A stretch of 64,000 nt of DNA from Basidiobolus meristosporus CBS 931.73 (taxonomy: Eukaryota; Basidiobolomycota; Basidiobolomycetes; Basidiobolales; Basidiobolaceae), in the NCBI GenBank assembly GCA_002104905.1, contig MCFE01000026.1, positions 166,791 to 230,790 on the forward strand, read 5' to 3'. This document shows, piece after piece, positions 1 through 64,000 of the stretch (positions are counted from its first letter, which is position 1; every line of letters begins with the position of its first letter). A program made the translations under genes and the position numbers. The notes under the pieces are model-generated. The model ran no database searches and was not told the origin of the DNA. It saw only the letters and a list, made by a program, of their open reading frames with translations.

Positions 1-204
1 ATACGAATCGTGCTTAACCTTCACACCGTTGCTCCTGAGAACCTTAATTCGAAAAGTTTGCCCAATGATGATTGGGCCCTGCCAAGAAGAGGGACCCTCA
101 AGAGGGCCACAAAATATCGGAAGGATGCATGCGATGAGCAATAAAAATTCTGGATATCCATAAGGGGATCCATCTTTTTCCTTAATTCAGGACTTTGTGC
201 AATC

Positions 205-675
205 ATGGTAAGTGACTATGAGGTTTCTAAGCGATGGATGGATTGGTCAACATTCGAAGATTCCGCTCATGTCGCTCATGTCCCCGCTGTTGTAGAAGCA
301 CCTACTGATTGCCCATCTTTCTTATAGACCACAAAGAGAAGAAATCACGGACGTAACAAGAGTGGACGCGGTCACGTTAAGCCTGTCCGTTGTGTCAACT
401 GCGCTCGCTGCGTCCCCAAGGACAAGGCCATCAAGCGTTTCACCATCCGTAACATGGTTGAATCTGCTGCCGTCCGTGATCTCAAGGAGGCTTCTGTCTA
501 CGCTGAATATGCTCTCCCCAAGCTCTATGTCAAATTGCACTACTGCATTTCTTGCGCTATCCATCAGCACATTGTCCGTGTTCGTTCCAGCGTAGGTCGT
601 AGAGTCAGAACCCCCCCTCCTAGATTCAGATTTGACCGTGATGGCAAGAAGGCCACTGCCACCAAGTCTGCTTAA
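205..675 (+). CDS. RPS26: 40S ribosomal protein eS26
   Basis: Small-subunit ribosomal protein eS26, near the mRNA exit channel. Exon 1 is only the ATG (205-207); an intron with GTAAGT donor and TATAG acceptor spans 208-327; exon 2 (328-675) completes a 116-residue protein, the usual family length. It opens [20 protein letters not shown], carries the zinc-binding cysteine pairs CVNCARC and YCISC, and ends in a basic Lys/Ala tail. The ATG-only first exon recurs in the eL20 gene here (three codons). The call rests on near full-length recognition of a very conserved family. Confidence 0.97.
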
Positions 676-855
676 ACCAGGATAATTAGTCCACTACGTC
701 AATAAAGGCTATTTGTTTCCTTCGATGTTGGTGCATGTTGTCAGGACATACAACTAGAATGGGTTTATTATTCAGATTCATATTAGATTCAGCAATTACA
801 TTTTACGGCGGTGTATAGCAGTGAGGGGTTGCAGTCAATATACATGGTGCAGGAA

Positions 856-3800
856 TCATCTCCTGTCGGGGAGACCGGACAAGAAAGAAAGCACAGCATT
901 GATACTGCTGGCGAAATAGCTGGCTTGAGTAGCTTTGGACCCAACCGTACATGTGAAGATGCTTTTGTCAGGCTGGGCCAATTGTAAGTGTTCTAGGACC
1001 TCAAACATATCCTCATCAGTCCGATCATCCCCGATAGCTACGATGAAATCTGCGTCTGGATTGGCTTCCAGTACGCGGTGAACCGCGTTACTCTTGGACA
1101 CCGAGCGTGGGAGCACCTAAAAGAGGCCAGATCAATGCCATGCTTCAGGGACAATTAGACGTTAAACTACCTCAAGGTTCTTGCTAACCGCAACAACATG
1201 AATAGGATACACGGTTCCAAGTGAGTCTTGGATGTGGTTCTGACATTCTGCTGCTTGCCAAGCACTGGAAAACGGGTTGGTAAACAGAGTGATACACGTG
1301 TGCTTGTTGACAACAAAACGACATACCCATAAGAAGTATTATCTGCCAGGCGGTAATCCCATACAAGCGCCACTTCCTTGGATTCGATGAACGATCCTAA
1401 ACCCAAGAGGTTAGATATCGGTGAGTGCAGCAGGGGAGAATGGGATGCACACAAACCTGGAGTACGTTCAGTGTAGTATTCAAATATCTAATCAGAGTGT
1501 GTTAACAATGAGCACTTCCACATTGCTCTCACACGTACGGCCTTACCTCCTTGACCTTCCCTTGCCAGCTGAAGTCGTTGTCAGACAGTAGACGCTCCCA
1601 TTTCGAATTCTGGTGCTTGATAAAACAGCCATTCTCGGCACTAAGAAACAGAACGCTCAGTCAGCACAAATCCATGAGAGATCGAAGCAGTCCGGATCGG
1701 TTACCTGAAGCCCAAGTTCGGGATATTTTTGAATACTTCGTCGAGCGATGCTGTGGTTCTACCGCTCATAATATAAACTATGTTCTTCGGATCGCTAGTC
1801 AAGCTCTCAAGAAGCGTTTTAACTCTGTCAAATGATGCAGGGTTGGAGTGAGCCCGGATGTATGGGGCCAGGGTGCCATCATAATCAAGGAAGAAAAGCC
1901 TCTTCTGGCTGCCTTGATACGCTGCCTTCGCAACAAACGGTGTTATGTGTGGGATCTGGACCGAGCTACGACGTTCCCCGTGAGCTTTATCGAGCTCATC
2001 CAAGAAGCTCTCCGCCCAAAACTGTGCCGAGTTGGTAACCACATTGTCATATAGCTCCTTCCACCGGTAGGCTCTCTCGTCATCCGGCATCGACAGTGAT
2101 TCATTGATGGCTTCTGCCAGTTGGCGAGTATCCCATGGGTTCACACGAATCGCTGCAGCCCCAAAACTACCATAGGTGCCGGCGAACTCACTAATGATCA
2201 GCGGACTACATTTCTTCTCCTGGCACATCACGTACTCATGAGAAGTCAGGTTCATTCCATCTCTTAGAGAGGTGATCATAAAGGAGTCCGCGACCGTGAG
2301 AAGGGCCAGGTATTGGTAATAGTCGATGTCTTGATGCAAGTATATCACCGGTTGGTAGGACAGGCTTCCATATTTGGAGTTGATCCGCGAAGCAATATCA
2401 GACACTTGTCCCTGGAGTTCGTTGTGTTCGGTGGTGGGGAGTGAGACCTGTAGGAGACTGACCTATAGTGCACATCGATGGTTAATCCGTATGCTGACGA
2501 CTCGCCACAAGACCAGTCAATTACCTTTCCCAGCCAGTCTGGATACATGCTCAAGAATTTCTCAAATGCCAGCATCTTTTGCCTCACACCTTTGACATAA
2601 TCAAGCTTATCGCGACCGATCACCAGCTTCTTGTCACCATATTTCTCTCTCAACGAAGTGGCGATGTCAGTGACATCGGGACTATTTCTAGAGGGACAAT
2701 CGATTACTTTAGCCGACAATCATAGGGCCGCTGTTAACCAGATAACACGTACCTTTTCTCGATGAGCGCCTTCGCATCGATGCCTGTAGGTTGGTAGAAA
2801 TGGCATGTTTAGTGGCTGTGAACGACAGGTGCATAATCGTCAACCATACCGATAGGGAAGATTCCGACCGAAATGAATCTATCATCGACTTGAATTCCTT
2901 TGGGCGAGGATTCGTATGACAGAATTCGACTGCAGTTCTCAAGGAAATGCCGGGCAAATGAATAAGTCTGCATGGCGACCCTGTGAGTTGATGGGCTTGA
3001 TCAGACACTACAGTCAGATGAGAGGCTTACCTGAAATCCAACCAAATCAGCGCCCAAAACCCCCTCCAGGATCTGACGACGCACTGTTCACCGCGTGTTA
3101 ACTACGTACACACTCAAGTCAACGTGATGAAATACTAACCATGAAGACATCTGAAGATTTCCGAACTAGGGAATGGGATATGGAGGAAGAAACCAATCTT
3201 AGCCTCGGGGATTTTCTCGCGAATCATTGCTGGCAGAAGCATAAGGTGATAATCGTTGACCCAAACTGGTATCGAGGCGGTTAGTAACTGGAGAAACCGC
3301 CAGGGGATCCATGAATGGCTTACTTATATCCCCAGGCTGATACACCTCAACAACAGCGTCGGCAAACTTTCTGGTCACCGACAGACAGTGTTGCCACGCC
3401 TCATCCTCATACCCAAGAGACTGTGGGTACTCCGGAAGAATATAATGGAACATTGGCCACAGTACCTAAATCTAGCATTAGCTTTGATCAATCTTGTGTA
3501 ATCGTACTGTAGGTCACCTGTTTGCAAAACTTGTTATAATGACCGTCCATCTCATCATCGGAGAGGAAGACCGGATGGCAATCATATTTGCTTTTCAACT
3601 CCTCCTTGATCGCGTGGCGATTCCGCTCACTAAGCTCTTCAGTAGATATGGACAAGGTGCCAATCCATGTCCTGGATCCCAGTTTATCCGCGATGGAGTT
3701 CACTGCGTTGTGTAAGCCAATATTTCCCACTGAGCATGGGGTCACTCTCCACGGGGAATCCGGCGAGGTAGCTGAGACGGACTTTCTTCTTTGATGCTTT

Positions 3801-4126
3801 TTCGGAGAGGTTTTGTTTTCTTTTGCGGAGACAGGAGGGGTGACTGCCGGCGAGCGTGTTGGAGAAGCATTCCTGCTACGAGGGATGCTGAAATCTCTCT
3901 CGGGTCTAGGATCCGTTAGTTCCTTTTTCTTCTGCATCATACGTTCGATTAAACTTCCTTGCGGCTCATTTCGTACGTTATCTATGGATATTTTGGGAGG
4001 TCCAGGCTGGGATTTAACTGTGCTTTCAGAGGTGGCGATCACCTTATCCTCCCAATCGAAGGAAACGGTCTGTGGAAGAAAGAGGGAGGCCACAATCACA
4101 TTCTTTCCAACTTGATCAAAGGACAT
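856..4126 (-). CDS. TPS2: Trehalose-6-phosphate phosphatase (TPS/TPP two-domain protein)
   Basis: Cytosolic enzyme that dephosphorylates trehalose-6-phosphate to trehalose. Thirteen exons can be joined in phase: 4126-3518, 3465-3324, 3265-3140, 3083-3031, 2967-2850, 2783-2753, 2687-2525, 2462-1705, 1640-1547, 1487-1457, 1396-1327, 1264-1171, 1116-856, giving 849 aa. After a Ser/Pro-rich N-terminus comes a GT20 (trehalose-phosphate synthase-like) domain with [30 protein letters not shown] and [15 protein letters not shown] phosphatase domain follows, with the catalytic [12 protein letters not shown] and the distal acidic [10 protein letters not shown], so the phosphatase should be active. In characterised Tps2 proteins the GT20 half is inactive; here several sugar-binding motifs remain, so a bifunctional enzyme is not excluded. 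Confidence 0.92.
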
Positions 4127-5097
4127 GGCTTTACTGGGCTTCGGAGGTTCTTAGAAAGGGGAGGGAAGTTTATTGCGCTCAGTGACGTTTTACCTTTAAC
4201 ACTAGAACAAGTTGATTACGAGGAACTCTACAAATAGGGGCTTTGAAATAAACTTTAAGGTGAGGAATGGGAAGTAGACTTGGTTCTGGTAGATATATAT
4301 ATATATCCTGGGCTTTTAAGCTGATTTGAATAGATAGGAAAGCTATTAGGGCGATCATTTCTACAATATCGATTAGACCAAATAGCAGCATTAAATTTTA
4401 CACATGACGTAGCCAGCGACGTCACAAATCAACCCAAATTGAAGAAATCCAGTCAACCATCATGTAAGATATGCCACCAAATCAACAACCACTGTATAGT
4501 GGTCAAGTCATGGTTATTCCAGGATGCTTTTCATAATTGGCAGGCGGTGGAGAGATTGCTGAAGCTCTTCATTTACTGCCGCCCAGCGAACTAAGCCACA
4601 TTTGATCTGCGATTCCGCCTGGCAGATTTGATCAGAATACTGAGTACTAGTACACGTGGAGTGACCGAGAGCGGCGGCCATAAACCCAATATAGCTGCAT
4701 GCTACGTACTTTCCGATTAAATTAATTAAGCCATTCTTCCCATCAGCGAGTACAATGATTGGTGACTGCCGTATATAGGGAAAGCCCCACATCCACAAGT
4801 ACCTAATCCTAGGTGGCACATTCTAGAAAGGCCAGCATTCTTCACGTTCCGATCACCAAGAACATTAACCAACATGATTAAATCAGCGCCGAATATGTAA
4901 ACCAGGAATCAGGATGATGATTAAGCAAACCACGCCGCACGTCGCACACCAGCAAGCAAACCTGGAGTGTTCCTCAATCTGAAATTTTCCAAACTGCCCA
5001 ATCAACTTTCGGCCAGGTGAAGTTGGGTGATTGGGAATTAAAAGAAATTGAACGGCTTATTTGTAGGTTCTCTCTTTTGCGTGTGAGGATCACTTCA
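4127..5097. promoter_or_regulatory. Divergent intergenic region TPS2 / eL20 with AGGGG elements
   Basis: No gene seen. Two AGGGG pentamers (4157-4161 and 4236-4240) lie 31 and 110 bp upstream of the trehalose phosphatase start. In yeasts AGGGG/CCCCT is the general stress element of trehalose genes; relevance here is inference. A short AT dinucleotide tract lies near 4290-4306. The eL20 start is at 5098. Confidence 0.35.
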
Positions 5098-5810
5098 ATG
5101 GGTAGAGTAAGTGTTGTTTACCAGTAGCTGTATTCTCTGTTGCTGATGTGAAAGAGTACAATGGAACCTACGTTATCATCCATCATTAAGCGATAGCCAT
5201 CCATCTATGGGGCAGGCGCGATGTGTACCCCATCACCAAAGAGAACCTTGTGTGTGAACAAGTACTGACATTTTGACTATTACTAAAGTTGCACGAATAT
5301 CAAATTATCGGCCGTAAGCTTCCTTCGGAGAAGGAGCCAGTCCCAAGACTCTTCCGTATGCGCATCTTCGCTCCCAACGAAGTCGTCGCCAAGAGCCGCT
5401 TCTGGTACTTCTTGACCAAGCTCAAGAAGGTCAAGAAGGCCGCCGGTGAGATCGTCTCCCTTAACGAGATCTTCGAGAAGAACCCCTTGAAGATCAAGAC
5501 TTTCGGAATCTGGCTTCGTTACGATTCCCGCTCCGGTACCCACAACATGTACAAGGAATACCGTGAATTGACCCGCAACGACGCTGTTGAGGCTTGTTAC
5601 CAAGATATGGCTGCCCGCCACCGTGCTCGTTTCAGATCCATTCAAATCATTCGTGTTGCTGAGGTTGCCAACGCCGATGTTCGTCGTCCCTACATTAAGC
5701 AACTTATGGTTCCCAAGCTTCGCTTCCCTCTTCCTCACCGCGTTGCTCGCCCCGCTAACAAGGCCAACCGCAGTCTTTTCATTGCTAAGCGCCCTTCTAC
5801 TTTCTATTAA
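5098..5810 (+). CDS. RPL20: 60S ribosomal protein eL20 (RPL18A type)
   Basis: Large-subunit ribosomal protein eL20. Exon 1 encodes only Met-Gly-Arg (5098-5106); the intron runs 5107-5288 with GTAAGT donor and AAAG acceptor; exon 2 (5289-5810) starts [12 protein letters not shown]. The total is 176 residues, as expected. Hallmarks include [19 protein letters not shown], the [13 protein letters not shown] segment, and the C-terminus IAKRPSTFY. The three-codon first exon is fixed by the conserved start MGRLHEYQ. Confidence 0.97.
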
Positions 5811-5930
5811 GCTAAACATCATTTCCAATTTCCTTTCTGTTCGTTGAATAAACAAGCAACAGACTCGATCTATCATTTATTTCATTGCATTTATATATAT
5901 CATCTGTTTTAGAACTATGCAATGGGAAAC

Positions 5931-7268
5931 TCATGGAAGCTGGATTCCTCGAGATTCTAAAAGGTTGGTGAACTTGATGAACTGCTCAGCCGTAACATCT
6001 TCGGGCCTCTGGCTGTCTTCCATTCCGGCCAGGGGGAGCAACTCCAAAAGCTCTTTGTCGAAGTCCCTAAGAAGAAGATGTTAGCAGGGGCGTTGGCGAG
6101 CCCAGGGGGAAAGAAATAGGCAAACTTGATGATGCGGGCGACGGTTTTTCTTCTTTTTGCAAAGAAAAATCGGGCCACCACTTCCAGCGTGCTATAGGAG
6201 AAGTCGACATGATCATATTTGGGTAGCAACTGAACAACGCATGCGTCGACCTAGGGAGGTGGTCAGTACCTGTAGGTGCAGATAACTCATGTGGACCCAC
6301 CTTGGGTTTGGGAACGAAGACCGATGCTGGCACGTTGTATGTTTTCTTGACATTACATATTGATTGAGCCATGATCGAAATTCTACCGCGGTCTCTGGTG
6401 GATGTGGGCGCAGCGATTCTCTGAATTAGATCCAAGTCAACCAACTATGCTACACATACATACGGCTATCTGTTGAACAGCATACCTCGCCCACTTCTTT
6501 CTGAAACATGAGGGTCATACTGATATTCCTGAACTCGAAAATCCCCTCTCTTTTAGAAACCATCTTGAGCCATTGGATCAGGAGAGGTGAAGCGATATTG
6601 AAGGGAAGATTGCCCACTAAATGGACGCTGTTGATTTCCTTGGCATCTGCTTGGCTTGAGTATGCACCCACATTACGAAAGAATGCACATGAAAGGCGTA
6701 CCTTTGATCGACGAAATTCCAACCCTTTTCAATATATCCTTGTGGTCAAGGGTCAACATATCCCCTTGGATTACTTTCAACCGATTCCCCGTAGCATCGG
6801 ATAATTGCTATTGTTAACAGTGCAAGGTTATATTCATGCTGCGCACAAGGGTGAGATTTTGCGAGGTTACATTTAGTGTTGGTAAAAACCGGTCATCCTT
6901 CTCAACAACGACTACATTCCTTGCGCCGGCCCCAAGAATTGATCTGGTTAGAAGCCCCGGTCCTAACAACGTTTGATTCAATAAGCATTCGGTGACCATA
7001 GGGTTTTGAAAATATTTACCTGGGCCAACCTCTACCACCAAACTTTGGTTCAGATCGAGATTGGCGGTTTTTATGATCTTGTCTGTTGATTTCCGAATGC
7101 AGCATATGGTTAGTACTGAATAGTCGAGAGTTCTTCCATTCCGACCGTACCAGTGACATTGCGGTCGAGAATAAAGTTTTGACTAAGCTGTTGTCTTGCC
7201 GTCAAGCCGTATATTTTAATCAAATCTCTTACAGCCGGAAGCGGCGGGAGCTGTACTGGTGGTCTCAT
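5931..7268 (-). CDS. Mitochondrial rRNA dimethyladenosine transferase (TFB1M type)
   Basis: KsgA/Dim1-family methyltransferase that dimethylates two adenosines in the 3' hairpin of small-subunit rRNA. It looks mitochondrial because it matches the TFB1M subgroup. Exon 1 (7268-7151) encodes MRPPVQLPPLPAVRDL and then LTARQQLSQNFILD; the next exon gives the SAM-binding VVEVGPGPGLLTRS. Motif IV is GNLPFNIASPLLIQW, followed by MFQKEVGE. Further on, ISIMAQSICNVKKTYNVPAS and VFVPKPKVD are typical of TFB1M. The last intron uses a GTTTGC donor and the final exon ends ESRGIQLP before the stop at 5931. The gene is divergent to the BORCS8-like gene, with 186 bp between starts. Confidence 0.85.
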
Positions 7269-7454
7269 TATCTACTTTCTATACTATGAACACACTATCA
7301 AGCACTTTCCCCGCACAGTTCTTGACTAGGTGGTGATGGAGATTTAGAGAAAATTTCCGGAAATTTTCGGGGGGAAAATATTCTCGAATACTTTGGGGTC
7401 CAGTATTATATACGGAATCTCACTGAAAAGCAACTTGTATCTTTTGCACCTCAA
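7269..7454. promoter_or_regulatory. Short bidirectional promoter with a perfect 20-bp palindrome
   Basis: The 186 bp between the divergent starts (7268 minus, 7455 plus) contains GAAAATTTCCGGAAATTTTC at 7349-7368, identical to its reverse complement and centred almost exactly midway. A homodimeric regulator site serving both genes is the simplest reading. This is inference; the palindrome is directly visible. Confidence 0.5.
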
Positions 7455-8119
7455 ATGACTAATCTGAACATGGAAGCCCGCAAGAAACCCCATTCACAAA
7501 CGCCTAGGATGCTCAAACTGCGCACGTATGATCCTTCGCCATCTGGGACACTTTTATCATCAGTGCAAAATGAGGTTCCTGTCATTCAACTTCAAGGGGA
7601 CAATGTAGAATCAGCTGCCGCGAACCTCAACCATATTTTCGCCTCGAAGAAACCGGTGAGCGAAGTCGGGTACCCCCTTGGTGGAACCAGCACATACAAT
7701 GCCAACAAAGCGAAAAGCAGAAAAGGTACGTGCGGTTCTTATTTATCCAAGATAACTCATATTGACACGACTGTAACAAGTGGGTATTAGCTTTGCCAAC
7801 ACTACGCAAGCCTTGTGCAAAGATGCGTCAATGTACTTGTACAAAACAAACGAGAGGATCCACCTTAAGCTACCGCATATCGTACGAGAGAAGGTACCGT
7901 AGACTGGCATATTGGCTCCTCCAAGTAAACTGACTTTGGATATCTCAGAGAGAATTACGTAGTATTGTGGAGGCCATAAACATCGCCGATTCAGATCTCC
8001 GAGACGGAGCAGTAGCACTTGACGCTCTACGGTCAATGGAAAACATGAAGAGTACGATCGATTTAGCTCAAAGGACCATCGAATTGATGGAGCACATAAA
8101 CGAAACCAGTCCCAGATAA
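7455..8119 (+). CDS. BORCS8-like small helical protein
   Basis: Three exons join in phase: 7455-7725, 7781-7893 and 7949-8119, giving 184 aa. The N-terminal 90 residues look disordered. The C-terminal part (SFANTTQALCKDASMYLYKT, then HLKLPHIVREK, then a helix ending RTIELMEHI) has the layout of BORC subunit 8 (MEF2BNB): a short helix ending in a hydrophobic LP-containing segment, then two more helices. BORC recruits Arl8 to lysosomes or vacuoles for kinesin coupling. The family call is tentative. The second exon could also use the acceptor at 7790, but 7780 keeps the SFANTTQ frame. Confidence 0.45.
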
Positions 8120-8426
8120 ACCAGAAATTGGAATTTGATTATCATGCAGCAGGTGGTAAGGGGAATTTTATGAATGCTGATGATTTTTCTTTTTTTTTGT
8201 CGGATGCGACGCGGGACTTCATGGAATCGATTCTGATGTCTTTTTCATAGGCGTGTCTTGGGACCAGTTCCTTCTTTCTCGTATTGGTTTTAATCCTTGG
8301 GGAACATCAAGTAGGCATTGTTTTTACGTTAATAGATGGCTCGGTCATAGTAGATGGATTCCGCGCCAGTGTCAATTCGCTTTCAACAATTCTAACTCTT
8401 CGGTTTTGCTCACTGCAGATCTCATT

Positions 8427-8897
8427 ATGTCGGCTGATCTTACCTGGCTCCTTGTTAAGGATAACTCTAGCTTCCTTGTTAAGCGTAGCGGTGTTCAATT
8501 CACCACCGAACCTAACAACCTTACCAACTTGAACTCCTTCAAGTACTCTGGTTTGGCCAACGCCAAGGTTGTCGGTGTTGAGGCCAATGCTTCCGGTAAG
8601 GGAGTTGTTCTCACCACCAAGAAGCAATCTGTTTCCAGCGGTAAGCCCGGTAAATCTTTCCAAAAGGTTGCCATCTCTGGTTCCTCCCGTAGAGCCGCCA
8701 AGAGCATTGTCAATGCTACTGCCCGCTCTGGCTACCGTGCTGACTTGCGCAAGGTAAGTTGACATTAAGCGAGTTCATTGGAGTCTCTTTTAACCAATCA
8801 TGTTTAGGCTGCTCTCGGCCGTCTTTCTGCCATTCTTGCCGCTCAAAAGCCCAAGAAGGTAACCAAGAAGGCTGGTCGTAGTACCCTCCGCAAGTAA
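8427..8897 (+). CDS. RPL28: 60S ribosomal protein eL28
   Basis: Large-subunit protein eL28, 138 residues from exons 8427-8753 and 8808-8897; the intron has a GTAAGT donor and TTTAG acceptor. It starts MSADLTWLLVKDNSSFLVKR, contains FTTEPNNLTNLNSFKYSG, and ends in the basic tail KKAGRSTLRK. The upstream open frame from 8253 has no family similarity; the conserved MSADL start decides the initiation codon. eL28 is absent from Saccharomyces but present in most eukaryotes, in keeping with a non-Saccharomyces fungus. The gap 8120-8426 holds a T-rich tract and probably the 5' UTR. Confidence 0.95.
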
Positions 8898-9215
8898 ATT
8901 CACAAAGATAGCTTAAACCGAGTATCATTGTGCATTTCCAGCGTAACTTTCGACTAATGTTATTTCCTACACCTTGTTTAATAAACATGATTACTACGCT
9001 TCAAAGTAACTGGATTAAACCAACTCTTATTCCATGTGATGTGATTAGTAATGTTTTGATCTGATCGACGAAAAGCGCACTGTGCGACCTTTTACGATCC
9101 TTGCATTGATCATCCTGCATCCCAACATTCAATTGGAATTAGTCTGACAATCATCCAAACCGACATATACATAGATCAAGGGAACTTCTTCGTAGTGCAA
9201 CAACTTTACCAATCC

Positions 9216-11592
9216 ATGGAAGAAAGTAAATTTGACGTTATTGTGCTTGGTACGGGGCTTGTGGAATCCATCCTTGCTGGGTATTTACAGTATTCGTAGG
9301 TGCAATTTCTCCTACCTTTACTGATTCACCTTGTTTGCAAAGTGCCCTATCGAGGGTCGGGAAGACGGTCCTTCATTTAGATAACAACCAGTACTACGGT
9401 GGAAGATGGACAGCCCTCACTCTAGTTGATTTTATTCAGCATTTTCAAAAAATACTTGGTAATTTTCGGGTGCCATTCGAGCCCTCCATTTCGAAGTTAA
9501 CTTGTATATCCTCCTCTTAGTGGAAAAGATTGACTCCGCTCAAAGCAACCAAGGTAGTGTCTTAGCTTCAATACCAAGTTTGTGGACCCACCCACTAATG
9601 AGGAACAGCTCCAGCTACTGACCCCGATCCAGGGGCCATCGACTTTTTCAGCAATTACGCAAACAGCTTCAAAGATATAGATATGCAAATTTACCCTGAA
9701 GCTTCGGAAGGTGACTCCCCGGCTGAAACGGAGGTGGAAACTTCAGAGGAAGTTGCGAATTTTATACAGGAGCTCATTGGCTTGTTATCGGCGCAAAGCA
9801 CCTGCTCCACGATCGCACAGAAAATAGAAGCCTTCGCTAAACTCACGCTCGGGCTCAACGGCCGAGAGTCCGAGGGCGCCGTTGCCGTAGAGTCAACACG
9901 TCAAGCGATCTTACTCAAGTCTCGGTGGACGGGGGAGCAAAATGGACAGGAATCTCTAGTTCGATCATGCGTCAGCAGGCTAAGCAATGCCATCTCCCGA
10001 ATCACAACCTTGCTCCAACGCAGCAGACAGTACAATCTTGAATTGGCGCCCAAGCTTCTTTGTTGTAGCGATCGGTTGATTGATGATTTGGTTGCGTCCG
10101 GGGTTTCCCGGTACTTGGATTTCAAATTGTTGGAAGGGACTTACATGGGATGGTCAGGGAAATACGACAAGGTACGTTGCCAAAGAACCTTCGCCTTGAA
10201 TCCATGCCAACTGATCTACGATCTAGGTGCCATGCTCTAAAGAAGATATATTTACCAGCAAAAACCTGAGCCTCATCGAAAAGCGGAAGCTCATGAAATA
10301 CCTGACTTACGCGATGGACACTTCCGCAGACCCCACCATCATCAATGGTAAGTTGGTAGACTTCGACAGCAGCGGGAGTACGGGAGCTAACCCAAACACT
10401 CAGAATACCAGGACCAACCTTTCGACAAGATGTTGCGGGAGAAGTTTCTGATCAAAGACAACCTGTTGAATGCGGTGATGTACTCAATCGCGTTGATCCC
10501 CACCGGAAAGGAGGCAGAAGGTATTTACCATGATCCGTGGATTCCATCGAGCTGAGAGTTCTGACCCTCCCTGTAGTCACCAGTGCTCTGGGAATGGAGC
10601 GAACCCAGAGATATCTGAAGGCGTTGGGTAGATACGGGAACTCCGCTTATCTTCATACCATGTATGGCAGCGGCAGCGAGATTTCCCAAGGATTTTGTCG
10701 GTAGGTACCATTTGGAACATCCCCACGCTGGCCATTCCTAAAGCACCCACAGACTTTCTGCTGTGTATGGGGGTACATACATGCTAGGACACAACATCAC
10801 CAACATCCACTTCAAAGAGGACGATCAAGTGTTTGAAGTCGCCTGCCAAGACGACCACACCTTCGAGGCACCGCTCATCGTCGCATCCAGTGACTATCAA
10901 TCAAAGCACCTTAACTGCTCCCAAGAGATCAAGTAAGCACTTGTTTAGCCGCGCCAATCACCACCTCTGTTGCTTACACACAAGGTCTTAGGACAACGGC
11001 GATATCGCGGGGGGTTTTTTTGCTCAATAAGCCAGTGTTTCCCGAGAGCCAATTAATTAAAATTGTCACACCGCCCTCGTTTGTCAATAATCAAAATCCG
11101 GTATTTGCCCTACAGGTGAACAATGGAGTACAGGCATGTCCCAAGGATCAGTGTAGGTACAGTTTGAGGCACCAGGCGCAGCACACCCTCACTAACAAAG
11201 CCCTCAGTCGTTGTGTATATGTGGACTCTCTCCTCCAGCACTGCCCGAGAGGATCTTTTCGAAGTGGCAGAGTCACTGCTGAGCCTCGACGGTGCCCATG
11301 GTAAGTGGCCGCTATCTAGTCTGTCCAGTGCCACGCTCGAACCTAACTCTGCGTAGAAGAGAAGCCGGAGGTCCTTGTTTCCTTGTTCTATCAACAGACC
11401 GTAATCAAACCAGATCTGACCGATAAAGCACCCATGAACCTATTCTTGACCAGTGATCCAGATCACGAAATTGATTTCGCCAACATCGCACAAGAGGCCC
11501 ACGAAATATTCAAGCGAATCTGCCCTGGTGACGAATTTCTAGAACCCACGCCCGACCCCGAAATCGAGGCAGAGTATGTTCACACCGAATGA
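9216..11592 (+). CDS. MRS6: Rab escort protein (REP / Mrs6)
   Basis: Presents newly made Rab GTPases to Rab geranylgeranyl transferase. Multi-exon. The N-terminus MEESKFDVIVLGTGLVESIL has the GxGxxxS dinucleotide-fold motif; then comes KTVLHLDNNQYYGG. An acidic linker (about 9700-9900) is followed by LAPKLLCCSDRLIDDLVASG, SRYLDFKLLEGTY, PCSKEDIFTSKNLSLIEKRK and LMKYLTYAMD. Later segments include ALGMERTQRYLKALGRYGNS and YGSGSEISQGFCRLSAVYGG. The EKRKLMKYLTYAM region and the long insert favour REP over RabGDI. It ends about 216 bp from the convergent RER1 gene. Exact boundaries of the middle exons (10500-11380) were only partly traced. Confidence 0.88.
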
Positions 11593-11808
11593 CTGGTGTA
11601 ATAAAGAGCCTATCGAGCCGAGTGGCTGGTGGGGTAGTGAGCCTATTCGGAGGGTTTATTTATTTCGAGTCTTTAGTGCATTACTTCGCTCTACTAGATT
11701 TAGGCAAACATCAACGAATACAAATTATAGATACATGAAGAATAACGGGTGATGGGCGACAATTGGATAGATTATACTCCAGGTAAGCCAAAAGCCTCGC
11801 AACACTGC

Positions 11809-12457
11809 CTACTTGGTAGAGGCTTTTGCATATTGCTTCTTCCCAACGGTGAATGGAAGGTACTTGTATCTGATCATGTGCTGGATCTGACGCTTCATCG
11901 TCAGGAAGAACAATAGAAGGAAGTACATCACGAGGATGGGCCAAAAGACCGGCAGATCCAACGCCTCGAAAAGTGTACAGAAAAGCGAGAAGATGGTGGC
12001 TTTGGTGGCCGAGTACCTAAAAAATAAAGAGGGTTGAGCATCGGGGGCTGATGCGGGTCAGCATGTCATCAAAGAGCGCTCACCAGAATTTGAACTCCGG
12101 AAGTCGGCGGACGAAAGGTCGGAATTCCTCGTCAGACTTGGTGGGAAGTGAAGGGCCTTCCTCGGACTCGTTCTCCATTTCCAATTCCTCCTCAAGCGCC
12201 GGATCGAACTTGGGGGTCAGGAAGGCGAGAAACAGGTTCAGCAAGTAAATGCCTAGGGCATAGCACACAACGTACCAGCCTTGGGCGATGAGGATGCGCA
12301 GTGTGAAGGTAAACAATAGGCCAGCAAACGCAGCCCATCTCTGGGTTACGAAGGGAGTGGTGGAATCAAGCCAGGCCTGGTACTTGCGCTCAAAGGCGAT
12401 CTGGTAAGCGGAGAATTTGGAGAGAGTGCTACCTTCGGGGGCTTCATCCATGTTCAT
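11809..12457 (-). CDS. RER1: RER1 Golgi-to-ER retrieval receptor
   Basis: Integral cis-Golgi protein that returns ER membrane proteins via COPI vesicles. Two exons, 12457-12084 and 12016-11809, give 193 aa; the intron is 67 bp. The sequence includes the family signature AFERKYQAWLDSTTPFVTQR, the transmembrane stretch GWYVVCYALGIYLLNLFLAF, the marker LTPKFDPA, and RPFVRRLPEFKFWYS before the third and fourth membrane segments. The tail HMIRYKYLPFTVGKKQY is typical. The length matches yeast and animal RER1. It is divergent from the G-beta gene (671 bp between starts). Confidence 0.95.
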
Positions 12458-13128
12458 TTTGAGCGTTACAAGGGAAAACCTTCACCGGTGGATGGGCAGC
12501 GTAAGGATATTAAGAGCAAAATCAAATTCTTTGAAGGCGAATAACCAATCAGCCACCACCAACAGTAGTGTGATTCCCCCAAATTAATGAAGATGGATAA
12601 GGATAATCCCAGACCTGTGTTACTAGCAGCAATGAAGCAGTTTAAACATGGAATATTACCCGCTAGCCATGGGCCAATGCAAGTGCTGTGCAATCGCTAA
12701 GAACACCACTGATATTTTAGTCCCACAATCGTCTCAGTATTGTGTGACTACACGATTTCATCAATTTTCACTTAGCATGTTTGTTAACATGCCCGTGATT
12801 CATTCGCTCTCCTAATCAGGTCTCTTTCTGCCACCCCATTTTTTCATTAGATAACTGGTGTTAGCTTCATCTTAATTCGATTAAACTCTCCTTTAACCGC
12901 TCGTTTAGTATTTTTTTATCCAGTTTTCTTCTTAACATCTCCGGCTTCATTTGTCCCTGACCATAGTGTAACGGAATCCTTAAACCTCTCGAAACTATCT
13001 CTACGACTGACGCACCTCAGGTTCTACGCATTTGACAACAACGTGCGCGATTGCCTTTTCTTCTTCCTCCGCTGTAAATCCACTCACCCTCGTTCTTTAC
13101 TTGCTTCTCGTATACAGACTTTTCCGCC
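12458..13128. other. Intergenic, RER1 / G-beta divergent promoter region
   Basis: No coding exon supported. The G-beta proximal half is pyrimidine-rich, a probable 5' leader. No motif was recognised. Confidence 0.4.
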
Positions 13129-14340
13129 ATGAGTGATATCGCTGAAAGAATAGCGGTGGCCAGGAGAGAGGCTGAACAGCTGAAGGAAAGAATCAAGCAG
13201 AAAAAAGAGAGCTTGGCTGACACATCTCGTAAGTACCTGACCCATCCACAATGTCCGTAATGCTGTGACTCAATCAAAGCGAACCCCCCACCAGTGAAGG
13301 CTGTTGCCGCTGAACTGGAGCCTCTCCCAAGAATCGTTATGAAGGTGCGACGAACTTTAAAAGGGCATCTTGCCAAGATTTACGCTATGCATTGGGCGAA
13401 TGATGAGCGCCATCTAGTCTCTGCCTCCCAAGACGGAAAGCTCATCGTCTGGGACGCGTACACCACAAACAAAGTCCACGCCATCCCTCTTCGCTCCTCT
13501 TGGGTGATGACCTGTGCATACGCACCTTCGGGCAATTTCGTGGCCTGTGGTGGTTTGGATAATATTTGCTCTATTTATAATCTTAAGACAAAGGAAGGCT
13601 CAGTTAAGGTGGCCAGAGAGCTTAGCGCACACACTGGCTACCTCTCCTGTTGCAGATTTTTAAGCGACCGTCAAATCCTCACCAGCTCCGGTGACATGTC
13701 ATGTATGCTCTGGGATATCGATGCAGGCGTGAAGTTAATGGAGTTCGCAGATCACACTGGAGATGTCATGAGGTAGGGGACACCTGTAGTTTTTGACGCC
13801 ACGCCCAAGCTCTCATCTGAATTCCTCCACAGTCTATCTCTCGCGCCTGAGAAGAATATTTTTGTCTCAGGAGCTTGCGATGCCACCGCCAAGGTATGGG
13901 ACATCCGGACTGGCAAGTGCGTGCAAACATTCACCGGACACGAGTCGGACATCAATGCTGTCCAGTTCTTCCCCAACGGAGACGCCTTTGGAACTGGATC
14001 CGATGATACCACCAGTAGACTGTTTGACTTGAGAGCAGACCGCGAGCTGAATCAGTACGCACACGACAACATTCTTTGCGGTATCACATCGGTTGCTTTT
14101 TCAGTTTCGGGAAGGCTCCTTTTTGCCGGCTACGATGACTTCAACTGTAACGTGTGGGATACCATGAGAGGCGATCGCGTTGGTGTCTTATCTGCCCACG
14201 AAAATCGGGTGAGCTGCCTTGGCGTGTCTGCCGATGGAATGGCGCTATGCACTGGCAGTTGGGATAGTTTGCTCAAGGTACGTTTCTTCACCTGTCACAT
14301 ATGGGTCGCATACTAACGGGACATATAGATTTGGGCCTGA
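13129..14340 (+). CDS. Heterotrimeric G-protein beta subunit
   Basis: Seven-bladed WD40 beta propeller that pairs with G-gamma in receptor signalling. Four exons, 13129-13228, 13280-13772, 13833-14277 and 14329-14340, give 349 aa, the family length. The N-terminal helix [20 protein letters not shown] is followed by the typical [18 protein letters not shown]. Blades carry [77 protein letters not shown] and the last [12 protein letters not shown], whose final IWA plus stop is a 12-bp exon. That intron shows a TACTAAC branch site at 14311-14317. A seven-helix receptor gene lies 2.1 kb downstream. Confidence 0.96.
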
Positions 14341-14778
14341 GTCCTCCATTAGCTTCACTTAATCTTAATACGACATGGAGAGATCGCTTCGCTAGAAATC
14401 AAGCGATCTATCCTCCAGTCTTTATAATGCATACTGGTGGAACGTTCTTGGATGTCTCCTCAGCTGCCGCCGACAGTTTTTGTTCTATTTTTATTCCAAC
14501 CTTCATTAATATCTTAACAATTCTCTTGAATTGCCCGTGGCAGCAGTAGAATGCATCCCTTATCCTTCTAATCACTGATCTTTCCACTCTTTTTGAATCT
14601 GCACTTATCCACCCGAAATCGCGTGTCTTTCACTTCTTGCTTTCTTAATAAACGACATACCAATTTACTGATCATTCCTGCCATTTGAACTGGTATTGTG
14701 ATTCGTCAACAACTATTGACGATTTCTCGTTTTTACCCGCTATAACCATTGATTGGACTTCCGCCGCAGACACCAAAC

Positions 14779-15739
14779 ATGTCGCTTTCTTTGGTGGCCC
14801 CAAGAGGCTCTCCCAGTCAGCCTGATTCGGTATCGGAAGCACTGCTAAAGATCGCCCGTCGACATCAGAAGCGAAGTATATACAGTTGCCTTCGCAACCT
14901 TCTAGAAATTCGCCATCCTGACCGATTTCCCCGTTTTCTAGTTTCTCAAGTGAAAGCACGGCTTAACAATGTGTGTATTCGTTGCGTAGTCAGAGGTGTC
15001 CCTCGTGCTTACTAATCAAACGGCCTCCCTCCAGGATGAGAATGTCCTCTCGTCCTGTCAACAGATACTGCTCTCTTTGTATTATACCACCACTTATCTG
15101 GAGAACAACAAGAACTTGAATAGGTACATGGTTGGCTTTAACCTTGGGGAAGTAGCCTGACACCTTTCTCAGAGTGGACGAGTTGCCCGGGAGCGTGTTT
15201 CACTGGCTCATCACTGTATGCTGGGGTTGCTCCGCCAGCTCGTATAGCTGTTTGTCAGAAGGATCGAAACTGGCTTTTCAAGATGAATCCAGTTGGCTTG
15301 GACTTGCCGGAAGCCGCGGGTTAACTCGTGGGAGTTTTTACGACAGAACCTGGAGCAAGGGAAGGTACTATATTCACTTGGTTCCGGAGATATGATGTGT
15401 GTACTAACGTTATGGCCATTGATCATAGAAACTACTTCGAAGGTACGGACACCATCGGCGATTCTCCCGCACAATATTCACCAGATTCTCCTTGAAGCCC
15501 ATTATATTTTTAGGCTAGCATTTGAGGAGATATTCAGCACCATTCGGAAGATGCTGAAATTCTCCACGACAGGTATGGCGATGGTTCACTTATCGATTTG
15601 ATCTATTGGGTATTCATGATCTCTCCATTGATCAGGTGCGGAGCGCTATAAACAGCAGCTTGAGTCTCTGGCGGATACACTGGTCGGGCTTGCGGCAGAG
15701 AGCGAGGCTTTGATCCAGAATTCCGGCTCAACCCGATAG
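14779..15739 (+). CDS. Hypothetical multi-exon protein
   Basis: Not recognised. Exon 1 (from ATG 14779) reads MSLSLVAPRGSPSQPDSVSE then ALLKIARRHQKRSIYSCLRN and runs to about 14970. The next open segments read DENVLSSCQQILLSLYYTTT and SGRVARERVSLAHHCMLGLL, and the last exon (about 15638-15739) reads AERYKQQLESLADTLVGLAA and ends NSGSTR. All look helical. Several donor/acceptor choices between 15120 and 15600 are compatible, so the middle of the model is unsettled. GT-AG sites at 14971 and around 15034 are clear. Confidence 0.45.
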
Positions 15740-16442
15740 TGTTCTGGATATATCGCACTGATGTTCCTGATCTATGTATATCCCTGATAGTATAAATAAA
15801 TCCTTACGATGCTTCCCACAGCTCTCATTTGTACCGTGACACAGCCGGAAGGGTTTTTTGCTTAGCTTGTGTTAGCACGGAGGTTGCATATCTCACGAGA
15901 GAGTATCCGTCGAATAGTTCGCACATTCTCACATGCGAGTGAAGCACCGTGCAATGGCTTCAGGTTTGACAAATTTGCTATCGCCCCAAGTGCGCATTAT
16001 CTTGGAGGTTTGTTCGACTTTGATCAGGTGCGCAACAGTTCATCACGTTTCGTGGGGATGCAATGTTGCCTAGCCGTGGTAAAGGTGGGTGCACCAGCTT
16101 CAGTCACTTCTACCAAAGTGAATCACTATAATTGACGGCATACTTCTACCAACTGAATCACTATAATTGACGGCATCAATGCTCATAATTGTTCATCTCG
16201 CTAATTTGAGTCACTGTTCTTTCCCAAAGCAAACTCTATTCGAAACCAAATCCATGCTATTGGTGGCATCCCATTTTAGCCGAGCTATTTTGTGTTTCCT
16301 AAAGCATCCAGGTGACGTCCATCCCCTTCTTTCATGTATAAAACCGGTCATCCCGCGCAGGTTTGGCAAGCATTTGCTTAGTTAGCATAGCAGCCTCCCT
16401 CAAGCATTTGCTTAGTTAGCATAACAGCTTCCCTCCATTGCT
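15740..16442. repeat. Intergenic with two short tandem duplications upstream of the GPCR
   Basis: Two independent direct duplications precede the receptor start: an imperfect 35-36 bp unit at 16106-16141 and 16142-16176, and a 34-bp unit at 16368-16401 and 16402-16435. The second ends 7 bp before the ATG. No coding sequence is supported here. Confidence 0.75.
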
Positions 16443-17681
16443 ATGCCTTCAGGAGATGTGATATCTGATATCTCTTCTGATCAATTGCGGGTGAAATCCC
16501 TCGTATCGGAAGTGATGAGTATTCTATCGTTAATAGGCGCATGCTTTATCGTGTTCACCATTCTGTTCATGAAGATCCGAAAGCCGCATATTGCCAACCG
16601 TGTCTCCATCGGGCTGACAATGTGGAAGGCGGTCGCTGATATATTTTACAGCATCGTGTACCTTATATCCCAGGGCTCGGTGGTAAATCTGGCGACGTGT
16701 CGGTTTGTCCTCTGGGGATATGTGGAGTTCACCCTACTCTCAATCTTTCTGACCTGCGCGATTGCTTTCAACCTTCAGGCGATTTTCGTCAATGAGCTCA
16801 GCACGATCATTTACGTGCAACGCTTCTACTTTCCGTTTACATTGGCCCTCTCGTTGATCATCAGCCTGATTCCTCTGATTTCTGGTCAATTCGCGTATGA
16901 CCCTCTGGTTGGTAACTGTTGGTATCGCGAACAATATTCCACGTCCACAATGATTTGGGAGATGTCGACATTCTACGGATGGATATTTCTCGGGATTGTG
17001 TACTGCTCCGTGGCCGTTGCCCTGGTCACCATCCGGCTGATTAGGAACGAGAGGGAAATGCAAAGAAACATCTCCCCCAGAGCAACCAAGATTCGTCGGA
17101 ACATTAACAAAGTTGTGACCCGAATCATTCTCTATCCAGTCATCCCGATTGTAGCTCAGAGTTTCAATTTTATCACCGAGCTAGTGACATTCTACACCCG
17201 GCGCCTCACCTTTACATTGTACTTTTTGTCGGCCGCTGGGCCCGCAAGCATTGGCTTTCTGAATTTTCTAGTGTTCTTGTTCGACCCGGCGTTTCAAAAG
17301 CTGGTCAGGGAGCTGCGGAACGCCGAATCCTCTTCCACGCAGTCCTCCAACCACCATGAAATAGGGGCAAAGACTGGGCTAGCCTTTGAATCGCTATATT
17401 ATCTTTCTGAAGACGGGAATTTCTCAGCAAGCGACAACCACAGCAAGCAACAGCACAGCGAGCATATTAAGCTCCATCGCATAGACGGTACCCATCAGTG
17501 CCAGAACATGGTGGTTTTAGAGAGTGACTCCATCCCATCAGCGCATACAAACCCCGACCGTAACAGCTCGGTAGAGCTGATTCTAAACTCAGGGTTAAAT
17601 CCCACAACACGGCCCAATAACCCCTCTCCCTACCAAAATCCAGAGGCGGGCATGAAGTCGAACATTGTCAGGTATATGTAA
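16443..17681 (+). CDS. cAMP-receptor-type seven-transmembrane GPCR
   Basis: Intronless 412-residue receptor. Seven hydrophobic segments are visible: residues about 21-43 (SEVMSILSLIGACFIVFTIL), 57-78, 87-112, 123-146, 175-198, 221-245 and 253-277. The cytosolic tail (about 285-412) is Ser/Asn-rich. The first loop KIRKPHIANRVSIGLTMWKA, the extracellular Cys residues (CRFVLWGY and GNCWYRE) and the long polar third loop resemble Dictyostelium cAR / fungal Gpr1-like receptors. Ligand unknown. A G-beta gene lies 2.1 kb upstream. Confidence 0.8.
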   Translation: MPSGDVISDISSDQLRVKSLVSEVMSILSLIGACFIVFTILFMKIRKPHIANRVSIGLTMWKAVADIFYSIVYLISQGSVVNLATCRFVLWGYVEFTLLSIFLTCAIAFNLQAIFVNELSTIIYVQRFYFPFTLALSLIISLIPLISGQFAYDPLVGNCWYREQYSTSTMIWEMSTFYGWIFLGIVYCSVAVALVTIRLIRNEREMQRNISPRATKIRRNINKVVTRIILYPVIPIVAQSFNFITELVTFYTRRLTFTLYFLSAAGPASIGFLNFLVFLFDPAFQKLVRELRNAESSSTQSSNHHEIGAKTGLAFESLYYLSEDGNFSASDNHSKQQHSEHIKLHRIDGTHQCQNMVVLESDSIPSAHTNPDRNSSVELILNSGLNPTTRPNNPSPYQNPEAGMKSNIVRYM

Positions 17682-19195
17682 GAATAGCATTCATGCGACT
17701 TCGACAATACCTCGGAAGATTCTGTATATAACCCCAGCATATGCGATATATTTATTTACTAATTCTAATTGCGCGAGATAAACAAGATTTCCCTGATTTT
17801 ACGGCTCTGATGACTTTCCTCAACATGGCTTGGTTATCCTGAATGCTTCATCGCACTAGGCTTAACGGGATCCTCGCATCACCATCACCCGGTTCCTTTA
17901 GATTCCCACTACCATCATCCTATATTCCTGTTAGTCACCTAAATTCATGTACCGAAGTCGAAAGATGGTTACTGACTTGTTGCTCGATATCACTATATTA
18001 TAAACGGCATAAATGGGTACAAAGCCAACGCGTCACGGGTAACGCCAAGGATTATATAAATAAATTCTATACTTCCATTGTCCAAATATAGGATTTCTTG
18101 ATTTGTACCTTTGGCGTGACGATGAAAGACACTGCTGGACACTGCTGGATGATCTCACCAAGTGTGGTAAAAGCTGGAGTTGGAAATGGATCAGGCAGTG
18201 CATTGATGGACAGCACTCCTTTCAACTTTCGAACTTATCAACCTCCATCTCACCCTCTATCTCCTATCCTAGTATGGGTTTGATACTAACCTCAGCTGGA
18301 TATGTCAAATGATCTATGCTTTCAATGTCGGTTCCCGCCTCGATGCCATGATGCTCATCCGCTGCCACGAATATGTGGGAGCAAACATCATCTTTTTTCG
18401 GGGAAAGCTATTTGCCATGAGAAGAGTAATACAAGTATTGAGAAACATATGACGCGCGGGAATCCAAGACCAATATGTGATTTGTCTCACAAACCAATCC
18501 AGCCTATCAAGCATGCTTTGCTCAAGGTGGAGAAAGCCATAGGGTAGCCAATGTGATGAAACCGGAAGAAAATCCAGTAATCCGGCATATTGAATCCGCA
18601 CCGTTGTGTAGAACTCGTGCCATCAAATTGCTCGTTTTGGTCTTATAGACATGTGTGAATAACCGTTGATGTGGCGCGAGGTAGTTGTACGATTTCTAGC
18701 AAGACTTGCCCCTGAGATGGTATCGTGGCAACTAATTCTCCAGGCCGAAGTTGGCACTCATGGTACTGTAAGTCCGTGATAAGGTTTAACCTTACCAACT
18801 GGTAGTCGAGGTTCAGGAAAATCTGCTCCCCATTGCATAACCAGTGATAAAACCTTCAGTTACACAGACGTCCAACATTTCTTCAATAAGTAGTCACCAT
18901 CGTGAAATCAAACCAATTGTCAATCGCGATTTTTTCGTCATTATGGAATGGGTGCATATCTTGGACAACCATTCGTCATCGGGTACACTTATCCACAGGT
19001 TGGATAACGACATTTCCAGGATTTTTTTTGAAATACTGGTATTTATGAATTAGGTGAGAGTTTCCTACTGATAATTATTTTCATGAACTAGGAAGCACCT
19101 ATGATCCTATCTCACCTGAAAAAAGTTACTATAAAGGCTCCAACATTGGTCCGAGGAACACACACCGGACCCAAGTTTTCCTACTTCTCGGATAC
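17682..19195. other. Gene-poor 1.5-kb intergenic region
   Basis: Only short open frames without intron logic or family similarity are present. A canonical TATA-like ATAAAGG and the carboxypeptidase leader lie at its right edge. Nothing else supported. Confidence 0.4.
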
Positions 19196-20674
19196 ATGAA
19201 GTCTTCCCTTCTGCTTGCCGCTCTTCTGCCTCTCGCCTGGGGCTATAACTACAAGGCAATTCCTGCTTTCCGGAGATCAAGCGATGTCTTGGAACAACCC
19301 GCTCAAGTACTTCTCGCTCGAGAAGCCCAAAGTACTAGCAACCAAACCCTCCGTGTCAAGAACCCAACCATTTGTGATTCCAGCGTAAAGCAGGTATTGT
19401 TCAGAAAAATCCCGCCGATTTGGTTCAGTTAATTGATTGTCGATTTAAAGTATGCTGGCTATCTTGATATCGCTTCGAACAAACATCTTTTCTACTGGTT
19501 CTTTGAGTCCCGGAATAAGCCGGAAACTGATCCTGTCGTCCTCTGGTTAAACGGCGGCCCTGGGTGTAGTTCTTTCACCGGAATCCTGATGGAATTGGGC
19601 CCGTGCCGAGTTAGAGCCGATGGTTCTGGAGTAGACCACAATCCCTATTCATGGAACAGCAATGCCAATGTGATTTTCTTGGATCAACCTACCAATGTAG
19701 GTTTCTCTTGGGGTGCGAATGTCTCGACCACCGTTCAAAGTGGTGCGGACGTCGATGCTTTCCTCCGTCTCTTCTTCAAAGAATACCCTCAATATGCCAA
19801 GCATGATTTCCACATCTTTGGCGAATCTTACGGTGGACACTATATCCCAGAAATCGCCAAAGACGTGGTGTTGAACAACGAGAAGTCCAAGCAAAAGATC
19901 AATCTGAAGAGCGTTGGTATAGGTAATGGCTGGATAGACCCTCGCCTTCAAGAGAAATACTATGCTCCTCAAGCATGTGATGGCCCATATGGGGCAGTGC
20001 TCAGCAAGAGTGTTTGCCAAAAAATGTACGCAGCCTATCCTCAATGCTACAAGTTGGCCACAAAGTGCTACAAGGACCCTACTTTCCAGAAGTGCAATGA
20101 TGCCACCAACTACTGCAGTGAGTATATTGAAAACCCATACTACGATTCCGGCTTAAATCCCTACGACGTGCGCAAGAAATGCGATCCGAACAGTTCACTT
20201 TGCTACGATATCGAGGCTGGTATCGATATATGGTTAAACCGACCTGAAATCAGAAGTGAACTAGGTGTGGCTAAGCAAGTTGGGAAATTCGAATCATGCA
20301 GCAATGCTGTAGGAGAGAACTTCTCGAAGACACCAGATAATATGTTGAATTTCGCTGACCGCTTACCTATTCTTCTCAATGCCGGTGTTCGTGTCTTACT
20401 CTATGCTGGTGACGCTGATTTCATCTGCAATTGGATGGGGAATAAGGCTGTGGCATTGGATATTGAGTGGTCTGGCAAGAAACGCTTCAATAAGGCCAAA
20501 GATATTTCTTGGAAAGTCAATGGAACCGACGCTGGAGAAGTCAGGGCCTATGACAAATTAACTTATCTTCGAGTCTTCAAGGCAGGTCATATGGTTCCAT
20601 TTGACCAACCAGAAGCTGGCCTAAGCATGCTAAATACTTGGCTCAGCAATGAATCATTCTCCAAGCATCGCTGA
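19196..20674 (+). CDS. Serine carboxypeptidase (S10, carboxypeptidase Y-like)
   Basis: Vacuolar or secreted serine exopeptidase, 473 aa from exons 19196-19393 and 19451-20674. The signal peptide MKSSLLLAALLPLAWGYNYK leads a short propeptide. Catalytic signatures are all intact: substrate-binding WLNGGPGCSS, nucleophile FGESYGGHYIPE, aspartate AGDADFICNWMGN and histidine KAGHMVPFDQPE. Several cysteine pairs (residues about 260-330) match the lid disulfides of the family. There are N-glycosylation sequons, for example in SNQTL. The length is somewhat below yeast CPY because the propeptide is short. Confidence 0.95.
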
Positions 20675-20981
20675 ATCGATTGATTTATTTCCAGAAATTT
20701 TGACATCATGAGTTCAACAATAAACGAATACCCAACATTAGAAAAACTACTAATTGGATTCCGTGTCTTTAACAAATAATGAACGCGTAGTGGATTCCTC
20801 GTATTAAATATTGAAGCTATGTAGCACTTTGATTACTCAATCTTCTCCAACAAGTAAATAAGAGAGATTTCCAAGTATGACATAAGAGAGATGACTGTAT
20901 TTATGTTCAAGTTTTGACTTGTATACTTCCGTTGTGGTGACACCAATTCAGAGTCCTGTTCAGGTTTTAGATGCGAGACAC
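20675..20981. other. Intergenic between carboxypeptidase and GPI-family copy A
   Basis: The two genes converge here. AATAAA-like signals occur at 20719-20724 for the carboxypeptidase. No further feature seen. Confidence 0.3.
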
Positions 20982-21524
20982 CTAGATGTTTGCTTGCCAA
21001 ATGGCCAATACAACTATCAAGGAGCCGAATGTAGTGCTGTAGTGCAAATGGTCCGCGGCATTAGGAATGACTGTTGGTGCAGGGTTATTAGCTATGTTGG
21101 TACTCTGTGACACAGCTGGGCTCACGCTAGGTTTGGCAACAGGTGATACACCTGTGCTGGCTGATGCTGGAGCTGAAGTGATTGCTGAGGATGGAAGCGA
21201 TGCTGACCCAATGCTGGACCTGACACTGGACGGACTTGCTGAACTGATGACACCACTGCTTGAGATGCCAGTGCCAACCGGGCCAACTCCTGATGATCTT
21301 GGTAGCTGGCTTCCACTTGCACTTACTGGGGACTTTGGTCTTCCAGATGAGGCAGGTGGACCGTGAGTCCCACTAGGCACAGAGTGAGGGGACCCGATGA
21401 CGGTGCTTGAGGATGGAAAATCATCGGAGGTAGGGTCATCGAATGTCTGAGCTTGTGAGATTGAAGCGGCCAATGCTACAATGAGCAACACACTGAGCAC
21501 TGAGAGTCTGTAGTTCATTTTCAT
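20982..21524 (-). CDS. Ser/Thr/Pro-rich GPI-anchored-type surface protein, copy A
   Basis: 180-residue secreted protein, single exon. The signal peptide starts MKMNYRLSVLSVLLIVALAA with cleavage expected after ISQA. A low-complexity Ser/Pro/Thr body (SSSTVIGSPHSVPSGTHG and similar) follows, then a hydrophobic C-terminal tail (TTFGSLIVVLAIWQANI) after small residues. That layout is typical of GPI-anchored cell-wall proteins. A TATATA box lies about 85 bp upstream of the ATG. GTG-started extensions into the leader are not needed. Copy A shares signal-peptide variant SVLSVLL and most of its leader with copy E at 36175, in inverted orientation, rather than with its tandem neighbours. Confidence 0.8.
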   Translation of the reverse strand: MKMNYRLSVLSVLLIVALAASISQAQTFDDPTSDDFPSSSTVIGSPHSVPSGTHGPPASSGRPKSPVSASGSQLPRSSGVGPVGTGISSSGVISSASPSSVRSSIGSASLPSSAITSAPASASTGVSPVAKPSVSPAVSQSTNIANNPAPTVIPNAADHLHYSTTFGSLIVVLAIWQANI

Positions 21525-22273
21525 GCTGGTGGATGCAAGAATGGCAGAATGAGAGAGATGAGAATGGAGGATGATTGTTGAGTAGCCAGGAATACATCCC
21601 AGCACTTATATACCCCTGGGCAATGACTGCCAAGTAACATTCGAGTAGGCTAAGTCTGATAGCCTGGAAATGGTAATTGGGCTGACGTGAATCAAATGCT
21701 CCTGATGAGGGTAGAATTACCCTAGGTTCCGTTGGTCTGATACCTCCAAACACTCAACAATGTTGATATTCTCACTTCTTGGCGGTTGAGATTTAACTCA
21801 TTTGTGTCAGCACCATCTATTATACGCCCTCTCAGAGCACAAGTGAACTAGATGCGTGGTAGGTATGGGGCCCAACAATCGTAAAAAAGATGTTTCGTAG
21901 GAGAAACATAGTATCAAGCTGTTTCCATCCATTACAGAGCCCATATTCCGGAATCAATGGGAGCCAAAGTGTACTGACATTTTGCTAATATTGTGCTGAT
22001 GTAAGTCTAAGGCTTTAATCAGGTATTGCAATGCTTGAAAAATAGTCAGTGAGATTATTAGAGAACCAAGTAAGCCGATCCTGTAGTGTAAACTCTCAAG
22101 CACTGGGAATGATTGTTTGTGTAGGGATATCGGCAGAACTAGACTCACCCAAGGCTTGGCAATCTCATCTCAAGGACTTACGTGAATGAGTTGAACCGTG
22201 ACATAACTTTATTTAGGTTTAATATATACTACTTTAATCGACGGGTTTGCTCATGAGTTATTTTGTGATGTGT
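21525..22273. other. Promoter and spacer between family copies A and B
   Basis: The first 170 bp upstream of copy A are the family's conserved promoter/leader block, with TATATA near 21607-21612 and a conserved segment to about 21700. The remainder is unique AT-rich spacer with no gene seen. Confidence 0.5.
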
Positions 22274-22816
22274 CTAGATATAGGCTTGCAAAATGGCCAA
22301 TACAACTATCAAGGAGCCGAACGTAGTGCCATAGTGCAAATGGTCCCCGGCACTAGGAATGACTGTTGGCGCAGGGTTGTTAGCTACGCTGGTGCTCTGT
22401 GACACAGCTGGGCTCACGCTAGGTTTGGCAACAGGTGATACACCTGTGCTGGCTGATGCTGGAGCTGAAGTGATTGCTGAGGATGGAAACGATGCTGACC
22501 CAATGCTGGACCTGACACTGGACGGACTTGCTGAACTGATGACACCACTGCTTGGGATGCCAGTGCCAACCGGGCCAACTCCTGATGATCTTGGTGGCTG
22601 GCTTCCACTTGCACTCACTGGGGACTTTGGTCTTCCGGATGAGGCAGGTGGACCGTGAGTCCCACTAGGCACAGAGTGAGGGGACCCGATGACGGTGCTT
22701 GAGGATGGCAAATCATCGGAGGTAGGGTCATCGAATGTCTGAGCTTGTGAGATTGAAGCGGCCAATGCTACAATGAGCAACGCACTGAGCACTGAGAGTC
22801 TGTAGTTCATTTTCAT
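22274..22816 (-). CDS. Ser/Thr/Pro-rich GPI-anchored-type surface protein, copy B
   Basis: 180 aa, single exon, nearly identical to copies A, C and D: the signal peptide uses the SVLSALL variant, the mature start is QTFDDPTSDDLPSSSTV, and the body has SPVSASGSQPPRSSGVGPVG. The C-terminal tail (TTFGSLIVVLAILQAYI) follows the A type, whereas C and D have a different tail, so the 5' and 3' halves of these genes have separate histories. The conserved leader and TATA block are present upstream. Confidence 0.8.
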   Translation of the reverse strand: MKMNYRLSVLSALLIVALAASISQAQTFDDPTSDDLPSSSTVIGSPHSVPSGTHGPPASSGRPKSPVSASGSQPPRSSGVGPVGTGIPSSGVISSASPSSVRSSIGSASFPSSAITSAPASASTGVSPVAKPSVSPAVSQSTSVANNPAPTVIPSAGDHLHYGTTFGSLIVVLAILQAYI

Positions 22817-23548
22817 GCTGGTGGATGCAGGAATGGCAGAATGAGAGAGATGAGAATGGAGGATGATTGTTGAGTAGTCAGGAATATATCCCAGCACTTA
22901 TATACTCTTGCGTAGTGACTGCCAAGTAACATCCGAGTAGGCTAAGCTATGTAACATGGAAATAGTGATTGGGCTGAAGTGACTCGATCACTGCTGATGA
23001 GCGTGAAATGATACTTGTTTCCACTGGTCTGATGCCTTTCAACTCTCTAAAGTATTGCTTTTTAGCTTCCTGGCTATTGATACTTAGCCTTGGTGTTTAT
23101 ATCAGTGTCAGTGCCATCCATTAGGAGCTTTGTATCAACTGCTACTTAATCGTTCCGCTACTGCGACACACTATAAAGGCCTGGTACCAAACTTTCAACT
23201 CGAATGTGCTGGCCATGCAATTGGGGGGAGATGACTCATATTACTGTCGTAATTACAGCTCAAACGAAGGCTGAAAACGTATGGGCTAATACACCATTTC
23301 TAGAAAATGTTTTCATCCGAATCGTTCTGTGCAAACGTGATTACTAGGTGGAAAAAGATTTCAAGGCACGATTTACTAATGTTGGACTACTGTCCTCATC
23401 TAGCAAATATAGTCCCTCACTGGGAGTAGGTATAAAGAAAAGTGGGTTGACTTTATTGAGATTAATGTTGCGGCATAAACTGAATATTCCCACACTTTTT
23501 GGAGATGATGCCAAGGGTGCGTTGCTCAGATATTACAATATGGGATGT
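22817..23548. other. Promoter and spacer between family copies B and C
   Basis: About 170 bp of conserved leader/TATA block adjoin copy B; the rest is unique spacer with no gene supported. Confidence 0.4.
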
Positions 23549-24094
23549 CTAGACGTAGGCTTGCCATATGGGCAATACAAACATGAAAGTGCCTAGTATG
23601 CCAATACTGAAGTACAAACGGTCCCCGGCATTAGGAATGACTGTTGGTGCAGGGTTGTTAGCTACGCTGGTGCTCTGTGACACAGCTGGGCTCACGCTAG
23701 GTTTGGCAACAGGTGATACACCTGTGCTGGCTGATGCTGGAGCTGAAGTGATTGCTGAGGATGGAAACGATGCTGACCCAATGCTGGACCTGACACTGGA
23801 CGGACTTGCTGAACTGATGACACCACTGCTTGGGATGCCAGTGCCAACCGGGCCAACTCCTGATGATCTTGGTGGCTGGCTTCCACTTGCACTCACTGGG
23901 GACTTTGGTCTTCCGGATGAGGCAGGTGGACCGTGAGTCCCACTAGGCACAGAGTGAGGGGACCCGATGACGGTGCTTGAGGATGGCAAATCATCGGAGG
24001 TAGGGTCATCGAATGTCTGAGCTTGTGAGATTGAAGCGGCCAATGCTACAATGAGCAACGCACTGAGCACTGAGAGTCTGTAGTTCATTTTCAT
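23549..24094 (-). CDS. Ser/Thr/Pro-rich GPI-anchored-type surface protein, copy C
   Basis: 181 aa, single exon. It is identical or nearly so to copy B through the signal peptide and Ser/Pro-rich body, then switches to a distinct C-terminal tail (NAGDRLYFSIGILGTFMFVL) shared with copy D. Small residues before the tail form a plausible GPI attachment region. The switch point lies after NNPAPTVIP. The upstream leader matches B and D, with a 1-bp deletion in an otherwise identical leader stretch near 24140. Confidence 0.8.
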   Translation of the reverse strand: MKMNYRLSVLSALLIVALAASISQAQTFDDPTSDDLPSSSTVIGSPHSVPSGTHGPPASSGRPKSPVSASGSQPPRSSGVGPVGTGIPSSGVISSASPSSVRSSIGSASFPSSAITSAPASASTGVSPVAKPSVSPAVSQSTSVANNPAPTVIPNAGDRLYFSIGILGTFMFVLPIWQAYV

Positions 24095-24722
24095 GCTGGT
24101 GGATGCAGGAATGGCAGAATGAGAGAGACGAGAATGGAGGTGATTGTTGAGTAGTCAGGAATACATCCCAGCACTTATATACTCTTGCGTAGTGGCTGCC
24201 AAGTAACATCCGAGTAGGCTAAGCTATGTAACATGGAAATAGTGATTGGGCTGAAGTGAGTCGATTACTCCTAATGAGGGTAGAATTGCCCTAGGTTCCA
24301 CTGATCTGATACCTCCAAACACTCGGCAATGTTGGCATTCTACTTCTTGATATTTGATATATAGCTTTGGCGATCTGATCTGAGTCTGTGCTATATGAAG
24401 CGTGCTCTCCGGAAGCTCGACATTAATTTCAAGTGCGTAGCTTATCATTTTTCTCTTGCAATTGCAACCCAGACAATGACTAAAGATATGTAAGTATTTA
24501 TTCCTCTGATATCCAACATTCACAAGACGATGATATCCTAGGGGTAGAACATGATGGCGAGCTCGGCTTATATTTATCGCTGGTGCCTTATTTTGGAAGC
24601 ACGAAATCGCGTCCGAAGGACTTCCAAGAAGTTCAACTCTGACATAGCTTTATTTAGATTTAATACATCTGTAAAGAACACGACAATCGACATGTTTGCT
24701 AGGAAATTACAATGTGATGAGT
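24095..24722. other. Promoter and spacer between family copies C and D
   Basis: The conserved leader/TATA block lies next to copy C, then unique spacer. No gene supported. Confidence 0.4.
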
Positions 24723-25268
24723 CTAAATGTTGGCTTGCCACATGGCCAATACAAACATGAAAGTGCCTAGTATGCCAGTACTGAAGTACAAACGGTCCCC
24801 GGCATTAGGAATGACTGTTGGTGCAGGGTTGTTAGCTACGCTGGTGCTCTGTGACACAGCTGGGCTCACGCTAGGTTTGGCAACAGGTGATACACCTGTG
24901 CTGGCTGATGCTGGAGCTGAAGTGATTGCTGAGGATGGAAGCGATGCTGACCCAATGCTGGACCTGACACTGGACGGACTTGCTGAACTGATGACACCAC
25001 TGCTTGGGATGCCAGTGCCAACCGGGCCAATTCCTGATGATCTTGGTGGCTGGCTTCCACTTGCACTTACTGGGGACTTTGGTCTTCCAGATGAGGCAGG
25101 TGGACCGTGAGTCCCACTAGGCACAGAGTGAGGGGACCCGATGACGGTGCTTGAGGATGGCAAATCATCGGAGGTAGGGTCATCAAATGTCTGAGCTTGT
25201 GAGATTGAAGCGGCCAATGCTACAATGAGCAACGCACTGAGCACTGAGAGTCTGTAGTTCATTTTCAT
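24723..25268 (-). CDS. Ser/Thr/Pro-rich GPI-anchored-type surface protein, copy D
   Basis: 181 aa, single exon, the last copy of the minus-strand array. Same signal peptide (SVLSALL variant), body (one change to RSSGIGPVG) and C-type tail (STGILGTFMFVLAMWQANI). The conserved TATATA leader block lies at about 25350. Differences among A-D are mostly conservative or synonymous while the frame stays open, which supports selection for protein. Exact role unknown; surface or adhesin-like coat protein is inferred from composition. Confidence 0.8.
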   Translation of the reverse strand: MKMNYRLSVLSALLIVALAASISQAQTFDDPTSDDLPSSSTVIGSPHSVPSGTHGPPASSGRPKSPVSASGSQPPRSSGIGPVGTGIPSSGVISSASPSSVRSSIGSASLPSSAITSAPASASTGVSPVAKPSVSPAVSQSTSVANNPAPTVIPNAGDRLYFSTGILGTFMFVLAMWQANI

Positions 25269-25895
25269 GCTGGTGGATGCAAGAATGGCAGAATGAGAGA
25301 GATGAGAATGGAGGATGATTGTTGAGTAGTCAGGAATACATCCCAGCACTTATATACTCCGGAGCAGTGACTGCCAAGTAACATCCGAGTAGGCTAAGTC
25401 TGATAGCCTGGAAATGGTAATTGGGCTGAAGTGAGTCGATTACTCCTGATGAGGGTAGAATTGCCTTAGGTTCCACTGGTCTGATACCTCGAAACACTCA
25501 ACAATGTTGGCATCTTGGTGGCCAATCTTTAGTTTTTGTATTCGTATATATGCCAGTATCATCTGATACACGCTCTTAAGGAGCTTGGCATCGCTCTCGC
25601 TCAAAGCGGTGCTGCCACAAATAATCCAGATCCGAATGGAGGGAATGATGATACAATGTTGAGCAAGTTGGGGAATAATCTCAAAGGATGCTTAACGGCA
25701 AAGATGTAAAATGTATATATTTGTGTGTACACCAAAGTTTACATGGAGTAGGGGATATGAGATGTATAAACAAGAAGTTGAAAATCAATCTATAAATGAC
25801 GAAGATCATAGATGAATTCAGGCACGTAGAGTTCTGCAGAGCTAAGAAGGCCCAAAAAATAATTACAAGAAATATTCAAGGGGAGCTGGTCATCC
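25269..25895. other. Intergenic between family copy D and IQGAP
   Basis: Conserved leader block of copy D to about 25480, then unique sequence up to the last IQGAP exon. No gene supported. Confidence 0.4.
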
Positions 25896-28800
25896 TCAGA
25901 CATAAAACCTAGAAGAATTCTCGGTTAGCAAATACTAGGAAGAACATGAATGGTGGGGGTGTTCACTTACTTCTTGTTGATCAAGAACAGCAATAAATTG
26001 ACGTTGACCGTGACTGCCCCATCAAACAAGGTCGTCACGTTGACGTTGTCGAATTGCAATTGAAGGAGATCCTCCAATCTCAGGATCATGTCCGCGATCT
26101 TCGCGCCCATCATATACGCCTCAATGGAGAACACGCCGGCCTCATCCGACGAGATCGTCATCGCAATCTTCTCAAATTGCTTGGGAGAGAATTGTTCCAT
26201 AGAGAGCAGAACGCCCTTTTGTGCCAGTCGCTCGGCCGTGTACTTGTAGGAACCGAATCTGGGCATCTTTCCACTCTTCTGCAGGTCCTTCAGGTGGAAA
26301 TACTGCCGGGTGAATGGCAGGACCCTGGAACGCTTGTTCTTCTTTTGCGAAAGCTGGCTCATGCAGGTGTGGATGTAATCTAGGTAGGTATTCTTTTGTT
26401 CCTCGAGATAGTTGCTCTTGTCGGCAAGATTCAAAAGCGTCTGGCGAATACGCTTCATCTCCTGTCTGCGTTGGATGCGACGTCGGTGCTTGTTGCGCAC
26501 ATCCGTCGCGATCGAGTTGATCATCTCTTGGTAACCACTTTCGTACGAGACTCTTCCCTCGCGCTCCAAAAGATTCAGATAATCAAAGGTGACTTTCTTG
26601 AGAGTCAGGAAGTCCACCCCGCTGATGTCAAAGTTGCTCTTGATCCCCTCGCCCTTTGCTCTCTCTTGGGCAATCATCTCCTGGAATCTTTTTTCATCTC
26701 GGTTGGTAACGGGTCTTTCCAGAATATCCAGAAGCGTTCTGCCTGATTGTATACGGATGATATAAAGAACGAGACGTTTGGTCTCTACAAACAATTGTTT
26801 GACCTCCGATTCTTCCTCGCCCAGATCGGCCAGCTTGTTGGTCAAGGTCAGGGACAATTCACGATCCTGGAACCCGCTCTTAATGGTCGGAGCGGGGCCT
26901 AGGTCTTCCAGAACAGCGCGTAATGGATCATCCATTTCCGGCGCCAACATATCAAGACTCTCCTCAAGCATCGCGTGCACAGAAAAGACCTCGCTAGTGT
27001 TAATATAGATGACTGGCTTCTGGCGATTCGCCAGATCAAGGAACTCGTCAATCTGGAAGTAAACCTCGGGATCGCACACCGCGGTGACATTGTAGGAATA
27101 CTGGGCAAAGCTTTCCGAAGTGAATTTCACGTAGCTGTCCAATGCTTTCAAACCCACATTCTCATTTGAAAAGGGTTTGCCAACGCAGACTTGGTTTAAC
27201 ATCTTAGCAACCTCGGCCAGATTCTTACGTTGCAAAGGGTTGATGTTGGTTTCTATCACGTCGAATGTCTCCGGGGCGATAATTGCAGGATTGATGTAAC
27301 GGTAGTACACCAAATTTCCGACTACTTTGAGGATAGTGTTCTCCTGTTCATTGGGCAGCTTCGCCATCAATGCTTCCCGGAGCTCACGAGCAATGTATCT
27401 GATACCGTAGGGCATCTTGTCCAACGAGTTGTGGATCGAGTTGACGAAATTCGTGGTGATAGTGGTTAGCTGTTTCAAGTGGGAGATGAGAACCTGTCGG
27501 GTTTCAACATCTTCCAGGGCCGAATCGAGAGGGATGTCATATGGACGGTTACTCTTCTTTCCCTCTCTGGATTCCTCTTCTCTGATTAATTTACGATAGA
27601 TGGCCAACGGATCAGTCTCTAGGTCAAGCGTGGGGTCTTCAATGATTTGCTTGACTAGCGGTTGAAGCAACTCACGCAAATACTTTCTTTCCTTTGCCCC
27701 GCGATTGTAATGGACGGCTAGCTTAATGAATACCGGATTGCCTCGTAAAAAGTCGGAAACCGTCTCAACGTTCGAAATTTCGACATCAATGGCGGCCTTG
27801 AACAGCTTCAACAAAAGGTACTCCTCTCGCTCATTCTGCGCAAAACCGAACAAGGTCAAAACGACAGTCTCGACAAATTTCTTGGTTCTATCTCCCATGA
27901 AGTTTTGGTTCATGATGAAGAGAAGACGCGCCAAATAGATTGGGTGTGTCTGAAGTAAATAGAACAGTTGTTGGTAGCACTCCAACTTGTGTCTATTATC
28001 CTTGTCTAGACTCTTCAGTGACGAAGCGGCAGCGTGATAATCATCTGATACATTGTACTGCCTTTTAGATGCACGGATAACTTCGTCCAGAGAAATTCGA
28101 TTCTTGACTAGAAGGGCGATTTTAATATCAAGATCGTTCAAGTGCGTCTCCAACTCATTATTCTGACGAATAGTCAAAACAGCTTGCTGACGTAGACGCT
28201 CCAATTCCATCTCTTCCTGGAAATCCTTGTCCCCGTCGTCTAACAAATGAATGAAGTTTCGCATGGTCGATACAGGCGGATCCTCAACCATAGTCAACGT
28301 ACGGTATGCGTTGTTCGCAAGCTTGGCTCGAAATACGCTTTGAACCTTGATGATCTTGTCGGCATTGTTGACATAATGCTCCCAACGTTTACGTTCCTGA
28401 TTCTTACGGATGAATCCTCGGACACACTGCTGCACTTTGATAACCTCTTCCTCATGAGTGGCATAATGCTCGAGTAAACCACCAACTTTTTTACGGGAAA
28501 GCACGCCGCGAGCCATCGCTTGAAGCTTATGGACAGCGGATTCACGCTGGCGCAAATACTCGCGTATCTCATCCTGCCGCTTACGAACTAGGAAGCCACG
28601 AGCGATAGCCTGAGAGCGAATCACTTGATCTTGATAACCATAGTAATGACTGAGTGTTCCTCGAATATTACGTCGAGCTAGCAATCCTCGGGCCATAGCT
28701 TGTAATTGGGTGATCTCATTTTCAAACATCAAGCAATGTTCAAGAACGGCGCCAAGTCTGCTTCTGGTAAGCACTCCTCTAGCAAGGGCCTGAATCTGGG

Positions 28801-31562
28801 TAATGGCAGGGACATTGCTTTGCACCCTATCTAAAAATCCGTCCATCTCCTTGCGAGCCAACATGCCACGAGCAAGCGCCTGTACCTGAACAATCGCAGG
28901 GGTACTACGGTGCAACTGGCTGTGGATATCATCGATCCTTTTGCGAGTCAACACACCTCGGGCAAGAGCTTGGATTGAGGTGACTGCTGAGATGCTATCA
29001 AGCAGTTTCTCTTCTAAAGCGTTTTTCTGCTTGCGAGCAAGCATGCCTCGAGCAACAGCCTGCACCTTAACTATATCATCAGTGTTTTGATGATAGTGAT
29101 CCAGTGTTTGCTTCAGGTGGTTACGAGCCTGAATTCCCCGGAATACTGCTTGAGCTTTGACTACTTTGTCCATGTTATCAACATAGTGATCCATAGTAGC
29201 CTTGAATTTCTTCCGGTTCAGAAGGCCCCGGATCAAAGCCTGCGTTTTCACTACTTTCGATTCGTTATTGTGATAGTGCTTTCGCATGTTTTGAACAGCT
29301 CGACGAGCTAATAAACCACGGGCGACCGCTTGTGCTCTGACCACTCTTGGTACGTTGTCTCCATAGTGCTTTTTCATTTCTTGCTGAGCTTGGCGGACCT
29401 TGTTGCCTCGAGCAATAGCCTGTGCCTTGACAACCTTATCGATGTTTTGATGGTAATAGTTCTCCATATCAATTCGTGCCTTCCGTACCATATGACCGCG
29501 GATGGTTGCTTGTATGCGAGCAATCTTGTCCTGATTTTTCCTATAATGGGCTAGTTTTTGCTGGAAATGTCTTCGGGCAAAGTAACCACGGGCGAGCGAC
29601 TGTATCTTGACAACATTATCGGTGTTGGAACCAAAATATGCCAGCTTTTCTTGATAGCGTCTACGTGCGAAGTGGCCACGGACGACTGATTGCGCTTGAA
29701 CAATACGAGATTGATTACTACGGAAATGATCGAGGGTTGCATTGAAAACGCTTCGGGTATTTCTGCCCTTTACAAAAGCCTGGATCTTCACAACCTCTTT
29801 TTCGTGCTGCTTGTAATGGTTGAGCATGCTATTCAACCGCTTTCTGGCTAGGTAAGCTCTTGCGAGGGCTTGTACTTGTGCGATGCTCTTGGCATTCTGC
29901 GTGAGAAACACCTCATTACTGTGGCGTGAGCGACGTACTAAATAACCACGAGCCAGTGCTTGCATCTTAACAATGAAATCAGCATTTTGCCGAAGAAGAT
30001 TTGTGTTGCGATGGTAACGGTGCCGTGAAAGATAGCCACGGGCCCGTGCTTGAATTTGGATGATCGTGTTTTCGTTCATTTGATGTCGAGAAACCAGCTG
30101 TTGAATAGATTTGCGAGCCAATAGTCCACGGCAAAGGCATTGTAGCTAAGGGTTGAATAGATTAGTTGGGGAGCTCACGTGATATTTTTTGGGTGTGTAT
30201 ACCTTGGTGATTTGCGGCTTCATCACTCCAAGTTTCTGAAGTTTAGAGTCGAGAGACTTCCTAGCAAGAACACCTCGCATTTGGGCCTGTATATGGGTGA
30301 GCGCGATGGTCGATTGCTGATGGATACGTTTCTGCTCGGTGAACTTTTTCGAGGCTAGGTATGATCTTGCAATGGCCTGGCACTTGATTACATGACCTTC
30401 GTTCTCTGACCAGTATATCCGTTCCACTGGAAGAGCAGGTTAACCAAGGGATTCGCGAAATATTCTCATGTCATTAGCCTTACGTTCTTCTGCAGTTGGC
30501 ATTGGTTCCGGCTCTGGTTCGGGCTCTGGTTCATTCAATTCTTTTGCAAGAGTCTTTTTGAGGCTGCTGAAAGCAGGCATAGCGACTCCGGACCTATCGA
30601 GCTCATCCTGAGTGTTTTTCAATTGCTCGTCTAAATCAGATTGGTCGGATTTTTAGCATCATTCCGCTCAGCAAATAGCAGTCTTGCTCATACCTGTAAA
30701 GTTGAGCTTGCCCACCAAGTTATTTACATTTGGCGCCCGGCCTTTTTTAAATAGGAAATGTCTATGGTATAGTGGATTAGAGCATGTCAACCGAAGCGAC
30801 CGAGTGGAGAATCGACTTACCCAAGTGCATGTATACAGTAAATCACCTTTGGTATATTTTTCTTCTCGTACAGATCAGTCAACTCAAAAAGAAAGTTCTA
30901 TAGAAAAGTGGTTAAGTGGTGGGATCAGACAGGCCAACGATAAAGTGGAAGAATACGTACCTCAGGCAGCCCGATCTTGTGGATCGCATCGAAGAAATAA
31001 TTGATGTTATCGGAGTGTCTGAACTGCAGTCTTGGTGCCTTCAGTAAATAAAACATCAGTATATGAATGAAATGGGATTTTTCCCAAAATGAGGATTACC
31101 TCAAATATCTTCTTGACGCATGTAGGCTCGAAAAATCTCGCCAGTTTTGCGATGACCACACCGTTTCGAATACTTTCTTCGAGCGTTTCAATCGGATCGA
31201 TCTCTTCTTTTAAGCACGCCTCAATCCATCTAGATTTTTGGACGACTAGTAAGGCGAATGTTCAGGAAAAATAATGCCATTAAATTGACGTACTCTTTCG
31301 CTTCTCCAACATGGCAAAGATACTCGTATGCTTGCAAATTCTTACGCTCCATCTCAATCCAAGCCGCATTTCGCATTGCTTTAAGTGTGCCACTATCGAT
31401 GGTCAGATTCTTTTGAAGACGTACACGGCCCTTAAGTCCTGTATGTGACCAGATCAGTAAGGAGAAGTGAGGGCATTGAGGACAGTGAGGACCTAGGTAC
31501 TAACCTACGACATCTTCATGCTCCGGAGGAACAATATCCTCCGGATTAGTGACCACCGTCAT
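25896..31562 (-). CDS. IQGAP-type scaffold with about 23 IQ motifs
   Basis: Actomyosin-ring scaffold, about 1700 aa. It starts MTVVTNPEDIVPPEHEDVVG (31562). Exons follow at about 31444-31300, 31230-31100, 31040-30961, 30900-30820, 30765-30700 and 30640-30440; these first exons encode a calponin-homology domain (YLCHVGEAKEWIEACLKEEI ... LQFRHSDNINYFFDAIHKIG). A Glu-Pro repeat linker follows, then about 23 IQ motifs spaced about 30 aa (for example IVKMQALARGYLVRR, VVKAQAIARGNKVR). Next is a RasGAP-related domain with VYYRYINPAIIAPETFDVIE, then the RasGAP-C region. The main exon ends at 25971; a 62-bp intron precedes a 13-bp last exon giving KKFYV and stop at 25896. Animal IQGAPs have about 4 IQ motifs and yeast ones about 10. 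Confidence 0.9.
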
Positions 31563-32446
31563 CCGTTTGAAAAGGTTGCGCTGAATTTTGACGAAGGAAA
31601 GCGGTAGAAAGGTTCGGTTGTAGGGTAGTCAGCGGGTGAGATATTAAATTAGATACTATTTACAAGCGCGGACGAAGAACAGGTTTGTACACTGCTTGGC
31701 TCTTTGAAATAAGAATGTAACTTCGGTAAAGCGCTCGAAAGCAAATAAGCGAGACAAACTGGAAGAGTTCAGCTAGCTTTCAACACCGGTCAAAGTAAAT
31801 AAACCAGACAATATTGACGAGGGTGCGATTGGTTGGATTTCGGAATGAATTGGGGAGTGCACATAGCGAACGACACATCCACACTAAGAATTGGAATTAA
31901 TTTGTTTACAGTGGCAATAACAATCAATCTAGTCGGATTTATGTTGTTTTCATTTTAATATAAGGATGTGAGCAGAAATAGATTTGGCCAATAGACAGCG
32001 CCAAAGGGTGCAACAACAATAACACTAGTCATTATTTACCTGTAACTCCACGGATGACGTCCAGCAAGTGACATCCCACAAGATGCAGTTTCTCATCTAC
32101 TGGCAATGACTGATATATGACAACCGCTGTAAAACCTTCAGATTCACCATGGAAGAGGTGGGTCTAGCTTAGTGAATGCCACGGCTCAATTTCGTATCCC
32201 ACGTTCAGCCCACGTTCTTCTGCATGAGCACGTACTTGAGATGATGCTTATTCTGTTTTTATTTGATTTTGCACTAGTGGTATTGTTGGATAGATGGCGG
32301 CTTTTGTGTAGAAACTCGTCATGTTAGCAGTGAATCATGCTTTACCATGGACAAGTGTTGATTTCATATTAAATGGATTGAGGTGACAATCAATAGTCTA
32401 ATTGGTAAGTTGCACTTTGGCAAACCAAATGAGGGCATTCGCTTGC
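31563..32446. other. Intergenic between IQGAP and Prp43
   Basis: 884 bp upstream of IQGAP and downstream of the helicase, which lie on the same strand. No gene or RNA feature recognised. Confidence 0.35.
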
Positions 32447-34990
<2,544 letters not shown>

Positions 34991-35297
34991 GCTTGAAAGT
35001 GTTCACAATATCACTTGACAAAAAAAAAGTATATGAACTATTGATTAATATTGTTGATCATCATTTTGTTTTAACCCTTGATTTATAAATAAGCCAATCG
35101 TTTGTATAGCATGCGTGTGAATAGCAATGTTGCTGCGTGAATAGCCGTGTTGCTGCGTGAATTGTATTGATGGTGGCATTAGATAGTTGATCGAATAATT
35201 TGCGCTAGAATTGTGGTAAGCTTGACCCTTTTGGTGGGTAGTTATCTGCGGAACAAGGTTTGAATACACCTAATCAACGGTGTGCATATAGGATTGC
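34991..35297. other. Intergenic upstream of Prp43
   Basis: AT-rich; a 22-bp direct repeat containing GAATAGC-ATGTTGCTGCGT-type units occurs around 35118-35162. No gene supported. Confidence 0.35.
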
Positions 35298-35690
35298 TAC
35301 ACTCGATAACATGCTATCCACAAGCGTCATTTGTAGACCCCCTCACCGTGTACCCAGTAGAACTCTTGCTAGTAAGTGCAGGTGGCAATCAGTTCAAATT
35401 ATTATCAAGAGTTAGACAGGTCATTCTTGCCATCTCAAGCTGTGGCGTTGCAAACTTTGCCAAAATTGGATCCGCATCTATCCTCCGCAATCACCCCGTA
35501 TTCAGTATCAGCTAGCACAGGTGTATCCCTTGTTGCCCATCCAGTTGCCCTGCAGAACATCAGTTAAGCCAGTATTCCGGACAAACATCCATTCCTAGTG
35601 CAAGGGAGCGTGCTTAGGGGGATTGGCGTACTTGGCTCTCACATATTTGTATTGATCATTTAGCAAACTTGTGTCTAAATATATCTCATT
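35298..35690 (+). pseudogene. Decayed eighth copy of the Ser/Thr-rich GPI-type family
   Basis: Although not open, this stretch aligns by eye with the functional copies along most of their length. CACTCGATAACATGCTATCC (about 35300) corresponds to the TFDDPTSDDLPS region; a stretch near 35321-35365 matches the GSPHSVPSGT region. A short open piece reads SVSASTGVSLVAHPVA versus PASASTGVSPVAKPSV in intact copies. About 35618-35680 matches the C-terminal tail (ggcgtacttggctc...gtattgatcattta). Start codon and signal peptide are gone and several frameshifts and stops are present. It has the same orientation as copies E-G. Confidence 0.7.
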
Positions 35691-36174
35691 GTTATCCCCT
35701 TGATAGTCGTCATCCTAGAAAAGTTCTAAAAAATGCCAGACCAGTGGTATACTGAATATCAACTGCTACCTTTGGAACCCTTATATTTCGATAAGAGCAC
35801 CTTCGTTACCAGTGCGCAGCTTTAGAGTGATGTGACCTAACTTGTCCATCATATTTACAGCATGCTTAAATTGAAATTGATGCCAAGTATCTGCTAAGCG
35901 GGTGTTGGATGGTACTGAGATGCGACCATATATGCTGAGAAGTGCGAATGTCAATATTGTTGAGTACTGGAAAGTATCAGTCTGGTAGAATCTGGTGTCG
36001 TTTGGTGCTCGCTTCAGCCCAATTACCATTTCCAGGCTATCAGACTTAGCCTACTCGAATGTTACTTGGCAGTCATTGCTCAGGGGTATATAAGTGCTGG
36101 GATGTATTCCTGGCTACTCAACAATCATCCTCCATTCTCATCTCTCTCATTCTGCCATTCTTGCATCCACCAGC
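35691..36174. promoter_or_regulatory. Spacer and promoter block of copy E (inverted match to copy A promoter)
   Basis: From about 36010 the sequence is nearly identical, in inverse orientation, to 21525-21690 upstream of copy A. It includes GTTACTTGGCAGTCATTG and the TATATAAG box at 36089-36096. The left part is unique spacer. Confidence 0.6.
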
Positions 36175-36720
36175 ATGAAAATGAACTACAGACTCTCAGT
36201 GCTCAGTGTGTTGCTCATTGTAGCATTGGCCGCTTCAATCTCACAAGCTCAGACATTCGATGACCCTACCTCCGATGATTTGCCATCCTCAAGCACCGTC
36301 AGCGGGTCCCCTCACTCTGTGCCTAGTGGGACCCACAGTCCACCTGCCCCATCCGGAAGACCAAAGTCCCCAGTGAGTGCAAGTGGAAGCCAGCCACCAA
36401 GATCATCAGGAGTTGGCCCTGTTGGCACTGCCATTCCCAGCAGTGGTGTTGTTAGTTCTAAAGGCTCTGCCATGATAACAACTCCACCAGGGGCCCCAAT
36501 ATCTCTTCCATCTTCAGCCATTCAGTCTCAATCAGCATCGATCAGCACAGGTGTATCCTCTGTTACCAAACCTAGTGGAGGCTCAGTTGCATCGCAGAGT
36601 ACTAGTTTAGCTAAAACTGCACCAACAACCATTCCCAGTGCTGGGGATCGCTTACGTTTTACTGTTGGCCTTCTTAGTGCTCTATTATTTGCATTGGCCA
36701 TTTGGCAAGCCCCTATCTAG
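36175..36720 (+). CDS. Ser/Thr/Pro-rich GPI-anchored-type surface protein, copy E
   Basis: 181 aa, single exon, first gene of the plus-strand array. The N-terminal half (signal peptide SVLSVLL variant, QTFDDPTSDDLPSSSTVSGS, SASGSQPPRSSGVGPVG) is almost the same as copy A. After about residue 85 it diverges sharply (SSKGSAMITTPPGAPISLPS) and ends in its own hydrophobic tail LRFTVGLLSALLFALAIWQ. The sharp identity boundary suggests gene conversion with copy A across the inverted repeat. TATATAAG lies about 85 bp upstream. Confidence 0.8.
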   Translation: MKMNYRLSVLSVLLIVALAASISQAQTFDDPTSDDLPSSSTVSGSPHSVPSGTHSPPAPSGRPKSPVSASGSQPPRSSGVGPVGTAIPSSGVVSSKGSAMITTPPGAPISLPSSAIQSQSASISTGVSSVTKPSGGSVASQSTSLAKTAPTTIPSAGDRLRFTVGLLSALLFALAIWQAPI

Positions 36721-37509
36721 TTGTATCGCATCATCACTCCCGAGCCAATTCCTTTCAACTGACACAGGAAAGTCCAATCTTTATTACAATGTCAATCTAA
36801 ATAAAGTCGCATTATTGTTCACACTATTGCTTGGAGGTTACCTCGGTGAGGATTTGCAACTGAAAACAGTTCGTCATGAAATATACCAAAAGTAGACTGA
36901 GCCAGCTACTTCACCTCCTGAACACATTAGTTGTCTGGAAGGATGTATTGTTTACATGTTCCCAGCCTTGGTTTGAATGTTACTATATTATTTGCATCCG
37001 ATGCGTTCATAAACCTTGGCTATCGCGCAGCAATCCACGACCAAAATGGTAATCTGTGCACATGGTACCGTTCATTAAAAACATGTAATTGATTTGATTC
37101 CAGATAAGCCTATAATTAACTAGATGATGGATGCAGCTAGAGAGGATAACGGTCGTGAATACTCCGGCGTTATAACAAGTTACCTCATTACTATTAATAG
37201 GGGTGAAACTGAACCCCCATTATATCTATTCTATACAAGAAGTGGACAAAGACTGTAAGATATAGGTTTTGTCAACATTACTAAACTAAAACTTGGTGAT
37301 ATTTCCCAATAGTCCCGAACCTGCGGATTCAGATACACATCAGGACACCAGGCCAGTTTTGTTACTCTGAAACTAATAACCTTTTGTTACGTTAGAGTTA
37401 ATTGACATCCATTCCTCAAGGGTATATAAGTGGTCGGACACATCGCACCACAATCATCCTCCATTCACATCTTTCTCAATACCGTTTTTTGGATTTGGCA
37501 TCTTGAACC
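36721..37509. other. Spacer between family copies E and F
   Basis: No gene supported. The promoter of F carries GGGTATATAAG near 37420, as in the other copies. Confidence 0.4.
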
Positions 37510-38016
37510 ATGAAAATGAACTACAGACGTTTGGTGCTCAGTATATTGTTCATTGTAGCATTGGCCGCTTCAATATCGCAGGCACAAACAGTCGATGATC
37601 CTACCTCCGATGATTTGCCATCCTCAAGTGCCATTAGTGGGTCCCCCCACTCCGTACCTACTGAAACTCGTGGCCCGTCTTCTTCCGGAAATCCAAAGTC
37701 ACCAGTAAGATCTTCAGGAGTTGCTGCTATCCCAAGCAGTAGTGTCGGCAGTTCGATTCATTCAACTCGTATCAGCAGTGGCGCTGGATCAGCAGCCCTT
37801 CCGTCGTCCTCGATTTCTTCACGTCCAGCAGCAGCTAGTACAGGTGTCTCCCCTGCCACAGGTTCTAGCGCAAGCCCAATGTCATCACCAGGCTCCGGTG
37901 TTGCGAGCCGCCCAGGCCCAACTGCTACACCCAGTACTGGAGATCGCCTGCATACTGGTGCTGGCATACTTGCTACTGTCATGTTGGCATTTGCAACCGC
38001 TCAAACCTGGTTTTAG
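37510..38016 (+). CDS. Ser/Thr/Pro-rich GPI-anchored-type surface protein, copy F
   Basis: 168 aa, single exon, a more diverged member. The signal peptide MKMNYRRLVLSILFIVALAA and the mature start QTVDDPTSDDLPSSSAISGS are recognisable. The body is shorter, lacking the GSQPPRSSGVGPVG block apart from SPVRSSGVAAIPSS. The tail after PSTGDRLHTG is hydrophobic (AGILATVMLAFATAQTWF). The upstream GGGTATATAAG matches the other members. The more divergent coding sequence suggests an older duplicate than A-E. Confidence 0.78.
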   Translation: MKMNYRRLVLSILFIVALAASISQAQTVDDPTSDDLPSSSAISGSPHSVPTETRGPSSSGNPKSPVRSSGVAAIPSSSVGSSIHSTRISSGAGSAALPSSSISSRPAAASTGVSPATGSSASPMSSPGSGVASRPGPTATPSTGDRLHTGAGILATVMLAFATAQTWF

Positions 38017-38510
38017 AATAATAATGGTTCATCATCACTACTATAACGAATTTCCATCATACATCACTAGTGTGCCTAAGATCGAAAGCAATTCTCTTTA
38101 TTTTATATTTTGCCTTAAGTAATAAATATCTGAGTTTAAACGAGGCTCTTGAACATCGTTGATGTAACATGAAATCGAACATATCCGCCCATAGGCCGCA
38201 ATATGTGAATAGTCGAAATCTGATAACAAGAAAGACGTCAAATGTATACGCGGATTTTTCGGATAGTGAAGGTTAGTGCATGTGTAGTTATTTTACAAGC
38301 ATTGCTGTTTCCTACGTCACTAGATCGCATTTCAGAACAATGCTGATATCAATACCTAAACCAGCGGATTCAGCCTATTCGCTACCCTGAAACCATCAAC
38401 TTTAGCCCGCGTTAGAGTCACTAGGTAGTCACTATTCGAGGGTATATAAATGACTGGATACCAAGTCACTTATCTCCATCTCTCTTACTGATAATCCTAA
38501 ATCCTTAAAC
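38017..38510. other. Spacer between family copies F and G
   Basis: No gene supported; GGGTATATAAATG precedes copy G at about 38441. Confidence 0.4.
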
Positions 38511-39041
38511 ATGAAAATGCGCTGCAGATTCTCAGTGCTTCAAGTGCTGCTTATTGTGGCATTGGTCATATTGACCTCACATGCGCAAACATCCGAAAAT
38601 TCATCATCCACAACCTCCATCAGCGGATCCCCTCACACTGTACCTAGTGGAACTCGTGGGCCCTCTACCACATCTGGAAGACCAAAGTCATCGGTGAGTG
38701 CAAGCGGAAGCCAGCCACCAAGTTCATCAGGAGTTGACCCTGTTGTCACTACCATACCAAGTAGTGGTGTCATCAGCTCCATAAGCTCAGCAAGTGTCAA
38801 TACAAGCATTGGACCAACAACAACCTCTTCCTCAGCAATCACCTCATCTCTAACATCAGCTATCACTGGTGTATCCTCTATCACCAGCCCTAGTACAAGC
38901 CCAGTATCGTCGCATATTACCAGCGCCACTAGCCATCCCAGACCAACAGCCACACCTAGCGCTAGTGATCGCGCATACATTGGTACCGGCATAATAGGCT
39001 CTTTCATAATGGCATATGCCATTTGGCAGGTCAATTTATGA
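38511..39041 (+). CDS. Ser/Thr/Pro-rich GPI-anchored-type surface protein, copy G
   Basis: 176 aa, single exon, the most diverged member. It starts MKMRCRFSVLQVLLIVALVI, with cleavage expected after TSHA; the body is rich in Ser/Thr (ENSSSTTSISGSPHTVPSGT, then SASGSQPPSSSGVDPVVTTI). The tail after SASDRAY is hydrophobic (IGTGIIGSFIMAYAIWQVNL). It keeps the family's order of segments despite many substitutions, indicating purifying selection on architecture. It is the last gene of the plus-strand array. Confidence 0.78.
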   Translation: MKMRCRFSVLQVLLIVALVILTSHAQTSENSSSTTSISGSPHTVPSGTRGPSTTSGRPKSSVSASGSQPPSSSGVDPVVTTIPSSGVISSISSASVNTSIGPTTTSSSAITSSLTSAITGVSSITSPSTSPVSSHITSATSHPRPTATPSASDRAYIGTGIIGSFIMAYAIWQVNL

Positions 39042-40769
39042 ATCCACAACATCCAAATGACTTGACCTGAGTCAACTGGTGATTATCTGTTGCGAGAATA
39101 TACAGAAAAGCGCATTGATATCTAGCTCATTTGTGTACCAAATAATTGCTTGACATTCTTGACAATACGATAGATTATCTGGTCCCTTTTGCAATTTGCA
39201 TCATCCTGCCCTGATATTAATGCTCGGGAATATGCTATTTAGAAGAGCCAATGTCTTTGCATTCTAACGCCTTTGATTATTATATTATCAAATAAACGTA
39301 TTGAACCATCCACGACGGACCTTGTACTCAGATGTCGTGTGTTATGATTGGGTATGACTAAGCCATTGCTAAAAGAGCCGGTGTATTGATTGTTTCATTG
39401 ATAATGGGGAAGGGGTGAATACATTCCACTACCAAGGCACTAGTTTGGGGTTTCCTCATCGTGGCTACGGACGGGTGGTGTGTCCTGGTAACATTCCCCG
39501 CGTGCAATTCATGGAGTCAAGCATAGGTACGCCCACTTGAAAGTGAGGTTTCAGGAATCATGGCAGCTGTAGAGCCTAAATAGCAACGATTGTCATGCAT
39601 CCGCTTTGGGCTGACTACATCCTCCCAATGGCCTACGATAACACCTAAGCTGAGCAACTAGATTATCACGAGGGAGTCTCAGTGCATCTACTCAATCCCA
39701 AGTGTCATTGGACCAAGAATGGGAACCAGATAGTGGTACCTACAGTGTACAAGCAAAAAGTTGGTTACCGAACGGCCGACGAAGTGCCGTAAACAACCTT
39801 GGTAGAAACATCGAAATCTAACTACAGTACATACGTAGGACACTTGCTAGTCATCTATCATCACAATTAAATTGGATATTCTCAAGCGCACGCTATGTAT
39901 CATACATAGTCATCTGGTGAGAGCACGTGTTTGCTATATCTAGACAACAATGGTGTAGAAGAAAATGGTACGGTTGACCTTGCCCTCGCCCAAGAGTCGC
40001 TTGTGAAATATTTCATATTGCCAGAAAATATGTTATCCTTGAGAGTCGCTTCCAAGATATAAAAAGGCTGCTAGACAACAATCTGTCCTTGTGTAGGGCT
40101 TCTTTCTAGGCGGCAGTTATACTGTCGAGACGATCAACGTGGCACAGCAAGGATGATGGGTTCGTTTCATGCATTCCAGGATAAATAAAAATCATTTGTG
40201 TCATGAACCCTAGCCAGGTAGTGGCTAAACACATAGTACCATATCTGTCAACAGGGCAATGTTTCTCACCCATATGACGATTTTTCGAGCAGCTATTTTA
40301 GGCGAGTCTTTCCTTTCTAAGCGATCTTGGGGCCTTCACAGATCATATGGGTATTCTTTTGCACTGAATTGCCAAATGGTATTGTCCCATGTGCCCTAAG
40401 GATTTACCTAACAAGAAGTGAGCCAACAACCGTATATATTTATAATCGAGTCTAATTTACTACCGAGACAAAATTCGTGCAACTTGAGCGTATCTGGAAT
40501 CCATATCCGGTTTTATCACAACTTCCTTTGCAAAATATAAAGTGGTTCTGGGTCACAGCTCTCCCCATTTTTTTCCAACTGGGAATTCCTTCAAATAGTG
40601 AAAGCTTCAACGCTTCTGTTTACCTCGATTGTCATCCACAACCACTTCTCGTTTACTCCCAATTTTTTTGTATTCCTTGATTTTGTCCCTTTTACGCGTC
40701 ACTCACTTGCTGTTTATATTTTGATTTCATAAACGAGTATACATACTTCTCTACTCTTTTGTACACATC
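39042..40769. other. Gene-poor 1.7-kb region upstream of the bHLH gene
   Basis: No coding exon, tRNA or repeat could be supported. It probably holds the long 5' region of the bHLH factor; the last 150 bp are T-rich. Confidence 0.4.
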
Positions 40770-42131
40770 ATGCCGCCTCTTAATTATTACAAAGATCAAG
40801 TGGATTTTTCCTCTTATTTCTCCTATACGGGTAACAACGCAGCTACCCGGTTCTCTACTCCTTTCGATGTCGATAGTGTCAATGGTGATACCCACAGAAA
40901 AGGCTCACAAGTCCCCTCAGATCAGCCGCTCTTTTTGAACTTCACCGCTGATCTTAACCCTCAAAATGGAGGCAAGAAACAAAAAATGAAGAAAAAAAAT
41001 AGCTACAAAGTCAACGGGGTGAATATCTTGAACAGGAAAAGTTTAGATAGCTCCACCGCTCTTGAAAGGCTCCAGAAGAGGCGGGAGAACCATAATTCGG
41101 TCGAGAGGAAGAGGCGAGACAACATTAACGCTACGATCATGGAGATCTCGGAGCTTTTGCCAGGTGGTGTGTCCACCTCTTCGAAACCCAACAAAGGAAA
41201 TATTCTGAAGCTTGCTTCGAAATACATCAAGGTAATTAGCACCATACCTTCTAGAATCTCTTTCGGTATTAACACCTGATTATAGGAATTGAAACATGAA
41301 GTCAGATCATTGAAGAATGAAGTGAGAGTTCTGAAGGGTGAAGAGCCAGTGGAAGAGGAGCCAGACGAAGACCCTAAGGATATAAGGAAAAGAAAAACCA
41401 TCGACAACGAAAGCTCTGGTGAATCAGATGAGGATAATGATATTGGTGATCAGGATGAGCAAGAGATGGAAAATGATGAGGATACTCTTTCTTCTGCCGA
41501 ACCTTCACGTCAGGTATCCCCCGAAACAACCCCAGAGAATGATATACAAAGCGACGAACACAAGCAGCCCGAAGAAGTTAAGGACACTACAGAACCCAAA
41601 GCCATCTCCAAAGCTTGCGAAAAAGAAGTAAGCCCTGAGCCACAGGTGGCTGAAGTCGAGCAATCGAAGGGGTCCGACCTGAACAAAGACCATTCAGAGT
41701 TGGAGCCTGTGAAAGGAAGTACTAAACAATATCTGGAGTCTCCCGTGAGTAGCCAGGAATACTCGGATAATTTCAACACCCTTAATACTGCGGACAAATT
41801 GGCTAGCTACCCCATTCTTGGTGGAAGCAAACGCCAGCGTGCTGATAATTATGCTTTACCGGGGATGGGCCAATTTGCAATGATGGCAGCTCCCACGCTC
41901 TCTCATATGCATACATTCAACGCTGCACCTCGCCAGAGTGCACCTGCTAGCCCATTTGGCTTTCAGCTTCCTGGTCCTTCCCATCATGCAACTCCTACAC
42001 CACCACCAAACGACCAATCTCATTTTGTCAACCATATGGCTTCAGTGCCAAGCTACCAACCACATCCTCACGCAAGAGGACCTCCGAATATGATGTTCCG
42101 CGAATACAACGGCAATATAAATATGTACTAG
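40770..42131 (+). CDS. bHLH transcription factor (USF/Cbf1-like)
   Basis: 435 aa from exons 40770-41231 and 41286-42131; the intron is 54 bp. The basic region RRENHNSVERKRRDNINATI has the His-Glu-Arg residues of class B bHLH proteins that bind CACGTG or related E-boxes. Helix 1 continues MEISELLPGG, the loop is short, and helix 2 is KGNILKLASKYIKELKHEVR, followed by a short leucine-containing coil (SLKNEVRVLKG). The intron falls within helix 2. The C-terminal half is acidic (residues about 175-230), then Ser/Pro/His-rich and disordered, fitting an activation region. Targets unknown. Confidence 0.88.
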
Positions 42132-42295
42132 ACAACCACCTCCACCTTTATTTTCAATTTCTTCAAAACGGGTTACCCTCCAGACTGGTAGCCACAAGCT
42201 TATTGTTATTCCATGATAGAGATCGTTATCGTTTAGGTGTATGGTGATGATAATTAAATTAGTTGTTCAACCATCAATGTGGCAAACTAGGCAAA

Positions 42296-43661
42296 CTAGC
42301 ATAATCCTCCCTCCTCGATGGACTCGGGTTCGAAGGCTACCTCAACTGGATCTGATGCTGATTGCGTATGGTCAGGTACAGGGGCGGCAACCGCACCGCC
42401 GCCAGGGACTCTCAAATTCCTTGCGATGCGGGCAACCTACAATGGAAATGAGTATTGATCCAGACAAGCCGTCCGCCAAGACCAGTTACCTCGTTGTCTA
42501 AGAAGTTCACAATCCGACTCGAAGTGGCCTCCTGGAGCTTTTCTTGGTCGAAGTTTTGAAAGGCTTCAATGATATCCTGGGCTACGTGTGCCTCATCCCC
42601 AACACCAAAGCCACCTCTGCACGGTAAGGTTTAGCTTTCAAAGAAAGTCGCATATGAAGTGAGATCCCCTTACTGCATGAAGTTCGTGTATTGCTTGTTC
42701 GCCTCCACATCATCTCCCATTCCCAACAGTACGATAATGATGCTCAAATAAATTTTGTCCAGATTTGCGGTGATTCCCAAACTCTTGTTGATATCTGCCG
42801 ATTTCTGCAACATCTCAACGGCTTTTTCGAAGCTTTTGTTCCATTAGTAACTAGTTGCGGGCCGATGCTTAGGTGCTTACTTACCGACGATTCTTGAGGA
42901 GAATGGTGATGGTTTTGCGGAATGTATCGACGCCAAAACGTCCACGATCCTCGGATTCGTACAGATTGCATGAAGCGATGTACAGCTCCATGGATTGCTC
43001 AATATCGATGCTTTCAAGTGCTCTAAAGGGTTGATAATTTACATCAGATGAATCAGCTCTATAGCGGGTGCATCACAAGTCACTCACTTTCCACCTTTCT
43101 CTAGCATCTCGGCTGCGTTATCAGCAGAACCGTGGGCGTTGTACAAGTCGCTTGCCTTACGGTAGTATGCAGCGGCACGCTCCGGCTCTTTCATCTGAAT
43201 ATTCATGCTTGCTGCTGACTCGTACGCCTTGGCTGCCATGAAAAGTCTAGGTTGCTGTATTGAATACCTGCCAAATGTGGAGAGGAAACTGAAACCAACT
43301 CACGAATCGGCTTTGAATTGGGCATCGGCAGCTTTTAAGAAGGCCTCAGCTGCCTTCTCGTATGATCTGGCCGCTTTGAAACAAGAGGCTGGGAATGGGC
43401 CGGAACAAGAGGGCGGACAGGTGAATCTCGGCTGGATAAAGATGGATCCGAAGTCAACATCGCTTACCGGCTTTATCGTAGTATTGGCCCGCTATGTCCC
43501 AATCGGGTTTACGAAACCAACCCTTTGTGGCGCTAGAAGGAGAGTAATACTGTCAATTAAGGACCGTGCCTATATTCACGTTTGAAGCGACCCAAATAAA
43601 CGCACGCTTTATCCCCGGATTTCAAGAACTCCAGGCCTTCATTTATTCTTTGGGTGTCCAT
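42296..43661 (-). CDS. SNAP family protein, gamma-SNAP type
   Basis: Soluble NSF attachment protein working with NSF to disassemble SNARE complexes. Multi-exon. The N-terminus MDTQRINEGLEFLKSGDKA is followed by WFRKPDWDIAGQYYDKAA, AARSYEKAAEAFLKAADAQF and AAKAYESAASMNIQMKEPER, the repeating TPR-like helices of SNAPs. The C-terminal SRIVNFLDNEVARIARNLRV then PGGG matches gamma-SNAP (which has VVPGGG) rather than alpha-SNAP. It ends EEGGLC before the stop at 42296. Divergent from the Gemin7-like gene, with 235 bp between starts. Confidence 0.85.
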
Positions 43662-43896
43662 GGGCTAATGACTAACGGCAGGGGTGACTAAGGTAGTAGT
43701 TGTTCCGTTTGGTGAAGATAATGGCTGGTGAAATTCAACAAATCCCCTATTAAGGATATTCAAGTTCCAGTTTCCAACATCGATGACCTCAAAAATGAAT
43801 CACCACTCAAGGCGCTGATCGATCAACATTCACTAAACATACTGCAAACACCACACATTTTCCATATCATTCACCATCAAAATCACCAACACGAAC

Positions 43897-44199
43897 ATGG
43901 ACATGGAGTCGCAGGCATTATCCAAGTTGCGTGAACGAACCCTGCTCTTCTGGTTATCTGTAAGAAAGAGCCAGCCAGAAACGGAGTTTCACCTGTTCGA
44001 GAAGTAAGTTCCCAGTTAAGGTATCCGCGTCGTTCCTAACCCTTACACACCAACTAGAAATACGGCGAACGGTCAGCTTCAAGGTACTGACGCCGAAGAG
44101 CGGTATTTCCACGTCAAAAGCTTGCATACACCTGTGGGAGTATATCCGAATGTGCTGATTAGATCTACTGACGTCGAGTATTTGGAAATCAACCTTTAA
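43897..44199 (+). CDS. Gemin7-like SMN-complex subunit
   Basis: Small two-exon gene, 43897-44003 and 44058-44199, 82 aa, intron 54 bp with GTAAGT donor and CTAG acceptor. The protein starts MDMESQALSKLRERTLLFWL, continues ETEFHLFEKNTANGQLQGTD, and ends YFHVKSLHTPVGVYPNVLIR then STDVEYLEINL. The Sm-like fold signature LxTPxGVxxxxLIRxxDV is that of Gemin7 (human LQTPIGVQAEALLRCSDI). Gemin7 pairs with Gemin6 in the SMN complex that loads Sm cores on snRNAs. Gene finders relying on long ORFs would miss it. Confidence 0.7.
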
Positions 44200-44333
44200 C
44201 TTTATTACTATTCGGTTGGCCAAGAATTGAATTGGGCTTTCAAGGGCTGTTGCATAGGACAGAAGACAAGCCACAGGATGATCAAAAATAAATAGCTATA
44301 TACATGGAGGGTATCTGCTGAATCCACCACCGC

Positions 44334-47300
44334 TCAGCTCTGTTTTCGCTCATTTCGCAAAATCTGATCAAGTCTCTCTGACTTGGTGTTCTAGAAAAGG
44401 AGGGTTTAGAACATGCAAAGTGGCCTTTGTCTGTGCGTTCGCTCATGCAAATACTTACGTTGGCGTTGATCTGTGCGGTGAGTGCGCTGTTTTCGATCTC
44501 AAGACGTCTCAAGCTACTTCGCTGTTGAGTGACCTCGTTCGTCGCACGGACCAGCTGTCGCTTAAGCTCGTCTTTTGATCTTTCGATGGTGAGATGTAGG
44601 TCTCGCAGAGTCGAAAGCTCTCGTAGTAGGGTGGATTTATCCAGCTGTGAGTCAACAAGTGTCAACCTTAAAGATCAAATGCCTCGCAAACTAGATTCAT
44701 ATATTACCTCTGTGGAACGGAGTTGCTTCTCAGCTGAGGCCAAGGATACCATCAATTCTAAAAATAGATTAGCAAACGATCGTTTATATACTTGCAAAGG
44801 ATGCTCTTTACGTTCAGACTGTCGCTTGTATGCTTGGAGATCTACTTGATGCTGCTTGTAGTCAACAGAATGCTCATCTAACTGCTTTCTTAACGTTTGC
44901 AGCTGGCCATTGCACTCTGACAGCTCCTGTCTACAAACCTTTGGTTGAGCAGGGGGAGAGAATGTAGCTATGACGATCCGAGTTACCTCATTCTCTGGTT
45001 CTCTTCAATTGATTGCTTCAACGCGCGATCCAACTTTTCATGATCAATCGTCAGTCTTCTGTAGGATTCATTGAGTCGATTCTGGTCAATGTTCTGGGAA
45101 TGAATCAGCTCGTCCAATGCCGAATTCTGTTGCTCCTTTTCCTTGAGAGCCGAAGTGAGCCGTGACTTCTCTTTCTCCAGCTGGATGCAGCATTGTTAGC
45201 TTGGTGCATTACTAACAACGCAGTATTCGAGGAGGCGAGCCTACCATAGAGATGCTGTGACTTAATTGCTGGTTCTCCTGCTGAAGATCTGTCAAAGACC
45301 CCGATTGCTCCTGAACAAATGTAGATAAAGGAGTTACACAGTTGTGGAGGGTGCTCCATTGACAGTTGCCGAATTACCTTGTGCGTTTGACGCTCTTTAC
45401 GAAGCTCATCTGAAAGATCATGTACTTTGACTTGTAACGCTTGGATTCTCTCGGTCGTCTTACGTTCCGTGGAAGCATGCGAATCCTTGGCCTTAGCCAG
45501 TGATTCTTCCAAGGTCCGGATTTGATCTTTAAATAAAAAGCGACTGGTATCAACATCCATTGTATAGTTGCTCGGCCGCCACCTTAGCATCACGGTAGAG
45601 TACCTTCAAGCCTCCTACTTTCATGATGATTGACTTCATTCTATACATCATATTGGTTAGAAGAAACTCCACGACACAAGGCACCATGCAGTGAATTACT
45701 CGTTTCATTTCTGCACTGAGATGCTCAATTTGCAAACTCTTGTCTCGAATAGATTCTTCGAGTTGCTTTATCTGGGCTGCAAATGATGTGTTTTCTTGTT
45801 TGACGCGCTCCAACTCCTTAATTTGATCATTCAGATGGTTCGTGTCGTGATGGCTTCTGTAGTCATTCAAATCATCCTGTCGACTATAGCTTGACGAACC
45901 ATAGCTGCTTAACGAAGAGTTGGAGCCATTGTCATCGGAGCCAACTCGGACTTGTTTCTGCCAACAGTTAGTATCTTACTACTGGCGAGACGCCCAAAAT
46001 CGTCGCTACCTTGATTCTTTTCCGCACAGTACGTAGTTCCTTTGATGTCTGGTGGAGGGGGTTGTGAGCATAGCATCGCACAGTTTAAGAGCGGGAGGAG
46101 CATACTTGTTCATACAGCGCTTTGAGATTTTCTTTTTCAGTCATCAAGGTGTTCATATGGTCCTGGATACTCTTTAGTTGCTCCTCGAATTGCTTCATCG
46201 CAGAGATCAGGTCGGTGCGCTCCCTATTATTCGGAAATGATGAGCGCCATTTTCTAATTCGCAGGAATGGAAAAGCACGTACTTTTGAGTGCGTGATAAC
46301 TCTTTCGACGTGACTTCCGAGTTGGTCGTTAACTAGCAAAACGGTGCATTAGTGGCTAGTAATTGATGATTGGCGTCCATCTGAGTATTACTTGGTTGTT
46401 TTCCTGCTCCAAGGCTTTGATCCGAGTCATGAGCTCTTCTTCCTTGGGGTTTTCTTCGTTTTGCTGGCGTGACGTTTTCTCGGCACTGGCCTTTCGGGAT
46501 CCAAGTTCATCAGTGGCAAGTATCAAGACAGTCATGGTTTAACTTACTTTTTTGTGGAGTGCTCGCAAGTCCTTTTCTAATGCCATCTTTCTTACTTCTA
46601 AATTGTGCACCTTCAGGGTGAGATCTCGGATTTGCTGTGGATATCGTTGGCCGTTAGTGATACGATTAGGGTGGGAGATGGCATGATGTCACCTTTTCTA
46701 AACCTTTCTGTTGGGCTTCAAGTCGGCTTAATGGTTTAATGGGCTCCTTCTTATTTTCCGAAGGCTTTCCTAGGCTAAGAAGGTCATTCTGCAGGTGTTC
46801 TACTTCTTTTTTGGCTTCGGCTAGCTGAGCATGAAGGTCCTGTTGAACAGTCTCTGATTCTATATGATGCGAAGGGATGTTAAGGTGGATTTTGCATTGC
46901 TATTGATGCACCAAGGGCACATACCATTAAGTTTGGATTCCATATTCATCAGTGACTCTGTTGCTCTAAGAATGGTCTTCTCGATAACATCAAGACCTGA
47001 TTGTACGGAGGCGGAAGCATCCTGCAACCAGTAATTGGTAAATCAGTGTGCCATCTGGCTCGACCCAGCATACAACCTACATCTAGCCAATATTTTTAGA
47101 GAATTACAGCAAGTTGCAAGATGCGAACTGGTACTCCACTAACCTTTTCCTTCTTGGCCAGTTCCAAGTTGGTCTAGAAGATTCTCCAGCTTAACTAAGC
47201 TCTGCGATAGCATTCCCCGACCCTTTTTGAGATCATCGAGCCGGCTATTCTCATTGGTCTTTCCGTTCTTCTCTTGCATTAAATCCTGAGAAGCAAGTCA

Positions 47301-48363
47301 GTCCCTTTTCTAACTGGTGGCTTGTTCTGGTCTTTCTTACATGCTCCAACTCCATAATGTGTTCTTGAAGGCACTCGATCTGAAGCTCGAGTTGCGTTGT
47401 TTTCTCATCTTTCAATGCAGTGGAATTTCCATTATCCGATGTCAAGAATGATGCATCGGCCTTTTCCTTCTCCAAAGTGTTTCCAAGTCTTGTGATCTCT
47501 TGCTCGCGTACTTCGATCTGATTCCTTAGCACTGAAATAGTGTCCTGTAGCTCCCGGTTGTTTGATTGTATCCGAGATTTCTCTTGAATAAGTTGCTGTA
47601 TCCGTCTTTCGCTGAGTTGCATCAAATCTACCACATGTGGATCAACAGGGGCTGGCAATGGCGCCTTGAATTCGGAGGATTCTTTGTAGATCAAATCAGT
47701 CAGGCTATTCAGTAGGAAAAGAGAAGAGAGGCACTGTGTACCTATCTCAGACGTCAAAGCTATTCGCGCTGGATACATCGTCATGCCGGCTGATTTTTTC
47801 CCTAAACGCCGGGTTAGCGAATATCCATGCATCCCGCAAAGTGTAAACTGACCTAAAACTTTGTTGCGGATCAAGAAGTCTTCCAGCTTCTTCTGTTCAG
47901 CACGAGTCTTCTCACGCTCCTCCTGTAACTTCAGGTTGTATTGCGAGGTCATAAACCGAATGTTTTCCAATTCCACCTCGTGGTCTTTTTTCATACGATA
48001 TATTTCTCGTTGCATTTCCTCCCCCTTGTCGGCTCGATGCACTAGGTCACTATGAAGCTGGTTGTTTTCAGCAGTCAGTCTGGAAATCTCGTTTCGTAAA
48101 TTCCGAATCTAAGTTCATGGCTCACAGTTAAACATCGAGAGGACGAGTTATTTACGATACGCGGTAGCCTATACCTGGATTTCGCTTGTCTGAGTATCAA
48201 CTTCGGTTAACTGCTCTTGTAGAAGTTGGCAAGTCTCGGTGATGTGTGACAAATCCGCTAGAAGGTGTTGCACTAAGCTAGTACTATCCTGATTCAACCT
48301 CTCCTCATAACCTAGATTTCTCAGCTTTTCCACCAGCTCCTCATAGTCTTCATCCTTTACCAT
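44334..48363 (-). CDS. CEP135 / Bld10-like centriolar coiled-coil protein
   Basis: Long coiled-coil protein in many exons. The start MVKDEDYEELVEKLRNLGYE followed by SLVQHLLADLSHITETCQLL matches the conserved CEP135 N-terminus (human RKRLDQLGY ... LVEKLFSDLVHTTESL). In exon 47251-48042 the motif VDPHVVDLMQLSERRIQQLI followed by QIEVREQEITRLGNTLE matches the second conserved CEP135 block (PDDPYIADLLQVADNRIQEL; QIELREREIERLS). The rest is heptad coiled coil to the last exon, which ends LDQILRNERKQS. CEP135/Bld10 builds the cartwheel-to-microtubule link of centrioles. Most internal exons were seen as open coiled-coil segments; not every junction was traced. Confidence 0.75.
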
Positions 48364-48620
48364 CTTTACTACAGGGTCGACCTGTATTTCAAAGCGCTTA
48401 GAACTGTAAAGGTTATCGATATCCTGTGTTTACTTGTTCAATCTTTCGAATGTTCATTGGATTTGAGGATTATTTTGATTTTATCGGCTTAATAGCAATT
48501 GCTAATTTTAGGGTGCCATATGTGTTCCTCAAGCGAAACATATCTAATTCTTAGATTCAATTTTAACTAAATATATGCCAACTTACGTTAATCCAAAGTT
48601 GGAGGAATACACAGCCCACG

Positions 48621-50621
48621 ATGCTTACAAACAAGCGCCTGTTCCTAGGTCTGTGGACCTTTAGATTGGTGAATGCTCTGTCAATTCAAACCTTTTTCGT
48701 GCCCGATGAATATTGGCAAACACTCGAAGTTGCTCATCACTGGGTGTTTGGATATCCTTTTGAATTCGTGTTTTTATCGTTTCGGCTTCGTGTACTTGAT
48801 CATCCTTAACATCAACTATACCTATGGTTACTTGACCTGGGAGTGGAAAGAAAAGATCCGAAGTTTCACTCATCCACTCATTTTCGCTCTCTCTTACGAG
48901 GCACTGAAGTTGTGGGGTTTGGACAATGCCAAGTGGCTTGTAAGTAAAGAATATTCGCTCCGGCCCTTCACAAGATAGCAGCCATAACCTTTGCCCGCAG
49001 GTTCTAGTTCCCTACATCATTCAATCGTTTTTCGCCGCATTATTGGATCTTTTCACATACAAAACAGCAAGTCGGATTTTTGGCCCGACTACAGGAAGAT
49101 ACACTGTATCCCTTTTGTTTTGAACCGACAATACCTCCCTCCAGCAGACCGCCATAAGTCTCCTTAACCTGAATCATAGCTATTTTGTTCAGTGATTTCG
49201 TGGTTCAATTTTTTCTGCTCGACCCGGCTACTTGCCAATTCCTTAGAAACCTCCCTGACTGCCATGGCGTTGTACTACTGGCCATCGCATAGCCGTACTC
49301 CAACAAACCAGACCGAGGAGTGGTTAGGGTGAGAGGATTACGATAATTTGCTCTGTATGTCTGAAGAGAGAACTAAATGCTCTCGTATAGTCAGCTCTCG
49401 AAGGCACTCACACTGGCGGCTCTTTCATGCGTTCTTCGCCCTACCACGGCGGTTATATGGATATTCCTTGGAGCGATACTGGTAGTAAAGAGGATCACCT
49501 ACCTGATACCAATTCTAAGCCGAGTCATTACCATCGGGTATGGTACACGCAAAACATGATAATTTACATTCACCTAATCCCTAATCCCTAATCCCTAATC
49601 CCTAATACTACATTAGGCTACTTGCGGTTGCTGGCATGGTATTGATTGACTATGGATTTTACGGGGAATGGGTATTTGTGCCATATCAATTCTATCATTT
49701 CAATGTCACGCAGAACATTAGCCTATTTTATGGCGGACACCCATGGCATTGGTATTTGTCACAAGGACTACCAATCATAACCACCACCTTCATTCCCTTC
49801 TGGATATACGGTGTGGTGAAGTCGAAGCACCGCGAGCTGTTTTATGCTGCGATCTGGGTGTTGGTTGGATATAGCTTGCTCGCCCATAAGGAGTTTCGCT
49901 TCATTTACATCATCTTGCCAATTCTATTGATGTACGCTGGCCATGGGCTTGCCTATGTGGTTAATGGCAAGTGGAGAAAGTATAAGACCTACGTAATCGT
50001 GTTCCTGGCTGCCACCAATATACCAATGGCCATATACATGACTCAGGTCCATCAACGTGGAGTGGTCGATGTAATGGATTACCTCACGCAAGAGGCGTAT
50101 CGCAACGAAGCAAACGGCCTACCATTGCTCAAGGAGATTGGGTTTTTGATGCCCTGTCACTCTACCCCTTACTATAGCCATCTACACAAAAATGTCGATA
50201 TGTGGTTCATTACCTGCGAGCCTCCTCTCCAGTAAGTGAATCGGAAAATACACTGCTTCATTGGCATGCACTAATACGAGCCATGTAGTGGCGTCAACAT
50301 GGACAAGTACAAAGATGAAAGCGACCTGTTCTACGAGGATCCAGCTGGATTCCTAGATACCAACTTTGAGCCCCACGGGCCAAGAAAATGGCCGACCCAT
50401 CTGGTCTTTTTTGAAGCACTGAGAAGATCGATTCACCCCAAACTTGAATCTCTTGGCTACCAAGAGGTAATATATTCCAGCCTAACCTCATACACCAATC
50501 ACATTACATCACCTTCGCCCAAATCACTAACCGAGCAAATGATTAGTGTGCCCGCATATTCAATTCACACTTCCACGATGATTCGCGCAGAACTGGAGCG
50601 GTTCTAGTCTACTGCAAATGA
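48621..50621 (+). CDS. GPI10: GPI mannosyltransferase III (PIG-B / Gpi10)
   Basis: ER enzyme adding the third mannose to the GPI precursor (GT22 family). Eight exons join in phase: 48621-48751, 48822-48939, 49001-49105, 49180-49328, 49391-49537, 49617-50231, 50289-50466, 50547-50621; 505 aa. Motifs: QTFFVPDEYWQTLEVAHHWV with the luminal catalytic Asp-Glu, GYLTWEWKEKIRSFTHPLIF, LRPTTAVIW, LAHKEFRFIYIILPILLM, and the terminal FNSHFHDDSRRTGAVLVYCK. Multiple membrane helices. Introns 1 and 3 have U12-type signals (separate entries). Intron 5 contains a CCCTAAT minisatellite. Reading the last exon straight through from exon 7 gives an unrelated tail, so the 50467-50546 intron is required. Confidence 0.93.
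48752..48821 (+). other. U12-type AT-AC intron in PIG-B
   Basis: 70-bp intron with donor ATATCCTTTT (48752-48761), branch site TCCTTAAC (48803-48810) and AC end 12 nt after the branch adenosine. No GT-AG pair restores the frame; this choice yields HHWVFGYGYLTWEW, the conserved family sequence. Confidence 0.88.
49106..49179 (+). other. Probable U12-type GT-AG intron in PIG-B
   Basis: 74-bp intron with donor GTATCCCTTT, branch site TCCTTAAC (49161-49168) and CATAG acceptor 12 nt past the branch adenosine. Splicing gives TGRYTLFCSVISWFNFFCST, as expected for the family. Confidence 0.75.
49571..49607 (+). repeat. CCCTAAT minisatellite within a PIG-B intron
   Basis: About five tandem heptamers of the CCTAATC type, near-telomeric in sequence but with 7-bp period. 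Confidence 0.85.
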
Positions 50622-50702
50622 ATTCCCGTTCCGAAGCCTATAGACATTCCGAGCTTGTCGGTATTTATTCCAATTCAGCATTTAACTTAGTCTAGCGTGC
50701 CA

Positions 50703-51146
50703 TCATCGATCCAAGAGCGCATATTGGCTATCCGGGTTGAACTCTTCCTGAGACCTAATAACCTTATACTGCGGACTGATGAAGGAGAGCAGTGTATTCA
50801 TTGTGTCATATGTTCTTCCTACTAAACTCGGGACCCCAGCAAAATCCACCCCCTCTTGATCGTCCAGTACTTCAGGCATCACTACATCAACAATCTATTC
50901 GGCAGTGTCAATTAGTCTTGTTATACACTGAGCCCAGACCTCACTTACCTTTAGACCTACATAATTGATCTCAATCGTTAGTTTGATCCCCTCCAAGGTA
51001 CGCAATGTGATCCTTGATACTCGAGTAATTGATGTTGGGTTTAGGTACCCGTTAAGCTGTAGTATCTCCAAGCTCTCTAGGTCTATAAGGTCCTGAATCT
51101 GTCTCAGTATCACTAGTATTCGATCATTGTGACTTCCGACTCTCAT
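50703..51146 (-). CDS. Small hypothetical protein, two exons
   Basis: 129 aa from exons 51146-50949 and 50894-50703, with a 54-bp intron (GTAAGT donor, GAATAG acceptor). It starts MRVGSHNDRILVILRQIQDL. The middle reads RITLRTLEGIKLTIEINYVG, and the second exon reads MPEVLDDQEGVDFAGVPSLV and ends DSQYALLDR. Both exons stay open and the donor and acceptor are strong, which supports a real gene. No family recognised; it may be a small alpha/beta protein. It converges with PIG-B, 81 bp between stops. Confidence 0.5.
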
Positions 51147-51590
51147 TGTGTAGTGGGCGATGGTGGGCGATGGTAGTGGTGGGGATTTTGGCTATGTGCT
51201 TGACCTTTTTATTGACTCTGGCATCGAGGCTTTAGGGCGTAATTTAAACCTTGGCTATGAGATCACTGACCACTTTCCATTGGGCTGGGAGTAGAGGGCT
51301 GATTTGGTAGGGAAGGGGAATGGTCATTTGACTCCGAAGTTGTTGACCCAAGCTTAGGATATGTAGTCATACAGTATACACGGGTGTGTTTTTATCCGGG
51401 AGATTGTGCACCTTGTAAACTATATATAAGGCAACCCTAACCCTAAACCCTGCTGATCAATTCTTGATGGGTAGAGTGGCAACAGATTATCGATGGAATT
51501 ACTAATGGTCACTATGTACTGCTTTGAATTATTATATATTACATATACCAATATAGGCTGAACACTCCAGATGCCTCCTAGTTTCCTTAA
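51147..51590. other. Intergenic with interstitial telomere-like motif
   Basis: AACCCTAACCCTAAACCC occurs at 51432-51449, a two-to-three-unit telomere-like stretch 140 bp upstream of the HPP gene. Nothing else recognised. Confidence 0.6.
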
Positions 51591-52754
51591 ATGAAACGAG
51601 CACAAATATATAGCTTGTGCTTGGAACACCTTCACTTTCACACTATGTATCGACTCTTTTCTAAGCCGGAAGTCCCTTTTCATCGGAACCCCAACCTTCC
51701 TGTATATTTTAGACGGATGTTGGGTTCTTACCGAGGCATTTTTCCAAAGATTCCCTCTATAAAAGTGCTCGTGTGGTCGTTTATTGCCTCGTTTGCTGGA
51801 ATCAGTCTGGTGGCTGCTCTCTCCTACAACGTAGACTACTTTGTCACCAACCACCTGCCTACAATTATCGGCTCCTTTGTAAGTATTGGTAAATCCATTT
51901 TAACCGGGTCTCCAGCATGTACTCAAAGTTTGTAAACAGGGCGCCTCTGCTGTTCTTATCTACGGTGCGGTTGACTCACCTTTAGCGCAGCCAAGAAATT
52001 TCAGTAAGTGATATGCAGACTAGAGAGTTATCAAGGGTTGCCGAAGACTGACATCACCCTTCTCCCGCCTGATATAGTGGGTGGCCATATAATATCAGCT
52101 TTTGTGGGCGTATCCATAGGGAAGATATGCATCGCAACATTCAATCATCCTGAGGACTTTTTGTGGTTGCAGGGGGCTCTGGCCGTATCGATATCTATTG
52201 TACTTATGCAAATCACTCGAACTGTCCATCCTCCTGGAGGTGCGACCGCTCTTATTGCTGTGACCAGTGGGCAGCATATACTCGACCTTGGATATTTATA
52301 CATGGCCATACCAGTATTATTTGGAACGGCCTTGATGCTCGTTGTAGCGTTGGTTATCAATAATATTCAGAGACAATACCCGATGTACTGGCGTTATCCA
52401 CGCAAACCGGATATCATCATGAGAGGCGACGAGGACACCGAGAGTAACGAAAGCCCGGGAGAAATGTACGAGCCAAAGAGCATGAAAGCCTCGAACAGCG
52501 AAAAGGTACAGGATTATGACCCATCAAAACCCGTACTCAAGGAAGCGACAACGCCCACAACTCACTCAACCTATCCAAGAAACACTAGTTTTACAGTGCA
52601 TATAGATGCCCCTAATATGGATGAGGCCCGTTCTTTGAACCATAGTCAAGAAGTAGCAGAGATGTATCGCCGAAAGTACGAGGAAGCTCAAACCTATCTC
52701 AGAAAACTGGAACAAGAACTAGAGCTACTACGCAGCAATCAGGCGCGAGAGTAA
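51591..52754 (+). CDS. HPP family integral membrane protein with coiled-coil tail
   Basis: 342 aa from exons 51591-51878, 51940-52003 and 52078-52754. An N-terminal cytosolic part is followed by membrane segments around VLVWSFIASFAGISLVAALS, GASAVLIYGAVDSPLAQPRN (family signature), GGHIISAFVGVSIGKICIAT, the namesake TVHPPGGATALIAVTSGQHI, and IPVLFGTALMLVVALVINNI. The C-terminal 120 residues are hydrophilic and end in a coiled coil (MYRRKYEEAQTYLRKLEQEL). Plant and cyanobacterial relatives include nitrite transporters; the fungal function is not established. The start may instead be the internal Met at 51645. Confidence 0.85.
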
Positions 52755-52906
52755 CTGACTGGGTTCAAAGAGCATGTATTTAGTCATATTCCAATGTATA
52801 TTTATGCATCAACCATCGCAGTGCTGTTCAACAGCCCTGTTTAGAGATAAACATAACGTGCAGTCTATTTACGTTAGCTAGTATAAATCCATTTATTTAG
52901 CATCAG

Positions 52907-53783
52907 TTACATACGGTGCTTTGTCTTAACCTCGAAGAAATGCTTCAAGTATAGAATTTGAAAGATGCACACTGCGACCAATAAAGAAGCTTGAAGAATC
53001 GACCACCATTTGACGCGACTGTTTGTACTTTCGGATGCTAAAGTGCAGTCCAATATTAGAGATGCGAGCAAACCATTTCAAATAAGCTACATACTATCGC
53101 GATGTTTGATCTCACGGCTTCGCATGTACGACTGCTGGTCTTTGATATAGTTCACTCCCTCAATAAGATTATTTAGCTCCTTTTCCAAGGGCGCCAACGC
53201 TGAGCGAATAACAGCAGAGTATGGAATACCAAAATCTTGTCAGTTAATAACACTCAGTTCTTCTGCCCTATGGCCAACAATATCTTCTCTCTGAAGTACA
53301 TACCTCCTTCAGTTGGTACATCATCATCTCCCATCAATTTTTCCAACTTCTCGATGTCGTGCACATTCCACATGACTCTTTTCGTTGACAAGTACACGTC
53401 CTGATTCGTAAAGCAGTATTCGTATCGTCCAGCAGTTGTGATCTCGACGCCATATTCACCTTCTTCCCTCTTGTCCGCTTGGTAAATCACATTTGTTTGT
53501 GGATCGCTCACCTTGAAATAGGTTGAAAGATTAGCCCGGATCTCTATAGGAATGGTTGAAATCTCAGTACTCTGAAATCGATTGTCTTGTCTGGTCCAAC
53601 AACTTCATAAGACACGGCCAACTTATCCCCCACTTTCAACTCTTCATAAAAGCATTCGGTACTCCGAGTATCAAGTGAAATCGTAAGGCAGCTAACCACC
53701 TCGAGAAGTATACTCAAACAGAAAAGTGCCTTTAGTTTTGCCCTCATTAAAGTTGTGGGTTGTCTGTGTAGGCAAGAATTCAT
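52907..53783 (-). CDS. p24 family cargo receptor (TMED / emp24)
   Basis: Type I membrane protein of COPI/COPII vesicles. A signal peptide ([20 protein letters not shown] from Met 53747, or a start at 53783) leads a GOLD domain: [40 protein letters not shown] and [13 protein letters not shown], with the conserved cysteine pair. A coiled coil ([31 protein letters not shown]) follows. The membrane anchor [20 protein letters not shown] then YLKHFFEVK ends in a cytosolic FF plus basic retrieval signal. Subfamily not assigned. Divergent from the APH-like gene. Confidence 0.88.
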
Positions 53784-53976
53784 ATTTCAATTATGTTTAA
53801 CGGATGCTCAACCATGCATAACAATTCGCCTTAGCAATAACATTGATCTTACCTGGTTTTCGTGGCTGAATCAACATTAACCCTAGCCCTAACCTTACCG
53901 TAGCCATATTGCCATGTCCGCAGTAATATTTTTAATATAAAATGACCAAGAAGCTCAAAATCGTGGATACCTAAAA
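53784..53976. promoter_or_regulatory. Bidirectional promoter with telomere-like motif
   Basis: ATTAACCCTAGCCCTAACCT at 53877-53896 sits between the divergent p24 and APH-like genes. In fungi and plants such telo-boxes bind Tbf1/Teb1/Rap1-like factors; that role here is inference. Confidence 0.5.
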
Positions 53977-54936
53977 ATGCCTCTATTCAACACCATCCCT
54001 GTTGACATTGAACAGGTACGTCGGCTGGTTCTAGAACATTGGGGTGCTGAGTTAGGTGAATGCATCAAATCCTCTCAGAACCACACTTACCAGGCGAATA
54101 AAGGGGCGGACCGCTTCATCGTACGAGTTACTCCTGACCCAGACAGTAGTAGATTCGAAAGCATTGAGTTGGAATTAGCTTTGCTAAAATACCTACATGA
54201 TAACGAACTTCCAGTATGCCAAGCAATCCCGAGTCTGGTCACTTCCACTGCTGCTGTACGCAGTGGCACCCTTATTCTCAGTCTCTTTAACTTTGCGACC
54301 GGTGAACCGGTGAACTACACCGACTGGACTTGGATGACCAACAAAGAAATTGTAGTCGGGCTCGGTCGTTGGTTTGCTCTCCAGCACAAACTCACCCGCC
54401 AGTTCGCCCACGAGAGACCAGAGCTTGCATCCCACGTCCGCCACTGGAAAACTCTTCATGATGGAGTCTTGTCTGATGTGGAAGTTGACGAACAGGATAG
54501 CAAAACTGCTTCGGACCCAAAGCACTTTGGAATTATTCACGGCGATGTGAATCCAAGTAACTACTATTGGGATGCAACGATTGGAATGCCATGTATGTTT
54601 GACTGGGATCAAGTACAGCTCTCATGGTTTCTCTATGACTTGTCTGCTCCTATCTGGGGTGTTGTGACTTTGGAATTAGCCGGCTCTCCAATCGATCACT
54701 CTGCTGTTCCGCAGGCCAACTCCGAGCAGTATACGAATTGGCTTCTTGAGGGTTATGAGGCGACTGGCGGAAACACAGTAGATCGTGAAGCGCTTCGCCG
54801 AATGGTGGCAATCCGCCGAGAGCTCTACAGGCTGTTTTGCAAACGAGCCTTGTTAGAGCTACCTGCTGAACACCCAATGGCACAGTTTTGTAAGTTTATG
54901 ACGGACTTCTTTGACAAACTAGATACCAGTCAATAG
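53977..54936 (+). CDS. APH-family (aminoglycoside/choline-type) kinase
   Basis: Intronless 319-residue protein with the APH/choline kinase fold: N-lobe NHTYQANKGADRFIVRVTPD, catalytic loop FGIIHGDVNPSNYYWD (HGD and Asn present) and metal-binding MFDWDQVQLSWFLYDLS. It resembles the homoserine-kinase-II/SrkA-like branch of APH proteins; the small-molecule or protein substrate is unknown. It is the last unique gene before the subtelomeric repeats. Lack of introns among intron-rich neighbours allows bacterial origin, but this is not proof. Confidence 0.78.
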   Translation: MPLFNTIPVDIEQVRRLVLEHWGAELGECIKSSQNHTYQANKGADRFIVRVTPDPDSSRFESIELELALLKYLHDNELPVCQAIPSLVTSTAAVRSGTLILSLFNFATGEPVNYTDWTWMTNKEIVVGLGRWFALQHKLTRQFAHERPELASHVRHWKTLHDGVLSDVEVDEQDSKTASDPKHFGIIHGDVNPSNYYWDATIGMPCMFDWDQVQLSWFLYDLSAPIWGVVTLELAGSPIDHSAVPQANSEQYTNWLLEGYEATGGNTVDREALRRMVAIRRELYRLFCKRALLELPAEHPMAQFCKFMTDFFDKLDTSQ

Positions 54937-55857
54937 AAAGTATACTTATGGACATAGCATCACATTCCTGCACCAACCATAGTTCTTCTTACTAATAAAT
55001 CGATGCCCCTATGCATTTATAGGCTTATTACTAACAAACAGCACCACTTGATATTTGGAATCAGCTAAAAGTAACTACAAGAAAGGTGATGTTCTTGCGA
55101 TTGATTAGTTTAGCACCCAGGGATATATTTATTACAACTTACTGGTAAACTTGGAAATGAATGGAAAGAGGTCTATTGGCCAATTCTTCAGAATAGTGGA
55201 AACATTGAGAGTTTGGATATTTTCAAAGTCGTCCAATAGTCTCTCCAAACTATACCTCCACAACGCATTTCAAAGGCTATTTCTATAGAAGTATTAGCGC
55301 TTCATTAATGTCGACGATATGCAAACAAGTTCATTGAGGGTTGTATCTCTGATATATTCCTCAAAACTACCAACCAAGGCACCTGTTGTTGCTCAGACGT
55401 TAGGGAAATAGCTGCAGCTTATGTGTAGCGTTTGCTGTTGAAGTTGGATGTAAACTCATTAAAGTTCCAATTAGGTCACTGAATGAGAATGCATGTGTAT
55501 GATATGACTAAGCAATTGAATGTATTGGGCCATAATATCCTATTAGATCTTGTACCTAATCCTGTCACTTTGAGTGTTAAAGTAGGATCCTTCTTTTGTC
55601 CAAGGACCTAGTCAATATAGCTGATTGCAAATCTAGTCATCATTGGACAAACATCCCCTCAACTTGCAGAGCTATCAGCTTTTAACAGTCCGTATAGAAA
55701 AAGGAATCCGGAGAATGTTGTAGTATGCTTGATTGGATCTTTCCCAAACTATGTCCATGTTGGGTATCAAGATGCTATACTCAACAATGAATTTGATTTT
55801 AGACTGTTTCAGGTCCTTGGAGGGCATATTACTTTACTTCAGCCAAACATCCAGCAC
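54937..55857. other. Degenerate subtelomeric sequence
   Basis: AT-rich sequence with no supported gene; weak coding-like stretches near 55140-55330 could be gene debris, but no family could be named. Confidence 0.35.
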
Positions 55858-56191
55858 TTAGGGTTAGGGGGGAGACAATCACAAACAGGTGAAATCTTTA
55901 TTTCCTGTGAAACAAAGAAGCCAATGCTACTACTCTAGCTTTGATACCAGAGTATGGAGCTGAGGGGAACTGGTAGGTGAGTTAATAATTAGATATGATA
56001 GCTCTTTAGTGCTCAAGACACTGTTCAGTGGGAACAGGGGTAGCAAAAGGGGTCATAACAATTTGTCAACAACATTAATCAGTGAAACATGATATGGACT
56101 GATATTCATCATAAACAAAGTGTTGTGCACCAACATTCAAAATTTAGCTAATTTGCTCCATTAGAAAATCTCATACCCTAACTGATTTTCC
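55858..56191 (-). mobile_element. 5'-truncated LINE copy 1 (3' end only)
   Basis: Starts on the plus strand with TTAGGGTTAGGGGGGAGAC, then a diverged LINE 3' UTR (hairpin CACAAACAGGTG, one base changed) and the last part of ORF2 (STEELSS- and HNTSFMMNINPY-type region) to about 56130. The next 60 bp are shared with copy 3. Much older than copies 4 and 5, judging from its substitutions. Confidence 0.75.
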
Positions 56192-56361
56192 CTAACCCAA
56201 ACATAACTAGTTTCAGTTATGGTTTATATTAACTGAACTCAGAATCTATTTTTAGCTGGCACACCCAATCAATTTTCATCTGATCATTGTTGTAAGAGTC
56301 TTGGAGATATTGGAAGTGATTGGGAGAATAAGTAGATTATGTGGTTTTCACTTAATAATTT

Positions 56362-57062
56362 ATTAGGGGGGGGATGGTAATCACCAAAAGGTGAAATCTT
56401 TATTTAAATCATAAATAAAGAAGCCAAGTTTGAATTTGAATATTTCAGAAGCAGAAAGCCTACAAGATAAGGTTGGACTTTGCTGCTTCACAGATATCCT
56501 AAATATTAAAGTCCAGGGGAGAATGTAGCAAGACTGCTTGTTCACTGAAGTATTTCTTGACAAAGTTTGTCAGTTGGAGGGAAGGAGGGTTTTTCAACAA
56601 GCTGGTAAATCTTTGCAGAAGTTCTTTTTCCAAAGAGAATGGTACAAAGAGTGGAATGTCTAAATGATGCTTGAATAAGTGCTCTGAGAGCTCCCAATCC
56701 AGCATATTTTGGACTTCTTCTGTAAAATCTTCAACAATGTCCTTGTCAAGAATAACTTCCAGTAGATCCTGGGCAATGTACTGAATGTTAATATTTTTAG
56801 GCATATGAATACCTAGGTGTTTGAGGTATTTCTTTGTTCAGAAATTGGGAGATAGCCAGCATTTCTGAAAAATCATAGAGCCCAATTGGCAGTGGGAGGA
56901 GTATCAGGGCTAACAGGGAATCTTCTTCTGGCTTTAGGGTGCACTGGCTTAGGAGACTGTCTTGATGGAAGGGCAGCTGGCTTTGGATGAGCCAGAAGTG
57001 CTTAGGAGTAGGCTTGAGTTGGGGTAGCAGGAGTTGCTGGTGGCTGACAGTGCTCAAATTGA
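56362..57062 (-). mobile_element. Diverged LINE relative (copy 2) with ORF1-like remnant
   Basis: TTAGGGGGGGGA at 56362 leads a related 3' tail with hairpin CACC-AAAA-GGTG. It joins a broken ORF1-like segment (56499-56804; LLEVILDKDIVEDF corresponds to ILEVILDQNIADPF in the intact ORF1). The N-terminal continuation at 56797-57062 is in a shifted frame. ORF2 is missing, so it is either an internally deleted copy or a non-autonomous relative. Confidence 0.6.
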
Positions 57063-57065
57063 CTG

Positions 57066-57394
57066 GAAGGGGGGGGGAGACAGTCACCAACAGGTGAAAT
57101 CTTTATTTCAGTTGAAACAAAGAAGCTTGCGCTACTGTTGTAGCTTTGATACAAGAGTGTGTAGCTGAGGGGAACTTGTAGGTAAGTTTACAAGAAGTGA
57201 AGATAGTTCTTCAGTACTCAAGACACTGTTCAGGGGGAAGGGGGGTAGCAAGAGGGGTAAGAACAATTTGTCAACAACATTAATCAGGGAAACATGATAT
57301 GGATTGATATTCATCATAAAGGAAGTGTTGTGCACCAACATTCAAAATTTAGCTAATTTGCTCCATTAGAAAATCTCATACCCTAACTGATTTT
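57066..57394 (-). mobile_element. 5'-truncated LINE copy 3 (3' end only)
   Basis: Starts after a G9-10 run at 57067, carries the standard hairpin CACCAACAGGTG, and the same ORF2 C-terminal remnant and the same 60-bp distal flank as copy 1. The shared break plus flank means one is a duplicate of the other. Confidence 0.8.
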
Positions 57395-58262
57395 CTTAGG
57401 GGGGAGCCAGTCACCAACAGGTGAAATCTTTATTTCAGCAGAAACAAAGAAGCAAGCGCTACTGTTGTAGCTTTGATACAAGAGTGTGTAGCTGAGGGGA
57501 ATTTGTAGGTAAGTTAATAAGAAGTGATGATAGTTCTTCAGTGCTCAAGACACTGTTCAGTGGGAAGGGGGGTAGCAAGAGAGGTAAGAATGCCTTGTGA
57601 ACAACATTAATGAGGGGAATGTGATAAGGATTGATATTCATCATAAAGGGAGTGTGCTGCTGCAGATATTGCTGCCAAAGGTCTGTCAAGTACTTCAGGT
57701 AGGCCAGCTTGGGTTTTTCTGACTGCAGAATAAATTGAGCAAACTTCTTGACTTCAAGATCTCCAAGTATAGTTCTCCAGCAGGAGTCAGGTGTAGTGTG
57801 GTGTGTTCTCTTCCAGGTCTTGATCAGTGGGTTGTTGCAGTGGTGAGGTCTGAGATATAATCTGGTTCTAAGGTAGAGTAGTCTGATCTTGTAGGGCATA
57901 AACCCAAAAGCACCAAGAATAGCATGTCTGTAGGGGCATTCAGGCAAATGAGGCACCAAGGAGGTAATGTACCATACTGCAAACTTGTCAAGCTTAGTGC
58001 AGTCTCTAGAAGTAAGAGAGAGAAGTGGTAAGCCAAATTCCAGGACAGGGAAGACAAACTGCTTGAGTAGAAGGAGGCACCTGGGAGCTGAAGTTGTAGG
58101 AGGAGTAACAGCCAATAGCTTGTGGAGTGCCTGTCTTGCAAGGATAATTCTCTTCTTCAGGTGTGCTCCAGAGTCTAGTCCAGTAGGAAGGAAAGGAAAG
58201 CCAAGATATGTAACAGAAACCTGAGCAGGTAGAGTGGAGTTCTCCAAGATGATGGGAGAGGG
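57395..58262 (-). mobile_element. 5'-truncated LINE copy 4 (ORF2 C-terminus)
   Basis: TTAGGGGGGAG at 57395, 3' UTR, then the C-terminal portion of ORF2 (open from the stop at 57459 up to about 58262, residues matching ENSTLPAQVSVTYLGF to LHTLVSKLQQ). It is nearly identical to the full-length copy 5, with only scattered substitutions, so it is young. It breaks off at GATGGGAGAG, where the full-length copy continues into the reverse-transcriptase core. The open frame extending to 58364 is fortuitous. Confidence 0.85.
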
Positions 58263-58300
58263 TGTAGGTGTTATAGTAAGGGCTAGGAAAAGGTTAGAAG

Positions 58301-58370
58301 AGCAGGGGGTCTGGGGGCCGCAGTCCCCTAGAGAATAAAAAAGCAGGGGGTTTGGGGGATGCAATCCCCC
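58301..58370 (+). repeat. Two G-rich hairpin units
   Basis: Two 29-bp units (58301-58329, 58342-58370) of pattern AGCAGGGGG-TYT-GGGGG-N-GCARTCCCC: each has two G5 runs and an inverted C-run able to form a hairpin. Confidence 0.7.
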
Positions 58371-58904
58371 ATACTGCTCCCATACTCCTTAAATTCCCAT
58401 TGGATTACTTTTCTCTCATTCTTGGTTCTGGTCCCTTAGGGTTAGAATTCCTCCTCCTAACCCTTATCACCCTAACCATAAATATTTTTACCCTACAATT
58501 GGCACATTGTCTGCTCATATAGTGGGCATGTCTGGGCCAATATTTGTCTCCCTATACTGTCCATATGCTCTGTATAAGTCTTGATGACTATTTAATTAAT
58601 AAATTGTTACTTTTAATGTATATCTAATAATTAATGGGATTCATCCCAATCTGGCCACAATCCCATATTTTGATAAGCTTTGGGCACCATAAATTGCGCG
58701 GCCTTAATATGATAAAAAAATTCATGGCCAATACAAATTTTCTGTAACCCAATTGCTTTTACCAAATATAAGGTGTATCCCAAAGTTCAATATATATTAT
58801 GGCTATAATAGAAACTTTATTTGACACCATCACAACTACTACTTATGTTCTATGCGCACATGTATCCTGCGGGAATTGTAAAACTTAGCCATGTGGTACA
58901 AAAG
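58371..58904. other. Subtelomeric unique AT-rich sequence
   Basis: No gene found. Scattered telomere-like bits (TTAGGGTTAG at 58437-58446, CTAACCCTTATCACCCTAACC at about 58458-58478). Confidence 0.4.
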
Positions 58905-59364
58905 TGCTTTTATTTTTCATCAGGATAGTCTTACATGAGTTCCTAACGCACTTTGAAAGTACGCAGTAGCCATACCCCAACAGGTTTTAAGGATGTCCAC
59001 TAGCCATGTCCACTTGTGTCTAGCGGGAGCCATCAATCATCAGCTGTGCAATACTGAAATGCTTTTTTTTTTCATCATGCTTGTTTTGTATGAATCCCTA
59101 ACACACTTTCATAGTGCGCGGTAACCATACCCCTACAGGTTTTAAGGATACCCACTTGCTACATTTACTTGTGTCTAGCAGGAGTCATCAATCATCAGCT
59201 GCGCGGTAATAAAGTGCTTTTATTTTTCATCATGATAGTTTTACATGAGTCCCTAACACACTTTTATAGTGCGCGGTAACCATACCCCAACAGGTTTTAA
59301 GGATACCCACTTGCTACATTTACTTGTGTCTAGCAGGTGTTATCAATCATCAGCTGCGCAGTAA
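58905..59364 (+). repeat. Three tandem units of a 155-bp subtelomeric satellite
   Basis: Units start at 58905, 59060 and 59215 (TGCTTTTATTTTTCATCA at each, some changes), period 155 bp. Units 2 and 3 are closest. Each contains CCATACCC-ACAGGTTTTAAGG and ends ATCAATCATCAGCTG. The third unit ends directly at TAGGGTTAGG, the start of the full-length LINE. Confidence 0.88.
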
Positions 59365-59386
59365 TAGGGTTAGGGGGGGAGACAGT

Positions 59387-59398
59387 CACCAACAGGTG
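59387..59398 (-). promoter_or_regulatory. LINE 3'-end hairpin
   Basis: CACC-AACA-GGTG, a 4-bp stem with 4-nt loop a few bases from the 3' terminus. It is conserved in copies 3, 4 and 5; copy 2 keeps the stem but has loop AAAA, arguing for a recognised structure. AAATAAAG lies just upstream in the sense direction. Confidence 0.6.
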
Positions 59399-59433
59399 AA
59401 ATCTTTATTTCAGTTGAAACAAAGAAGCCAGCG

Positions 59434-62202
59434 CTACTGTTGTAGCTTTGATACAAGAGTGTGTAGCTGAGGGGAATTTGTAGGTAAGTTAATAAGAAGT
59501 GATGATAGTTCTTCAGTGCTCAAGACACTGTTCAGTGGGAAGGGGGGTAGCAAGAGAGGTAAGAATGACTTGTGAACAACATTAATGAGGGGAATGTGAT
59601 AAGGATTGATATTCATCATAAAGGGAGTGTGCTGCTGCAGATATTGCTGCCAAAGGTCTGTCAAGTACTTCAGGTAGGCCAGCTTGGGTTTTTCTGACTG
59701 CAGAATATAGTGAGCAAACTTCTTGACTTCAGGATCTCCAAGTATAGTTCTCCAGCAGGAGTCAGGTGTTGTGTGGTGTGTTCTCTTCCAGGCCTTAATC
59801 AGTGGGTTGTTGCAGTTGTGAAGTCTGAGGTATAATCTGGTTCTAAGGTAGAGAAGTCTGATCTTATAGGGCATAAACCCAAAAGCACCAAGAATAGCAT
59901 GTCTGTAGGGGCATTCAGGCAAATGAGGCACCAAGGAGGTAATGCACCATACTGCAAACTTGTCAAGCTTAGTGCAGTCTCTAGAAGTAAGAGAGAGAAG
60001 TGATAAGCCAAATTCCAGGACAGGGAAGACAAACTGCTTGAGTAGAAGGAGGCAGCTGGGAGCTGTAGTTGTAGGAGGAGTAACAGCCAGTAGCTTGTGG
60101 AGTGCCTGTCTTGCCAGGATAATTCTCTTCTTCAGGTGTGCTCCAGAGTCTAGTCCAGTAGGAAGGAAAGGAAAGCCAAGATATGTAGCAGAAACCTGAG
60201 CAGGTAGAGTGGAGTTCTCCAAGTTGATGGGAGAGCCCAAAGGTACTGTCTTTGCAATGGAAAGCTGGAGATTATTCTTCTGCAGATACTGGTGGATGGT
60301 CTGGGAGTCTTGTTGCACATTGGAGGAGGATATTCTGATGTCATCAGCAAAGAGAGTAACCAGGCAGTCAGCTGAGAGTCTTGGGAAATCATTCAGGAAG
60401 ATGGCAAACAGTATAGGACCAAGCACAGAGCCTTGAACCACTCCATTAGGAACTGAGAAAACAGCTGATTGCTCACTTGGGTGCAGAATTCTTGCTTGTG
60501 GATCCAGAAACAGAGATCTGACAAGGAGGGTGAGAGAGGTACTGGAGAAGCATTGCAACTTGGACCAAAGCAGATTTCTGTCAACTGAATCAAAGGCCTT
60601 AGTAATATCAAACAGAACAGAGGGATACTTGCACTGGAGAGAGTGATCTTGGCTAAGTATGACTGCATAATCCAAGGAGAGGCCTGGAACAAAGCCAAAC
60701 TGTGCAGGATGAAACTTGAGAGAGTCAGAGTAGAGCTCCTGAGCAAGCAGAAGCTCAAACACCTTTCTGCAGGTGGGCAGCAGAGATATTGGCCTGTAGG
60801 AGCTAGGATCCAGGTGCTTTCCTTTACCCTTGTACAGTGGCAGAACATTTGCAAAGGACCATTCCTCAGGAGTAGAAAGCTGGGCTGAGCATTGCTGAAA
60901 CAGTGGAAGCAGAAGTGCAGACATGGCCTTGGTACTAGTCTTCAGAAGCTCATAGGAGATTGTGTCCACACCTGGAGCAGTAGAGTTGGGAAGCCTCTTG
61001 AGCACATTATGGATTCTCCTTTGATCAAGTGCAAGTGGGATGGGCAGAGTCTTGAAGTCAGGATGAAAGCCAGGAGTTGAGTACTGCTTTGTAGAGAAGA
61101 AGATGTTAGCCAGCTGTTCTGTTGAAGGTAACTTCCTGGAAGAGGGCCTCATTGCCCTGTAGAGTCTTGATACTGTTCTTGTTATAGAGTTGGAAGATTG
61201 CAGAGGCAAGGAACTCATAATATGATCCCAGAGCTGAGTATGCAGAGTGTGGTGAATTGCCTTGGAGTGGTGTATTGCTGTCAGGAGGAGTTTCTCTGTT
61301 TTTGGGTTAGGGAAGCTCAGGTAGCTTTGTTGCAGGGCTGCAACAATGGATTCCCATTTTCTTGAGGTAACAGCAGTAGTCTTGCATGGCAGTGAGAGGG
61401 AGGCAGACACCAGAATAAGATGCTTCACAAAGAGCCAGGCAAAGTTGAGATCATCTGGCAGAGAAAGTAGCAAACTGGCAAGCTTCAAGTAGTTCCCAAA
61501 GTCTTTCTTCTGATTCTTGGTAGCTTTGTGGGTGAGCACAGTAAGTTTTGGCAGCTTCTTCTTCACAACTGGTTGCATAGAAAGGGACCAGGCTGGGTGG
61601 TCAGAGGCTCTCAAGGATCCTAGCTCAGCTCCAGAGAATTGCTTAACTTCATTCACAAAGTAGAGGGCAGCAGCAGAAGGGCAGATCCAGTCAACACATC
61701 TTTTCTCAGATTGAGCACCTAGTGCTAGCAGGTGGCTTTCTCTCAGGAAGTTCAGTAGGAATGTAGACCTTGGCTTCATTCTTGCAGTCAGAGTAGTCTT
61801 GTTCTCAGGATGGGGAATGTTGAGATCTCCAAGCAAGATAACAGGTGTTGATATAGATTGTTGGTATTGCTGAACCTTCTGGCATATAACTTGCACTTCC
61901 TGAAGGGCTAGACTTGGAGGCAGATAGCAGAGCACCAGACTGATAGTTGGCAACTGGAGAGCAGCACAGTAAGGGGAGTAAAGAGGAACACAGAGCTGAG
62001 GAGTATTGATGGTAGAAGAGATGAAGCAGATAGAGGAGGTATTCTTTGTTCTAGGAGTAGAAAAGCAATATAGATTAGTCAAAAGTATAGAGGGTAGCTG
62101 GACATCAATCAAACACAGGAGGGAAAATCTTGAAAGAAGTCTCTCTAGAGTTGGTCTTGATGGCTGTATGCTGTTGCAGTTAAGCAACAGAACTTCAGGT
62201 AG
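59434..62202 (-). CDS. LINE ORF2: APE endonuclease plus reverse transcriptase
   Basis: Open for about 920 codons from CUA (62202), immediately after the ORF1 stop. Endonuclease (residues about 1-220): VLLLNCNSI, the VILLGDLNIP metal site, CVDWICPS and SDHPAWSL. The reverse transcriptase (about 350-640) carries APGVDTISYELLK, YKGKGKHLDPSSYRPISLLP, FDITKAFDSVDR, VVQGSVLGPILFAIFLND and the catalytic TLFADDIRI. The C-terminal part has no obvious RNase H or CCHC. There is no ATG before the endonuclease; the first in-frame Met (MKPRSTF) lies inside it. Expression therefore probably needs readthrough. Confidence 0.9.
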   Translation of the reverse strand, partial: LPEVLLLNCNSIQPSRPTLERLLSRFSLLCLIDVQLPSILLTNLYCFSTPRTKNTSSICFISSTINTPQLCVPLYSPYCAALQLPTISLVLCYLPPSLALQEVQVICQKVQQYQQSISTPVILLGDLNIPHPENKTTLTARMKPRSTFLLNFLRESHLLALGAQSEKRCVDWICPSAAALYFVNEVKQFSGAELGSLRASDHPAWSLSMQPVVKKKLPKLTVLTHKATKNQKKDFGNYLKLASLLLSLPDDLNFAWLFVKHLILVSASLSLPCKTTAVTSRKWESIVAALQQSYLSFPNPKTEKLLLTAIHHSKAIHHTLHTQLWDHIMSSLPLQSSNSITRTVSRLYRAMRPSSRKLPSTEQLANIFFSTKQYSTPGFHPDFKTLPIPLALDQRRIHNVLKRLPNSTAPGVDTISYELLKTSTKAMSALLLPLFQQCSAQLSTPEEWSFANVLPLYKGKGKHLDPSSYRPISLLPTCRKVFELLLAQELYSDSLKFHPAQFGFVPGLSLDYAVILSQDHSLQCKYPSVLFDITKAFDSVDRNLLWSKLQCFSSTSLTLLVRSLFLDPQARILHPSEQSAVFSVPNGVVQGSVLGPILFAIFLNDFPRLSADCLVTLFADDIRISSSNVQQDSQTIHQYLQKNNLQLSIAKTVPLGSPINLENSTLPAQVSATYLGFPFLPTGLDSGAHLKKRIILARQALHKLLAVTPPTTTAPSCLLLLKQFVFPVLEFGLSLLSLTSRDCTKLDKFAVWCITSLVPHLPECPYRHAILGAFGFMPYKIRLLYLRTRLYLRLHNCNNPLIKAWKRTHHTTPDSCWRTILGDPEVKKFAHYILQSEKPKLAYLKYLTDLWQQYLQQHTPFMMNINPYHIPLINVVHKSFLPLLLPPFPLNSVLSTEELSSLLINLPTNSPQLHTLVSKLQQ

Positions 62203-63711
62203 TCAGGCAGAGGTTGTAGCTTCTTCAGAGGGAGCATTAACAATGTGACCTGCAGAGTCCCAGAGCTCTTCAAATGGTGCATCACTTAAGTCAGCAAGGA
62301 GGGAAATGGCATGGTTCTTGAGGAAGTATGCCACATCATAGGAGGGGGCTTGTCTCTTGATGGCAGCAAAGAAAGACAGAATGGCAACATGGGCTGGAGG
62401 CTTGTTGAACAGTAGAGAGTCAGAGGATTCAGATTCTTCAGGCACTATCTTGAAGTCAGTTTTCAGCCAGTTAAGGTTCTTCTCCACAAAGGCAACAAAT
62501 GGGTCAGCAATGTTTTGGTCTAGGATAACCTCCAGAATCTTCCCTTTTCTCCAGGCCAGGTTGACAATTCTTGAGAGCTGAATATTGCATGCCTTGAGTG
62601 CTTTCCTGATGTTGGAAATGGGGGTCCAGGGAACTTGCTTCAAGTACACCACAGTCCAGGTAGAAGCTGGTGGTAGGTTTGCTGGGGGCTTGTAAGTCCT
62701 TCTGTGTTGCAATGGAGCTGCAGTAGTCAGATTGGAGTCCACATTCTCAGTAGAAGGTTTTCTTGATGTGTCTTGCTGAATAGTACTGGAGCTGGATGTG
62801 CTGATAATTCTTGCCAGAACCTTGCCTGCATAAGTCTGAGGTATAGCTGAGGTGACTGCAGAGGTGGTGGCAGCTGGTGCAGGTGGAGAGGCAGAGACTG
62901 AAGCAGGAACTGAGGTCACCTGGGAGAAGGCTGTAGAAGCAGGTTTTCTGGGAGGAACAGAGTTCACTATCCAGTTGTTCTGTAAAACACTGGAGTAGCT
63001 TTTCTGTGGAACAGGATCTTGCTCTTGAACAGGAACAGAAGCAGGAGGCTGGGGCTGAGCAGTAGTGGTAAGGCAGTGGCACTCCAAGGAAGCTTTTTGC
63101 AAGGCATCTCTGGCAGTTTTCAGGGCAGTATTGGCTTCATTCTTGAGCTTCTTGCATTGGGCATCCAGTCTCTTGTTTTCAATAGCCAGGGCAGTATTGG
63201 CAGCCTCTAAATCAGCAATTCTCTTCTCAATTGCAAGGAATCTCTGAAGAAATGCATCAGTAGAAGTGCTGGCATCTGGGAGAGCAGTGGCAGGAATAGA
63301 GTCCATTGACAGTGGGCTTCTTGGAGGCAAGGAAAGTGGACTGGCAGATTCAGGCACAAAAGGAGATATCCTGGCAGGAGGAGAAGGAGTATCCAAGGCA
63401 GCAACAGGGGCAATTCTTGTTGGTGAAGCAGCAGCAGGGGAGGCAAGCCTGTTCAGAAACTGGGCAGGAGAGAGTGCTTGAGGAGAGGGAGTCTTCAGCT
63501 TGCCAAGCATGTCTTCCATCAGAGTGATACCAATATTCCTGGTGCATTTGCAGAGAAAAGTAAGCTTCCTGAGTCTGCCAGCTCTTCCATTCCTTCTGAT
63601 AGTTCCTTTGTTTCCACAGTTGGGGCAAGAAATCTTCTTGACAGACTTGTCAAAGCAATCAAGAACCTTCCTTTCAGGTGTAGTGGGCTCCTGTTGAGGT
63701 TTTGGTGGCAT
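62203..63711 (-). CDS. LINE ORF1: zinc ribbon, coiled coil and RRM-like domain
   Basis: About 502 aa from ATG 63711 (MPPKPQQEPTTPERKVLDCF). A four-cysteine zinc ribbon near the N-terminus (ISCPNCGNKGTIRRNG ... LTFLCKC) is followed by a Pro/Ser-rich linker. A coiled coil (IADLEAANTALAIENKRLDA) and a C-terminal region STWTVVYLKQVPWTPISNIR then GKILEVILDQNIADPF suggest an RRM-like fold, as in L1-type ORF1p. It ends EEATTSA before UGA at 62205-62203, followed by CUA in the same frame as ORF2. The N-terminal ribbon replaces the CCHC knuckles usual in fungal LINE ORF1. Confidence 0.8.
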   Translation of the reverse strand: MPPKPQQEPTTPERKVLDCFDKSVKKISCPNCGNKGTIRRNGRAGRLRKLTFLCKCTRNIGITLMEDMLGKLKTPSPQALSPAQFLNRLASPAAASPTRIAPVAALDTPSPPARISPFVPESASPLSLPPRSPLSMDSIPATALPDASTSTDAFLQRFLAIEKRIADLEAANTALAIENKRLDAQCKKLKNEANTALKTARDALQKASLECHCLTTTAQPQPPASVPVQEQDPVPQKSYSSVLQNNWIVNSVPPRKPASTAFSQVTSVPASVSASPPAPAATTSAVTSAIPQTYAGKVLARIISTSSSSTIQQDTSRKPSTENVDSNLTTAAPLQHRRTYKPPANLPPASTWTVVYLKQVPWTPISNIRKALKACNIQLSRIVNLAWRKGKILEVILDQNIADPFVAFVEKNLNWLKTDFKIVPEESESSDSLLFNKPPAHVAILSFFAAIKRQAPSYDVAYFLKNHAISLLADLSDAPFEELWDSAGHIVNAPSEEATTSA

Positions 63712-63780
63712 ATCCAGAGTTTCAGCTTCAAATTTCAATTTTTGAGATTTTTGGGTGATTTTTGATGGGCGGGATCAAAA

Positions 63781-63810
63781 TTAGGGTTAGGGTTGCGCGC
63801 TGTGACTGCT
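63781..63810 (+). repeat. Two telomere repeats plus 18-bp non-telomeric insert
   Basis: TTAGGGTTAGGG (63781-63792) then TTGCGCGCTGTGACTGCT (63793-63810), before the terminal array resumes. Confidence 0.9.
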
Positions 63811-64000
63811 TTAGGGTTAGGGTTAGGGTTAGGGTTAGGGTTAGGGTTAGGGTTAGGGTTAGGGTTAGGGTTAGGGTTAGGGTTAGGGTTAGGGTTAGGG
63901 TTAGGGTTAGGGTTAGGGTTAGGGTTAGGGTTAGGGTTAGGGTTAGGGTTAGGGTTAGGGTTAGGGTTAGGGTTAGGGTTAGGGTTAGGGTTAGGGTTAG
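63811..64000 (+). repeat. Telomere, (TTAGGG)n
   Basis: About 31.7 perfect TTAGGG units to the end of the window, G-strand reading outward, so this is the right chromosome end. Confidence 0.99.

What the first reader, a model, noticed from the sequence alone, without database searches (positions are those of the whole stretch)
59365..63811. LINE inserted in telomere with a C-rich 3' end that can pair with the telomeric G-strand
The intact element sits between TTAGGG tracts, with its 3' end toward the chromosome interior and 5' end toward the tip. The plus strand reads TAGGGTTAGGGGGGG then element cDNA. This is the product expected if the telomeric 3' overhang (ending in GGG) annealed to the C-run at the RNA 3' end and primed reverse transcription, after which telomerase capped the new end. 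There is no poly(A). HeT-A, TRAS/SART, MoTeR and Penelope-like elements are precedents for telomeric retroelements; a fungal APE-type LINE priming this way would be new as far as I can tell.
Basis: partly seen in the sequence, partly recalled or inferred. Interest (0 to 1): 0.92.

Follow-up and report, generated by a model that had tools for sequence, protein, structure and literature searches.

The report
Retrotransposon that stacks at chromosome ends
A fungus that still has telomerase also carries jumping genes that pile up, nearly always facing the same way, at its chromosome ends, apparently because their RNA ends in a run of C that can pair with the G-rich telomere strand.

Summary
The window ends at a telomere of a fungus, probably Basidiobolus (89 Mb, 1,311 contigs). 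Of 653 exact copies of the element's 3' end, 635 directly follow GGGG and 518 have TTA plus a G-run (control: 3 of 220 G-runs). No poly(A)-derived T-run was seen at 117 local junctions. In 11 telomere-bearing loci, 31 of 32 tails face the tip 5'-first. Of 56 copies on long contigs, 53 lie within 20 kb of the end they face (15% expected). Copies form head-to-tail stacks of 5'-truncated elements joined by 0-3 TTAGGG units; 0 of 28 stacks resume the interrupted copy. Two LINE families and a ~525-bp non-autonomous element share a tail: AAUAAA, hairpin, C-run.

Priming by the telomeric G-strand on the C-run is the best fit. Corrections: the window copy is slightly 5'-truncated; free end versus endonuclease nick is unresolved; MoTeR/FoTeR elements of other fungi show the same polarity, and MoTeR the same stacking. 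What differs here is an APE-type LINE, the C-run tail and the scale. New variant of a known kind.

The parts
58901..59366 (.). Three copies of a 155-bp tandem repeat; the array stops at the element's 3' junction and does not resume distally
   Evidence: sequence
59365..59379 (+). 3' junction: TAGGGTTA (telomeric phase) plus G7, antisense of the C-run
59380..63810 (-). LINE copy, 4,431 nt, slightly 5'-truncated
59386..59399 (-). 3' hairpin TCACC-TGTT-GGTGA next to the C-run
   Evidence: folds in 5 of 5 tail types tested; exact stem in 33 of 47 distinct tails
59404..59409 (-). AATAAA, polyadenylation-signal-like
   Evidence: shared by construction of the search
59434..62202 (-). ORF2 frame: APE-like endonuclease and reverse transcriptase; follows the ORF1 stop in the same frame
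62203..62205 (-). TGA between ORF1 and ORF2, followed by CTA: candidate readthrough site
   Evidence: TGACTA in 5 of 5 copies matched with those letters left free
62203..63738 (-). ORF1 as listed from TTG (511 aa); first ATG by count at about 63711
63781..63792 (+). TTAGGGTTAGGG inside the 5' UTR, also present in L033 and L039
63811..64000 (+). Terminal telomere (TTAGGG)31
55858..56115 (-). Older truncated copy with junction TTAGGGTTA plus G6 (84% identical)
56363..56426 (-). 3' tail of a divergent family (81% over 64 nt) with TTA plus G8
57069..57328 (-). Truncated copy with G9 directly after ...GACTGGAA, no TTA
57396..58260 (-). Truncated copy (97%) with junction TTA plus G6

Best explanation
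A telomere-directed LINE with an APE-like endonuclease, plus non-autonomous partners sharing its tail, that adds itself to chromosome ends. Its RNA ends in a hairpin and a C-run. The 3' end of the telomeric G-strand, (TTA)GGG-3', pairs with the C-run and primes reverse transcription; the cDNA, usually 5'-truncated, becomes the new chromosome end; telomerase-type healing adds TTAGGG at in-phase seed nucleotides; later copies are added on top. Shown by sequence: polarity, terminal place, G-run and TTA junctions, truncated head-to-tail stacks without target continuation, telomere caps on truncated 5' ends, a telomerase RNA-binding-domain match. Inferred: the priming step, that the primer is a free chromosome end (natural, eroded or broken) rather than a nick, and hairpin recognition by the RT.
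For: 635 of 653 3' ends with GGGG; 518 with TTA plus G-run against 3 of 220 control G-runs; 31 of 32 tails same polarity in 11 telomere-bearing loci; 53 of 56 copies on contigs of 40 kb or more within 20 kb of the end faced, 15% expected; 28 stacks, 0 continuations, with two inserts of other elements detected as positive controls; 27 of 38 truncated ends with an in-phase seed, about 28% by chance; subtelomeric block cut at different positions before different copies, L012 and L027; telomerase match.
Against: Final structures do not tell a free end from a nick in a telomere. All linkers seen are short, which free-end priming at long healthy telomeres would not give. An APE-like domain is retained although terminal priming needs none. 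Exceptions: an array 98 kb inside C558, opposite polarity in C726 and C355, and C27, C217, C284 whose end on the expected side is not telomeric. One stack (L050) has no G-run, and two (L026, L040) have imperfect linkers. Assembly only, no reads.
Confidence: 0.6

Rival explanations
1. Target-primed insertion inside the telomere: the element's endonuclease nicks the TTAGGG strand, as proposed for TRAS/SART and MoTeR, and the nicked GGG-3' end primes at the C-run. Interstitial tracts of three or more TTAGGG later break or shrink, leaving the short linkers seen.
For: An APE-like domain is conserved, with GDxN, Y and SDH motifs kept. In M. oryzae stable interstitial tracts hold at most two TTAGGG and three or more promote breaks (PMC7367193, passages). 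Here the linkers stop near two units (43, 41 and 3 of 87 junctions with 0-3, 4-9 and 10 or more nt), and the longest tracts inside the arrays, away from chromosome ends, are three units in the loci read.
Against: About a fifth of 3' ends (135 of 653) lack TTA plus G4 in the pattern used. The catalytic E column reads D in the three family rows covering it and in the second LINE. MoTeR linkers range from half a unit to more than 20, broader than here.
Confidence: 0.25
2. The LINE RNA itself carries a telomere template (C-run plus about UAACCCUAA), so its RT makes the TTAGGG linker as well as the LINE copy.
For: Linkers drop sharply after TTAGGGTTA: 266 of 653 have GGGTTA plus G-run but at most 21 have one more repeat. 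Every donor copy has such letters next to its C-run, so read-through transcripts would carry them.
Against: Telomerase is present and in-phase seeds are also expected of it. The cut-off also fits loss of fragile tracts. No RNA data.
Confidence: 0.15
3. Stacks spread mainly by recombination between subtelomeres (break-induced replication, amplification) rather than by new reverse transcription.
For: Two identical 225-nt truncated copies and a longer copy follow at the same 283-nt spacing on C324. Common subtelomeric blocks recur. MoTeR arrays also expand this way (PMC7367193, passages).
Against: Truncation points and flanks differ at most of the 91 junctions listed, and one subtelomeric block is cut at different places in L012 and L027.
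Confidence: 0.1

Closest known systems
MoTeR1/MoTeR2 of Magnaporthe (Pyricularia) oryzae
   Same: 5' end toward the tip, head-to-tail arrays separated by TTAGGG, 5' truncations healed at in-phase seeds, autonomous and non-autonomous members sharing the 3' end (PMC7367193, passages)
   Different: MoTeR1 has a restriction-like endonuclease and TTCGGG(TTTGGG)n at its 5' end; linkers range from half a unit to more than 20. Here an APE-like LINE, a C-run tail, linkers of 0-3 units
FoTeRs of Fusarium oxysporum
   Same: Fungal telomeric non-LTR elements whose 3' end abuts TAACCC (PMC12857005, sections 3, 18, 19)
   Different: Group with MoTeR1/CRE-type elements carrying a restriction-like endonuclease; 3.0-8.0 TAACCC copies at the 3' end; no C-run reported in the sections read
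HeT-A/TART/TAHRE of Drosophila
   Same: Head-to-tail arrays assumed to be primed by the 3' OH of the chromosome end, attach to broken ends, non-autonomous partner (PMC4700185, section 14 part 1)
   Different: Poly(A) tails (recalled) and no telomerase; here a C-run, telomerase and TTAGGG caps
TRAS/SART of Bombyx mori
   Same: APE-type LINEs living in telomeric repeats (placed in the R1 clade in PMC10088271, section 9; endonuclease type recalled)
   Different: TRAS and SART insert in opposite orientations and use sequence-specific nicking (latter recalled); poly(A) tails (recalled)
Endonuclease-deficient Penelope-like elements (Athena, Coprina)
   Same: Telomere-associated, overhang priming proposed (recalled; only the start of the abstract of PMC3846280 seen in a listing)
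   Different: Different RT class and no endonuclease; here a LINE-type RT (best PDB match L1 ORF2p)

Membership tests
APE-type LINE (non-LTR retrotransposon) | LINE-type reverse transcriptase | tested here: met
   RVT_1 E 6.8e-25; L1 ORF2p E 1.9e-21 with the family profile
APE-type LINE (non-LTR retrotransposon) | APE endonuclease upstream of the RT | tested here: inconclusive
   Exo_endo_phos_2 20.9 bits, below the 27.4 cut-off; relative P0005 carries PF14529; motifs align but catalytic E reads D; no PDB hit for the domain alone; model too uncertain there
APE-type LINE (non-LTR retrotransposon) | 5' truncation of many copies | tested here: met
   61 distinct truncated copies with at least 100 nt beyond
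Telomere-specific retrotransposons | Location at chromosome ends with fixed polarity | tested here: met
   31 of 32; 53 of 56; exceptions listed in the text
MoTeR/FoTeR (CRE-like) group | Restriction-like endonuclease, CRE-type RT | tested here: not met
   An APE-like domain lies before the RT; no restriction-like domain was reported by Pfam at E up to 0.01. No tree was made
HeT-A/TART type telomere maintenance | Replaces telomerase | tested here: not met
   Telomerase RNA-binding domain match over cut-off on C880 (one of its two pieces reads one TAG) and TTAGGG arrays
HeT-A/TART type telomere maintenance | Priming from the chromosome 3' end | not testable with these tools
   Junctions fit, but a nick would give the same product
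tRNA-derived SINE (for the ~525-bp partner) | tRNA-like head | tested here: inconclusive
   A B-box-like GGTTCAAATCC by eye only; ARAGORN 0 genes in five loci; Rfam no tRNA hit at E up to 10
tRNA-derived SINE (for the ~525-bp partner) | 3' tail shared with a partner LINE | tested here: met
   AATAAAGATTTCACC-loop-GGTGA and C-run in both

The most novel reading that the evidence does not exclude
The LINE RNA ends in a telomerase-like template (C-run plus about UAACCCUAA). Its RT, without needing its endonuclease, extends bare or broken chromosome ends first with TTAGGG and then with a LINE copy: a second, retrotransposon-based way of maintaining ends that works beside telomerase in a fungus with, by my estimate, some 200 assembled telomere arrays.
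Probability: 0.15. Interest if true: 0.92.

Novelty: new variant of a known kind. Interest (0 to 1): 0.74.

Why it matters
If true, the telomere's own G-strand selects the RNA by pairing with its C-run, in an APE-type LINE of an early-diverging fungus that keeps telomerase. That would be a natural intermediate between TRAS/SART-type insertion into telomeres and Drosophila-type replacement of telomerase. With 653 exact 3' ends and readable junctions, it makes the question whether retrotransposons prime from natural chromosome ends directly testable.

Tried and rejected
Ordinary internal LINE insertions with poly(A): rejected on what was seen (no T-run of 7 or more at 117 junctions; 635 of 653 ends with GGGG); 18 of 653 ends lack an adjacent GGGG and were not inspected as a set. 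Nested insertion into older copies: rejected for stacks (0 of 28; 14 had the second element's end plus 100 nt in view and 5 more reach a terminal telomere; the other 9 have little power). The two continuations found among 61 copies (L024, L038) are other inserts; L024 has a 5-bp duplication and TG...CA ends. tRNA origin of the partner: looked plausible by eye, not supported. Structure model of ORF2: mean pLDDT 62.9, residues 1-82 below 50, so the endonuclease site cannot be judged. Hairpin covariation: not used; the stem is exact in 33 of 47 distinct tails, the 14 others carry changes that mostly break a pair, and no compensating change was looked for. LINE clade: not assigned, no reference set at hand. 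'Dead endonuclease': not claimed; D is acidic.

Selection: one search ranked copies by likeness to a query holding the junction, so 28 of 66 LINE junctions were dropped from the linker histogram (with them the 66 read 23, 40, 3 for 0-3, 4-9, 10 or more nt), and two rows without an adjacent G-run were dropped. The nine partner copies were found by requiring both ends, so their full length is by construction. Location counts use the 73 places with known contig length; 17 on contigs under 40 kb were set aside, 7 of them facing the farther end. One search uses a shorter element part, so 21 is an upper bound. In one search BLAST ends extend maximally, so chance seeds are somewhat above the 28% given.

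Full report
What is there. The window is the last 64 kb of contig C491 of an 89.0-Mb, 1,311-contig assembly and ends in a 190-nt perfect TTAGGG array. The nearest named homolog of one host gene in the window is from Basidiobolus ranarum at 75%; several unnamed metagenome proteins reach 70-73% and rotifers up to 70%, so this is only moderate evidence of the genus. On the minus strand the element reads 5' UTR, ORF1, in-frame TGA CTA, ORF2 with RT, then AATAAA, the hairpin TCACC-TGTT-GGTGA, CTGTCT, C7 and TAACCCTA. Two longer copies show that the window copy lacks about 120-250 nt at its 5' end; the longer of the two has a tandem duplication there.

Genome-wide junctions. Exact matches to the 24-nt 3' end number 653 (610 forward, 43 reverse), the strand bias following that of a telomere 30-mer (6,978 to 73). 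GGGG directly precedes 635. Patterns for TTA plus four or more G match 518, GGGTTA plus G 266, and one repeat more at most 21. Other G-runs of four or more in the window are preceded by TTA in 3 of 220 cases. In 38 LINE junctions not chosen by the query the G-run is 5-10 long. In 87 junctions of all tail families (38 LINE, 49 others) 43 have 0-3, 41 have 4-9 and 3 have 10 or more nt of telomeric phase before the G-run.

Polarity and place. In 11 loci ending in a telomere, 31 tails have the polarity of the TTAGGG strand and one the opposite, a short 3' fragment on C355. Of 56 copies on contigs of at least 40 kb with known length, 53 lie within 20 kb of the end their 5' side faces, against 15% for random placing. 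The exceptions are C558 (98 kb inside), C355 and C726. Short contigs C27, C217 and C284 do not end in telomeres on the expected side and stay unresolved.

Stacks. BLAST of the window element shows head-to-tail series of 5'-truncated copies, for example seven on C2 within 10 kb. Of 61 distinct truncated copies with at least 100 nt of distal sequence, 28 are followed within 60 nt by another tail; in 25 of the 28 the linker is wholly in TTAGGG phase before a G-run (L026 and L040 imperfect, L050 without G-run). None of the 28 resumes beyond the second element. The same test found two true inserts, one with a 5-bp duplication and TG...CA ends, so it can see insertions. Truncated 5' ends run straight into telomere arrays in L010, L018, L027 and L041, and a truncated LINE body does so in L054. 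In-phase seeds stand at 27 of 38 truncated ends, about 28% expected; MoTeR reports 17 of 23 (PMC7367193, passage).

A family system. Forty-seven distinct tails share AATAAAGATTTC (the search asked for it) and a C-run; 33 keep the exact stem TCACC/GGTGA with loops of 4-6 nt. The hairpin is predicted in 5 of 5 tail types folded, z from -1.7 to -3.2. One tail belongs to a second LINE with its own 921-aa ORF2 and an ORF1 (L049). Another belongs to a non-autonomous element; the nine copies found with both ends span 512-513 nt from stem to 5' end. Genome-wide its exact 5' end occurs 209 times (199 forward, 10 reverse), 167 of them directly followed by TTAGGG. A tRNA origin was not supported.

Proteins. 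ORF2 has five close relatives, 48-80% identical, on unnamed short contigs; the other 73 hits are 22-39% identical over partial alignments. The RT is LINE-type. The endonuclease match is below Pfam's cut-off; in the family alignment the catalytic-E column of outgroups reads D (LIDV) in the three rows covering it and, by eye, in the second LINE, while GDxN, Y and SDH are kept. ORF1 and ORF2 share a frame across TGA CTA in both LINE families, and 5 of 5 copies matched with those six letters left free keep TGACTA. UGA CUA is, from memory, a known readthrough context; ORF2 has no ATG near its start by eye.

Mechanism. Terminal G-strand priming on the C-run explains polarity, G-run, lack of poly(A), terminal place, outward truncation and telomere caps. 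It does not by itself tell a free end from a nick. The linker cut-off near two TTAGGG units is the most telling detail and has three readings: ends acted on when nearly bare, loss of longer fragile tracts as reported for MoTeR, or an RNA-borne template of about 1.5 repeats. A telomerase RNA-binding-domain match on C880 makes healing by telomerase available. Copies 97-100% identical to the window copy suggest recent activity.

Literature. Seen: PMC7367193 by passages; PMC12857005 abstract and sections 3, 18, 19; PMC10088271 abstract and section 9; PMC4700185 abstract and section 14 part 1; other papers as listings only. Searches for fungal telomeric non-LTR elements, Basidiobolus, endonuclease-independent ends and telomeric SINEs listed none describing this system; the library lacks most subscription papers.

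Noticed in passing
window 62200-62205; L049 8737-8742: ORF1 and ORF2 lie in one frame separated by TGA CTA in two LINE families about half identical in protein: a candidate stop-codon readthrough signal in a LINE.
   Followed up: partly
L009, minus strand, around 2620-2770: A LINE copy truncated at element position 3326 is followed by the element's 5' UTR in inverted orientation (a 5'-inversion-like joint).
   Followed up: no
L024 2212-2563; L038; window 57320-57396: TGTTGT...ACAACA-bounded insert with a 5-bp duplication in L024 (solo-LTR-like); similar sequence recurs inside other LINE copies and in the window.
   Followed up: partly
L050 1-600 (C558): By eye, an LTR-retrotransposon pol/integrase-like stretch next to the internal, oppositely facing LINE array; possible old chromosome end or misassembly.
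   Followed up: no
window 49573-49606: (CCTAATC)5 tract, a 7-nt telomere-like variant repeat 14 kb from the end.
   Followed up: no
window 53977-54936: Phosphotransferase gene (PF01636) whose named relatives are Basidiobolus, bdelloid rotifers and amoebae: patchy distribution, possible horizontal transfer.
   Followed up: no
window 63650-63735 (ORF1 start): ORF1 begins with a CxxC...CxC zinc-ribbon-like stretch before a coiled coil; Pfam at E up to 0.01 names only the coiled coil.
   Followed up: no
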